This document shows, piece by piece, positions 1 through 64,000 of a stretch of 64,000 bases of DNA. Made by a program: the position numbers and the translations under genes. Source of the stretch: Apostichopus japonicus (taxonomy: Eukaryota; Echinodermata; Holothuroidea; Aspidochirotida; Stichopodidae); contig NC_092568.1 of NCBI RefSeq assembly GCF_037975245.1, forward strand, positions 40,896,631 through 40,960,630, in the 5' to 3' direction. A model generated the notes under the pieces. The model was not told where the DNA came from. It made no database searches and was given only the letters and a program-made list of their open reading frames with translations. Positions within the stretch are counted from its first letter, which is position 1, and each line of letters begins with the position of its first letter.

Positions 1-803
1 CTATCTACGGCTCTGATAGGACCGAAATGACAGCATCCTCTGCTTAAATGCCAAAGATCCCCATTCATGGTCCATATTTCATGGCCCTATTCATGGCCCA
101 TATCCTTTTCATCTTAGCATTGATCACTTGTTAAGAATTAAGAAACTATCCACTTTCACTTAGTTGAAAACAACTTTGACTAGTCTACCTTTTTAGCTAC
201 ATTGTTAGGGAATTTTATGATATAAATAAGGGATAAATGTATCAAAATCAGCTCAAAACCTTGCTTTAACAGATTCATGTACATTGCAACACATTACACA
301 ACATGTATTATAAGTACATGGCTATGATAATGTTGTGTGGAACATGCAGATGATGATACATGTCGCTGATTATGTAAATTAAAGAGATTATAAATGTTTG
401 GCACATTTCAACCACAATTGAAATAACTGATATATTGCTTGAGAAATAACTCACAAGTTTTGCCTAAATGGTCTTTCAATAGAATTTAAAACTGTGTGAT
501 AGTTTTGTTTTCGAAAGGATATTAAGAGTTCAGTGACCTAAAGACAAAAGAACATTTTTTAAAGTTAATCCTTACGCAGTAATATCAGTAATATACTATT
601 TGTACCCGTTGCTTTTTTTGTTAAGAGTAATGTTTCTGACCCTGTAAGGACTGCCAGAACAGAAAATCAGTTTCAAAATTACAATTCTTGGTATGTTTAT
701 TCGATTCAGAGAAAACAGTCCAGAGAAACAGTTTTGATCATGAGCAGTGTGACAAGTGACTTTATAGATATTGTAGTATAATTTAACTGTAAACATTTCT
801 CAG
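1..803. other. RALGAPB: Intron sequence upstream of the first visible RALGAPB exon
   Basis: AT-rich, stop-dense in all frames, and ends with a pyrimidine-rich tract and AG immediately before the exon at 804. I see no exon, repeat or RNA gene in it. It is assigned to the intron only because the exon at 804 begins in mid-codon. Confidence 0.6.
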
Positions 804-3800
804 CCCTCGAGGGGTATTGCCCCTCAGCCTCATCCACCTGGCTGCTCTGGTGGTCTTGGTTGCATCACTGGAAGAACCTAATAATGTTCCTTCTTTTCAT
901 CATCAGGAAGACCCCAGTAGCCCCCTTCCTCCAGCCTTGGTTTCCCTTGATTGTACATCTATGGTGTTCCCGTCCGACCTGAAGATTCTAGACTCTATCT
1001 CCAGCCGTACTTTCGATACTGTGTTTATATTTTACATGAAGTCGGGTCAGCGTTCAGCCAGCGACATTCTTGCTAATGTGGTAAGTAATAACATGAATAT
1101 ATATATATATATAGGCCCCGGGTTCAAATCCCGGTGGAGGCTGGAAGTTTTTTACTGTTCTGGATTTTCCAACTCACTACAATTTCAATTATATATATTC
1201 ATTTGCCTTTGTCGTTTACCTCCATTTTTTCATTAACAAAAGTCTGTTCAAAGTATCTCTTTTGTACGGAAGCTTCAAAGTGCCATCAACGTAAGAAAAC
1301 TTTGCCCAATAAGTCAACATTTTTCAGTAATTGTTTAGATAACAAGATAATATCTTATCAATCAGAAAAATGTTGGATTGCTCAGTTGATCTCATCAATT
1401 CAACATTTTTCTGAAAAATGTTCAATTGTTCACTTCATTCCAACTGAGTAATTGAACAATTTTCTGCAAAATGTTGAATTGACCACTTATAATATGTCGT
1501 CAATTCAACAATTTTCTGCAAAATGTTTCATTGACAACTTATCATATCTCATCAATTCAACATTTTTTGAAAAATATTAAATTGTTCACTTCATTCCATC
1601 TGAGCAATTGAACAATTTTCAGCTATTGTTATCCTTGAGTGATTATGTAAAATGTTCTCTCTCCCTCTCTGCTGTACAGAATAGTAAACATCTTGTGAAT
1701 AGTCAGTTTTTGGAGTTCTTGCACTCATTGGGCTGGCCGGTGGTCATCGGTGAGCACCCTGGATGGACTGGTAACATGATGACAAGCTGGAAAGTGGACC
1801 TTGATAGTCATGGTGAGTAGAGGAGTAGAGGAACTCTTAACAAATTAAATGGTCATGGACAGAATTTGTTGGTAAAGCAAGCATAAGCGAGCTGTTTTTA
1901 TCTCAATACATTACATGTATAGAGATATTGTAACAGTAAGTGGGACTCTCTCTTCTCTTAAAAATTTTTCAGCGTCTTCATACAAAGTTCTTTTTCTCTG
2001 GAATTTCCAGAGCAAGCATATATCATATAGGCAAACAAAAGTTACTATTTTTTATTCCAGAATTGTATCTCATTCTATGACTTTTTCACCGATTTATGTC
2101 CAAATTTGGCCAAATCCCTCTGAAAAACAGTTGAAATGAGGCCTTTTTGCACACGCTCCAAAACTTGTTTGTTTCATTGTTTTTGATGATTAAGCCCCGC
2201 CTCCAAGTCTTGTGTAGCAGATTGGCTATGACTCAAGCCCCGCCTCCAAGTCTGGTTGGTAGCAGATTGGCTATGCCTCATGGCAGCTACATGTTAGATA
2301 TACGAAAATGGTCACCCTCACGACCAATGCACACTAATTCCATATACACATTGTTGTGCATTTAATTTATATTAGGACTTCGTCTGTTTATAGCTCCATG
2401 GTTTTAGTAATATCAATTTAAGGATTGTTCTTTTGTTCAGGTAGTTTTTCAGAGCAAGAGCCATGATAAGTTTGTTTGATTGCCCATCAGGTATTTTGTA
2501 TAATACGTATACACTTTGTTGTGCTGCTGAAGGCTACAAGTTTAGGCTAGGCCTAATGCATTCTATATTAGGCCTTCATTTAGTAATAGCCACATTAGCA
2601 TTGTACTGGTGGTGTTCAGGCAGTTTTGGGCCATGGTACAGTAAGTTTGTTTGATTGCCTTACAGTGTGTTTTAATTTTTAAGTTAAGTTTCCAACTTAT
2701 ATATTAACTGTGACTCCATAAATTTAACATAATGTTAATGGGATAATACAACAACTATTCATTTGGAATAGAGTGTATATTGTGCATTTCTAGAATGAAG
2801 CATCATTATGAATTAACAGCTTGTTTGGTATATTTCTTTAACCCCCCCCCCCCAAAAAAAAGAATTAAAAACAAAAATTATAATCTATCACATTTTATTT
2901 TCACTGGAGTATGTATAAAAGAGGAGCCGGCCATAGCATTACAACTTTTATAAGACTATAAAATTGGATAAGGTTATGTCTTATTTATAAGGATATAATA
3001 AGGTTATAAGAAGTATGTTTAGCTTTCTTTTGAACCTGTGATGTTTGACATCAAATATACAAAGAATTAAAAGAAAATACTAAAATGGAGAGGAACTGGG
3101 GTGGCTATTAGGGGAGGAGGAGGCCACCCATCACTTTCAATTTAAAACTTATATTCTACATATGTACATTATTTTTTCCAAGTCATAAATCCACGAAATC
3201 TTCATGTCAAAATTATTGAGATGGAAAAACGTGGGTTGTTTTGATAATTGGAAGTGTACACAGTTTTGATGGTAGTCACCACTACAGTCTACAGTAACCT
3301 ACAGTAGGTCGATAGGCCTAGCTTTCTCAAGGCGGGCATCAAGAATATGGTCGAGTTGTTCGCCTCTTCTTATTTGACTGTTGCCATTGACGTCAAACTA
3401 TATGACCAAAAATATTATATATATTGATATTGATAATTGTAGAGACAGAGCAAAGATAAGAAACTAGGAATCAAAATTAGAACTTCCAGTATTGAGATAC
3501 TGCGTCATTGATGCTCTTGTATTACTTTGTTTTTAGTTTTTTCTTAATAATGTAAAATAGCAATTTCATGAGGTACATGTGATTACCCACGAAACAGATT
3601 TTTTTGTGTAAGCATTATTGAAAATTTATTTTGTAACTATGGAAGAGGTGGTTTCAATTGTTTCATGTTTGACTTACTATAAGTCATTGGTTTACTCACC
3701 TCAGGTATATCCAAGAAGACAGTCCTACAATTTTTGTGAATTTATTGCTAATATTAGATGATATTATTGTCCTTGTCTGATCTCTGTGTCACACAACCAT

Positions 3801-6800
3801 TGTTGATAACAAGGTATCAAAGTGTGAAATCATGTTGAGGATAACTTTTAATTCAAAAATTTCCATTGATATGTCTTATTATATTAGTTGATTTATTTGT
3901 GATTGTCTCAATGTTATTTTCCATTTCATAATTTCCTCTATGATTTTTTTGGTTTGTTTGTTCTTTACATCTGGATTTTTAGACTCATCAGAAAAGAAAG
4001 AGCTTTCTCACGGTGGCAGTCTATACAATGGGAGGAAGCAAGTATTGTACTTTGCTGATGCTCTGTCAGAGGTTGCCTTTGTTGTCCCTAATTTACCAGA
4101 AGCAAAGACATCCAGTAGTGAAACTTGTGAGTGTACACCACCCCCCCCCCCCCCTGCTGGGAATATATAACTCTCACAAGCTTGATTTTGGGCTGCATAT
4201 TACTGCACATGGCTGATAACATTGTGTTTCTGCAATGGCAAATCCATGGGATTAAAAAAGTTGAGAAACTGATTAATATTTGGGAAGTTTATAATTGGGG
4301 GTGTCGGGATGGGGTGGGGGGGGGGTTAGAATTCTTGTAGAAGTTCAACCATGAGTGACCATTATTTAACTATCTAGCATGTTTGGTGTCATTACTGTTG
4401 ATTTTTATTTATCATCTGACGATGGACTTAAGTAGACATCTGGATCTCCACCTTTGTGAAGATATTTCTTCTCTTTATACACAGCCAAGAGAGATTCCTT
4501 CATATCTGAGGACAGCATAGATTCATCCACATCTTCTATCGGCCTGCCTCTTCCTCCTCTTGCCTCCAATAATAACAACAAAGATGACAGTCCTCGTAAG
4601 TCTGCCGGATCGGACACCAGGAAGACGTCGACCAAGGGGGGGCCGTTCACTTTTCCAGATATGAAAGTGATCGTCGTTTGGGTGGAAAACTTTGATGACT
4701 GCAAACATTTCCCTCTAGGTAAGTACATTTTAGTCTGCAGTTTGGAGAGAGACTTTGTCGGTGGTCTGTAACCAAATTCAGTGATGTTATCACATTAACA
4801 GAATACAATTTGGATGACATGTAGTTTCTCCTTGGTTTAATCCAATAATAACGCTATAGTTTTTAGTAGAGGTTGAAAGTAACTTGAGGTCAACTCAATT
4901 TCTGAAAGTTTTGCTGGCATGTTACTTAACTTAATATGTGAGTGAATTTAATTTCTTTTACAAACTAAATTTCTAACCAGTTTTCAATAAATGTCTTTCC
5001 TATGGAGAATATTCTCTTGTTATGATTTCCTTCCCAGGTCAAGTCAATTTCTGAAATTATTGTTGACATGTTAGCTCCAAAATAAGAGAATTAAAATAAA
5101 CTTAATATGTAAGGGAATCGCATTTCTATTACAAACTAAGTTTCTAACATGTTTTTAATAAATGTCCTTTCTATGGAGAATATACTCTTGTTATGATTTC
5201 CTTTGCAGGTGATATTATTCCAGAGACCAACACTGGTACGGAGGAGTTCCTTGCCGCCAGTCTGTCTTCTATGCCAAAACCAAGTGAAGCAGGAATCATG
5301 GTCATCTTCATTCATGCTTTGCGTAGCGGCCTGTATAGAGTTGCAATGAAAAGCAGGTAAATAGAATGAGAATTGTGTATAGTTGGACTGCATAGCAGAC
5401 ATGCTCTGCGTAGCGGGCTGTATAGAGTGGCACTGCAAATCAGGTACAGTAAATGGAATGAGAATTGGGTATAGTTGGACTGCACAGCAGAGATGCTTTG
5501 CGTAGCGGGCTGTATAGAGTTGCAATGCAAAGCAGGTAAATAGAATGAGAATTGTGTATAGTTGGACTGCATAGCAGACATGCTCTGCGTAGCGGGCTGT
5601 ATAGAGTGGCACTGCAAAGCAGGTACAGTAAATAGAATGAGAATTGGGTATAGTTGGACTGCACAGCAGAGATGCTTTGCATAGCGGGCTGTATAGATTT
5701 GCAATGCAAAGCAGGTAAATAGAATGAGAATTGTGTATAGTTGGACTGCATAGCTGACATGTTCTGTGTAGAGGGCTGTATAGAGTTGCAATACAAAGCA
5801 GGTAAATAGAATGAGAATTGTGTATAGTTGGACTGCATAGCAGACATGCTCTGCGTAGAGGGCTGTATAGAGTTGCAATACAAAGCAGGTAAATAGAATG
5901 AGAATTGTGTATAGTTGGACTGCATAGCAGACATGTTCTGTGTAGAGGGCTGTATAGAGTTGCAATACAAAGCAGGTAAATAGAATGAGAATTGTGTATA
6001 GTTGGACTGCATAGCAGACAGCAGGACAACAAACTGTATGTAGTTGTGATGCTATTAACAGGGGACTGCATACAGTTGTACTACATAGCAGAAAAACCAA
6101 AACAAACTGAGTGTGTAGTTACAAGTAATATTTGTAGTAACATCATGTACAATGTATGGCTAATGGATACAGTGGATTGAACAAGTACAAGGCATTGTTA
6201 ACATCTAGTTGTATGAAGCTGTAGTACAAAGCATGTAAACAGACACAGGACTGTATAGACATACAATGTACAGCAGGTATATAGAGACATGACTGTATAG
6301 AAAAACCATGTACAGCAGGTATATAGAGACATGACTGTATAGACAAACCATGTACAGCAGGTATATAGAGACATGACTGTATAGACATACAACGTACAGC
6401 AGGTGTATAGACACAGGACTGTATAGACATACAACGTACAGCAGGTGTATAGACACAGGACTGTATAGACATACAACGTACAGCAGGTATATAGAGACAT
6501 GACTGTATAGACAAACCATGTACAGCAGGTATATAGACACATGACTGTATAGACAAACCATGTACAGCAGGTATATAGACACATGACTGTATAGACAAAC
6601 CATGTACAGCAGGTATATAGAGACATGACTGTATAGACATACAACGTACAGCAGGTATAAAGACACAGCTGTACAACATGGCGAATAATCCTGACTGGTC
6701 TACCACTGGACAACCACAACTTAATGGGCAACACTATAAGGATAGGTTTTCACTGAATATTTACCATGTCTCCTCTCTTCTGCAGCTCAACTCTAGCTGT

Positions 6801-7480
6801 GCCTCTCATAGATGGTATGGTAGTGAGCCGCAGGACCCTTGGTGCTGTCGTGAGGCAGACTGCAGTAAATGTGTGCAATAGAAAGAGACTGGAGAGTGAC
6901 AAGTAAGTCCGAATAAGAACACAAATAACCCTCAGGACATTACTTGTCCTTCTATTAAATATACTGTACTTACCCTTTCCACATTAAGTAATGGTGCTAT
7001 GCAGGTATGTAGCATATTTACCTCAAGATTAAATTTCTAGTTAAACCAATCATATGTCTTCCCTTTTCATAGTCATTGTTGAAGTTCAACTAGATTACTT
7101 TAACCCCTTTGAGACTTGTTGAGATGTGAGAAGTGTTTTGAGATGAGTGTTGTGGGATCCTTCCATACAATCTTGTTCTATATTTGAATCCAGTTTTGTA
7201 GAGAAAGACAACATTCCCTTCCTTTATACATTTGTGGGAGCCAGAAGTTGTTGCATTTGTATAGTTTAACAAATAACATGTGATGGAGGTTCATCACATT
7301 TTATCATCCTCTTTGTTTGTTTTGTTCAATACATAGTATTGATTGACTCTTCTCTTCTTTTACAGTTACTCTCCACCTCATGTGCGAAGAAGGCAGAAGA
7401 TACAGGACATGGTACACAAGTACCACAAGAGGATGAATGTTCCTCAATTCCTGGCATCTCTCTTTGACCAGGATACCTGA
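804..7480 (+). CDS. RALGAPB: Ral GTPase-activating protein subunit beta, C-terminal seven exons (5' part lies outside the window)
   Basis: Exons: 804-1080, 1680-1812, 3983-4126, 4485-4718, 5209-5356, 6786-6902, 7366-7480 (TGA 7478-7480). All junctions are AG/GT and phases agree throughout. About 388 codons are visible, starting in mid-codon, so upstream exons are missing. The translation runs through the RapGAP-type region: [19 protein letters not shown] and HPGWTG (exon 2), [13 protein letters not shown] (exon 3), [11 protein letters not shown] (exon 4), [14 protein letters not shown] (exon 5), [19 protein letters not shown] (exon 6), and [18 protein letters not shown] near the C terminus. 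These blocks match vertebrate RALGAPB in order as I remember it. A Ser/Asn/Lys-rich linker (exon 4) separates two blocks. Known role: the beta subunit pairs with RALGAPA1/2 to form the RalGAP complex that inactivates RalA/RalB; the catalytic GAP site is in the alpha subunit. The exon 5 end and donor are repeated downstream (see findings). Confidence 0.93.
1114..1142 (+). repeat. tRNA-like 3' half (SINE fragment)
   Basis: GGTTCAAATCCCGG is a textbook pol III box B/T-arm with a self-complementary GCCCCGGG...CCCGG surround. No box A or anticodon arm precedes it; a short TA run lies directly upstream, just inside the intron. It is best read as a truncated tRNA-derived SINE or tRNA relic rather than a functional tRNA. 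Confidence 0.4.
1290..1625. repeat. Tandem and palindromic AT-rich repeat in a RALGAPB intron
   Basis: Three to four diverged units of roughly 90-100 bp built from alternating AACATTTTTCTGAAAAATGTT and CAATTTTCTGCAAAATGTTG segments. Each is close to self-complementary, so the region should fold into a series of hairpins. It ends about 55 bp before the exon 2 acceptor at 1680. Confidence 0.55.
2192..2278 (+). repeat. Two-copy direct repeat of about 43 bp
   Basis: AAGCCCCGCCTCCAAGTCT followed by GTAGCAGATTGGCTATG occurs twice, at 2192 and 2235, with small differences. It lies within the long intron 1813-3982. The remainder of that intron shows only low-complexity runs and no exon-like ORF. Confidence 0.6.
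4866..5208 (+). repeat. RALGAPB: Tandem duplication (~171 bp) that includes a 3' splice site
   Basis: The segment ending TTATGATTTCCTTTGCAG at the true exon 5 acceptor (AG 5207-5208) is preceded 171 bp upstream by a diverged copy ending TTATGATTTCCTTCCCAG (AG 5036-5037). Shared landmarks include GTTTCTAAC-type, AATAAATGTC and CTATGGAGAATAT blocks in the same order and spacing. The upstream copy is therefore a second, apparently intact acceptor with its polypyrimidine tract. Confidence 0.75.
5318..6020 (+). repeat. RALGAPB: Minisatellite (87/92-bp unit) seeded from the end of RALGAPB exon 5
   Basis: The unit contains GCGTAGCGGGCTGTATAGAG, then GCAATGCAAAGCAG, then GTAAATAGAATGAGAATTG. The first copy of the first half is coding sequence of exon 5, ending at 5356, and the GTAAAT is its real 5' splice site. 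Donor-like copies follow at GT positions 5444, 5536, 5623, 5715, 5802, 5889 and 5976, spaced 87 or 92 bp (a CAGTA insertion makes the longer type). Long open frames on the opposite strand here come from the near-3n period and are not genes. Confidence 0.9.
6240..6665 (+). repeat. 42-bp minisatellite in the same RALGAPB intron
   Basis: About ten copies of a unit containing CTGTATAGACAAACCATGTA followed by CAGCAGGTATATAGAGACAT. Part of it resembles the neighbouring array (CTGTATAGAG...GCAGGTAAATAGA), so it is probably a shortened, diverged derivative. It ends about 120 bp before the exon 6 acceptor at 6785. Confidence 0.88.
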
Positions 7481-7589
7481 AGACATGAAGAACTCAGATG
7501 GTGAAACACCTGCTGCTTGCTTCTTCATTGTATCTTGATAAACTATCAGAGATGTAGAAAATTCTATCCGAAGTACAATGTACTGGAAA

Positions 7590-9150
7590 TGTAGATCTAA
7601 TCAGGTATACACACTTCCATCCAGGGTATGATAAACTGCAGATAGATCTAGTCAGGTGTACAGACTGCCATCCAGGGTATGATATACTGGAGATAGATCT
7701 AGTAAGATATATAGACTTCTATCCAGGGTATGATCAACTGGAATTAGATCTAGTCAGGTGTACAGACTTCTGTCTGGTATACAGACTTCTATCCAGGGTA
7801 TGATAAACTGCAGATAGATCTAGTCAGGTGTACAGACTTCCATCCAGGGTATGATAAACTGGAGATAGATCTAGTCAGGTGCACAGACTTCCATCCATGG
7901 TATGATAAACTGGAATTAGATCTAGTCAGGTATACAGACTTCCATCCAGGGTATGATAAACTGGAGATAGATCTAGTCAGGTGTAAAGACTTCCATCTAG
8001 GGTATGATAAACTGGAGATAGATCTAGTCAGGTGTACAGACTGCCATCCAGGGTATGATAAACTGGAGACAGATCTAGTCAGGTGCACAGACTTCCATCC
8101 AGGGTATGATAAACTGGAGATAGATCTAGTCAGGTGCACAGACTTCCATCCAGGGTATGATAAACTGGAGATAGATCTAGTCGGGTGTACAGACTGCCAT
8201 CCAGGGTATGATAAACTGGAGATAGATCTAGTCAGGTATACAGACTTCCATCCAGGGTATGATAAACTAGAGATAGATCTAGTCAGGTGCACAGACTTCC
8301 ATCCAGGGTATGATAAACTGGAGATAGATCTAGTCGGGTGTACAGACTGCCATCCAGGGTATGATAAACTGGAGATAGATCTAGTCAGGTATACAGACTT
8401 CCATCCAGGGTATGATAAACTGGAGGTAGATCTAGTCAGGTGCACAGATTTCCATCCAGGGTATGATAAACTGGAGATAGATCTAGTCGGGTGTACAGAC
8501 TGCCATCCAGGGTATGATATACTGGAGATAGATCTAGTCAGGTATATAGACTTCCATCCAGGGTATGATAAACTGGAGATAGATCTAGTCAGGTGTACAG
8601 ACTTCCATCCAGGGTATGATAAACTGGAGATAGATGTAGTCAGGTATACAGACTGCCATCCAGGGTATGATAAACTGGAGATAGATCTAGTCAGGTAACA
8701 GACTTTCATCCAGGGTTTGATAAACTGGAGATAGATCTAGTCAGGTATACAGACTGCCATCCAGGGTATGATATACTGGAGATAGATCTAGTCAGGTATA
8801 CAGACTTCCATCCAGGGTATGATAAACTGGAGATAGATCTAGTCAGGTGTACAGACTTCCATCCAGGGTATGATAAACTGGAGATAGATCTATTCAGGTA
8901 ACAGACTGCCATCAAGGGTATGATAAACTGGAGATAGATCTAGTCGGGTGTACAGACTTCCATCCAGGGTATGACATACTGCAGATAAATCTTGTCAGGT
9001 ATGCAGACTTCCAGTCAGGGTATGATAAACTGGAGATAGATCTAGTCAGGTGTACAGACTGCCATCCAGGGTATGATAAACTGGAGATAGATCTATTCGG
9101 GTATACAGATTTCCATCCAGGGTATGATAAACTGGAGATAAATCTAATCT
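7590..9150 (+). repeat. 51-bp minisatellite, about 30 copies, downstream of the RALGAPB stop
   Basis: The unit is CCATCCAGGGTATGATAAAC + TGGAGATAGATCTAGTCAGG + TGTACAGACTT, with a few variants (ATAC/GCAC, CTTCC/CTGCC). The array starts about 110 bp after the stop codon and probably lies in the 3' UTR, as no other gene intervenes before a poly(A) signal. The period is 17 codons, which keeps a frame open on the minus strand for hundreds of codons; that is not evidence of coding. Confidence 0.92.
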
Positions 9151-9462
9151 TAACAGACTTATGTCCTTCCGATGCTCTGAAAAGGGGATGAACCATTTCA
9201 ACAGGAAAGAAATTAATTACAATAGCTAATGAAACTAGTTATTTATTTAAATTCCTAAAGGTTGCAAGATAAAAGTCAGATAAAAGTTTCAGCTGTGATT
9301 TATTGAATAATATATTAATATTTATTTTTTTCACATTTTAATGGAATTTAGAGTAGACCAATGATCTATGTGCTTGTCAGTTCATTGATATGTAGCAAGG
9401 ACTGTATGGATTCTTTGGCTGTAGTTTTCTCAGTTTAAATGCTACAATTCTTTCATTTAAGA

Positions 9463-9468
9463 AATAAA
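9463..9468 (+). terminator. RALGAPB: Candidate poly(A) signal for RALGAPB
   Basis: AATAAA is among the first canonical signals after the 51-bp array and about 2 kb past the stop codon. The choice is uncertain: other AT-rich hexamers occur near 9960-10000, and the true end could also lie before the array. Confidence 0.3.
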
Positions 9469-9469
9469 C

Positions 9470-11530
9470 TGCTAAAGTTATGTTATGCCTTTTAGTACTG
9501 TACCAGTAATCATGGCACAGTATCCTCATGTTAGAATTGTGTAACCATTCTGTCATCTGCATTCTAGCAATATTAGATATTGTGTACAGCCTGGAAGACA
9601 AAGGAAGCCTACCCACAGAATCTTTTATATTTAGTCTCCCTAGTAACTTAAAATATTTATTCTAATTTGTACTTGTATCCTTTTATTTCGTTACAAGAAA
9701 TTTAATTTCTTGTCGTTGATTAGATCATTTGATAATGGCTACAACTCGTCCTTCTTAAAGAAGACTAATGGCCTGGTGTGATTGTAGTTCCTAGCAAATT
9801 ACTAAAAAGTGCCTAAAAACATCTTCAAATCTACAAAACCACTTTGCTACAGAACATGAAAGTAATATTTTATCATAAGTCAGTTACAGCATCATATTTA
9901 TAGAGTTAGAGGAATTGAGCTGTTAAAGGCAAATGCATCAAAAGGCTCACCTTCATAATAATAATTTACTAATAAATTCTTTACTCTGATATTAATAATT
10001 CATAAATTGAGATGGGTATAGAATTTTCTCACCTGACTTTGGTTGTCTCAGAAGACTGGATTAAATCCATTAGCAACAACAAGTTAGGAAGCAATTTCTC
10101 ATTCCTAGCTGTGGTCTGATGGAATCAGTATGTTATGATTGGGTGTGTGAGTGTTCTAGTAAGTATTTGTAATAACGGTGTGGATGCAGAATATCTGTAT
10201 TTTACACTGATCCCCACCTCCCCCACCCACACATGTGGTGATATCCAACCTCCCTGTGTCTCCATGACCTCTCTTAGTAGTATATTATAGTAGTAGATTC
10301 ACTGAACTAATTACCATTTGTCTGCAATATGTAGGAGAAAATGAGTGACATGTCAAGCAAATGGTTCTATTGCCACTTTTTTATATATACATAGTCCTGC
10401 GTTATAAGGCGTTTATTACTAAAAGCAGAATATTAAATGTGACTTCATTGCTCTTGAACTGAAACAAGCAAGTAATGTTACCATAGAAGAAATACAGTTG
10501 TGATCAACAAAATTCCACTTTATTTTTACTCTTTGCTTACAGATGTTTGCAATATGTTATGCCATAAGATTGAGTTTTATTGCAAAGGATACTTTTAGGT
10601 GAGGTGTTACATCAGTATGGAAAACATACTGTATCTGGGTCAGGGGGAGATGCCCCAGGGAGATGCAGCACATTTATATTATGTTGGTTCTCTTGTGGTA
10701 ATGATTGTTTTGAAGCACAAAACTGTATGTTGGAAAGAATGACTGGTCTGAAATTTCTTTGTAATGAATCTCTTCTTTTGCAAGTCATTGATGGTAAATA
10801 CTCCCATTAACCCACCCCACCCCTCTTCTGCCTCCAATATATAGGGGATTGGTACATGTATGGATAGTTATAAATTCAACACCCCTCCTCCCAGCCATTG
10901 GGATGGAAAAAGTATCATTTTATCCTATTTTGAAGATAAACTAAGTTTGCCCTTTGTTTCTTTAGTCGTTGGTAGTTTAAGTTGGTGTCCTTGGGAGTGA
11001 AAAAATAGTGATTTGTCCACAAATATGACAGCAACAAATTACATAAAAAAAGGAAATTAAGAAAGGTTGACCTACTTTTGCTAATAGGCCTAAAATCAGA
11101 ATTATTTGTGTTTGCAAAATGCCACACTGTGGGGTCCAATTTGTTTTATGAGGGGTCATCCCAAACAATAATTGATTGTGTTTAATATATACTTTGCTGA
11201 AGGCAAAAAGAACCTATGGAATGAAATGTGTATGTGTAGGCACCTGTATGATGTCTTGGCTTGTAAATATGATAATTATGTCTGGTGAACTTGACACATG
11301 AGATGTAGATTCATCCTATTGAGTACAAGAACCATATCGTTTACTGTGGAGGAGAAAGGTCAACAGAGGTTAAAGGTCATCAGTAGGCCACCTCACCCCC
11401 CCCCCCCTCCCAATCCCCTCTTCAAATATGATTGTCAACAATGCTCAAATTTCAGCAAGCAGTTTACTGCCACTGTCTGAGAATAAGTTTGAGTGTGCTA
11501 AAATTTGGGGGCAATAGGCTTTGAAGTCTG
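9470..11530. other. Intergenic DNA without a recognisable gene
   Basis: AT-rich, unique-looking sequence between RALGAPB and the first TTAA MITE. The longest open frame is under 80 codons and shows no family resemblance. There are short C-rich runs near 10200, 10810 and 11395. I see no exon, RNA gene or array. Confidence 0.5.
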
Positions 11531-11536
11531 AATTAA

Positions 11537-11904
11537 AGGGTGTGGGGACTCGCGCAAAAAGAAACGTCTAATGCCGGTAATCTGACCTAGTTTCGAATGA
11601 GGTGTAACAGACGTGTTAGACACCACCATCCATCCCAGAAAATACATACAGCTAGCTACTGTCGGTAATTATAGACACTATTGTACAGTCAGTACATACA
11701 GCTGCGGTCAATACCCACAGCACAGTGTATAAACGATACAGGCGATGGACATCTCAGGTCCAGCTAAAGATAACAAAGGTATCACGTTTCATTACTGTCT
11801 GCATTTTGTAGCGACACAAACAAAACTTCACTTGCAGTTGCAAGCAACAGAAAGTTAACTTTTTCAGATGTCCGCACGCAGTTTGGGGCGAGTCTTCAAT
11901 GCCT
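11537..11904. mobile_element. TTAA-flanked MITE, copy 1
   Basis: The element begins AGGGTGTGGGGACTCGCGC and ends with the near-inverse GGCGAGTCTTCAATGCCT. TTAA lies directly at each edge (11533-11536 and 11905-11908), as expected of a TTAA-specific cut-and-paste family such as piggyBac or Kolobok. Two further copies are at 37808 and 49384, sharing internal landmarks such as GAGGTGTAACAGA, ACACCACCAT and GTACAGTCAGTACATACAGC. There is no coding capacity, so it is non-autonomous. Confidence 0.82.
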
Positions 11905-12471
11905 TTAAAACCTTGTAGACATGATAATGCAATAAGCAATGTGCTGATGAATTTTATACTTCGTACGTGGATGCACATTATTGATTTCAAGAACTTCTTT
12001 TGTTTCTGTGGAGGCCATTTGAGGTCAACGGCGTTCAAAGCCTGAAAACGTAAAAAAAAAAAAAACTTGGATGACTTCATATACATGCTATGTAGATCTA
12101 CAACTATCTGTGGGCAACTCACACTAACTTTACTAATAAACTGTAGTAGGGCGAGGAATCAAATGACCTGAGCCTCTACCCTTCTTTCACCGATGATATC
12201 ACAACTTGCTTAGATGACAAGTGTGGTTAGGCTACATCTGTCATAATTTGCTAATATCAAGAATAGTAACAATTATCACTTTTTCAGGTCCAACTGTTTA
12301 CAACAGATCAATTCTTGATATCAAGCAAAGAATTCGTGATAACTCGATTACTGATTTAAGGAACGGAGTTTACCATTGATCCTACCAATACCATGCAAAA
12401 CTTGAAAATTGCGTCACATCGACACCGCGGTCCTATGGCAAGCCGTTTTAACATTTACCTCGCAATTGGAC

Positions 12472-12952
12472 TTAAGTGGAATACATTTCACTTAAGTGGA
12501 ATACATTCTACTTAAGTGAAATGTTATTCCACTTAAATAAAATGTATTCCACTTAAGTGGAATTCAATTTCACTTAAGTAGAATTCCATTTCACTTAAGT
12601 GGAAATGAACATTTCTATTTCACTTAAGTGGAAATGCATTCCACTTAAGTGGAATTGTATTTCACTTAAGTGGAAATGCATTCCACTTAAGTGGAACTGT
12701 ATTTCACTTAAGTGGAATACATTTGCACTTAAGTGGAATAACATTTTACTTAAGCTAAATAGCCCATCTATTTCACTTAAGTGGAATACAATTCCACTTA
12801 AGTGAAATGCATTTCCACTTAAGTGAAATACAATTCCATTTAAGTGGAATGCAATTTCACTTAAGTGGAATGATATCTTTTGGGCGTCAATTTTACTTAA
12901 GTGGAATTCTATTCTGCTTAAGTAAAATACAATTCCACTTAAGTGGAAATGT
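12472..12952. repeat. Left subterminal array of the 16-bp palindrome TTCCACTTAAGTGGAA
   Basis: Roughly twenty copies or close variants of a CACTTAAGTG core flanked by TTC/GAA, spaced about 21-24 bp apart, or two helical turns. Variants replace one arm (TTTCACTTAAGTGGAA, TTCTACTTAAGTGAAA). The block lies just inside the left TIR and is mirrored by 13575-14010. Confidence 0.9.
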
Positions 12953-13060
12953 TGATATGTAGCTTATATATAAATACAATTTAGGGTAATGTTCGTCGTA
13001 ACGCATTCAATTGCTCATCACATATGATGATGTAGTCGATCCTCGTTGCACGTGTACATC

Positions 13061-13293
13061 ATGGCTCTGGCTAATCATTCACATCTAACATTGCTGGAAT
13101 GCGATCAAATAATTGTTGTTGTTAGAGACACAATTCGAAGTGTTGTTTGCAGATTGGAACAGGGGAACAATCACAACAGAGGCGACTTACATCTTGTTTA
13201 AGTAACATAGGCAGAATTCGTAACTCTTTAGATAGTGAAACTTTTGACGAAATAAAAGATTCCATCCAAAACCTCAAATCAAAAAAAAAGTAA
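13061..13293 (+). pseudogene. Short ORF remnant in the core of the palindrome-rich transposon
   Basis: An ATG at 13061 opens 46 codons to TAA at 13199-13201 (starts MALANHSHLTLLECDQIIVV). A second frame then stays open to TAA at 13291 and reads ...NIGRIRNSLDSETFDEI plus a lysine-rich end. A TATA-like TATATATAAATA lies about 90 bp upstream (12965-12976). The two frames look like one small reading frame broken by a frameshift or an unseen intron. I recognise no protein family, so it could be the relic of an element-encoded ORF or chance. Confidence 0.25.
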
Positions 13294-13574
13294 TATGTTC
13301 TCTTGCCCTTGTCAATGCGTTTTCGGCTGTAGCTCCAACCACTTGTAATGTATTTGCCATGGCTTTATTTTGGTAATGTTATTCGTCAGGTACCAGGTCA
13401 GGTACGTACGTACACACCTTGCACGGATGTTAAGTGCTAGCTGGATCCCGATGGACAGCCGATATTCATTGTGCACATATCGACACCACATACGTACGTA
13501 CACGTATCACGGCAAGTTGTTTATAATGACGCGCAAAGGCATGTGCAAAGTTTGGCGTTGAATGTACTAGCCAA

Positions 13575-14010
13575 TCACATTCCACTTAAGTGGAATAGAG
13601 TAGCCAATCACATTCCACTTAAGTGAAATAGACTATCCAATCACATTTCACTTAAGTGGAATGCATTTCCACTTAAGTGGAATTGTATTCCACTTAAGTG
13701 AAATAGACAGGACATTCCACTTAAGTGGAATTGTATTCCACTTAATTAGAATACAATTTCACTTAAGTGAAATGTATTTGCACTTAAGTGAAATACAATT
13801 CCACTTAAGTGGAATGCAATTCCACTTAAGTGAAATAGAATTTGGCTAAAGTAAAATGCAGTGACAAGTTGATGAATTCAGCTTAAGTAAAATACAATTA
13901 AGCTTAAGTGGAATGGTATTCCACTAAGTGAAATAGAATTCCACATAAGTTAAATAGTATTCTGCTTAAGTGAAATTGAATTCCACTTAAGTGAAATGTA
14001 TTCGATTTAA
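13575..14010. repeat. Right subterminal array of the same palindrome
   Basis: About twenty copies of TTCCACTTAAGTGGAA-type palindromes, again about 22 bp apart. They become more diverged toward the right TIR (GCTTAAGT, CACATAAGTT). The three leftmost copies sit in a slightly longer unit with AGCCAATCACATT between palindromes. Confidence 0.88.
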
Positions 14011-14059
14011 GTCGAATTGCTAGGTAAATGTTAAAACGGCTTGCCATACGGTCCGGTCA

Positions 14060-15635
14060 CAAGAAGTTTTGCTATTGCGTTTGGACTATATACTGTGCAA
14101 TAACATTTCTATTAAGTGCGTGGAAGTGTGCGCACGTTGCCTTTTTCAACCATCATCTCTCTGTCATATACTGTAAACTTGGATGATACACTGCAATTTT
14201 TCTGTAAGTGTTAAATTTCGACATATTAACATATTTTAGCATACTGAGTTGTTGTAGTTTGTAATCACTTTAGGCTAATTGCCATTTGGATATTGGAACA
14301 AGATATTTCTATTAACACGTTACAGCAGACTCTTTTTGTAAATGTTATGCTGTGTGTGCAAGATACCGGTTGTGCGAAAAACGTGTGGCCAGCGATGTTC
14401 AGAGCAGGGTCGAGGTGCTAGGAGATAGTGCTTAATTGCAGAACAAAATTTTCTATGTGGAGCCATTGCTGTAGACCATCCTCACCAATATTCGTGAGGC
14501 TGATTTTGAAACTTGCAACACAAGTAATGTTTCTATCAATATTTACTATAACTTGTACAGTAGTACGATAGGCACATCATATTGGCTAGCCCTTCATATG
14601 GTTGTCCACACAGGGTGATTACATTTACAACCAGCCTGATAAATAAGGAGGAAATATCCCTTATTTGTCAAGTTTCTGGGAGAATAATATCACAAAGTCA
14701 TTTTCTTGTCAGAGCAATCTTTATTCCTCCAGCAGCCAGGGGAATATTTTGTGCACAAGTTTCTTTCCCTTGGCTGCCAGGCAAATAGGCACAACCATTT
14801 TTGTATAGTAGGCTAGTATTAGCTAAATGAATTATAGTAATTTGTTAATACAATTAATAAATGTGTACTCATCTTTCTGTTGATTACAGCAATAAAATAT
14901 CATAAATCATAATTTCTGCTTGCATAAAATTTGTTATTTCCACTTACTTACCCTTAGACATAAAGTGAACTGATATAATTAATGCCTATATTGGAACCAG
15001 TCGTATCATGGTGATGATAATGATGATGGAACCAGAGCTTTACATCCTGAGCCGTGGCTTGGTGGGAGAAAACAATGGTTAGTAAGATTCGTGATACCAG
15101 TTTGCTGATTTCCATACTTTGTAACAGTTAAAACGATAGTTCATCGGTAAATTAATGACAACCATATTACATAGCTCCCAACTCTTGAGAAGGCAAATGC
15201 TGGTCCATGCCACGAATCGCCGTCCTGGGGGAGGGGTATAATGGGAGGGGGTGTCCCCCTCCCCTTTTGAATTTTTTGGAATCCTGGTGATGCCTACATG
15301 TAAAATGGTGGCACTTAGAATGGCTTTTGTCACCCAAAATTTTCTGAGAAATATGCATTTTTTTGTGTGTAACATCAATAAATTGAATAGTAGGTGATAA
15401 TTCATTCTTTCCCGTGGCATGAAAATGTTGCCCAATAAAAAGAAATAAAGGCTAATTTGAGGTTCAAATGATGCTGTAAAGGAGGTTTTATACTCTATTA
15501 TGCTAAATGCTAAAGAAATGATGGTTGCTAAGTCAAAATTTGATGCAAATTTTTTTATGTATACTTGACAATTACAATGCGGGTTCTTCGGACACTTGCG
15601 CGGGTCAGCGGGTTTGGGTGTTAGAATGGGAAGCA
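14060..15635. other. Intergenic DNA, nothing coding recognised
   Basis: Mostly unique AT-rich sequence. Around 15210-15300 there is a short GC-rich segment with the inverted run GAGGGGGTGTCCCCCTCCCC. This resembles the internal part of the hAT-like MITEs at 54-61 kb and is probably a decayed MITE fragment. I found no exon encoding the expected TTC27 N terminus here. Confidence 0.4.
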
Positions 15636-15638
15636 GGA

Positions 15639-16505
15639 CACTTCGCCCAACAACCATTTCGCCCAACTGCCATTTCGCCCAACCTTACCATTTCGCCCAA
15701 CCAGCCTGGTCATTTCGCCCAACCAGCCTGGTCATTTCGCCCAACCAGCCTGGTCATTTCGCCCAACCAGCCTGGTCATTTCGCCCAACCAGTCTGGTCA
15801 TTTCGCCCAACCTTGATTAAATATGATATTTCAAAAGGAAACGTTCGGGAATTGTTAACGTTACAGGATACGAACCGAGTATTAAGGAAACTTGAAGTCG
15901 TGGTTAAATTGATTATATATGTGATTACATATGTGGTTACATTGATAAAGTGGTTACATTGATTAAATATAGTAATTCAATATTACGGACGGGTTTTATA
16001 TTTTTTTTTTCAATTTAATAAGGAAACGTTCGGGAATTGTTAGTCAGTAGGATGGATCAGTGTTTTAGGGGTTAGGTTTGATAGGTTTTTATGAAGACCG
16101 ATTTCCCTGTGTTTGTATAATAATATAACTTCCATTGTATGCGTAAACGCCTAAAGTAGTGTAATCCTCCCATTATACCCGAAATAACTGCTCAGACTCC
16201 GATCGATATCGAGCGGACCTCACTTTTTTATTTACCTATTACGATGTAACCTAACCCAAAATAAATCAAATTGAACTAGTGGAATAGAAAAAGTAATATT
16301 ATTCTGACTGAACATTAGTAAAAATAAGGTTGGGCGAAATGACCATGCTGGTTGGGCGAAATGACCATGCTGGTTGGGCGAAATGACTATGATGGTTGGG
16401 CGAAATGACCATGCTGGTTGGGCGAAATGACCAGGCTGGTTGGGCGAAATGACCAGGCTGGTTGGGCGAAATGGCAGTTGGGCGAAATGGTTGTTGGGCG
16501 AAGTG
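15639..16505. mobile_element. Inverted-repeat element with subterminal TTTCGCCCAAC arrays
   Basis: The left end, CACTTCGCCCAACAACCATT, is exactly inverted at the right end (ends ...GGTTGTTGGGCGAAGTG). Inside, CATTTCGCCCAACCAGCCTG-type units repeat with a 22-bp period on the left (15639-15815), and the complementary units recur on the right (16329-16505). The 500-bp centre is AT-rich with no ORF. I cannot define a convincing target duplication, so class and exact ends are uncertain. Confidence 0.72.
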
Positions 16506-16725
16506 ACTAGAAAGCTTAGAATGCGGGTCCAACCCGCAAAATGCGGGTCAGTTGGGAGCTCTGATATTATAAGCACTGGTGAAATTTGTATTCAGATCCT
16601 ACAGTACATACGACTTTTAGGGTTTACAACATTGAATTTGTCTCACCAAATGTTTTACTCCCTTTGTATTCTTTTGTGTTTTATTTCATCATATCCCCCT
16701 CCCCCCTCCCCTAGTCAGCATCAAA

Positions 16726-19700
16726 ATGTCAGCTGTATCCGTTGATAATTCTACTTGTTCTAATTTTGTTCCTTGTGTAGATGATGTGCCTGAGATGAAC
16801 TTTCTACTTCAGGGTCAATACAAGGACGTCCTGCACGGCTCGGCTGCACAGTCAATACTAGCTCTAGGAAATGAGATCTCTAAAGATGCCTTTGGAGAGG
16901 CTATTAAGAAAAACATTGCAGATTTCATCAGTTTAAGCACCAATGACCAGAGTAACAGGTAAATTTCTGACCTTCACCGATCGTTATTGTAAATGATTGT
17001 TTGTCTCTGTGGATAATTTCATTCATACAGTAACAGACATGTATAGTTTACGTTGTTCTGCATGAATTATTTCCACGAAGTGAAAGAATGTTCAAGTCTT
17101 GTCAATTTTCACCTTCTGCCTTCGTATGGAGTTCCCTATGTCAGGCTTTGATAGATGTAGTTAATGGCGGATTCTTAAAAGTACTGTTTCAGATTCAGGA
17201 AGTGTCAAAATATTACCTTTAATAGCTAAACCCTTGCCAGTATAGAGTAAAGTAGAGTACATTAGTGTGTGTTCAAGATGATGTCTCCTAATAAAAATAT
17301 GTCTTCTTTACACTAAGCAGTACACCCAAATTGCTAAATAAATAAAAGTAGTCAGTCAGATATGTGGGACATGGAAGTCTGTAGATGACCGGATTACAAC
17401 AAAATTGAATTATTTTTTCCATATTGTCTTTTGCTTAGATTACTTCAAGTTCTTTGCGTTGGAATTTCTTGCCTGGAAGTATTTCTACAAAATAATTGGA
17501 CAGGACCAAAATCAGACATATCTCCATCTGATGTCTTACCAACGGAATGGGAAAGCAAGGTAACCATTATGTGACAACGTTAAAATGCTATGAAATAGAT
17601 TTCAGTCCATAAATAAAGGAAGAGGGAAATGGGTTTTTGAACACTAACACTTAATATCCATTTGTGCAGATATCTTTGTAATGTTTTATAAACTATTTAG
17701 TAGCTCCAAACTTCAAGCTTTCCCCGACATAATACATGTACATATGACTGTTAAATACATGAACTAGTTATTGTGATGTTAATCAGTGTTTGTGTACATA
17801 CCTTGACCTTATCAAACAGAATTCTCTTCGTTTTATTGTTTGCAGCAAGAAGAGTTAAAAGAGTTTGTTTTTGAATCTTTAAACAAAGATGATGCCTCCA
17901 TCTATCCTCTCAGCAGTCACCCGGTATTCCTTCTTCTGGCCAAACACATTCTTGTCGACTCGAGGGATTCCTTAACTGCCCTTCAGGTAGCACATCAATA
18001 CCATTTATCACTTATTTTCTAAGGATATTTTCTTTGGAAGATTAATTCATCATTCTGTTTGATAAAAAACTTAGAACATTTCAATTGTCTGCTGTTTAGA
18101 AAATAAATAGTAATAAAAATAGTTTGAAAGGTTTACTGCTAAATTTATTCATTTATCTTAAGAAACCAGTTTTGTATGATGGCTTGGTAATGACTTTTGT
18201 ACATGTTGTATGTTACAGCAGTTTTCATTGTATGATAGGTCATTTAGTCTTGTTAAGTTTACACCTAGAAGATGGAAGTATAGTGAATCATAAATATTGC
18301 ATTGAAGTGATTAACAAAATTCAGTTTATATTCCACAAGTGAATCTGTTCATTGACAAAGTTACTTTAATTGTAGAGAAAGTTTTGTAGAAGTATTTTAA
18401 GAAACCTTTTTGTAAATCCAATGTTAATCCATTTCAGTGTAGTAGCCTCCCCTTCAATGCTTCACTCTGTTTTGTTAATCCAATCTTAATCCAATCTTAA
18501 GATTTCCTTTCCCCTGTTTTACAGACCCTTTGTAGATGGCTGTAACATTATCGGCAATTACAGAGTGTCTGCAAGAACACTCCATTATTCCATATCAGTG
18601 ATGTAGATTTCTCTGTCATTGCATTTACAGACTGTTGATTGGTGGTCGCTCCGTTGCCTGTGGGTGCAACAGATGATACTTGATAGTCGTGACCCAGATA
18701 TCCACCAGAAGATCAAATCAAGATTAGAGGAAGGTAAAAACAGTTAATATTCATTCAACTATTTTAACTATAGTCATACTACTATGTCTTCTGGGTTGTC
18801 ACTATTAAAGAGTTTCATCACAGTATAAAATAGTAATAATAATAATAATAATATTGATTTATAGTGCATGCGTATCCACCCAAGAAAAGGAGAAATGAAA
18901 AAAGAATGAACAAACGAAATATTGGTTAACATTGATGAATGTTGCATAGGATGAGTTTTCAGAAGTTTTTTTAACAAAGTGAAGGAAGCACAACATTTGA
19001 GTTCTAGTGGTAATCCATTCATTGAGTTCTAGTGTTAATCCATTCATTGAGTTTTAGTGGTAATCCATTCGTTGAGTTTTTGTGGTAATCCAATCATTGA
19101 GTTCTAGTGGTAATCCATTCATTGAGTTCTAGTGGTAATCCATTCATTGAGTTCTAGTGGTAATCCATTCATTGAGTTCTAGTGTTAATCCATTCATTGA
19201 GTTTTAGTGGTAATCCATTCGTTGAGTTTTTGTGGTAATCCAATCATTGAGTTCTAGTGGTAATCCATTCATTGAGTTCTAGTGGTAATCCATTCATTGA
19301 GTTCTAGTGTTAATCCATTCATTGAGTTTTAGTGGTAATCCATTCGTTGAGTTTTTGTGGTAATCCAATCATTGAGTTCTAGTGGTAATCCATTCATTGA
19401 GTTCTAGTGGTAATCCATTCATTGAGTTCTAGTGGTAATCCATTCATTGAGTTCTAGTGGTAATCCATTCATTGAGTTCTAGTGGTAATCCATTCATTGA
19501 GTTGTAGTGTTAATCCATTCATTGAGTTCTAGTGGTAATCCATTCGTTGAGTTTTTGTGGTAATCCAATCATTGAGTTCTAGTGGTAATCCAATCATTGA
19601 GTTCTAGTGGTAATCCATTCATTGAGTTCTAGTGGTAATCCATTCCAGAGGCTAGTAGCAACTACTTCCAAAGATCTGTCACCCCATGTATGTTTAGCCT

Positions 19701-22700
19701 GATGTTCTTGAAGTAACTGCATATTACTGTAGCGACGTAGTATTGGGGTGTACGTCTGGAGCTAGTCCGATAAATGACTTTATTGAAAGTGGGAAGAAAA
19801 CACTTTGCATGAGAAGGATTTACACCTGATCCAATAAAGAAGAACAGCCTTCTAGGAATGTCAGGACCTCTAAATGTACATACAATTGTTTTATTCTGAT
19901 TGGCTTTATTGTCATCTTCATGTCAGCTTAGAAGAGTTTAATTGTAACAAAATTTAGAAGTTCTTCCACCTCAATGTGGGATTCCCTTCATGGTTGTTTG
20001 AATGAAAAAGTTGGTTGCCCACAAGATTAACATATAATGGTTATACAGTAAGTGGTTACAGTACATAGGGATGCCCACCAGGGTGGGCTAGCTCAAATGG
20101 TAGAACACAGGACTTGTATCCCTGCAGTCACTGGTGCAATCCCTGACCCCTAAATTTGTTTGCTGTTTACAAGATATCTAATCGTCTCAGAAATACTGCA
20201 AACTATCGTAGATGTAAACTCCAGAATTGTTTGTAAATATATTTGGGATCTATTGAAGCTTTTCTTAAAGAACATTGAAAACAACCGTTTGGATTTATCT
20301 TTCATTCGCAGTTGTGAGGAATGAGGGCTTGATGTCGCAGGATACCAGCGGATTTTTGCCCGTTCTCTTTCATCTTGAGTGCATACATATATGTCAATAT
20401 TACTATGAGTACACAGAGGCTCAAGAACACCTGCAAACAGCAAAGAAAATGGCAGGACTGGAGGTAAACCTAACAGGTGAGGATTATTACTCATAAAAAC
20501 AAAGTTTTGAAAGTTTCATTAATCCTTCTTGTTGATGTCTGTGGTTGCTTAGCTTGGCATTGGAATAATGTGGCCTTCTGTGTGTGGTGTAAGCAATGTT
20601 GTTCTGTTAGTACTTGTTTTATATGTTCCTGGTTTCACTGTTTTAGTCTTCCTGCATTCTTTAATTTATTCATTCAATCATTCGTTCATTCATTAGCTCT
20701 TTCTGGTTCATTAATTGATTCGATCATTGATTCGTTCATTCAATCATTTGTTCATTTGTTTGTTCATTCATTCATTCAGATGTGCTATTACTTATTCAGG
20801 GATGTGCCCCCGCTGGGTGGCACTGGAAGGCCCCGCCGAGCACTAAAAATTACCGCCCAGCACTGTCTTAAAAGTCATGAATCCAGCCCAGCACTACTTT
20901 CATCTAAAATCCCGACATTCCTAACAATATATTCAACATAAATTGAAAAAAAATTGAAAAAAAGTAAATTGTTAGCAAAACTAGTACTTGTGTATGTGCT
21001 TAAAAAGCTACACAAGTGCCAGCATTTGGCATCTGAGCACCTTCAAAAATCGAAAACTTTCTCAAAGGGGAGGGGGAACCCCTCCCCTTAGACCCCTCCC
21101 TCAGGACGGCGATCAGTATACCCGGCACTCAGGAAATCCTGGGCACATCCCTGCTTATTATTAATGTGCTTAATTACCAGGTGCTCTAGGCAAGAGGACA
21201 AGGTTCCAACAGGAGGACAAAGCTCAACTCTTCTTGAAAGTAGAAAAGACCGACTCTGATGTGAACAGAGGAATCAGTGACCAACAGGAAACTGTTTCTG
21301 GGTTACCAAAGGTTGGTAAATGTTTTGTAGTCATAGATTAAGAGAATCTGTTTCATGATCAGTTTCATGATATCAATTTGTCTACCAACAGCAGAGTCAC
21401 AGCCATCTCTGTTCTAGATAACAGCTAGAGGGCTTTGTTTTTCCGTAGAATGTACAAACTATTTACCCAAGGGGGCAACGATTCTTGTAGAGCAATTTTC
21501 AGTGTCATAGAGGTTTGAAATGTTGATTACTTAGATGATGCACAGTGATTTGAAATTTATCAAACTTCAAGAACAATTTTAAGGAAGTGTAAGGAAAACC
21601 ATGAAAGAGTAATTTTTTAAACATTTAATGTTTTTAATTTTCATGTGACAGGATCTCATGCTAGAGGATGATACAGTACTCAATAATGTGAAATTCAAAG
21701 ATGCTGGAATAGAGGAGATTCCCAGACTGTCAGGAGGAGAACAAGCTCTCATCATTTCCCTCTGGTGAGTAGACATATCCCTGTAGCGAGTAAACATTTC
21801 CCTCTAGCTAGTTAACATATCCCTGAGGCGAGTAAACATATCCCTCTAGCGAGTAAACATATCCCTGAGACGAGTAAACATATCCCGCTATCGAGTAAAC
21901 ATAACCCTCTAGCGAGTAATCATATCCCTCTGGTGAGTAGACATATCTCTCTAGCGAGGAAACCTATCCATGAGGCGAGCAAACATATCCCTCTAGCGAG
22001 TAAACATAACCCTCTAGCGAGTAAATATATCCCTCTGGAGAGTAGACATATCCTTGAGGCGAGTAAACAAATCCCTCTGGCGAGTAAACATATCCCTGAG
22101 ACGAGTAAACATTTCCCTCTAGCCAGTAAACAACCCTCTAGCAAGTAAACATAACCCTCTAACAAGTAAACATACCCCTCTGGTGAGTAGACATATCCCT
22201 CTAGCGAGTAAACATATCCCTCTGGTGAGTAAACATATCACCTAGCGAGTAAACATATCCCTCTGGCAAGTAAACATATCCCTCTAGCGTGTAAACATAA
22301 GTCTCTAGCGAGTAAACATATCCCTCGAGCGAGTCAACATATCCCTCTGGTGAGTAGACATATTCCTCTGGTGAGTAAACATATCCCTCTAGTGAGTAAA
22401 CATATCCCTCTAGCGAATAAGCTTATCCCTCTGGCAAGTAAACATTACTCTAGCGAGTTAAACATATCCCTCTAGCAAGTAGACGTATCCCTTAAGTGAG
22501 TTAGTATATCCCGCTGGTGAATAAACATATTCCACTAGGAAGTAAACATATCCCTCAAGCGAGTAAACATATCCCTCTAGCGAGTAAACATATCCCTCTA
22601 GCGAGTAAACATATCCCACCTTTGACTAGACGTATCCTTCTCATGAGAAGACATATCTTAATTTCATCTTTCAGCTTAGACCACAAAAGGAAATCGCCTA

Positions 22701-25700
22701 AAGATGATTTAATAAATGAAGAGCTGTTACCTTACGTAGTGGTAAGTAGAACGACACAAAGATGATCGGAATTGTATGCAATGGTTAATGGAACTACTGC
22801 CAAAGACTTACACTTTAAAGAAAATTCATTCTGGCTTACCTGAGCACGAAAACCATACATAGGAGAACTCTCAGTGAAACAGAGATATTTAGTGGGTGGT
22901 TTATAAAACACTCAACACAGAATTGTAATTCCATATGTAGTGCTGTGTAGAATACAACGGAACATTGTTATCCTGTCCTATGGGACAATCATGATGGTTT
23001 CTGTAATCTAAACTGCTTAGACAGATATGGGAGTTGAACAAGTAGAATCAAAACAGGCACAGATTGGCCTACTTGCTTAGAATCAGGGTGCTTCCCGGTT
23101 CAAGGGGCTAAAATCGTCACCAGGTTGAGACGCCAAGGTGCTGATTTCCTCTGGTTTGCAATTTAGCTATTTTTGTCAATGCTTGTTGGATCAATGACCT
23201 GGTAGCAATTTATGCCTAATCAGCCCCTGAACCCAAACAGTTACCATGCCAACATGATGTGATGGGTTTTGCTTTGTTGTAACCAGAATGCAGGAATTGA
23301 ATGGTCATTGCTAATAGTACTGTTATCTTACCACTAATGAAGAAAGTCTTGAAATGAGCAAAAAATAATAAGAGGGAAAAATTTGAAGAATTGATTCTGT
23401 GAAGGTACTCAGAGAGAATTTAATTTTCTCATCGCACATGAACCACGATGATGCCTTAAGTGTAGCTCTGAATCCTTTTCAATTGTTACACCAGTATAGG
23501 TTGTTGAAGAGTGGAATGGAAATCAAGTAATGCTAGATACATAATCTGTTTTATATCGTTGCAGAGCGTATTGCAACAGCCACAGTATTGGTCCGTTCAG
23601 ATTGGGGCCCTCGCTCTGAGGTGCAAGTTAGAGAGAAGCAAAAGACGTAAAATAGAGAGGTCTATGATGCAGATGCAGGTACGTTGAAAATCCACCGCAG
23701 GAGGGTAACCATGACATTACCATAGTAACTTAGACTTGAAAGTTTGTTTTGTAATTCTGGGTAAGCTGATAAAATGGGTCGACAGCTTTTACAGTCGGTC
23801 GCAAAGTGGCCAACAGAAAAACTTATATCTTTAAAGGATTGGTTTAGTTGTTTGACATGTCTATTTTGTATGAAAGAGCACAAAAAGAACAGTGCAGAAA
23901 CTACCATGATAGCATGCTCTCTTAAGGAGATATGACACTTTGAAGATAGCAAAATTTCTTTGAAAATGACTGGTGTAGAAAGACTAACTGTGAGGGTGTG
24001 ATGTCACATCCTTACTTCCTTAACATGTGTGAATATATTTCTTTAAAAATTATTTACATTTTTTAACACATTTGAAAATAATATAATCAAAATTTTTCAG
24101 ATGTTTGATCTCAAATACTTCCTTTGACAAATATGAGATCTCCTGACATATCTTTTGGTTGAAAGTCATGAAATCTCACAAAATATTTAGAAAAAAAAAC
24201 AAAGACTTTTCAGGAATGTGAGGATGTGACATCACAGCTAGTCAGATTTCAGCAGTTTCCACACAATCTGATAAAACTTTACACTTGAATATCTCTTTAA
24301 CCAAAAAAGATATTTGAACAGTTTTTTCACCATTGTGTTTCTTTTATTGTCCTCTATCATATAACATAAACATGTATGACAACTGAACCAATCCTTTAAA
24401 CAATGTTTCTGATGGAATCTGACAGTATGCATCCTCCAAGCTGCAAAGTTATTTGTCAAACAAATTGTGATCGATGTGTGTGTTTACAAACTATCGTTCA
24501 ATGCGTAATCAAAACGGTCAAGGCACAGTTATATAGATAATCACCAGGGATTTAATAGTGCTGCATATCAGGTCCAGAAATATCTAGATAGTGGCCAGGG
24601 AAATTACAACATGGGGTTGCCGGGGAAAATGTCTGGGAAGTAGGGCATTAAAGTGTTGGAGTAATATTTTGGTGCCAGAAAACTTCATTTTCTGAAATGA
24701 TATTCAATGCTAGGTTAACTAAGTTTTGGCGATTGTTATCACAAGACCACTATCTTAATCAGTGATAATAACACTGCTGCCTGATTGATCAATGTCATGT
24801 GAATTGTTGGCTTTCCTGAAAACACACTTAAAACTGTATGCATATCTTCTTGCTTTGATAGTAACTACTTTAGTCATGTCACTCTCCACTTTTTCACAAT
24901 ATTTCATATTTCTGTTTTGTTATCATAGACAGTTGTTGATAGCTTTGATGATGGAGTATGTCCAGTTTATCACAGACTGCAGTATATTTATGCTGTAAAC
25001 CTTCCACCAAAATGGGACATGGAGGCAAGTATCCACTTGAAATCATTGCCCTTGGTAATGCAGTGTTGGTAACTAGCTTAGTCACTTAGCGACAGTGACA
25101 GCTTCAGACCAGAGTTCCAGGTATCAATTATGCTAGACATGACTAGTAGTAAATAGGCTGACAGTAAAGTAGACTGGTCCTAAGCATGTCAACTGTGGAA
25201 TTACTGCAGACCAGAGTTCCATGTATCAATTATGCTAGGCATGGCTTGTAGTAATTAGACTGACACTAAAGTAGACTTGTCCTAAGCATGGCTGCTGTGA
25301 TGTTGCTGTGGACCAGAGTTCCATGTATTAATTATGCTAGGCATGACTAATAGTAAATAGGCTGACAGTAAAGTAGACTGGTCCTAAGCATGTCAACTGT
25401 GGAATTGCTGTAGACCAGAGTTCCATGTATCAATTATGCTAGGCATGGCTAGTAGTAATTAGGCTGACAGTAAAGTAGACTGGTCCTAAGCATGTCTACT
25501 GTGGAATTACTGTAGACCAGAGTTCCATGTATCAATTATGCTAGGCATGGCTAGTAGTAAATAGGCTGACAGTAAAGTAGACTGGTCCTAAGCATGTCAA
25601 CTGTGGAATTGCTGTAGACCAGAGTTCCATGTATTGCATACATACCCATTGGCATTAAAGAGGATAGCTTTATGCAAGCCAGCTTCCATGTTGCTAAAAA

Positions 25701-28700
25701 TCAATCAATCTTGTCTGCTTTCTATGGAGAATAAATAGCTGCAGGATTTGGGTTTTTCTTTACGTTTATTATTAGTTGCTTCTACAGCCGCTTGAAATAT
25801 ATGGTTATTCATGATTGGGTTTGTTTTCCTTGCTTATAGAAGGAACTCGCTTCTCTCTTCATGGACCTTGGTTCTACCAGCGCTGCTTTAGAAGTCTTCT
25901 ACCGGCTGCAACTCTGGCAGGATGTCGTGGATTGTTACAAGAGGCTCGGTAAAGCAGAAAAGGTAAATGAAATGCATTTCAAGTTTATGATACAACTATT
26001 CCATAAAACTTGGCTTCAGATTGTTAGAATGATACTTTACAGGTGAATGCTGATGAAATGTCAAGAAAATGTTTTAGAAGAACCAGAAGTACAGTGAGTA
26101 ATATGATGATGGCACAATAGAATTGTCTGTTTACTTCACATATCCTTCATATCCCTGGGTAGGTCAATGATGGTTTGGTTAGCTTTCAGTAAACAGTGCT
26201 CTAACTATTAATACAAAAAGGTTAAGACCCTTGAGCACCAGGAGCAACATATAAGCAGAGCTAACATTTAGCTAATCTCTCCATTCGTTGTCAACAAGTT
26301 GTGTGTTAGGTATACGTAAAATTAAGGTATAAATGAGCCCATTTAGTAATATAAAAAAAAATGGTATTTTAATAAGGATTTTCAGTAGTACCTCCAAATA
26401 TGTTAGAAAGATAAAACTGATCACCTATGACCACCTTTTCAATATCCCCTCAGTCTGAAGTTTACTCGCAGAAACAAGTTACTGCTTGATATGACCGTCG
26501 TAAGTGACAGGAAGTATTATTACGGATATGAATCTCCCCTGACAGCTCCTTACGAGTCCAATTTAAATCAGACAGAACTAACAAAACGTTTTCATCGTTA
26601 CAGCAAAATGAGTGAGGGAGATGGTGGGAGGGAGGGGGTGGGGGGGGGGGTTGATCAGACCTGAAGACATAAGAAACAGTTCAAACAATATTGGATTTTT
26701 ATAAGTGAGTGAACAGTGAAAAATTGACTGGGAAATTAGAACAAAGATTGGAAAGAACAAGAAAATCTTTTACTAGAATGGGATCTGTAACAGTAACCAC
26801 AGGATAGGAAGTTCTGTGCTACCAACTGAGCTATCCTGCCATTAGTTGGTAGGGATCCCAGAAGCCCTGTTACAGTTGATACATTTCATCTTACACCTGA
26901 AAAACAACATAATTTTCTATGGTCTTTTCAAAGTTTGAGATATTTGTTTGGGTTTATTTTTAATTCTAGGCTATCAAGGTGATCAAAGATCAGCTTGCCA
27001 TCAAGGAGACTGTTGTGATGAGGTGTCTGCTGGGAGAGGTAACAGGAAAGAAGGAACATTTTGAGCAGGCTTGGGAGTTTTCAAATCACAAGAGTGCTAG
27101 AGCTCAGAAGTCTCTCGGATTGCACTACCTGAGGGAGGAGAATTATGAAAAATGCATCGAATGTCTTGAAAAGTCACTGGAGAAGAACTACCTACAAGTA
27201 AGATTGCAGTCATTAATATTAAAATATTTACCAGGTGAAGAGATGGTCATTATTGTGGGTTGGTCTTGTTGTGATGAGGATGTATTGGAATAATTGAAGA
27301 TGTATGAAACTACTCGATGGAGAAAGTCATTGTTCACGGAGGTCGTAGGTCAAAGTTATGACGGTTTGAAAGTGTCATAAATAATTCCTTGTACAGGACA
27401 CAGATACTCAGTACTTAGCTGAAGAAATAATTTTATGAGATCATTCTATATTTTGAACATTTGAACACAATTTTGTTGTCTAACATGATTATAACCAGGC
27501 TATGTTAGAACCTTAGAGGTTAGGGGAGGGGTGGGAGAGGGAGGGTTCTAGTAGTAAACCTGAGCCTTGACAAACATGAAATGCCAAAGTATGTGAATCA
27601 AGAGTTTGTTTTATACTGAAAACTTAGTGTAATTTATGCAGTAAAACAGAAAGTGACAATGACAAGTCTGCCTCATGAATATACTCCTACTGTTGGACTC
27701 TGAGCATTCAATTTAGTATTCACAATAAGTGTTATAAATCATGTACATCAAATATCACACATCTACAAGTAACAATGACACTGTAATAAACAGGTCCTAC
27801 AGAAATGTTGACATCTGACATCTGACACCTGCAGAAATGTTGACATCTATTCATTGTGTTGTTATGTAGTACTAAGGTAGAATGACTTGATGTGGTTGAG
27901 GCATACAAATTCAAACAAAAGTCGTAAGTCTGAAATGACATGACTATCATTTTCTACGTTTGCTCTCATTTGACTTTTCCAGTATGAATCTTGGTTTGCG
28001 CTTGGATTTGCTGCTCTGGAAGCCAAGCAGTATGAGACAGCAGCCAAGGCTTACAGGACATGTGTTACCATAGAAACTGATGTAAGTCCATTTGCATGTC
28101 AATAAGTCTTACACAGACAGTGCCTATAGGGCCAGCCTATAATTGAAATGTCTGTAAAGAAGATGAACAAATCTAAGTTGATCACTAGCTATTTTGAATA
28201 TTGATACAGTTCATTATGCTTGTAGGTCTGGTGTTACCATAGAAACCTATACCAAATTATCACCTATTGTCAATAAATCATACAGTTACGTCTAGTTCCC
28301 AAGGTCCTGTGGTATTATTGTCACAAATCTAAGTTGATCACTAGCTATTTTGAATATTGATACAGTTCATTTTGCCTGTAGGTCTGGTGTTACCATAGAA
28401 ACCTATATCAAATTACCACCTGTGTCAATAATAAAACATAGTCATATCTAGTTCATAAAGGTTCTGTGGTATAATTGAAACATATCTAAGCTGGTCACAC
28501 CCTATGTTGATTATACTGTTCAATATTGCCACTATCTCTGATGTTACCATAGAAACAGGTGTATATCTCTTCCCTATGGGTGTCTTGTGGTATAATTGCA
28601 AAAACAATCTAAGTTTTACATGTATCATATGATGCAATGTCTGCTTTTGCAATTATTTTGTCTATGACCAGTGATTTGTTGACAGGACAGTTCTAACGAG

Positions 28701-31700
28701 CATAGTTATTACTACTTCCTTTACAACACAGAATTTTCAAGCCTGGAACAATCTTGCCAATGCATACACCAGGCTTAATCAAAAGTGAGTACTTTCTTTC
28801 GAATTCTGCAGACTGATATATGTGTGTTATCATTTGCGGATGAAATTTATTAACCTCTTAGGTATTTTCTCGTTGTACAACTGCTGGAAAAAGCTCTGCT
28901 CAGTTTGGAAGAGCTCATGACTTAATGTCATATCTGGGGGGGGGGGGGGCTGCCATTTTTATATCTGTAGTGCTGAAGTGTCATCATATATCTGGTATAC
29001 ATTATGTTATAATTTGGCATGTTATTATCACATGTTGACAGAAGTTAGTTTGCAAAGCTTTCATTTATACAAATTCAGAATAGTTGTTGTTATTTGTAGT
29101 TAGGCTGGATCCCGGGATCTACACTACAATACCAGCGTGTGATGTCACAGTGTCACTAGCAGGTGAAACCATACCCCTTAGTTTTGCTGGTAAAAGTTCA
29201 AACCATGTTGGTTCTGCAGTGATGCCAGAATCAGTTAATGAGGTTATCTTTCTCCTTGGATGTAATATTTTTGGTTTTTGAGAGATGAACTGTTTCTTAT
29301 TTCCTGCAGGTATAAAGCTTTCCTGTCTTTCAAAGAAGCCATAAAGTGTAACTATGAAAACTGGAAAGTCTGGGAAAACTATCTTGTGGTAAGAGATGTG
29401 ATTAGTGAGCAAGATCTGATCAGCTCATGGATTAAAAACATAATAATTCATGATTTCTGATGTGTTTTGTTGTTGTGATTACTTTGTGCTCTGTCAATAT
29501 TTGATAAAGCACTAAGTATGCCAGAATTTGTATTAATAGTGTCTGAAGTACTTTAGTTATATATCTTAAACTGATGATTGTTTAACATCAGTCTTTTCAA
29601 ACCTGACATGATGGACTTGTGATATTATGCAGAGATGTCGATAGTGATGATATTCGTCGTGTAATTTCACCATACAAAGGGGTACTTTGCAATTAAATTA
29701 ATTAGAAGCAACAGATGATATATCATTAGAGATTGTTCAATGGCTGTTTCATATATTAATCTTTCTTATTTATCATAAATTCTCACTTACCTCAAACGGC
29801 AAACCACACAGAAGAGGAGATGAGAAATTGTTTAATAAACATATTTACAAATCATCACTTTCTCTCCTGTCCATTTACATTTGTCTATGCATGTACCAAT
29901 CATGTCTGTTGTGCTCTTATAAAGGGGATTGTAAACAGAGCTATCAGGCATTCTAACCCAGTTACCATCACCTAAAAGGACCCCACCCTGGGGAGAAACA
30001 ACAAACAGACAGCAAACTGTTTATCTATGGCAAGGGCTCGACATGTCGATCCTGGCAGGATCCTGGCAGGATCTTCTTCTACGACAAACAGGAGAGTAAG
30101 AACGGTTAACAAACCTGCTTATCTGCTGCAACGGCCTGACATGTTGATCCTAGCAGGATCTTCTTCTGAGGCAAACAGGAGAGAAAAAGCTGTTAACAAA
30201 CCTGCTTATCTGCTGCAACGGCCTGACATGTTGATCCTAGCAGGATCTTCTTCTGAGGCAAACAGGAGAGAAAAAGCTGTTAACAAAACTGCTTATCTGC
30301 TGCAACGGCCTGACATGTTGATTCTAGCAGGATCTTCTTCTGAGGCAAACAGGAGAGAAAAAGCTGTTAACAAACCTGCTTATCTGCTGCAATGGCCTGA
30401 CATGTTGATCCTAGCAGGATCTTCTTCTGAGGCAAACAGGAGAGAAAAAGCTGTTAACAAAACTGCTTATCTGCTGCAACGGCCTGACATGTTGATTCTA
30501 GCAGGATCTTCTTCTGAGGCAAACAGGAGAGAAAAAGCTGTTAACAAAACTGCTTATCTGCTGCAATGGCCTGACATGTTGATTCTAGCAGGATCTTCTT
30601 CTGAGGCAAACAGGAGAGAAAAAGCTGTTAACAAAACTGCTTATCTGCTGCAACGGCCTGACATTTTGATTCTAGCAGGATCTTCTTCTGAGGCAAACAG
30701 GAGAGAAAAAGCTGTTAACAAAACTGCTTATCTGCTGCAACGGCCTGACATGTTGATTCTAGCAGGATCTTCTTCTGAGGCAAACAGGAGAGAAAAAGCT
30801 GTTAACAAAACTGCTTATCTGCTGCAACGGCCTGACATGTTGATTCTAGCAGGATCTTCTTCTGAGGCAAACAGGAGAGAAAAAGCTGTTAACAAAACTG
30901 CTTATCTGCTGCAACGGCCTGACATGTTGATTCTAGCAGGATCTTCTTCTGAGGCAAACAGGAGAGAAAAAGCTGTTAACAAACCTGCTTATCTGCTGTA
31001 AGCGCCTGACATGTTGATCCTAGCAGGATCTTCTTCTAGCAGGATCTTCTACTAAGGCAAACAGGAGAAAAAGCTGTTAACAAAACAGCTTATCTATTGC
31101 AAAAAGCCTGTGTAGATCAAGGAGTAGCCATAACATGACCTGACATTTCAATCCTATAACTTACACAAAATGTAAGAAAAACAATTAATCAGTATCTGTT
31201 CTTGTTTTAGATTTCTAAGTCATCAGTTGTTGTATTATTTATTTTATTTTGTCACTGCTAGGTCAGTGTTGATGTTGGCCAATTCAGTGAAGCCATTAGA
31301 GCTTACCAGAGGCTTCTGGAACTGAAGGAGAAATTTGTTGATGAGGAGGTCTTAAGAGTCCTGGCCAAAATAGTCACAGACAATATTCATGACCATGATG
31401 GAAAACCAGGTAGGTTTTTACTATTGTCAGCACTAATCTGTTTCAAAGATTTGAAATTCTGTTTTTAGATATATCAAATAAGTTGATAATTTTTTAAATA
31501 CCAAAGGAAGTGGTTATTAATACTATGTTGGAAGAAAGGAAAGGATTTCCATTTCTCTTTAGGATGGAAATTGGTTTAGAAAAGCTATTCCACTCTTATA
31601 TAACATGTTAAGGCTTTGGCTCTTGACTGTATTTTAGGCTGTGTGACCATTAATATGCATCAGGGTGACCAGACCAGGCTAATCATTGTTGGTAATGTCA

Positions 31701-34700
31701 TCTTACACTATTCTTGTACCAGTCAGCATCTTGTTAGTTAGCCTTACAGAAGGTTGTTGATCGATACCGTGTAAATGTTTATCTCAAAATCAGTTACCAA
31801 CACGTCATCACCCTTTTCTGCTGAATGTTGTGACTCATCCTGCCAGAAGTGATTCATATTAGAGCTGGTCTTGTATAACCTTGGCTTACATCACATGACC
31901 TACATGAATAAATCAATTCATTTGTTCTTCAATTTTAAGGTGTTGACTTCAAGGATGACATTGCCAAGGTATTTGGTCACCTGACATCTCAAGTGACCAA
32001 TAATCACAGAGTATGGGAGCTGTATGCTCAAGTCCATGGTAACTGTCTGTCTGGGGATGTGCAAGCACATAGTAAGGTGAGTACCTCTAATGTTATTCAA
32101 TAAATCATATTTACTTTGAAATAAAATTCAGAAATGTATCTAACACTGCTGTAAGTAGTCATAGTTTAGAGAAAACATGGATTGTATTTAATGACTGTGT
32201 AGTAACGATTGAGCAAGCAATGTCATAGCATCAACAGCAGGAACACCATCTCACTCACATTTGTTATGCTTAAAGTCTTGTCTGGGTCTATTGACATTTT
32301 TGTCATGAATGCTTTATTTTGTTTAGCTTCTTTATTGAAATAAACTTAGTAACTGGTCCATTGCAATATAAATACAAAGTACTTCCATATGCTTTGTAAT
32401 TTTGTATAGTTTCTTACACCCTTGTTTCAAGTAAACAAGTTTTTTTGGGGGTTGTTTCTTTGTTTCAGTCGTTGCAGTTCCTGCAGAAGTCTCACCGCTT
32501 ATTGTCCCTGGACAAGGACTGCTTCAGCAATGAGGAAAACATAAAACTGATTCTGTCTCTAACTGAGCGCCTTGCTGAAGGTTAGGAATAAATATTTCTT
32601 TGTCAAGTTGAAAATGTTCCTGTTCATGCAAAAAGTTAAAAACCGATTTGGGTTTTTGTTTTTGTTTTCTTATGGAAGTTGCCATTTGAGCAAGAGATTT
32701 CTGCATCTTAATACCATGGCAGCAATGAGATTTTCCTCTTACCCACATGTATACTCACATACTTATATATACTAACATCTACTGATATTTATATAGTGAC
32801 ATATGTACTAACATATACTGACATACGTACTTACATATATTGACATATATACTAGTGTATGCTAGCATATACGACTGTATACTGACATACACTAACATAT
32901 ACTGACATATACTCACACATACTGATATATCCTTGTATATGCTGACATATATTAAGATACACTGATAGATACTGACATATGCTCACATACACTGATATAC
33001 ATATATATTAACAAACCCTGACTAACATATACTGACATACACTAACACATACTGATATACAGTATATGCTGACATATTTTAAAATATACCGAAATACACT
33101 GAAAGATACTAACATATACTAACATATACTCACATTCACTGGTACACATATATATTAATACACTGACATATACACTAACGTATACTGACTTGTACTGACA
33201 CATACTGATATATACTAGTATATGCTGACATACTCACATACTCGGCTATATATATCTAATTAACATACACTGACATATAAACTAACTTACACTGACATAT
33301 ATACGAACATATACTGACATATACTCACATACACTGACAAATATACTAACATATACAGACATAAACGTACATATACAATTCATTTGTCAAGTAATTTCAT
33401 TAAATATATTTAGAGGGTGAAATCATCGGATCTATTCTTAATATTCCTGAAGATAACAGAAATGTACAAAGTAAGCAGTGTTTGATGGCTACTCTTGGAT
33501 TAACATTGGTTTGTCCTAAGAAGGTGGACAGGGCTTCTGTTTCTGAGTGGTATTTTTTTTTCACTGTGCCAAAAACTGCTAGTAATGTTTTGTACAAAAA
33601 GCAGCCCACACATAGATAGATATTTTAGCAAGCTAATATTTAACATGTCAATTTTAAAGGTCAACCATTGCCGATCTTGGATTAGTCCCTGCATTACATC
33701 ACAGATTATAGTGTTAGTGCACCTTTTCTAATGAAAGCTCTGTATAATACAGTTTTTTTTCTAAGCCCCAGAATTTGTTATCCCTTTAACAATTAGTGAT
33801 ATATTAAGTACATGTTTAACAATTCTCCTATCTTACTTGGCAGGGTATGTCAAGTACAGTACAATGGTTTCTAGCAGCACTGAAGCTACACAAACATTAT
33901 CATCGGCTAAACTTATGATGAAGAGTGTTATAGCTAAAGCTAAGGTAAGCATCATCTCTACAGTATTTTTATAGGCATCTTCATCTGCAGCAGTTTAATG
34001 TAGCAGGTAGTGTAACCTTAAGTGAAGTTTGAAGTTGCTTGACAGTTTTTGTCTTTTCAAAGTATAAATGCAGCCTTTATGAGGGGCGTATCCTACTGCC
34101 GACAAACCTCACCATATCATATCACAGTGAGGTAGAATTTTACATCTCCAACTTCCAATAGACCTCAGCTTATCTTTAGTGTGGTGTCGGATTAAAGTTT
34201 ATTAGATATCTCACTCAAAATAAAATAAAACTGTTAGCAAACTGCTTAACTGCTAGAGAGCCTGTGTAAGAGAATGTGTAAAAGTAAGTTGGCCTGACGT
34301 TTCGATCCTAGCAGGATCTTCTTCAGAGGCTTAATTTTTTTTTTTATAAAAATAAATTTAAAAAAAAATGTCAGGCCAACTTACTTTTAGATATCTCACT
34401 GTCAGCAGTCCTTACAATATCATAAGACTGTCAGGTAGAGGTTACATAACCTTTTGTCAGCAGAACTCACCATATTGTAACAACTGAGGTAGGATGTGAC
34501 AAACTACACCTCCAATAGACCTCAGCTTATGTTTAGTGTGGTGTCCGATTAAAGTTTATTAGATATCTCACTGTCAGCAGTCCTTACAATATCATAAGAC
34601 TGTCAGGTAGAGGTTACATAACCTTTTGTCAGCAGAACTCACCATAGTGTAACAACTGAGGTAGGATGTTACATACTGCACTTCTTGTAGACCTCTCCTT

Positions 34701-35564
34701 ATGTTGAGTGTGGTGTCTGATTTAAGTTTATTAGATTTCTTACTGTCAGCAGTCCTTACAATATCATAAGACTATCAGGTAGAGGTTACATAACCTTCTG
34801 TCAGCAGAACTCACCATATTGTAACAACTGAGGTAGGATGTTACACATACTGCACTTTCATCAGCAATAAGTGATTGTGACAAGCACTCTCAATCTTTCA
34901 ATTAGCTACACACCATACTGTATATCCCAATGGAATGTAATGAGGTAATCTTTGTTGAGGTCACAGGTCATTTGAAGTTGGCAGAGCTCAATGTATGAAA
35001 ACTCTGTAAATATACGATGACCTTAGAGAATGTTTAACAGGAATTATTGTTGTTGAGTTGATTGTGTTTAATAAGATAAAATAAGAGCAGTACCTAAAAG
35101 ATTGAATGATTAATAAAAAGAAGATGTGTTTGTCATTATGTAGAAGTCTGGTCATACTGTGCTGTATGAAAGATTTGAAATTTACACACTGTTAGATTCT
35201 CAATAAATTCAGTATCTTATGTTGTGAAATCATATACGAATGATTTTTGTGGTGCACATTATATATGGTCAATAGGATACTCTCAAGGCAGTGAGTAAAT
35301 CAACAATGGAAAACGGACAGGGGGGTTATATAAAACACATTACCTAAATAACTATACCTTTGCTCTAAATCAAAATAAATATCCAGTGGTGTTGGACCTG
35401 GTCATTTGAACTTGATAATTTGAGTTTGATAATATCTTGACATGTTCTAGAAATCATCCGAGGAGCTTCCAGACACTTGGCAGGAACACCAGTCAGACAT
35501 CGCTGAACTTGAAGCAAAATTAGTCAACATACAGAACAGGATCTCAGAGAAGAAAGGAGCTTGA
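16726..35564 (+). CDS. TTC27: Tetratricopeptide repeat protein 27
   Basis: Exons: 16726-16958, 17439-17559, 17846-17986, 18631-18733, 20312-20476, 21181-21311, 21652-21764, 22675-22741, 23565-23678, 24929-25024, 25840-25962, 26970-27197, 27983-28081, 28732-28784, 29310-29388, 31262-31409, 31940-32076, 32469-32580, 33844-33944, 35451-35564 (TGA 35562-35564). Phases agree throughout, giving 825 aa against about 840 in human. Family landmarks: LQNNWTGP (~98-105), WWSLRC (~168), LTGALGKRTRFQ (~252-263), LEDDTVLNNVKF (~302), PPKWDMEKELASL (~422), NYENWKVWENYLV (~610). TPR helices span about 430-620, for example NFQAWNNLANAYTRL. The intron after 25024 has a GC donor. The ATG at 16726 is not certain: a short upstream coding exon could join at the AG at 16780. 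Known role: homologue of yeast Emw1, linked to Hsp90-type chaperone work and U5 snRNP assembly. No membrane segment is seen. Confidence 0.93.
19005..19650 (+). repeat. 25-bp minisatellite in a TTC27 intron
   Basis: About 25 copies of TTCTAGTGGTAATCCATTCA + TTGAG, with a recurring higher-order pattern in which TTTTAGTGG, TTTTTGTGG and CCAATC variants return every four or five units. That indicates block duplication as well as single-unit slippage. It lies between exons ending at 18733 and starting at 20312. Confidence 0.92.
20082..20150 (+). repeat. tRNA-like sequence (SINE head or tRNA pseudogene)
   Basis: It contains a box A-like TAGCTCAAATGGTAG and, at normal spacing, a box B-like GGTGCAATCCC. 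A possible anticodon stem-loop lies around GGACTTGTATCCC. The acceptor stem does not close and box B is degenerate. It is most likely a tRNA-derived SINE head in a TTC27 intron. Confidence 0.45.
20797..21153. mobile_element. MITE with CAGGGATGTGCCC ends in a TTC27 intron
   Basis: The left end CAGGGATGTGCCC is inverted exactly at the right end GGGCACATCCCTG. CTTATT lies immediately outside both ends (20791-20796 and 21154-21159), giving a 6-bp direct repeat, perhaps the remains of a longer one. The interior has the GAGGGGGAACCCCTCCCC hairpin shared with the hAT-like MITEs of the 54-61 kb region. The element stops 27 bp upstream of the exon starting at 21181. Confidence 0.82.
21750..22625 (+). 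repeat. TTC27: 21-bp minisatellite seeded from a TTC27 splice donor
   Basis: The exon ends TTTCCCTCTG at 21764 with donor GTGAGTAGACATATCC. The array repeats CATATCCCTCTGGTGAGTAG and the variant CATATCCCTCTAGCGAGTAA about 40 times. Exact CTCTGGTGAGT copies recur with GT at 21933, 22183, 22225, 22350 and 22371. The unit thus contains the last bases of the coding exon joined to its 5' splice site. Confidence 0.92.
25025..25026 (+). other. TTC27: GC-AG intron: non-canonical 5' splice site in TTC27
   Basis: The exon ends ATGGAG and is followed by GCAAGT. The downstream exon resumes AAGGAACTCGC in phase 0 and gives the expected family sequence PPKWDMEKELASL. The only nearby GT (25028) would shift the frame. 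A GC donor with an otherwise strong consensus (AG|GCAAGT) is the usual form of the minor GC-AG class. Confidence 0.8.
25100..25640 (+). repeat. ~102-bp tandem repeat in a TTC27 intron
   Basis: Five copies of a unit containing GACCAGAGTTCCATGTATCA, ATTATGCTAGGCATGGCTAG, TAGGCTGACAGTAAAGTAGA and CTGGTCCTAAGCATG. Copies are highly similar, so the expansion is recent. It lies in the intron that begins with the GC donor. Confidence 0.88.
26780..26840 (-). repeat. tRNA-like sequence (SINE head or pseudo-tRNA)
   Basis: Read on the minus strand it starts GGCAGGATAGCTCAGTTGG with a clear box A, followed by a degenerate T-arm region ending ACAGATCCC. It is short by about ten bases against a tRNA and does not fold fully. 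It lies in a TTC27 intron. Confidence 0.4.
28060..28560 (+). repeat. TTC27: Tandem duplication carrying the end of a TTC27 exon into the next intron
   Basis: The coding end GTTACCATAGAAAC (28064-28077, encoding VTIET) recurs in the following intron at 28233, 28389 and 28543. It sits inside diverged units of about 155 bp that also share AAGTTGATCACTAGCTATTT and TGTTACCATAGAAACCTAT. The 14-mer also matches the RFX X-box pattern. The unit is more decayed than the other arrays. Confidence 0.7.
30020..31085 (+). repeat. 87-bp minisatellite, about 12 copies, in a TTC27 intron
   Basis: The unit contains GGCCTGACATGTTGATCCTA, GCAGGATCTTCTTCTGAGGC, AAACAGGAGAGAAAAAGCTG and TTAACAAAACTGCTTATCTG. Copies are almost identical. 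Because 87 is 29 codons, a 324-codon frame remains open across the array; it has no start context, codon bias or family match and is a by-product. A single relative of the unit occurs at 34225-34335. Confidence 0.93.
32745..33380 (+). repeat. Degenerate microsatellite (ACATATACTGACATAC family)
   Basis: Some 600 bp of loosely repeating CATATACTGACATATACTAA motifs with an 8-16 bp periodicity. It is AT-rich and alternating purine/pyrimidine. It lies in the intron between the exons ending at 32580 and starting at 33844. Confidence 0.8.
34090..34870 (+). repeat. ~190-bp tandem repeat, 3-4 copies, in the last TTC27 intron
   Basis: Units share GACCTCAGCTTATGTTTAGT, GTGGTGTC, ATTAGATATCTCACTGTCAG, TCCTTACAATATCATAAGAC, GTAGAGGTTACATAACCTT and ACAACTGAGGTAGGATGT. 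The first copy is interrupted by the foreign segment 34225-34390. This gives relative ages: the array is older than that insertion. Confidence 0.85.
34225..34390. mobile_element. Insertion with 19-bp inverted repeat and a hammerhead-like motif
   Basis: AAAAGTAAGTTGGCCTGAC (34279-34297) is exactly inverted at 34370-34388 (GTCAGGCCAACTTACTTTT). Between them, on the minus strand, CTGAAGA, a GATCC/GGATC stem and GAAACGTC appear in hammerhead order, flanked by complementary GCCT/AGGC. An A/T-rich stretch fills the rest. The left part matches the unit of the 87-bp array at 30 kb. I read it as a small retro- or ribozyme-bearing repeat that interrupted the 190-bp array. Confidence 0.5.
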
Positions 35565-36120
35565 TAGGTGATTGATGTCATGAATGGAAAGAGAGATGTA
35601 AAACCAGGACATATTGCCAAGATAGTTGAATGTCTGAGATGAATACATCATCGTAAGAGACCAACCTCAATCAGATATCCAGAACAGGATCTCAGAGAAG
35701 AAAGGAGCTTGATAGGTGATTGATGTCATGAATGGATAGAGAGATGTAAAACCAGGACATATTGCCAAGATAGTTGAATGTCTGAGATGAATACATCATC
35801 GTAAGAGACCAACCTCAATCAGATATCCAGAACAGGATCTCAGAGAAGAAAGGAGCTTGATAGGTGATTGATGTCATGAATGGATAGAGAGATGTAAAAC
35901 CAGGACATATTGCTAAGATAGTTGCATGTCTGAGATGAATACATCATCGTAAGAGACCAACCTCAATCAGATATCCAGAACAGGATCTCAGAGAAGAAAG
36001 GAGCTTGATAGGTGATTGATGTCATGAATGGATAGAGAGATGTAAAACCAGGACATATTGCCAAGATAGTTGCATGTCTGAGATGAATACATCATCGTAA
36101 GAGACCAATCTCGATCAGGA
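35530..36120 (+). repeat. TTC27: 148-bp tandem repeat containing the TTC27 stop codon, 4 copies
   Basis: The unit starts CCAGAACAGGATCTCAGAGA + AGAAAGGAGCTTGATAGG and continues through GTGATTGATGTCATGAATGG to CCAACCTCAATCAGATAT. The first copy's opening bases are the last codons of TTC27 (NRISEKKGA, stop). Copies begin at 35533, 35681, 35829 and 35977, exactly 148 bp apart, so the C-terminal coding end is reproduced three times in the 3' UTR. Confidence 0.93.
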
Positions 36121-37156
36121 ATAAACATCTTGGTGAAGGAAAGTGCAGGAGGATGGCAGTCCTGCAGGGATGAAGAAGGTGTTGCTTCACTTAATGGATA
36201 TAATTCTGTTGATGTATAGTAAACTATTTTGTTCTGTTGATGGACTCTCAAATATAGCCCCTGAGTAAAGGCATTTGAAGGAGGTTGCAGAGGGAACTGC
36301 TTTCCCTGTAAAACTGGGTTCATGCTTTCACTGTTTTATTTTTAATATGTATTTCATGAGAACAAGAAAGCAGAAACATGTAAAAAACTGCCAGATGGAA
36401 TCAAAGAGCAGCATTTTTAATTGTCTGAAGCAGAATGTGCATAATGTCTTCATTTGTTCAATTATGATTGAAAGCAAATCTTGTTAAAGATAGCTACATT
36501 GCAATTTTTTTTTTTTAATAGGTAGGAGGGAAAGTGAAAGAGAGGGGGCAGGTGGGTGGAAATAGAACAACAGCTGTTGGCACTGCAGTCTTTAATACAG
36601 CTCAAGTAGAAGGCAACTTTCAGAATCTGTGCAGATAACGCCAGAATCCTATTTGGCTGTACGTTTCATTTTGCTCCGCCCAATGAGATTTCCAAAACAC
36701 CAATTTTGTCATTTTTGACATTAAGCATGCCAAACTGGCAATGCTGATACTGTCAATATTTTTGAGTTGAAACTTGACAAATTAAAACTGAAGGTGTTGT
36801 TACTGATTATTTGTCATCATGTTGTCTTTGGTTGACATGTTGCTTCACACTGACCAAACACTATTAGGTGATAAAATATGAAACTGATCCGATGTATAAT
36901 ATGTATGTATATGTTTAATAGTGTGAAACAACCTCAGCTGTTGTAACTGATATTGTCATCATGTTGTGAGTGAAGGATTGGTCAACATGTTGATATGTAT
37001 ACTGATTAAACTATAACATTGAGTAAATTGCATTGTACACACAGCCTTGCGCATACCACTGTATAACAGTTGTAGTATCATGTACATAAATCAATATCAC
37101 TAGATTTAAGTGACTTTCTATCCCTAACCAACTGTCTGGAAGTACTACAGGAAAAA

Positions 37157-37162
37157 AATAAA
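37157..37162 (+). terminator. TTC27: Poly(A) signal of TTC27
   Basis: An AATAAA preceded by an A-rich tract and followed by a T-rich region, about 1.6 kb after the stop codon. No gene lies between, so the 148-bp array and this tail form the likely 3' UTR. Confidence 0.55.
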
Positions 37163-37807
37163 GATTATTAGATGATAAAACTGTTTAATCTTCTTCATTT
37201 AAAATCATAATTGTGTACCTCATTCTTTGCACTGCATATGCATGGTCTACTGCTCCATGTTTTCTTTTCATACAGTGGTGTCATTTATAACTTATCATCT
37301 CAAAAGAGGCCAGTATGATTATCAATGGACCCATGTATTATGATACCAGTATTGTAGGGATAGGTAGAGATAGGTCCTGTTAGCTCAAATGGAAATTCAG
37401 GTCAGACGAATCCCCTGACAAAGGACCAGGAGTGTGCATATAGGTGGCTCACCCCACCCACCCCCCCCTCCCCCAGTGAAATTCACATGTTAGTCCCAAA
37501 TGGATACCAAGTACATCTCAAATTAGATTCAAATTCAGCCTAAGTTTACAAGTACTAAAAATATATTGTCAAAACATGGTTCTTTTTGTGCTAAAATATT
37601 AGACCAGTTTTGTGTTTTCCTTGTGTTTACTTTTGTGTGTTGTACCAGCTGGTTATTACTGTTTGTCGTGCTGTTTCTTTTTTATTTCTGTTTCATTTTC
37701 TTCTTTCCATTTGGCATTATATTTTTGTTGCTTGTAGCCTATTTGATATGTTATTAGTGTAGTTAAATCTCTTTCACCTCTTCTGAGGATATACAGAGAA
37801 TGCTTAA

Positions 37808-38163
37808 AGGGTGTGAAGACTCTCGCAAAAAGAAACGTCTCGTGCCAATAATCTGACCTAGTTTCGAATGAGGTGTAACAGAAGTGTTAGACACCACCAT
37901 GGATCCCAGAAAACACACACAGCTTGCTACCGTCGGTAATAAGACACTAGTGTACAGTCAGTACATACAGCTGCGATCAATACCCACAGCACAGTGTATA
38001 AACAATACAGCGATGAACATCTCAGGTCCAGCTAAAGATAACAAGGTATCACGTTTCATTACTGTCTGCATTTGTAGCGACACAAACAAACGTCACTTGC
38101 AAGCAACAGAAAGTTAACCTTTTCAGATGGCCGCAAGCGGTTTGGGCGAGTCTTCAATGCCCA
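37808..38163. mobile_element. TTAA-flanked MITE, copy 2 (upstream of DRC7)
   Basis: Same family as 11537-11904 and 49384-49735. Left TTAA at 37804-37807, then AGGGTGTGAAGACTCTCGC. The right end GCGAGTCTTCAATGCCC has lost its TTAA (ATAA). It ends about 230 bp before the X-box and 460 bp before the DRC7 start codon, so it forms part of the upstream region of that gene. Confidence 0.8.
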
Positions 38164-38389
38164 TAAACTGAAACTATTAACCCTCCAAACCACAACCATT
38201 TTTCAGTCTGCTGAGGAATGTCAAATGTATGGTTAAGGCCTTTTTCCCAAACTCACGGTAGCCACGTTCACTTCTCCACAGTTCTCTTTGCCATTTAGTG
38301 GTTGAAACGGTACCTTGATATCTCGCGAATGCAAATTTCAGGTTTACAATCGATATAAGTCGACTTGATCATTACCAGTGTGCCCCCTC

Positions 38390-38402
38390 GTTGCTTAGCA
38401 AC
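38390..38402. promoter_or_regulatory. RFX-type X-box upstream of DRC7
   Basis: GTTGCTTAGCAAC is a perfect 13-bp inverted repeat matching the two half sites (GTTGC / GCAAC) of the X-box bound by RFX transcription factors. It lies 223 bp before the DRC7 start codon. RFX factors, with FOXJ1, drive motile-cilium genes, and DRC7 is one, so both position and gene fit. Confidence 0.75.
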
Positions 38403-38624
38403 GCTTTAACTAGAAAAATCGCGCAACTGGTTCTTACAATGAGTATCAGAAGTATGACCAATATTGTGTAATATGTACGGTATGGTAAGGACGGGAAACA
38501 TAAGCAACTTAGTCCATCGTGTCATCGGTTGTTTTAGTTAAGTAGGAAAAGAAAGAGGCAGCTTCATATCCACCATAACACAAATTTTTAATAGTTATTT
38601 ATAGACCTCTAAGTCAGCATTGTC

Positions 38625-41600
38625 ATGGAAGCATCCGATGGTCCTGCAATTGTGATAGATACCGAACCACAAGATTTTGAAGAGAACAGTGGCGATGCTG
38701 TTGTCGGGGAAAATGGGGATTCAGAAATCCCACCTGAGGCACTGGCGGCAGTTGACGAACTTAAAGAAGAAATGGAAAACATCGTTCTTGAAACACCTAA
38801 AATTGACTTGTGAGTGTATATCGTTTGATTGTAGGATAATACCAATCAGGCTTAGCCTAGGCCTAACGGCTGGTGTTGACACTTAATGTTAATTGTTGTG
38901 TTAGAGTTAGCCTAGATCGTAGATGTAAGCCCTAGCCTACTGACCTGCTACAGTGCTAGCGTTCTTACGTTAGCTTAACGCTTTTATGCTACTTCATATT
39001 TCTGGTACTCAATAGTAGCATGGTGGGCTCATAATTGACGCACTGAAGGATTTGATCAACGATGTTGATCAAGGAAAAATCCAAATCACTCAACTGTATG
39101 TGTTTTTAATATGTGTGATTCCTCAGGAATGTAATGTTCTCAAATTATTTATTGCTCTGTGCATATGCAAGGTACAATTGAGCAGAACTTGACCACAAAA
39201 TATCTGCTGTGTCAAGTTGTTTCGTATGCTGTGGCTATTCTTACGACCAGGAGTAACAATTATTTATACGAAGTGATTATTCGCAGGGCAGCCCGGCGAA
39301 TAACGTACACAGACACCTTATTCGCAGGGCTGTGACGATTTTGAAAATAGGTTTATTATTAGGTTTGGCTATTGATACCAGTCAGTTTAGGGGCCTTGAA
39401 AAAGCCAACCTTTAGGGCCCAAATAGTCTTAGCTACTTCATAAGCTAATTTTTGGAACCCCAGCAATTCAATTTTAATAGCTTATTTTAAGGGAGCTTAT
39501 CTTGGGATTCCCCAAAAGCCGATATTGCCTGAAATCCAATATGGTCAAGGGTGTGACACCCCCTCCCCCCCCCCCCCTCCGAATCTTTTACATGCAAATG
39601 AGCAGTCACTCTGCAAAAACAAAGGTGAAATGAGGGATGAAACTTTTTATGTTGGCGGTACTAATGCTAGACTGGTTCAATCTTAAGGCCCTAGGCTCCC
39701 AAAACCAACCCTAACAGCATTAAGATAGGAATCCCAAAGGCCAATCAATTCCTCAAAATATAGAGGCTCCCAATTAAGACTCTCAAAAAGATAGCTGGTG
39801 CCCAAAAGCAAACTCGAATAGCCCCAAAAGTTACTGAGCCTGTTAACCCAGTCTAAGGCTGCCCTGTGAATAAGGTGTATGTGTCTGGCTATTCGCAGGG
39901 CAGCCCTGCAAATAAGATGCTTGTGTCTGGCTATTCACAGGGCTGCCCTGCAAATAAGGTGTATGTGTCTGGCTATTCACAGGGCTGCCCTGTGAATAAG
40001 ATACTTGTGTCCGGCTATTCACAGGGCTGCCCTGTGAATAAGGTGTATGTGTCTGGCTATTTGCAGGGCTGCCCTGCGAATAAGCCCCACCTTATTTATA
40101 AACTATTCTTACGACATCGGCGAATTTCCGGTTACGCATGCGCAGTAAAGTAAAGCAACTGCGCATGCAATAGGGGTAACCCTAACTGGAATTTATTGTT
40201 ACTCCTGGTTGTAAAAATAGCCACCTTAAAGCAACTGCACATGCGTAACCCGAAATTATTGTTACTTCTGGTCGTAAAAATAGCCACTTTGTTCTTTCAT
40301 ACCCCTAAATTGACACATTCCTGGATTAGCTAACTGTAACTTTTGTGTAAGTTTATATCAATTGACTCTGAATGCTGTTTGCTCTGAGCCCCTAAGCTCA
40401 GACAAGTCAGGTCCCAGAGAGTAGTGGTATCATGCTTTGGTAATATTGGGTTTTTTTAGGGAGTAAGATTTCCAAATCTCAAAAATATGTGCAAAACTGG
40501 GGGGAGGAGTGTTAAATGCTTAAAAAAAACACAAATTGATCAGCACATATCTGAAATGGATTCAAACTATATAAAAAAGTTGCCTGCTGTATCGTTGCCA
40601 GTAATATTTGAAGGTGCGTCAATTACGAAAGTGCGTCAATTATGAAGCCTTATACTAGTAGGCCTGCTCACAGCCAACATTTAACAGTAAACTCATCACA
40701 CTTGATAACAGAAACTTATGGAACTGAGTTAGCCTAGTAAATAGCATCCAAAGAAACTTTTTTCCTGCAAAAAAATTGTATATATTTCATATTAACTGCC
40801 AATTCTCACACTGTCACAGTCTTCACTGTGACCCTCTCCAAATCTCTTCTCTCTTTTTTTTAATTTCAACTGGTGTAATAAAGTAATGCAGATTTGCATG
40901 GAGTTGTAGAAAACTGCCAAGGGATGTAATATTACTGAACACAACAATTAATGTTCATTAAAAGTGTTAGACAATGTGACTAGAAGTAGGACTAAAGTTA
41001 GGCTTACTTGTACAATAGCAAATGACATGGAATAGTCAAATTTTATTTTTGAACCATTCCCAACTCAAGAAAGGGTGTACTTGTCATCACTGAATATTTT
41101 CTGACATGCATGGCATAAATAGTTCTAACACACATAAAGGAAGAAAAAATCTCACTGTTGCTACCTCTTATACTTATAGATGTGAAAGCATTTGGGCTTA
41201 TGACATAGACCTACAGTAGGCTGCAAAATGTTACATCCAATTATTTATGTTCATGTCTGAATATAGCTTTTTGTTTCTAAATGCAGCATACCCACTCAAC
41301 TCACCGAAGAGTTTCCACTTACATACAAAGATAATGACAACAAAGAAAGACTCGTTTTGGCCTATGCTGAAAACTTCCGACTGCAGTATGTCCACTTGTA
41401 CAGAGATAGGAAACCATTGTTCTTAAACCCTGTTAATGAATGTGGAACTGAGAAGTTTGTGTGCACCACTATCAGGCCCACACTCCTACCTTTCCATGAG
41501 CTGTACAACTTTGATGGATGTGCTGAACTTGTTGCAGACTACATCACCTTTGATGGACTAGACCCTCCCATAGAATTGGTGAGGCAATATGACATTAAAA

Positions 41601-44600
41601 AAACATCATAATTGTTTGGACAAACAGTATAAGATTGTTAATTTCATAGTACAGTAGCTCTCTTTACCATAAGATATCTGAATCTCATGCAATGATACTT
41701 TTCAAAATCAAAAGGAGTATAAATGCATGCAGCTTTTTGCATTTTGTGGGTAATTTAGCAAAGGTATCCAATAGGCCTTTAACTGAATATATTATTGTAT
41801 ATCAAACTATGACTCTGGTAGATTTCTTCATCAAATGAAGGTTTAAAAGTAAAATAAAAATGGATTCAATATGTTCTCAACATTACATTTCCCAGACATT
41901 TATCATGTTAGTAGAATAAATACAAGTAAATGGCCAATTGGAAAATTTAAATTTTTCTAATTTTAATCATTATTTGATAAATTATGCAACTTGTATACCA
42001 TGTCATGTGATTTTAGTAAACAGTAACATCAAAGGATAAAATCAACACTAAAATCCACTTTAAAATACATGTACATTTTTTACATAATTTATTGATTTAA
42101 GCATCATACTCAAATATTGTTACACTTTATCAGCTTGCATTTACAGTAAACAGCTTAACAACGTTGTTTTGCTCTCTTCAGCCTAAGACAATGGTCTCTC
42201 CGGCTACAGTTTTGAAGCGACAGAGAGGAAACAGTTTTGAGATGAGCACCCTTCTTTGTTCTCTGCTCCTTGGAGCTGGGTACGACGCATATGTGGTCTG
42301 TGGTTATGCCACAAGGGAAGTTACTCAGTGTGATGAAACTAGGGACGTTTGTCCTCTCTTAAAGAAGAAAGATGAGGTTAGCAATACAACAACACCAATC
42401 CATTTTTTTAAAGTAGAGAGAGAAAAAATATCCATTATGTGAGAGTATTATCTATATTAAATATATTCAGAGGGATAACTAGAAGTTTGTGATTAAGTTT
42501 AATTGATCCATTTTGTTGGGCTGGCATACAGGATATCATAAATCAATTTTTGTACTTATATATATATATAAAATAAAATATTTTATAAATATTAAAATAA
42601 TGAAAAACAAAACTGTTCCCTTCCTACAAGTTGGTCCAATATGGCATGCCTGCGGCTAAGACACACACTACATTTTCAAATCACTCGTAACAGAGAGGCT
42701 CATTACAAAGGAGTATCGATATTAATAAACATTTAATGGATTTATTTGAATTTAATTCCCTCATCAAACATCTGCAAGATTTAACAGTCAGATTACTGCC
42801 TTCACCTTTGAAAATTGTTACCGCATAGCTTTCTGTAAATTTTGATCTCACAATTACCTGGAGTAGTGAAACATTAGATTTTATGACCCATTCATGGTTT
42901 ATCTTAAAGGTTAAAGCAGAAGAGGAGAAGAAGGAAGTGAAGAAATACAGCGTGAAACCACCGAAGGATCTCAGGAGTAAATTTATCTTAAACCAAGAAA
43001 AGAGAAAGGAAGAAGAGAAAGAAAAGGAGATAAAGGAAAAGAAAAATGAAGAGAAGGCCAAACAAGAGGTTTGATAGGATCTTTTTTTTTTCGATTTATG
43101 TATGTCGTCCAGTTACAGAGTTGTTGACAATTGACAATTCATAATGAATGTAAGAGACTGACTTCGGTCAGCTTGCGGCTTTGATAAGCCATTGAGGCTT
43201 CTTCGCGAGTTCCAGCTTGCAGGAGGATCTTACAATACATACATATCATCTATGGTTTCTCCCTTTGTCAATCAATTTTTGTTTCTGTCCGAATTAGCTG
43301 TGAAGTACCTGTAGGGTATCAAAGCAAGATCACTAAGTATCAGTAAATGTCAAATTAAGATTATTCTACTTTTTTTCCCAGAAGGTTTTGGCCCTAAGTT
43401 TGCTCTAAACTTTAAGTTTGCAAAATAGCACAACATTATCATTCATATGATTTTGAAATATTTTCGTATATTATTCATTTCTTATGCATAAAATTTTCCA
43501 ATTTTATCAGTGTCTTAATGCACACATCTTTATTTAAAGGTTATGTTAATTCCTTATTGGTTTTATCCTACAGGAGCTAGAGAAGCCACCTCCTGATGAC
43601 CTGTTCGGCCTTCGAGTCCATAGCTGGGTCTTAATCTTAGCTGGAAAGCGTGAAGTCCCAGAGAACTTTTTCATCGAACCTTTGACTGGGAATTCGTTTG
43701 CAACCACTCATGATTCCTTCCTTGGAATAGAATCTATTTGGAACAATACAAACTACTGGGTTAACATGCAGGATTGTTCCAATGGCTGCAAAGTATGATA
43801 TTCCTTATTCAGAAAGTAAAACTCTTTAGGTTTGAAAATGGTTTAGAATGAAATATTTAATTCTACAACTTATCATGTTTTCCAACCCTACATATGTTTA
43901 GATTATTTTTCAACTTTAAATTGTTCCAAATTTAAAAAAAATTGTAATTGTTAAAATAGTCATTTTCAATTGTTATGTTTTAATTGTAAAATTTTAAAAA
44001 TTTGTTGTGGGCTATAATCATCTCAACGATGAGCCATGCCAGTCTGGGACAGTTTTCAGATCCAGCCTGTGTATGTGATATCTAACACCAACTCTAAATG
44101 TTATACTTAATGTGTTTCTCTGACAGGATCTGGTATTTGATCTGGGTGACTGTGTGAGATGGGAGTTCATGTTTCCGAGCAATGAGAAACCGATTCTAGA
44201 GATACCAGACTTGGATGATGATGGTCTTGATGCCTTTGATGAAGATGAGGTCATTACAAATCTTTACTTTACTTCATCTATCCTATCGTCTAAACAATTA
44301 ACATCTAATCTTTTCCTTGACCAGACGATTGTGTAAACCTTATCCCCCCTCTGTCACCCTGTCCACAAAAGGAGGAACAAAAAGTGATATGAAGAAATAT
44401 TGACTCACACTATGCACGGTACTATTGGGTCACCTTCTACCCTCCCCTCTCTGCTTTAATTTACAAGCTTGTCCCATCCCTGCTTTATCCTAGCTGAGCT
44501 TTCTCATACCAAACAAAGTCTGAGGGTTTAGGTTGAAAAGTTGTTGCTAAGAACGGTTGCTTATTCTACACTGCTAATAAACATTCCATGCAATTGCATT

Positions 44601-47600
44601 CACAATGACTGTCCCATTGGCACATGCAGAGCCAGGCTATGGTTGTAGACTTGCATTACAAGTATAACAGCATCAGTATAAAAGTACAAGTAGAATTTCC
44701 CTTGGTATGAGTAGGGATACAAAATACAAATTGCTAAGCATGAGTAACTAATTTTGAAATAGGTCCTATATTGCTATTGAGTAACACTACAATACCACTA
44801 GTTCGAATAGGGGCACACACTATAGTAATGTCCTAGTACCAGTGGGAGCTCAGTACAAGTCTGTATAGTTCTTACTTTATTGTTTACATCATGTGTCATG
44901 TGGTGGAATGTGTATTTTTGTGTAATCTGTTGGAATGTGTATTTTGGTTTGACTTATAGGCACTTAATGACAAAAGTTTAGACATACTCCGAGACCACAA
45001 TGTATTACAATACGCTCAGACTTCTGTGTGTATATATCTCGTTTTCAGTTCTTCACCACACGCTGCTCTTTTTGACATTATTAGTTTACATGTATGACTA
45101 TTGTTGTCTTTGGCAGGATGAGGATCAGGATGATGTGGAGAAGCATCTGGACATGCCTCCCTCGTGGGTGGAGACCTTATCTCTCACCTTGAAGGAATAC
45201 CAAACTAGATGTCCTCAGGGAAAGAAGTCTGTCCTGTACAAAAGAGCTAAACTTGAAAAGTGTGCCCATTATCTCAATAGAGATGGACTCATAACTAAAC
45301 TCTCCATTTACCATGATAAGGATTGTAAGTAAAGTTACTTCAAATATGAAAAGGAGAACATCTTGTATGTCAGGCCATGAATATATCGTTTATTTACAGT
45401 CTAATTTCTAATGCGGAATCAGTTATGCTTCATGGGCAATTAATATGGGCAATCAGTAATACTTCATGGGCAATCAGTTATACTTTATAGGCAACCAGTA
45501 ATACTTCATGGGCAATCAATAATACTTCATGGGCAATCAGTAATACTTCATGGTCAATCAGTAATACTTCATAGGCAATCAGTAATACTTCATGGGCAAT
45601 CAGTTATACTTCATGGGCAATCAATAATTCTTCATGGGCAATCAGTTATACTTCATGGGCAACCAGTAATACATCATGGGCAACCAGTAATTCTTCGTGG
45701 GCATTCAGTAATACTTCATGGACAATCAGTAATACTTCATGGGCAATCAGTAATACTTCATGGGCAATCAGTAATACTTTATGTGCAATCAATTATACTT
45801 CATGAGCAATCAGTAATACTTCATGGGCAATCAGTAATACTTCATGGGCAATCAATTATACTTCATGGGCATTCAGTAATACTTCATGGGCAATCGGTAA
45901 TACTTCATGGGCAATCAGTTATACTTCATGGGCAATCAATAATTCTTCATGGGCAATCAGTTATACTTCATGGGCAACCAGTAATACATCATGGGCAGTC
46001 AGTAATACTTCATGGGCAATCAGTAATACTTCATAGGCAATCAGTAATACGTCATGGGCAATCATTTATACTTCATGGGCAATCAGTTATACTTCATGTG
46101 CAGTCAGTTTTACTTCATGGGCAATCGATAATACGTCATGGGCACACAGTAATACCCTTTGGGCAATCAGTAATACTTCATCGGCAAGCAATAATACTTC
46201 ATGGGCAATCGGTAATACTTCGATCATGGTCAATCAGCAACATTTCATGGTCAATCAATATTACTTCATGAGCAATCAGTTATACTTCATGGGCAGTATC
46301 CAGAAAACAAAGGAAAGATATTGCTGAGTGGTTAGTTTGTCTTTCCCAGGTTATATATATGGTTGATTGAAATAATTTCTTTCTTCTTTGGATGTAAACT
46401 TATATTACTGCTGTATCTTTTGCAGTGAAAGACTTAATTCAAGTCAAGGAGTGGTTCTCTAATCGAAGCGATCAGCTTGACCTAAGAGTGACCAACCACA
46501 GGACAGGTTTGGTGACCGAACATTACAAGCAAGGACGGCCTCGGCATTTGAAAGGTACTCCTACTGCTATGATCATTACAGAATATTGCTGGAGTTTTGA
46601 AATGCATACCTTTTGATAGTACCAGTGATTAGTTTGCTAACCATTATAGCAAATACGTTAACATTCAAAAAATTTATGGTTCGTATTGTTTGAGCTCTAA
46701 TTTTGAATAATTATAGCTATTGTAAAAGTGGTACCCAATTTCTTTCTCTCTTTGAGTACCAGGTGAATATTGTTATAATAAAGTTATTTAAATGTACCTT
46801 CCTGGAGTTTCTGGTCCTGGCATTTTATCACTGAAATTGGAAACTGTTATATAGACAAAAGGGTTAAAAAAATTCCATGCTAACGTCAGTAAAATATTTC
46901 ATGTCTATAAACCTGAGTTTATTTTATCTTCTAGCATATTTCAGAGCACCAATGAGAACAAAGTTGAAGCCATATTTGAAGTACATTCTTCCTACGGCAA
47001 ACATTTCCCTTCGATCTTCCCTTTTCACGACATTTCATTTTTAATTTTTTGGGTATTTTCATTCTTGTCATACTGATATACTTGTTTATACAGAGCAAAC
47101 ATACAAAGCGATCAGTCCAGGGCCTGAATCTGAACGTACCCAGATATTTTACAACCAAGCCAGAGTGGACGGTCTGACCAGGAGAGATGAGACTCCTCTG
47201 GAGATGACCGAACACTTTACGGACCGTGACGACTTCCTGTATTACCGACAAGTCGTCTTTGGCAGAAGACAGAAAAAGCTGGAACCATCTGGATCCCTCC
47301 CTAGCTCTAACCCTAGACCAATTGTGGTAGGTTTTTGTCAATGAAATAAAATAATTATAAGAGATTGTTATTTTCCTTTCTGTCAATAACTGGAAACATG
47401 TTGCAGAAGATGCCAAAAATGAGAACCATCAAAATCTTCCCCCCCCCCCCCTTCTTTTTTGTTCTGCTCCTGGTTCAGTAACAGAGCTAGAGTTATATTA
47501 TCCAATCCTTGAAAGGCTGGTTTTGAAACGTTTATTGGAATCTGGCAGAAGGAAGACAATTAAATAATATTTTAGATCATAATCTTTGCATGGGCTTTGG

Positions 47601-50600
47601 GTTCAGATCTCAAATTCAGTATTTGTCTCTAGGGTGTTGTGATATATTATTATATCTATCCACAGAGGATCGTCGAAAGATTTCAGCGCAACCGGAAGGT
47701 ACCTGCGGACGAAGACGTAGCCGAGAGAATGTTCTTGATCTCAGAGGATCGAATCCAGTTAACGTTTCACCATCAAGACGGCAAGATCACAGCCTCGGTC
47801 CGTGAATTCATCAAACCCCCCAACGCTAACGATAAAGGAGCCATCTTGACCTATTCACCAGACATGACGAGTACCTTCCAAGTCGATCCGCACAAGAAAC
47901 CGGCCAAGAATCTACAGCTGTATAACACGCTGGTGGACCTGGTCTGTCAAGAGGAGAAGTCCGTCCATAGTGTCAGGGATGCAGAGGAAGAGGTAAGGAA
48001 GATTCCATTCCCCAACACCCACCCAAACCCCAACCCCCATCATTCCCCATCCGCTTTTCAACTCCACACGTAAAGTTAAAAGGGGATATTAGGACAACCT
48101 TGTGCGTAGACATAAATTATAACCTAAATATGACTCAGGATGCACCAGTTTCTAACTAAGATGTTTTTTTTCTGAGGATGATCCAATAACCCCCAATCCC
48201 CTCCCACCACCCTTCTCCCCTAAAATCAGGGTCAAATGCCCTCCTTTTTTTTTAAATCCTTGATCCACTCCTAGATAGTGTTACCTAGAGGTGCTCTGTC
48301 TGTTAAATCGTGTATGTTTAATTTCTATAGCTGACTGAGGTACAATCTACCGGTACAACAAACATGAGTATCAGATGATTGAAATACTTGCACCTGCTTG
48401 GTTGCAGACTGTCAGTCTTCATCTTTTCTTTCATTGTCTCATGCGGCTCTTTTATTTTATTTTATTGTTTCCTGACTGATCTCTATAGTTTTGAAACAGT
48501 TTGTCTTGATGCTCTTGTTCAGCCTCCTTAATTATTTGTTAAATTTCCAACTTTTAATGGTAATTTTTGATACATGTATGGCATTACTTGTTCAATTATT
48601 ACCAAAAATATAATTATTTTAAACAATAATGAAAATTTTAGAGGTACTAATTAAAAGAAAACAAAATCATTTGTTGCTAATTTTGACTTTCTGAAATTTC
48701 TGCCATTTATGTTATGGAATCTGTAACCTCTGCTCATTAAATGAATCATTGTATTTATATAACATATAATAGCCTGTTCTGAAAATAAGTTTGCAATGAA
48801 ATGGTCTTACTATGCAAAATAAATGTTTCACAAATTTTGGGAAGCAATCTGAACAATTGAAATTGAAGTTTGAATATCTTTAAGTGCTTGTAGTGTACTG
48901 TGTTAAGTATTGTCCTTTAGTTTACAGTTTTATGGTTTGAACAAAATTCTACTAAGCTAATATAAGAAAGAACAAAATGTGTTATTGGATCAAACACATT
49001 CTGTTAATTATGACTAACATGACTAAGAAGGAGTAATACAGTATCTGATGTTTTATCTCTCAGGTCCGAGATATCTTGAGTGACCGGAAGACTGAAGAAG
49101 ATGAGTCAGAATTGGACATATCTGTTTATGACACTGAGAGAAATGAAAAGGCAAAACAGCACAGAATTGAAAGAGTGAGATATGAAAATGTTGTTTAATT
49201 ATATAAAAACCCTCTTGTTGTCCAGATCATCCAGAAAAGTGGCCAGTTGTGCTTATAATTAAATAATTAGTATTAGTCAAATATTGGGATAAAAACTGAA
49301 TACATGAGTGAGGTGACCATGCAGTGGTAAGAGTCATAGAGGAAGTGGGTTTTTCTGAAGATCTGAAGGTACATTGTTGTTAAAGGGTGTGAAGACTTGC
49401 GCAGAAAGAAACGTCTAATGCTGGTAATCTGACCTAGTTTCGAATGAGGTGTAACAGAAGTGTTAGACACCACCATCGATCCCAGAAAATACACACACAG
49501 CTTGCTACCGTCGATAAATAGACACTAGTGTACAGTCAGTACATACAGCTGCGGTCAATACCCACAGCACAGTGTACAAACAATACAGCGATGGACATCT
49601 CAGGTCCATCTAAAGATAACAAGGTATCACGTTTCATTACTGTACTGTCTGCATTTTGTAGCGACACGAACAAAACATCACTTGCAAGCAACAGAAAGAT
49701 GGCCGCACGCGGTTTGCGGCGAGTCTTCAATGCCTTTAAATGTAACAAAATGTAATGAGTACTAGATAAAATTCATCAATGAAGGATCAAAAATTTGAAT
49801 TTTGAAAAGTTAGAAGGTACAAAGACGTTCTAGTTCATCTTGTTTGCTTCAAACCTATTGAGCTTCTCCTTACAGCTGTCACCAAACAGCAAAACTCCTT
49901 GCCTTTATTTTATTTGTCAAATTATGGGAGGAATTTACTTCCTAGGGCTCTTTGAACCCAGATAGGTAGGTCTAGTCACAAACCATGGTTAAGTTGAGAC
50001 TATTATTATGTTTATTTATGATGACGTTTACAGGAGAGGCAGCAACTTGAGGAGAAGAAGAGAAGAGAAGAGATGGAGTTAGATTACTTGGCCCCCTTCC
50101 TGGCTCAGATAGGAGACCCAGAGAAGCTGACCAGACAGGAAGCCATGAAACTGAAGGAAGACTGTTTATCAGATCTCAAACAAAGGCTGATAGATAAAGC
50201 CAATCTCATCCAGTCAAGATTTGAGAAGGTAAATACACACCATAGATGAAACCAACATAGTCATGTCAAAGATCACAATAAGGGGGTACCTGAAGTATCA
50301 GTATGGTCTGTCATATGTTGTCTGGCTACTTGGTTCTTTATTGAACATCCGTATAATTGACCTCAAGAGCTAGGTGTGTTTTATTTCCTACACTGCTCCG
50401 GTCTGTGCCAACCACATTTCTCACATTGTCAATAATTCTGCTGCTACCAAACTTCGGAGTGACATAACCACCGTGCAAACAAATCAAACCCTTTTCTGTT
50501 GTTCCTGTTCTTCCTAATAGGAAACTGCTGAGCTCCAGAAGAAGCAGCAGTGGTACCAACAAAACCAGGTGAACATGCAAAAGGATGACGAAGAAGAGTA

Positions 50601-51554
50601 CATGGAATACTGCAGTGAAGCTATGTTTAGAATCAACATACTGCAACTAAGACTAAACAGGTAGGGATAAAAGGACCTATCCATGCCTCCCTCACCCCCC
50701 CCCCCCACTCCCATCCATATCCCTCCAACCCCTCCACAAACCCACTACTAACAAGTTGTTGGTGACTCCATGTTGACAAATATCCAACTTCAATGAAGAC
50801 TTTACCTGTAACAAGAGATTTCTATGTACGATGTTACACTATGTTATTATCTTCTTGGTGAAACAGGCCACATCCGCATTCCCTACCACTCACACCCATT
50901 ACAATCTTCCCTGCCTATAGCAACTAACGCCCGAGTCCCCTGTTTTTCGCCAAAAACAGGGGAGATTGAAATACCTATCAAGGTTGTAATGCTAGCCATA
51001 CTGAACGCTCCTCTGCACAAAATCATGATTAAAGTTAAACACAGTGTACTATTTCAGTGGTCAAGCCAAATTTGTCTTCACACAGGAAAGTAGTGCTGGT
51101 CACTAGAGCACTTGTGTTTACAATCATATGGTGGCTGGTCAATTAGGTGCGCCCAATGATGGATCCTAATGGCAGTACTTGGGGTGGTTTATGCTATCAA
51201 GTAACAAATTATTAATGCTCGAGCATATTTGAGGACTGTTTTTCTATAGGCAGGCTTGACCGGCATGCCGCACCAAACTTTCTGGTGGTGCTACTGTTGG
51301 CAGATGTTTTGATTGGTAGATGACTTAGTTTGAACTATGGTAGAAATTAACATACCCATGATTATCTTACACCAACACAAGACACTCATGTCTAGATGAT
51401 TGCTCTCCGATGACCTTTGACATGTCGAATGATCTCATTACTTGAAAGTTGTGTATTGCTTCTTACTTTCAGACACAAGGAGATGGCTCCAATGAAGTAC
51501 ATGGCTCTGGAACAGAAACTCAGAACAGATGGCAGACTTTCAGAATTCTTCTAG
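38625..51554 (+). CDS. DRC7: Dynein regulatory complex subunit 7 (CCDC135)
   Basis: Exons: 38625-38809, 41287-41578, 42182-42376, 42910-43068, 43574-43792, 44127-44249, 45117-45324, 46426-46554, 47094-47326, 47666-47992, 49064-49174, 50034-50228, 50521-50660, 51473-51554. Phases close perfectly; 865 aa plus stop, against about 874 in human. Acidic N terminus (1-61); transglutaminase-like region (~65-225) with RGNSFEMSTLLCSLLLGAGY; Lys/Glu-rich linker (exon 4, ~225-277); GLRVHSWVLILAGKREVPE (~287); NYWVNMQDCSNGCKDL; WVETLSLTLKEY; a C-terminal half with VAERMFLISEDRIQL, a coiled coil from ~715 and LDYLAPFLAQIGD. A Ser sits where an active transglutaminase has its Cys, so it is probably structural. 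Known role: linker of the nexin-dynein regulatory complex of motile cilia and sperm (Chlamydomonas FAP50, fly lost boys). Donors of exons 3, 4 and 6 (GTTAGC, GTTTGA, GTCATT) are weak. Confidence 0.96.
39231..40287. mobile_element. Inverted-repeat DNA element in DRC7 intron 1
   Basis: The left end GTGGCTATTCTTACGACCAG + GAGTAACAAT is inverted at the right (ends ...GTCGTAAAAATAGCCAC) with about three mismatches in 35 bp. A second inverted copy ends at 40224, so the right end is duplicated. Inside are a 42-bp array (39855-40085) and one inverted copy of its unit near 39285-39330. No ORF of note and no clear target duplication. Class unknown. Confidence 0.68.
39855..40085 (+). repeat. 42-bp array inside the intron 1 element
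   Basis: Six copies of AATAAGGTGTATGTGTCTGG + CTATTCGCAGGGCAGCCCTG + CA. GCAGGGCAGCCCTGC is itself a near-perfect palindrome, so each unit can form a short hairpin. The inverted counterpart near 39285-39330 makes this a subterminal repeat of the surrounding element. Confidence 0.85.
43085..43260 (+). mobile_element. SINE, 5'-truncated, in DRC7 intron 4
   Basis: It matches the body of the minus-strand SINE at 53850-54095. Shared blocks are CAGTTACAGAGTTGTTGA, GACTGACTTCGGTCAGCTTG, CGGCTTTGATAAGCCA and GCTTGCAGGA, followed by a CATACATA tail at the right. The tRNA-like head is missing. Confidence 0.72.
45410..46300 (+). repeat. 21-bp minisatellite, about 40 copies, in DRC7 intron 7
   Basis: The unit AATCAGTAATACTTCATGGGC has scattered variants (AATCAATTATACTT, AACCAGTAATACATC). 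The 7-codon period leaves a 160-codon open frame that is not coding. The array starts about 95 bp after the donor at 45325 and is unrelated to the exon. Confidence 0.92.
49384..49735. mobile_element. TTAA-flanked MITE, copy 3, in DRC7 intron 11
   Basis: AGGGTGTGAAGACTTGCGC at the left and GCGAGTCTTCAATGCCT at the right, with TTAA at 49380-49383 and 49736-49739. Sequence and length match copies 1 and 2. It sits between the exons ending at 49174 and starting at 50034. Confidence 0.85.
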
Positions 51555-51988
51555 TCTTGTAAAAGAAAGAGAAAGAAAAGATATTATAACATAAAAAAAG
51601 CTGGCTGTCGAACATATAATTACAAAAAAAAATTATTTATTGTACTTCATCTTTAAGTGCCTTGACCTACCAGTTGTACCTTTTTATATATATATATTTC
51701 TAAAAATTTAAGAAGTTATAGAAACCCTCATTCCCACCCTCCATCTTTCCTCCCTCACACCCAGCACCCATTCAGCCAAAACCTTCTGGTAATAGTATCC
51801 AGGTTATATCCAAGTTGAGGGTTTTCACAATGACTATTTGTACTTTTCCAACATTGACTGGCTCCTCGTTCTCAACTTAAATCATATTATTATGCTAAAT
51901 GTTTCCTAGCTAGCCGATGAATTAATGCAGAAATTTACAATTGGTTCACATTGATCCTAACAATATAAATGGAGGTAATGCTTCTATC

Positions 51989-51994
51989 AATAAA
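51989..51994 (+). terminator. DRC7: Poly(A) signal of DRC7
   Basis: A canonical AATAAA 435 bp past the stop codon with a T-rich stretch after it. It gives a normal-length 3' UTR. Confidence 0.7.
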
Positions 51995-51999
51995 GCTGT

Positions 52000-52850
52000 T
52001 TTGAAGATATTCACGTTGAAAGTTTTTTAATGTCTGGAATGTTCCTTTAAGGCCTATTTGATGATGACAGCATGGGATAGCATCATAGCGAAGATGACAT
52101 TTCGTTGGGGGCCATAAAAGTATTTTGGTTTGACTAATTGACTTTGTGTGGCTTCTGGAGCTGTCCTGATGGGGGGGGGAGGGGGTTAGCTAGACTAGGT
52201 TTTCCAGACACATTTATCGATGAGCTATTGGTGTTAAAAGGATAATTTCTCAAAAAATTTGGCAAGGCTTTAGATATCTTTAGACATCAATGACAGCTGT
52301 CTGTAATGGTCTATGACATATTAACAAATTTTATTTACTAATGTCATTCCTTGACACTTCATTACCCCTTCAGCCAAGTGAAACCAAGACCAATCATGTA
52401 ACCGCATGGGGACTTTTGCAAGTGCCATTATTAAAGTTTTCCAATACATGGTTATCAAATGTGCAGTGCATGATAATAATTTAATAAAAGAGAGTATACG
52501 AATTTCAGCTACCAGTGGTGATTAAAATTGTATAGATTTTGTTTAGTGCAAAACAGCACTGATGTGAATATTTGCAAATAAAATGAATACCACAAAGACC
52601 CATTTCTCCCCAGCATCTCCATGTTTTTGTGTTAACAACTGCCACAACTTTCATTGTTTTTTCCTCTCCTTCTACTGCTAGTGGAAAATTGGTGTTGGAA
52701 ATTTGGACCATTTGTCTCGAAATATCTAATGAAAAATTCCAATTTTCGAAAATAGAATATATCGAGACAAAGCATGCCGACATTTCAATCACAACAAGAG
52801 ATAATGTATTTTTGTCAATTCTCACTGTACTTTGTCACTGTTAGGATGTA
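52000..52850. other. Intergenic DNA downstream of DRC7
   Basis: AT-rich with a G-run near 52171. No exon-like ORF, array or element ends recognised. Confidence 0.5.
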
Positions 52851-52950
52851 TTGCAGTATCGTCATCATCCTGCCCTTGTAAACAGTGTAAACAATGCCCT
52901 TGTAAGCAATATAACAGCTGGCAGCGTCCTCCCACGTGTCTTTGCTGCTG

Positions 52951-52958
52951 TATATAAG
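52951..52958 (+). promoter_or_regulatory. TATA-like box without an identified gene
   Basis: TATATAAG in a GC-richer local context (CCACGTGTC just upstream, which contains the E-box CACGTG). It is followed by short ORFs and a long TA run. A non-coding-looking segment ending GACAGAAAG|GTAAGTAG (donor near 53446) and a 38-codon frame from MSGTGEFTEIRQRI (53625-53741) could be pieces of a small gene, but I recognise neither. Confidence 0.2.
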
Positions 52959-53071
52959 ACCTTTACGACCACCCCTGTTTCACTGATCCAGCAAGCTCAA
53001 TTACGCGCGAGACTTCTCAAAAGTTTAACGCCCACACACAGCGACATCAGGAATTCTTGAGCTAAATACTG

Positions 53072-53074
<3 letters not shown>

Positions 53075-53130
<56 letters not shown>

Positions 53131-53142
53131 CATATATATATA
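53075..53142. repeat. (TA)n microsatellite
   Basis: About 30 almost uninterrupted TA dinucleotides. Confidence 0.95.
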
Positions 53143-53849
53143 AATTCTATATACCCAAGTTGCATTCCTTCACCCTCCGTACATGATGGTAGCCGGTATG
53201 TGTTGCGATGACAAATAGCAATTACGAAAGTAATATAGATATGTCTGGTCTTTGTATATATGATCCCTGAAATGAATGCAACCCTGAGCCAGTCTGCGCT
53301 TCGCTTCCAGGGATAACTACAATTCACATCTGAATGGGCGGGTCGTGAGCTACATTCGACGTTACGATATCCATACACATAGTACATTATTAACATCATT
53401 CCAATATCATAGTTGTCCGGTGCAGTACCTGGTTACGACAGAAAGGTAAGTAGCCATATTTGCTGATAAGTCAATTGCACCTTCTCGTTATTTAAGTTAT
53501 AATTTGGTAAATAAGACTGTTATTGTAGTGGAATACGTGGTTATTTAGCCCAGTGACTTTAATATCTTGTCATTCTGTTGGTGAATGTTTAGCAGTCTGT
53601 AGAACTGAGTCACCACTGCTCATTATGTCTGGAACAGGAGAGTTTACTGAGATTCGACAACGTATCGCAACACATTATGCAGTTGCTACTTGTAATCATC
53701 TAAGACAGCGTATTTCAGCTGGCTATTACTTGTGCTTCTAGATTATTTTGGCCTGATGATCTCTAGTTGGTTGAAATCCAGATCGACGCTGGTCCCCAAT
53801 GCTCTTAATTCTGTCCCACAGGCGTAGCTAGTCGGTTCGTAATATCTGA

Positions 53850-54095
53850 ACATTTGTATGTATGTATGTTAGATCATCCTGCAAGCAGGAATTCGCGAAG
53901 TGGCCTCATTGGCTTATCAAAGCCGCAAGCTGACCGAAGTCAGTCTCTTAGATTCATATTTAACGTCCATGATTATGAATTGTCAATTTTCAACAACTCT
54001 GTAACTGAACGACATACATTAATCTTGGAGTGACTCGAACTGGGGAGCTTATGATTGGAAGGCACCGGCGTTTAACCGCTGAGCTAACACTCCTA
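53850..54095 (-). mobile_element. tRNA-derived SINE, apparently full length
   Basis: On the minus strand it begins with a tRNA-like head: box A TAGCTCAGCGG (near 54086) and box B AGTTCGAGTCA about 50 bp on. The body follows with CAGTTACAGAGTTGTTGA and CGGCTTTGATAAGCCAATG, and it ends in ACATACATACATAC at 53850-53865. The body is shared with 43085-43260, which fixes the family and the tail end. Confidence 0.8.
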
Positions 54096-54289
54096 CAACA
54101 CTCCTTATTTGACAGGACGAGTAGGCTTAAGCACTACAGTTATCTTTCAAAGTACACATGAATGTGTGTGTGGGGGAGGGGTGGGAGGAAACTGCCTTAT
54201 TTTTATGTCCTCCCCTCCCATATTTATTGGAGAAGATAACGCGGTGAGCAACCGAAATCAGAGGGTACACAGCAGTTTGTACGCCACTA

Positions 54290-55061
54290 CAGGGGCGTAG
54301 CGAGCGGGGGGTGTGGGGGGGTGTCACACCCCCCCCCCAATAATTTGGTCGCTGTCGGCAAATTTTGGGTCTGTCGGCAAAAGGAGAAAAGGTGAAGGGA
54401 GCGGAAGGGGAAGAAAGAAGGAAAGCTGAATAGAGAAAAGGAGAACGGGAGCTTCTTCCGTGCCAAATTTGACTTAAAATATGCACCAGATTGCATCTAA
54501 GGACGTTTCAAAACTAAAAATTTTCCAAAGGGGAGGGGTAGACCCCCTACCCTTAGACCCCTCCCCCATTTCAGTCACCACTTCCAGATCCGTCGGCAAA
54601 TCAAATTTGACTTAAAATATGCACCAGATTGCATCTAAGGACGTTTCAAAACTAAAAATTTTCCAAAGGGGAGGGGGACACCCCCTCCCCTTAGACCCCT
54701 CCCCCATTTCAGTCACCACTTCCAGATCCGTCGGCAAATCAAATTTGACTTAAAATATACACCAGATTGCATCTAAGGACGTTTCAAATCTAAAAAATTG
54801 CCAAAGGGGAGGGGGACACCCCCTCCCCTTAGACCCCTCCCCCATTTCAGTCACCACTTCCAGATCCGTCGGCAATTCAAATTTGACTTAAAATATACAC
54901 CAGATTGCATCTAAGGACGTTTCAAGTCTAAAAAATTGCCAAAGGGGAGGGGACACCCCCTCCCCTTAGACCCCTCCCCCATTTCAGTCACCACTTCCAG
55001 ATCCGTCGGCAAATCAAATTCTCCACACCCCCCCAACAAAAACCCCTTCGCTACGCCCCTG
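54290..55061. mobile_element. hAT-like MITE with an internal 138-bp tandem repeat
   Basis: Ends CAGGGGCGTAGCGAGCGGGG and CCCCTTCGCTACGCCCCTG are inverted. TACGCCA lies at both edges (from 54280 and from 55062), fitting an 8-bp target duplication with a changed base and slightly uncertain ends. The interior is four copies of a unit with GACTTAAAATATGCACCAGA, TTGCATCTAAGGACGTTTCA, and the hairpin GGGAGGGGGACACCCCCTCC. Confidence 0.82.
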
Positions 55062-55353
55062 TACGCCAGTGTAGATCCAGGGGGCGATGGCATCGGCTCG
55101 TCGGTGAAGAGATTAATGTTAATCCATTGCTTTAAACATAGATAAAAAAAAACGCTACCAAAATATGTTCTCTTCACTTCATGTAATCAACAAAACACCC
55201 TGAATTATATTTAACACCATTTGCCTTTGACAAATTTGTACATGGCATTGTTAACTTGCTATTTGAGGCAATTAAACTCTGGTTTTCCCATTGGAATTGA
55301 CGGTTTTATGTTGCATGATGTATCTGAGGTTCTGACCTTATGTTCCGTTAGTT

Positions 55354-55693
55354 CAAGGGCGTAGGAACCGGGGGGGTGAAAAATGTGGAGGGGCGGAAGT
55401 ATCATTCCGCCCCCCGGTTCGCAAGTCAGAAAACCCCTTTTTCATTTTCAAATGAGAAAAAAAATCTCATTTGGAGCACCAAATTGGATCTAAGGTCAGG
55501 TGAAAATACAAAATTAAGTCTACAAATTGGAGTGGTTGTTGAAGTGTGCTATATTGCACCAAATTGCATCTGAGGCCACCTGGAAATGCAAAAAATTCCA
55601 AAGGGGAGGGGGACACCCCCTCCCCTTAGACCCCTCCCCAGGCCGGCCATCAGTCTTCAGCCCCCCACTCAAAAGTACCTTCCTACGCCACTG
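55354..55693. mobile_element. hAT-like MITE with exact 8-bp target duplication
   Basis: Ends CAAGGGCGTAGGAACCGGGG and TTCCTACGCCACTG. CGTTAGTT flanks both (55346-55353 and 55694-55701). The interior shares the AAGGGGAGGGGGACACCCCC hairpin and TTGCATCTGAGG block with the element at 54290. Confidence 0.85.
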
Positions 55694-55701
55694 CGTTAGT
55701 T

Positions 55702-57198
55702 AGACTAAATAGTCCAAGCTGATGAACCTCAGACGTTAAAAAGTCATTTCTCAAACAGGAAATAAAGGAAATGCACAGGAAAACAGCCTGATTTGTTAGC
55801 AGTGTTTGAACAATGTACAACATATCGGGAAGTAATGTTATGACTAAAGTCACACGTTAACTCAGCCTTAAGCGAGCATTTCCATAGATTTAATATATTT
55901 TAGGCCTAAAGCTGAAACATCGATTAAACTTTACTTGCCTTTTTCTTCGTTTGTTTTTCTTGTACTGTGCCAAGTCAAGTCTGCCCAAAGTAAGACATTT
56001 GTTATTGCGATTAGCAGCAAATTATGGGCAAACTGCGTGGGAGCGTTGGGGCTGTTGTAGGGGGAGGGGGGGGGGCAATTTTCACTGACATCGATGCGAT
56101 TGGCTGATATGATCCGATCAATTAACTTTATCAATCTATAGTTTATCTTCATAGTATTTCTGAGGCATCCAATAGTGAAATACGTCACAACTCAGTGGTA
56201 CTCGAATAATTCTTTCGTACTCGTGAGCGAGTCATCGGCTATCACATGCAGACCCTTCATAACTTTATAGGCGTATAGGTTGGAATGAGTAATGAAATGA
56301 ATTACTACAGGGGACAAACTTGTAGAGAAACATTCGTTCAGAAACAACCACTTTTCAACAATAAGTTAAGGAGTGTAAATAACGTTCTCCGAAAATATGT
56401 CAAAATATTTGTATAGTAAATCTAATAGTAATGGTAGGCCTACAACATGATTATTTCGGTGTCCAAAGGCCACAGCCAGGTTGAGGTACCGAAAGCGTCG
56501 AATCTTTCGCGAAAAATGCTATAGCCTCATCCGGTCGCCGTTTGTTGAGGTGCTGAGTCGGTAGCAATTTGTTTTGACAGTCTGCCCCTGGATGCCCCTT
56601 CCCTATTTGGTCATACCACCCCCCCCCCCCCCACAATCACCCGGCAACGTAGCTATCTGTCCACTATATCTGTCCACTGAAAAGGCCATACGCGTTGGCT
56701 CCAAATTTTAGCATGCTAAACATTTCTAGAAAGTTCCTTTCTATGGGCTCTGATCCTCAGCCACACAGAAATTGAATATTGTTAAAATATACAATTTAAT
56801 ATCACTGTGTGGTTAACTACTTTTACAGCGGTAGTAAAATGCTCGCTGAAACCTGGGCATGAGTGACCAAACTTTCTAACATATTGAGGGGGGGGGGGCA
56901 ATACTATTGCCCCTTAAGACGGTATGGGTGCAAACTACTGAGGTTTATTCAGATATTATACAAATGGTATAGGCCTATCAATGAAAGATTCACGTGCAAG
57001 GATCTCACAATTAGTTGTTGTTCACTGCGGCCCACTAATTGGGTGGGGGTGGGGATTCACAAGACTCAGCCAAGCACGTCGCAGTTCGCTCAAGAGAGAG
57101 TAGATAGATTTAGTACTGTAGCATTCTACGGTCAATTCTTGCGACTGAATATAATAATGTTTGCAAAATGAGTTATGCACAACTTATATACGTGTAAT
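55702..57198. other. Repeat-poor stretch with no gene recognised
   Basis: Mixed AT-rich DNA with homopolymeric G or C runs near 56065, 56620 and 56890. None of the short ORFs has recognisable protein features. Confidence 0.45.
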
Positions 57199-57460
57199 CA
57201 GGCGCGTATCCAGGATTTTCAAACCCGGGGGCGCGAATTACTATCTAAGCGGAGCGCCACCATCGGTTGGCGCGCAGCGTACAAGAAAATTTCTTGTTTT
57301 GAAACCCCCCAGATCACCGGAAACGGCACTTCTCGGGCTTGAAATGACCAACCAGATGTACACTTTTTGCCTGAGAACCAAGTATTTCTTAATAGTTTTT
57401 ATTTTTCCATCCATAACCTTTTTGAAGATTGTCAACCCGGCACACATCATGTTCGACCTG
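57199..57460 (+). mobile_element. hAT-like MITE fragment (CAGGCGCGTATCC end)
   Basis: Begins CAGGCGCGTATCCAGG and has the family signature CTATCTAAGCGGAGCGCCAC, GGTTGGCGCGCAGCGTACAA and CAGATCACCGGAAACGGC. No matching right end adjoins. A possible mate (CCTGGATACGCACCTG) lies at 59307-59322, so the element may be split by later insertions. Confidence 0.6.
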
Positions 57461-57900
57461 ATCGCATCTCCTGTGGGTCTTTGCTTTTGTAGGTGATTCT
57501 ACGTCGCGGCCCACAATACCCATCAGCCCCACTTTTCAAGGTTTTAAGCCCCATATTTGTTCAGAATTTGAAAATTCACATTTCTCGTGAATAAACTCAC
57601 TTCAAAACTCACTTCAAAACATACCCATAATGTTGTACAAAATTTCATCTATGTACAACCAATATAGAAAAAACTTCCTTCAACCCCTAACAGACCGGTC
57701 AAAATTGCACGAGTAGAGGGAAGTGTGATGTAGAATGTTGGTCATAAATTTTCGAAAATTCAGACACAGTTAATTTATTGGTGTACAAATATTAAAACCT
57801 GTTATAACGGCTATTATAAAACTTGGTTGAAGGAAATGAAAAAAATAGCAGATATTTCCGAAACCGAATACTACACACATATGCGTAGGAGGCGCGGCGG

Positions 57901-58275
57901 CAGTGGCGGAGCTAGGGGTATTGGTCAGGAGTGGCGAGAATGGTCTGAAGGGGCGCTTTCGACACTATCTAAGCGGAGCGCCACCACTGGTTGGCGCGTA
58001 GCGTACAGAAAATTTTTGAGTAAAGATACTCCCTAGATCGCCGGAAATGACCCTTTCCGGGCCTAACTAATTTGCAGATAAACGAAGAATAAGGTGTCAT
58101 CGCCAAATTACACCAACAAAATGTGACAAATGTCAATAAGTAGATGAGAGCGCAATAAAAAAGTCAATAATCTAGAATAAGTAAAAAGTGGTAAAGAGCT
58201 GAAAAAGGCGCCAGCAGTCCATTTGAGTCCGTCAGGGGGGCATCCGCCCCCTGACCTTTTGACGCTCCGCCACTG
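57901..58275. mobile_element. hAT-like MITE with exact 8-bp target duplication
   Basis: Ends CAGTGGCGGAGCTAGGGG and TTTTGACGCTCCGCCACTG. CGCGGCGG flanks both (57893-57900 and 58276-58283). It is 375 bp, with the interior signature CTATCTAAGCGGAGCGCCAC; the same element is present inverted at 62199-62602. Confidence 0.9.
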
Positions 58276-58618
58276 CGCGGCGGGGTGCAGGCCCTAATTC
58301 GCCAGTACTAATGTAAAAAAGAGTTTTGACATAATTGGACCTCCCTGCTTTTTATACATCTACATGAGACATGTCGTTGTTTACATTAGCATCCCGCGGT
58401 ATACTGCGCAATTTGAACGGACCGTACGGTACACGATGGCATGCGATGTAGTAACCTATGCTTGCTTATATGATATTGACATGAACACGTTGAACGCGCG
58501 AAAATTTTTGGTTATTTTTTCAGGCAAGTCGGACAGTTTTGAGGCTTTTCATCCTGGAACGCCATTTTCATGCTCACTGATATGATGTGATATCTGCTGT
58601 TTGCGTTACAAATTCGAA

Positions 58619-58870
58619 CAGGCGCGTAGCGAGGAATTTGCCAAGGGAGGAGCGAAGCCTGTAGGCAAATTATCTAAGCGTAGCGCCACCATAAGTTGGC
58701 GCGAAGCGTACAAGCAAATTTTGGCCGAAAATGTCTCCCAGATCGCTGGAAATGACACTTCCCAGGCCTTGTAAGTTGCCTCTAAGCACTTTCTATTTTG
58801 AAATTACTTAGCGATATCATTTAAAAAAATGCTGAATGGGGGGGGGGGGCGGTAGCCCCCATCCCAAAAA
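58619..58870 (+). mobile_element. MITE fragment, CAGGCGCGTAGCG family
   Basis: Starts CAGGCGCGTAGCGAGGAATT and shares GCGCCACCATAAGTTGGCGC and TCGCTGGAAATGACACTTCC with 60948-61254. It loses similarity after the G-run near 58845, so the right end is missing. Confidence 0.75.
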
Positions 58871-59112
58871 TGAGTCATGTTCCCCGACGACACGGTCGAG
58901 TTCGAGACCAGCCACAGTTGGTTTCATAGCACATTTCTACACAAGCGTTATGATAGACCATATAAAGTTTATATAGGCCTATAGATCATTAGTGAGAGAG
59001 GAAAATGGAAACGTCAAAAAATTGAGTTGTCGGTGTAAGGGGTAGGGTGAGTCACACTTTTACGAAATCATTGATCCGTCACTGGCTACCCTTCAGCGCT
59101 GTAATGATGTCA

Positions 59113-59322
59113 CTGTTCTTCTTTCTCTTCCCGGTGTCTTCGCGTTTTGCTTTTACTCCCTCTTTTTCTCCTTTTTCTCTCTTTCTTCTTTTTCTTTTCC
59201 TTCCTTCCTCTCCTCCTCCTCCTCCTCTTTTTTCCCCTCTTTTTTCTTCTCTTTTTTTTCTCTTCTCTTTTTCTTACCCGGGGGGCGCGCGCCCCCAACG
59301 CCCCCCCCTGGATACGCACCTG
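59113..59322. repeat. Polypyrimidine tract (C/T on +) ending in a MITE terminus
   Basis: About 165 bases almost entirely C and T, with mirror-like TTCTTTTTC runs. They are followed by CCCGGGGGGCGCGCGCCCCC and the terminus CCTGGATACGCACCTG, which inverts the start of 57199. A long purine/pyrimidine mirror tract of this type can form triplex (H-DNA). Confidence 0.7.
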
Positions 59323-60198
59323 GTAATAGTCAAGTTAGACGAACGCCTGCACCGAGCTATACGGCGGCAATTCTTAAATATATTAGCATTGTCAATCTTT
59401 AGTGTATCAATGTACATTTTAATCGCTCATATGGGAAAAAAATATAGGCCTATACGACGATCAACGACGGAGTCGTAACCGAAAAACCGAAAAATGTCTC
59501 CGTTGAATATGAAATCATCTGTAACCGCTTGAAAATCACCTCGGTTACGTGATCCGAAATTAATTGGAAGGGCCTACGAATATGGTACGCCATACGGGAA
59601 ATAATTGCTGATTTTAATGTCCGTATATGAACTAAAATTATTACGGGTAATAATTATATTTAATACCGGCATTAACTCTTAGCCAATCACCATGTAGCTT
59701 CATATGCCGGTATTCAATACAATTAATACCGGCATTAAATAGAATTAATACCGGCATTAAATAGAATTAATACCGGCATTACATATAATTAATACCAGCT
59801 TTGAATAGAATTAATACCGGCATTAAATAGACTAATCACATTAGTGAATTTTGAAGCTGTTACCATGCATGCTCTGAGCTAGTGTTAATCCCTCTTGCTG
59901 TAGCGTGAAAGCAGCGCAGTCATTTCTGCTGTATAAAGCAAAGTACAACGCAATAGCACGCATGATAGACAAAGTGCAACATCCGCGTGATGTTCGTCGA
60001 GAAGCGGAAGATACTTGTAGGTTATTGACAAATGTTGACTCCCAATCCCACACAATCCGATGTTTGTTCGCAGTGCTTTCAACCGGTTTTTTAATCTTCG
60101 AAGAGCATAACGCTATCAACTGCTGAGCTTGGAAGCCTCCTGAATCCGGATTTATGTGGTACATGTATACGATTAATGTACCGCACAGCGACGTAGCC

Positions 60199-60461
60199 AG
60201 GCGCGTAGCCAAGGGGAGGGGGGCGGCCGCCCCTCCCCCCTTGAGCATATTTTTAAAAATTTGTTTTAATGTTTTTATGATATCGCTAGTATTTTCAAAA
60301 AAGAAAATGCTAAGATGCAACTTACAAGGCCTGGGAAGTGCTATTTCCAGCAATCTGTGAGGCATTTTCAGCCAAAATTTTCCTGTACGCTTCGCGCCAA
60401 CTCGCCAACTAGTTTGCAATGCCGAATCTAGAGTTTCGCCCCTCCCTTCGCAAATTCCTGG
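60199..60461 (-). mobile_element. MITE nested inside a related MITE
   Basis: A minus-strand copy of the CAGGCGCGTAGCC family, with GCATTTTCAGCCAAAATTTT and CTTCGCGCCAACTCGCC complementary to the 60948 copy. ACGTAGCC lies at both junctions (60191-60198 and 60462-60469). The sequence beyond it (AGGAATTTGAAAGGGGGAGC...) continues a second MITE-like segment to about 60560, indicating insertion into an older relative. Confidence 0.75.
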
Positions 60462-60947
60462 ACGTAGCCAGGAATTTGAAAGGGGGAGCACTCTTTTGCG
60501 ATTGATATGGGGGAGGGGTCTAAGGGGAGGGGTGTCCCCCTCCCCTTTGAGATATTTTTGAACAATTGAAGGTCCTTAGATGCAGTTTCATCATTATCAT
60601 ATGATATCATATTATCAGCAGATTTTGTTTCCTGTTTTAATTCTTTTAAATGTTCTTTTACATATTATATCAGAAAGACAAATATAGTGCTCTTTTACAA
60701 TTTTTCAAGTAGGATGATTTTTGTTTATTGTCCAATGTCTGGACTTTAATACATTTGACGAACTTAACTGATGGACAATATAAACTTTCATATTTTGTAA
60801 GACAGCCAGATGTGCAGTGGCCTAAAAAAATATCGTTATCGCAGTGTATTACCACTGTAATCATTATTTATAGGAACTGCGTATCACGTACGAATGCTAG
60901 CTTAGCTTCATAACATGCTGTTCGTGCAACAACTTAGGACGAATCAT

Positions 60948-61254
60948 CAGGCGCGTAGCCAGGAATTTGCCAAGGGAGGGGCGAACATGTAGGGAAACTA
61001 TCAGAAACTATCTATATATGGCTCTGCAAACTATCTAAGCCTTAGCGTAGCGCCACCATAAGTTGGCGCGAAGCGTATAAGAAAATTTTGGCCAAAAACG
61101 CCTCCCAGATCGCTGGAAATGGCACTTCCCAGGCCTTGTGAGTTGCATCTAAGCATTTTCTATTTTGAAATTACTAGCGATTTAAAAAAAAAATATGCTC
61201 GAGGGGGGGGGGGGCGGTCGCCCCTTCGCCCCCCCCCCCTTGGCTACGCGCCTG
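60948..61254 (+). mobile_element. Full-length MITE, CAGGCGCGTAGCC family
   Basis: Ends CAGGCGCGTAGCCAGGAATT and CCTTGGCTACGCGCCTG are inverted. GAATCAT occurs next to both edges (60941-60947, and 61257-61263 after two extra bases). It is the best full copy of the family whose fragments lie at 58619, 60199 and 61547-61616 (right end only, CTGGCTACGTCCCTGG). Confidence 0.8.
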
Positions 61255-61828
61255 TGGAATCATAGAAAGGATGAGAACGAACGTTGTCGACATCGTTGTG
61301 CATATACGGTTTGTGACACTCCATCAAGTGCGGTTAGGTAGGCAATATGTATTTTATGACGCAGTGGCCAACTGTAGGCTTGTAATAGGCTATAGGCTAA
61401 ATTTAGCTAATTGCATCTGCCAAACTAAGTAAGTAGTTGAATCAGTAGGCCTGAATGTTACTACGATTATAATCGAGTTACCGGAGCTGACGAGTATTCA
61501 AGATCAAAAGAGAACTGACAAAATACCATACTAAAAAAACAACAGTTTTTAAACATTTTTTCGACACTGAAAGGGGGGAGCAGTCGCTCCCCTGCTCCCC
61601 CCTGGCTACGTCCCTGGTACTGCATCAATAAGCATCGAGATGTTTTCACTAGATTGGTCGATTTATGTCCGACATAATTCGTATTTATGCGGTACATAAT
61701 TCGGATATATGTCGGACATAATTCAGAATTATGTCGGACATAACTCAGCAATTATGTCGGACATAACTCAGCAATTATTTCCCATGCGGCCTACCATATA
61801 TTGATATACGAAGGGTCCGAATACGAGC

Positions 61829-62930
61829 CAGTGGCGGCGGAACCGGGGGGGGGGGGCTTGGGGGCTCAGCCCCCCCAATGAAAAAGTTGAGGGGGCAAAT
61901 GCAATGATAAGCCCCCCAATATTTACCAAGGCTCCGAAACGTGCATCTGCCCATTTTTCAATGCATACTTGTCGATCTGTCCGATGCACACGTATACTAT
62001 ATAGGTGTAATAATTTTAGTAATTGCTGGGGGACCCTCGGCCCGTCCCCTAGCTATAGACCACATTGTCACCCCAACCGCGTCTTCACGCCCCGTGAAAA
62101 GTGGAAGCAGTGAGTGTGAGTACCGGTAAGCGTAACACAACTTCGTCTTAGGCCAATGACTTGCCTCATTTCAGCCAGTTCTCCAACATCCCCTTACTTA
62201 GTGGCGGAGCGTCCATATATACAGTCAGGGGGGCGGATGCCCCCCCCCCTTGACGGACTCAAATGGACTGCTGGCGCCCTTTTCAGCTTTTCACTACTTT
62301 TTACTTATTCGCGATTATTGACTATTTTATTGCGCTCTCATATACCTATTGACATTTGTCATATTCTGTTGGTGTAATTTTCCGACAAAATGGCGACGAC
62401 ACCTATTTATTCTCCGTTTATCTGCAAATTAGCAAGGCCCGGAAAGGGTCATTTCCTGCAATCTAGGGAGCATCTTTACTCAAAAATTTTCTGTAAGCTC
62501 CGCGCCAACCTGTGGTGGCGCTCCGCTTAGATAGTGTCGAAAGCGCCCCTATAGACCATTCTTGCCCCCTCCCCCTGACCAATACCCCTAGCTCCGCCAC
62601 TGCCCTTACTACACTCAAAAACGCCTTTGCGAGTACACTACGAGTAATAGCAACTCTTTTAAAACACCATCGAATATACAAATTACAATGTTTTTACAGA
62701 CTTTAACGTGCAATCTGAGAAATTGCAGGCTTGAGACCCATATTTTAGGGCTAGGTATTCGCAGCATAAAACACTCGGGAAGTGCCGTTTCCGGCCATCT
62801 GGGGGTTTGAAATAACCCAAAATTTTCTTGTACGATCCGCGCCAACCGATGGTGGCGCTCCGCTTAGATAGTCTCCATACATTAGCCCCCCCCCCCCAAT
62901 AATTTTTCCGTTCCGCCGCGCCTGGGATTA
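61829..62930. mobile_element. Composite MITE region (CAGTGGCGGCGGAACC ends) with a nested insertion
   Basis: CAGTGGCGGCGGAACCGGGG near 61829 and TTTTTCCGTTCCGCCGCGCCTG (inverse type) near 62905-62926 could be the ends of one element. TACGAGC adjoins the left end and recurs a few bases past the right. The segment contains the complete 62199-62602 MITE and, at 62760-62880, a minus-strand fragment of the 57199 family. Confidence 0.45.
62199..62602 (-). mobile_element. hAT-like MITE with exact 8-bp target duplication
   Basis: An inverted copy of the 57901-58275 element: begins TAGTGGCGGAGCGTCC and ends CCCTAGCTCCGCCACTG. CCCTTACT flanks both sides exactly (62191-62198 and 62603-62610). An 8-bp duplication with CAGTGG-type ends is the hAT pattern. 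Confidence 0.9.
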
Positions 62931-62939
62931 CGAGCCTGT

Positions 62940-63260
62940 GGTTTGCCTTAGACTGGAAATGTATGACGTTGCAAACACCGCTGCTACAGTACCGTATCTA
63001 TGCTATATTGGCTAGTGACCGAGAACAGAATCATGGAGGTAAAACAGAATTGAACAGCGCATGAAAAGAACTGCTGCAACATCATCAATAATTATGCAGG
63101 GAGCTCCCGGGCTCGTGACATGATTTATAGCTTTCAATACAGCACGTGCATGGAGGTGATTAACCGAAACAGTTTAGATTCTAATCAAAGCGAGGACTGC
63201 AGGGAGTGCAAAGAACATGAACAACAACGAATGAAAACATTCATACTGGTTGTGATGATA
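62940..63260. other. Unassigned sequence before the LINE remnant
   Basis: No recognisable coding sequence or repeat. It may be the decayed 5' part of the retrotransposon that becomes recognisable from about 63360. Confidence 0.35.
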
Positions 63261-63279
63261 TACAATCACTACCGTATTT

Positions 63280-64000
63280 GGTAATGAGTCGGACATGCTG
63301 CACATTGAGGGTTTGAACATATTTGATGTAGGAAGTACAGCAAGACGTATGTAAAGGTGACATGAATGTCATCACAGCTGGTGCGACTCACAGATATGGT
63401 CATACTCTTGATGTGGTAATAACCCGGTTTGATGATGACATCATACAAGATTATCATAGACACCCGGCCCACTATACTCTGATCATAATGTTATTCGGTG
63501 CACTGTGAGGTGTGAGAAACCTTCACCCACGAAGATATCTAAGACCTCTCGTGAATATGGAAAGCTTCATGATATGCAGAAACTTAATGATCAGCTTGAT
63601 GATTGCCTTAAGGATACCTTTTGATTGTAATGATCCTAATGTGCTGCGTGATATGTATGAATCAGCTACTACATCCGTTCTTGATGAACTGTGTTCTATT
63701 ACGACCGTCAATGCGTAGTCAAGCCCTATAGGCTTTATGGTACAATGAAGACATCCATCATTGTAGACATGAGAGACGTCGTCTAGAACGCAGATGGGTA
63801 AGAGTAGTTCTGATAATGATTATACCGTGTTTGTTGAGCAGAAGGAAGCAGTCGGCAAACTCATAGTCGGAGCTAAGCAAACATAATTAAATGATAAAGT
63901 TCATTGGTGCTTGCAGCAAGGACATGTTCAAACACTTTGAACGGTTTATTAAATAAATCCTCTAGGCTTATACCTGGTGCAGATTCAGACACTGAACTTG
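63280..64000 (+). pseudogene. Decayed non-LTR retrotransposon (endonuclease end and linker), runs off the window
   Basis: Frame-shifting reading frames give ATHRYGHTLDVVITR, the conserved C-terminal block of the apurinic-type endonuclease of CR1/L2-like LINEs. Typical linker sequence follows, including KISKTSREYGKLHDM, SVLDELCSITTV, ALWYNEDIHH and RHERRRLERRW. Several stops and frameshifts break it, so it cannot be active. The reverse transcriptase would begin beyond the window end. Confidence 0.8.

Follow-up and report, generated by a model that had tools for sequence, protein, structure and literature searches.

A 21-bp minisatellite across the 5' splice site of TTC27 exon 7 in the sea cucumber Apostichopus japonicus, and similar donor-anchored arrays in other genes

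How does an intron come to consist almost wholly of tandem copies of a unit that includes the donor of the exon before it, and what becomes of the extra donors? This question is raised by a 64,000-nucleotide stretch of the A. japonicus genome (C8:40896631-40960630; genome of 671.6 Mb in 35 contigs), called here the window and analyzed as a whole; positions without a contig name refer to it. We identified the gene concerned as TTC27 by tblastn with a human TTC27 sequence as query, which gave 16 colinear plus-strand matches (E < 1) over 15-36 kb. Joining position 21764 to 22675 keeps the reading frame open (...IISLCLDHKRKSPKDD...), and reading exon 7, which ends in phase 2, past its donor gives ...IISLW*, i.e., TGG TGA. 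Judging from this frame, splicing from a donor further downstream would immediately bring in a stop codon in frame, as an earlier note on the same DNA had stated. Elsewhere in TTC27, exon 10 has an apparent GC donor at window position 25025 (GACATGGAG followed by GCAAGTATC), GC being also what most of the intron 7 array copies carry, and another intron of the gene holds an 87-bp, 11-copy array with 97% matches (window 30059-31037), in which one frame is open for 341 codons and the unit length is a multiple of three.

Tandem Repeats Finder (TRF) finds at exon 7 and intron 7 an array with a period of 21 (79% matches, score 1017) that crosses the exon-intron boundary between 21764 and 21765 (Table 1). 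It starts 12 bases inside exon 7, and the exon's own 5' splice site sits in the first copy, which confirms the earlier claim that the repeat is built on this donor. In a unit-by-unit alignment, the first unit consists of CATTTCCCTCTG, the last 12 exon bases, and GTGAGTAGA on the donor side; the rows stay in register up to 22609 with a few small indels and are degenerate from 22610, fading to 22672 and reaching the acceptor at 22674. Intron 7 is almost wholly array, spanned from the donor to about 60 bp short of the acceptor. The string CTCTGGTGAGT occurs six times exactly in the window, once at the exon's own donor (start 21760) and five times downstream, with GT at 21765, 21933, 22183, 22225, 22350 and 22371, just as had been noted before; CTCTAGCGAGT occurs nine times in the window. 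The notion that the unit equals exon end plus donor holds for the first copy but not for most rows: the majority unit is CATATCCCTCTAGCGAGTAAA, and at the donor position, counted back a constant distance from where each unit ends, 25 of 44 rows have GC and nine have GT, eight of them downstream, so that the splice signal is present in many, not all, units.

Table 1. Coordinates of the features discussed (window positions unless a contig is named).
Feature	Position	Strand	Basis
RALGAPB exon, last 44 bases (from 5313) in repeat unit	5209..5356	+	PDB 9qwp_B alignment
RALGAPB exon-seeded array, 87-bp unit, 8 copies	5313..6020	+	TRF
Second RALGAPB array, same intron, 42-bp unit	6230..6667	+	TRF
TTC27 exon 7, phase 2 end, ...GEQALIISL + TG	21652..21764	+	tblastn to human TTC27, splice sites, frame check
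Minisatellite of 41.4 copies of a 21-bp unit, the first holding the final 12 exon bases and the donor	21753..22617	+	TRF, unit alignment
Exon 7 own 5' splice site GTGAGT	21765..21770	+	sequence, frame
Exact downstream copy of CTCTGGTGAGT; others start 22178, 22220, 22345, 22366	21928..21938	+	string search
Degenerate terminal units reaching acceptor region	22610..22672	+	unit alignment
TTC27 intron 7, 910 bp, nearly all array	21765..22674	+	sequence, unit alignment, frame check
TTC27 exon 8	22675..22741	+	splice sites, frame check
Clusters of 42-bp GCAGGGCTGCCCTGCGAATA unit	window 39857-40084; C2:13373249, C2:13508778, C2:14313108, C8:36240191, C9:21281361, C13:2184409		

The units are divergent (mean pairwise identity 0.78), and when higher-order structure was sought by lag within the array, no lag was prominent. 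A 31-mer of the unit has two exact matches across the 671.6-Mb genome, both within the TTC27 array; considering that this 31-mer has no exact copy elsewhere, the array probably grew in place. We rejected an introner-like dispersed element on the same exact search, in which the 31-mer was absent genome-wide from the introns of other genes, a search that diverged copies would escape.

The window holds an independent case in RALGAPB, as the earlier note had proposed. Here, the array begins inside an exon that ends at 5356, and the last 44 exonic bases belong to the 87-bp unit. Together with the one after it, this exon aligns to RalGAP beta (PDB chain 9qwp_B, E 2e-18), and the exonic half of the unit is conserved with respect to VIFIHPLNTGLFRIKIQG / HPLNTGLFRIKIQG of that chain. 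Because the repeated half is long-established coding sequence, the copying went from the exon into the intron. Reading past this donor gives AGG TAA, again a stop, and about 120 bp of non-array sequence lie ahead of the acceptor. By eye, the second array of the same intron contains the core of the 87-bp unit (AGCAGGTATATAGA...) and, on that judgement, is possibly a diverged derivative of the first. Also seen in the window were a 51-bp array of about 30 copies (7592-9146), in what is presumably the 3' region of RALGAPB, directly behind its stop codon, and exons of DRC7, a gene that stands outside every count given here.

The same architecture recurs in other genes of this genome, with more independent cases in CCT8 (two introns), a myosin gene, YJU2, SPTLC1, a glycosyltransferase gene and a TIL-domain gene. 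A scan for three AGGTRAGT words at minisatellite spacing gave 616 matches, of which 100 were listed; among the matches listed there are 11 donor-motif loci (spread over C1, C2 and the first part of C3), each of which was examined at its first copy, and four of these 11 begin at the own donor of a homology-matched exon. The YJU2 exon is supported by Pfam (2.8e-12) and by PDB chains of YJU2 (E 2e-12 and 1.4e-11), and its ...NPMK end, the exonic half of the array, is conserved coding sequence. The glycosyltransferase-21 exon has a Pfam match of 9.3e-11; that of the TIL-domain exon (1e-4) falls slightly below the Pfam cut-off; and serine palmitoyltransferase 1 (SPTLC1), with a best PDB E of 1.1e-5, has about four exonic bases in its unit. 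Three further loci (L005, L012 and L014) may start at an exon's own donor; none of the three is counted as exon-anchored, L005 and L012 having no Pfam match. At the remaining four (L006, L008, L009 and L013), the array start is not at an exon's own donor; L008 carries the same unit in two separate arrays, and the upstream array starts about 100 bp past the donor of a TIL exon. In CCT8, two introns carry junction arrays with units of 121 and 46 bp; the exons align to TCP1 theta chains (E 9.5e-55) through both repeated exon ends, whose exonic halves, DDVERAVDDGVNTFKSLTK and the GFDIE end, are conserved relative to those chains. The myosin exon with a junction array has a Myosin_head match of 1.1e-36. 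Long exonic halves (those of RALGAPB, CCT8 and YJU2) are conserved coding sequence, which shows that the exon seeded the array.

We found no enrichment of donor motifs in arrays by number of matches, as the AGGTRAGT pattern had 303+313 matches and the same pattern written backward 426+238, counts to which a few long arrays contribute most; since TGAATGGA fits microsatellites as well, the backward pattern is a poor control. For C1 and C2, whose listings are complete, we counted by eye 10 donor loci versus 8 control clusters, the latter being 3 microsatellite-like and 5 minisatellite-like, with one of these five common to the donor list. Three words of the perfect consensus CAGGTAAGT gave 5 matches in 4 arrays over the whole genome, versus 28 backward, and three words of the acceptor motif TTTGCAGR gave 137 versus 739 backward. 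The acceptor-motif places listed amount to 15 distinct arrays, with one dispersed family and one duplicated pair each counted once, and one of each was fetched; none of these 15 ends, by eye, at a recognizable exon, and the peptides from seven of them have no Pfam matches. The donor-motif and acceptor-motif samples are unmatched, and anchoring was partly judged by eye. As side observations, a 42-bp unit with GCAGGGCTGCCCTGCGAATA is dispersed genome-wide as short tandem clusters (Table 1), apparently as part of a mobile or satellite-like element, and several COX1-like pieces occur on a second contig (C29:14745-31219), possibly mitochondrial copies or a second mitochondrial assembly. The mitochondrial contig itself, C35, fits COX1 when AAA is read as Asn, AGA as Ser, ATA as Ile and TGA as Trp, and its genes run cox1, nad4L, cox2, atp6, cox3, nad3, nad4, nad5, nad6 (reverse), cob; both the code and this arrangement are of echinoderm type.

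The earlier note had made an excess of arrays at exon ends the test of its reading. We examined this in small form, on 146 exons picked by protein family (46 CCT, 40 myosin, 60 kinesin), in which a first pass of 86 exons is contained. The CCT set comprises 46 of 57 matches, namely every match in eight multi-exon genes (omitting seven matches of a C17 gene, three single-frame matches on C3 and one long match on C8), the myosin set the first 40 of 70 myosin-head matches, and the kinesin set the first 60 of 126. Donors and acceptors, 144 each from these 146 exons, were called by a simple score without individual check, and a junction was scored when the 20-mer across it recurred within 380 bp into the intron. 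RALGAPB was kept out of the donor rate, since the earlier note had named it. Recurrence was found at 5 of 144 donors, three of them multi-copy (the myosin exon L028, 7 times, and the two CCT8 introns, 3 and 8 times) and two single (L104 and L049), which are probably due to chance. None of the 144 acceptors of the same sample showed recurrence, and the difference at the junction itself (3 v 0 of 144) is not significant (Fisher p 0.25). Among the hand-placed sites of TTC27, the junction recurs at two of 18 donors, 21765 and 22742 (the latter probably by chance), and at 0 of 17 acceptors.

In a profile by offset (look-ahead of 200 bp, at least two recurrences), the donor itself scored 2 of 144, and points lying 60, 80, 120 and 160 bp inside the intron scored 7, 8, 9 and 7 of 144; on the acceptor side the figures were 0 of 144 at the junction and, for the equivalent offsets, 0, 1, 2 and 2 of 144. 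Arrays are thus not enriched at the donor, where the rate of 3 of 144 (2 of 144 with the shorter look-ahead) compares with 7-9 of 144 at 60-160 bp into the intron, and in this small form the test set by the earlier note speaks against donor targeting. The two intron ends differ from each other, with 7 versus 0 at 60 bp (p 0.015), 8 versus 1 at 80 bp (p 0.036) and 9 versus 2 at 120 bp (p 0.06), in counts that are interdependent through neighbouring exons, overlapping loci, single arrays met at several offsets and the testing of several offsets, and in a profile in which short introns reach the next exon. Constraint on the branch point and the pyrimidine tract explains part of the deficit on the acceptor side. 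The acceptor-motif arrays, none of them ending at a recognizable exon, agree with this asymmetry. In the CCT, myosin and kinesin introns (L015-L066, L082-L141), the 160 bp at the 5' end also seem richer in minisatellites than the 160 bp at the 3' end. The existence of the arrays is certain, but arrays also form a substantial background: of 981 non-exon positions taken at random from the CCT genes, 73 have a recurrence in the 460 bp that follow, and of 1044 random intronic 20-mers of TTC27 (intron 7 excluded), 284 have one close by on either side. Given that donors have no excess over the neighbouring intron, donor targeting is not needed, and random tandem duplication in a minisatellite-rich genome, with tolerance at donors and probable loss at acceptors, explains the pattern.

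The extra donors are not purged. For this comparison we used nine other arrays, i.e., the eight with a homology-supported exon plus L012, in which all but two of the 114 downstream copies (112) retain GT. Measured as deviation from each array's own majority, 3 of 237 cells deviate in GT columns versus 302 of 5405 in other columns (p 0.0017), a test in which copies are not independent and five of the nine arrays had been selected by the donor motif itself. In the four arrays found otherwise (RALGAPB, two of CCT8, and myosin), the figures are 0 of 70 versus 123 of 2430 (p 0.048), with the same dependence among copies. TTC27 shows the reverse trend, around its GC majority (14 of 80 versus 88 of 755 deviating cells).

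We consider it likely that the TTC27 array is a mirage of the kind described in amphioxus, in which a boundary segment was duplicated in tandem and expanded into the intron as a neutral change, tolerated at donors and purged at acceptors. We infer that a short segment across the exon 7 / intron 7 boundary was tandemly duplicated, and that slippage or unequal exchange would have let the array grow into intron 7. The exon would have stayed intact, its proximal donor presumably being the one used and the downstream copies being spliced out with the intron, so the array is most likely selectively neutral. Duplications straddling a donor would be tolerated since the proximal donor still defines the exon. 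A duplication straddling an acceptor would offer a new first AG after the branch point, bring the repeat into the mRNA and probably be purged. TTC27 shares just 12 exonic bases with its array, and the direction from exon to intron is therefore carried by the other genes. That same short stretch, together with the abundance of arrays here (the 284 of 1044 recurring TTC27 20-mers), is what would speak for an unrelated intronic minisatellite whose unit resembles the exon end by chance; yet the register is unbroken through exon end and donor, and the longer exonic units of RALGAPB, CCT8 and YJU2 show the same architecture in conserved coding sequence; we regard coincidence as very improbable.

The GT retention in the nine arrays counts against plain neutral decay of decoys. 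It would suit a reading in which 5' splice sites and the bases right behind them form a hot spot of tandem duplication (e.g., through co-transcriptional R-loops or U1-bound nascent RNA) and the resulting multi-donor introns actively retain and sometimes use their extra donors, the GC-dominated TTC27 array being a decayed case; we think this unlikely. The same GTs, in 8 downstream TTC27 rows and 112 of 114 copies elsewhere, and the TGG TGA directly after exon 7 would fit regulated alternative or poison donors, whose use would meet the immediate stop and lower TTC27 by nonsense-mediated decay. However, most TTC27 rows lack GT (25 of 44 have GC), and most introns read past their donor reach a stop soon anyway, and we regard such regulation as very improbable. 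In the Rogers model of intron gain (as cited in PMC3087553), an exonic segment that contains a proto-splice site is duplicated in tandem, and the whole of intron 7 could have been created in this way: its repeats begin at the donor and stop only about 60 bp before the acceptor, and the authors of the amphioxus globin work propose, in its available text, such an origin for mirages (PMC3087553). Against this, the acceptor row at 22652 shows 12 differences when set against the 21-bp unit and is not a recognizable copy, and the RALGAPB intron keeps its stretch of about 120 bp of non-array sequence ahead of the acceptor; we therefore hold the birth of the intron in this way to be quite improbable. 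The tolerated, neutral expansion of a boundary segment remains our preferred account of the TTC27 array.

These observations extend exon-boundary minisatellites from amphioxus to an echinoderm, and they give a rough rate for them in a homology-chosen sample (3 of 144 donors and 0 of 144 acceptors). Our literature search, which took in few subscription journals, found no mirages in an echinoderm. Introns with many donors offer natural experiments on the choice that the spliceosome makes between near-identical donors, and they also probe why duplications of donors are tolerated and those of acceptors seemingly not. In addition, junction-spanning arrays can mislead gene predictors.

Intron gain by tandem duplication, of which potato RdRp is reportedly a case, likewise involves a tandem copy of a segment with a splice signal; it differs in that the TTC27 acceptor is not a recognizable repeat copy. 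Human genes of segmental duplications with variable internal tandem repeats also have minisatellites at exon-intron boundaries, but there, in the available text of the report, the repeats alter exons and make novel or alternative introns in recent paralogues, whereas the exon ends look conserved and unaltered here (PMC2812944). The closest likeness is to the amphioxus mirages, known from the globins BflGb6 and BflGb9, Adh3, TnC and PGBD5, among which those of Adh3, TnC and the globins are reported, in the available text of these sources, not to disturb splicing (PMC3087553, PMC3902484). The TTC27 array has the anatomical features of mirages: its 21-bp unit falls within their published range of 10 to 160 bp, tandem units lie over an exon-intron boundary, splice signals are present in many copies, and the exon is apparently unaffected. 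As far as the available text of the amphioxus reports goes, it differs in its copy number, about 41 versus 6 or fewer in the globin mirages (PMC3087553), and in that the cases of this cephalochordate include acceptors, whereas those in our echinoderm sample are at donors only.
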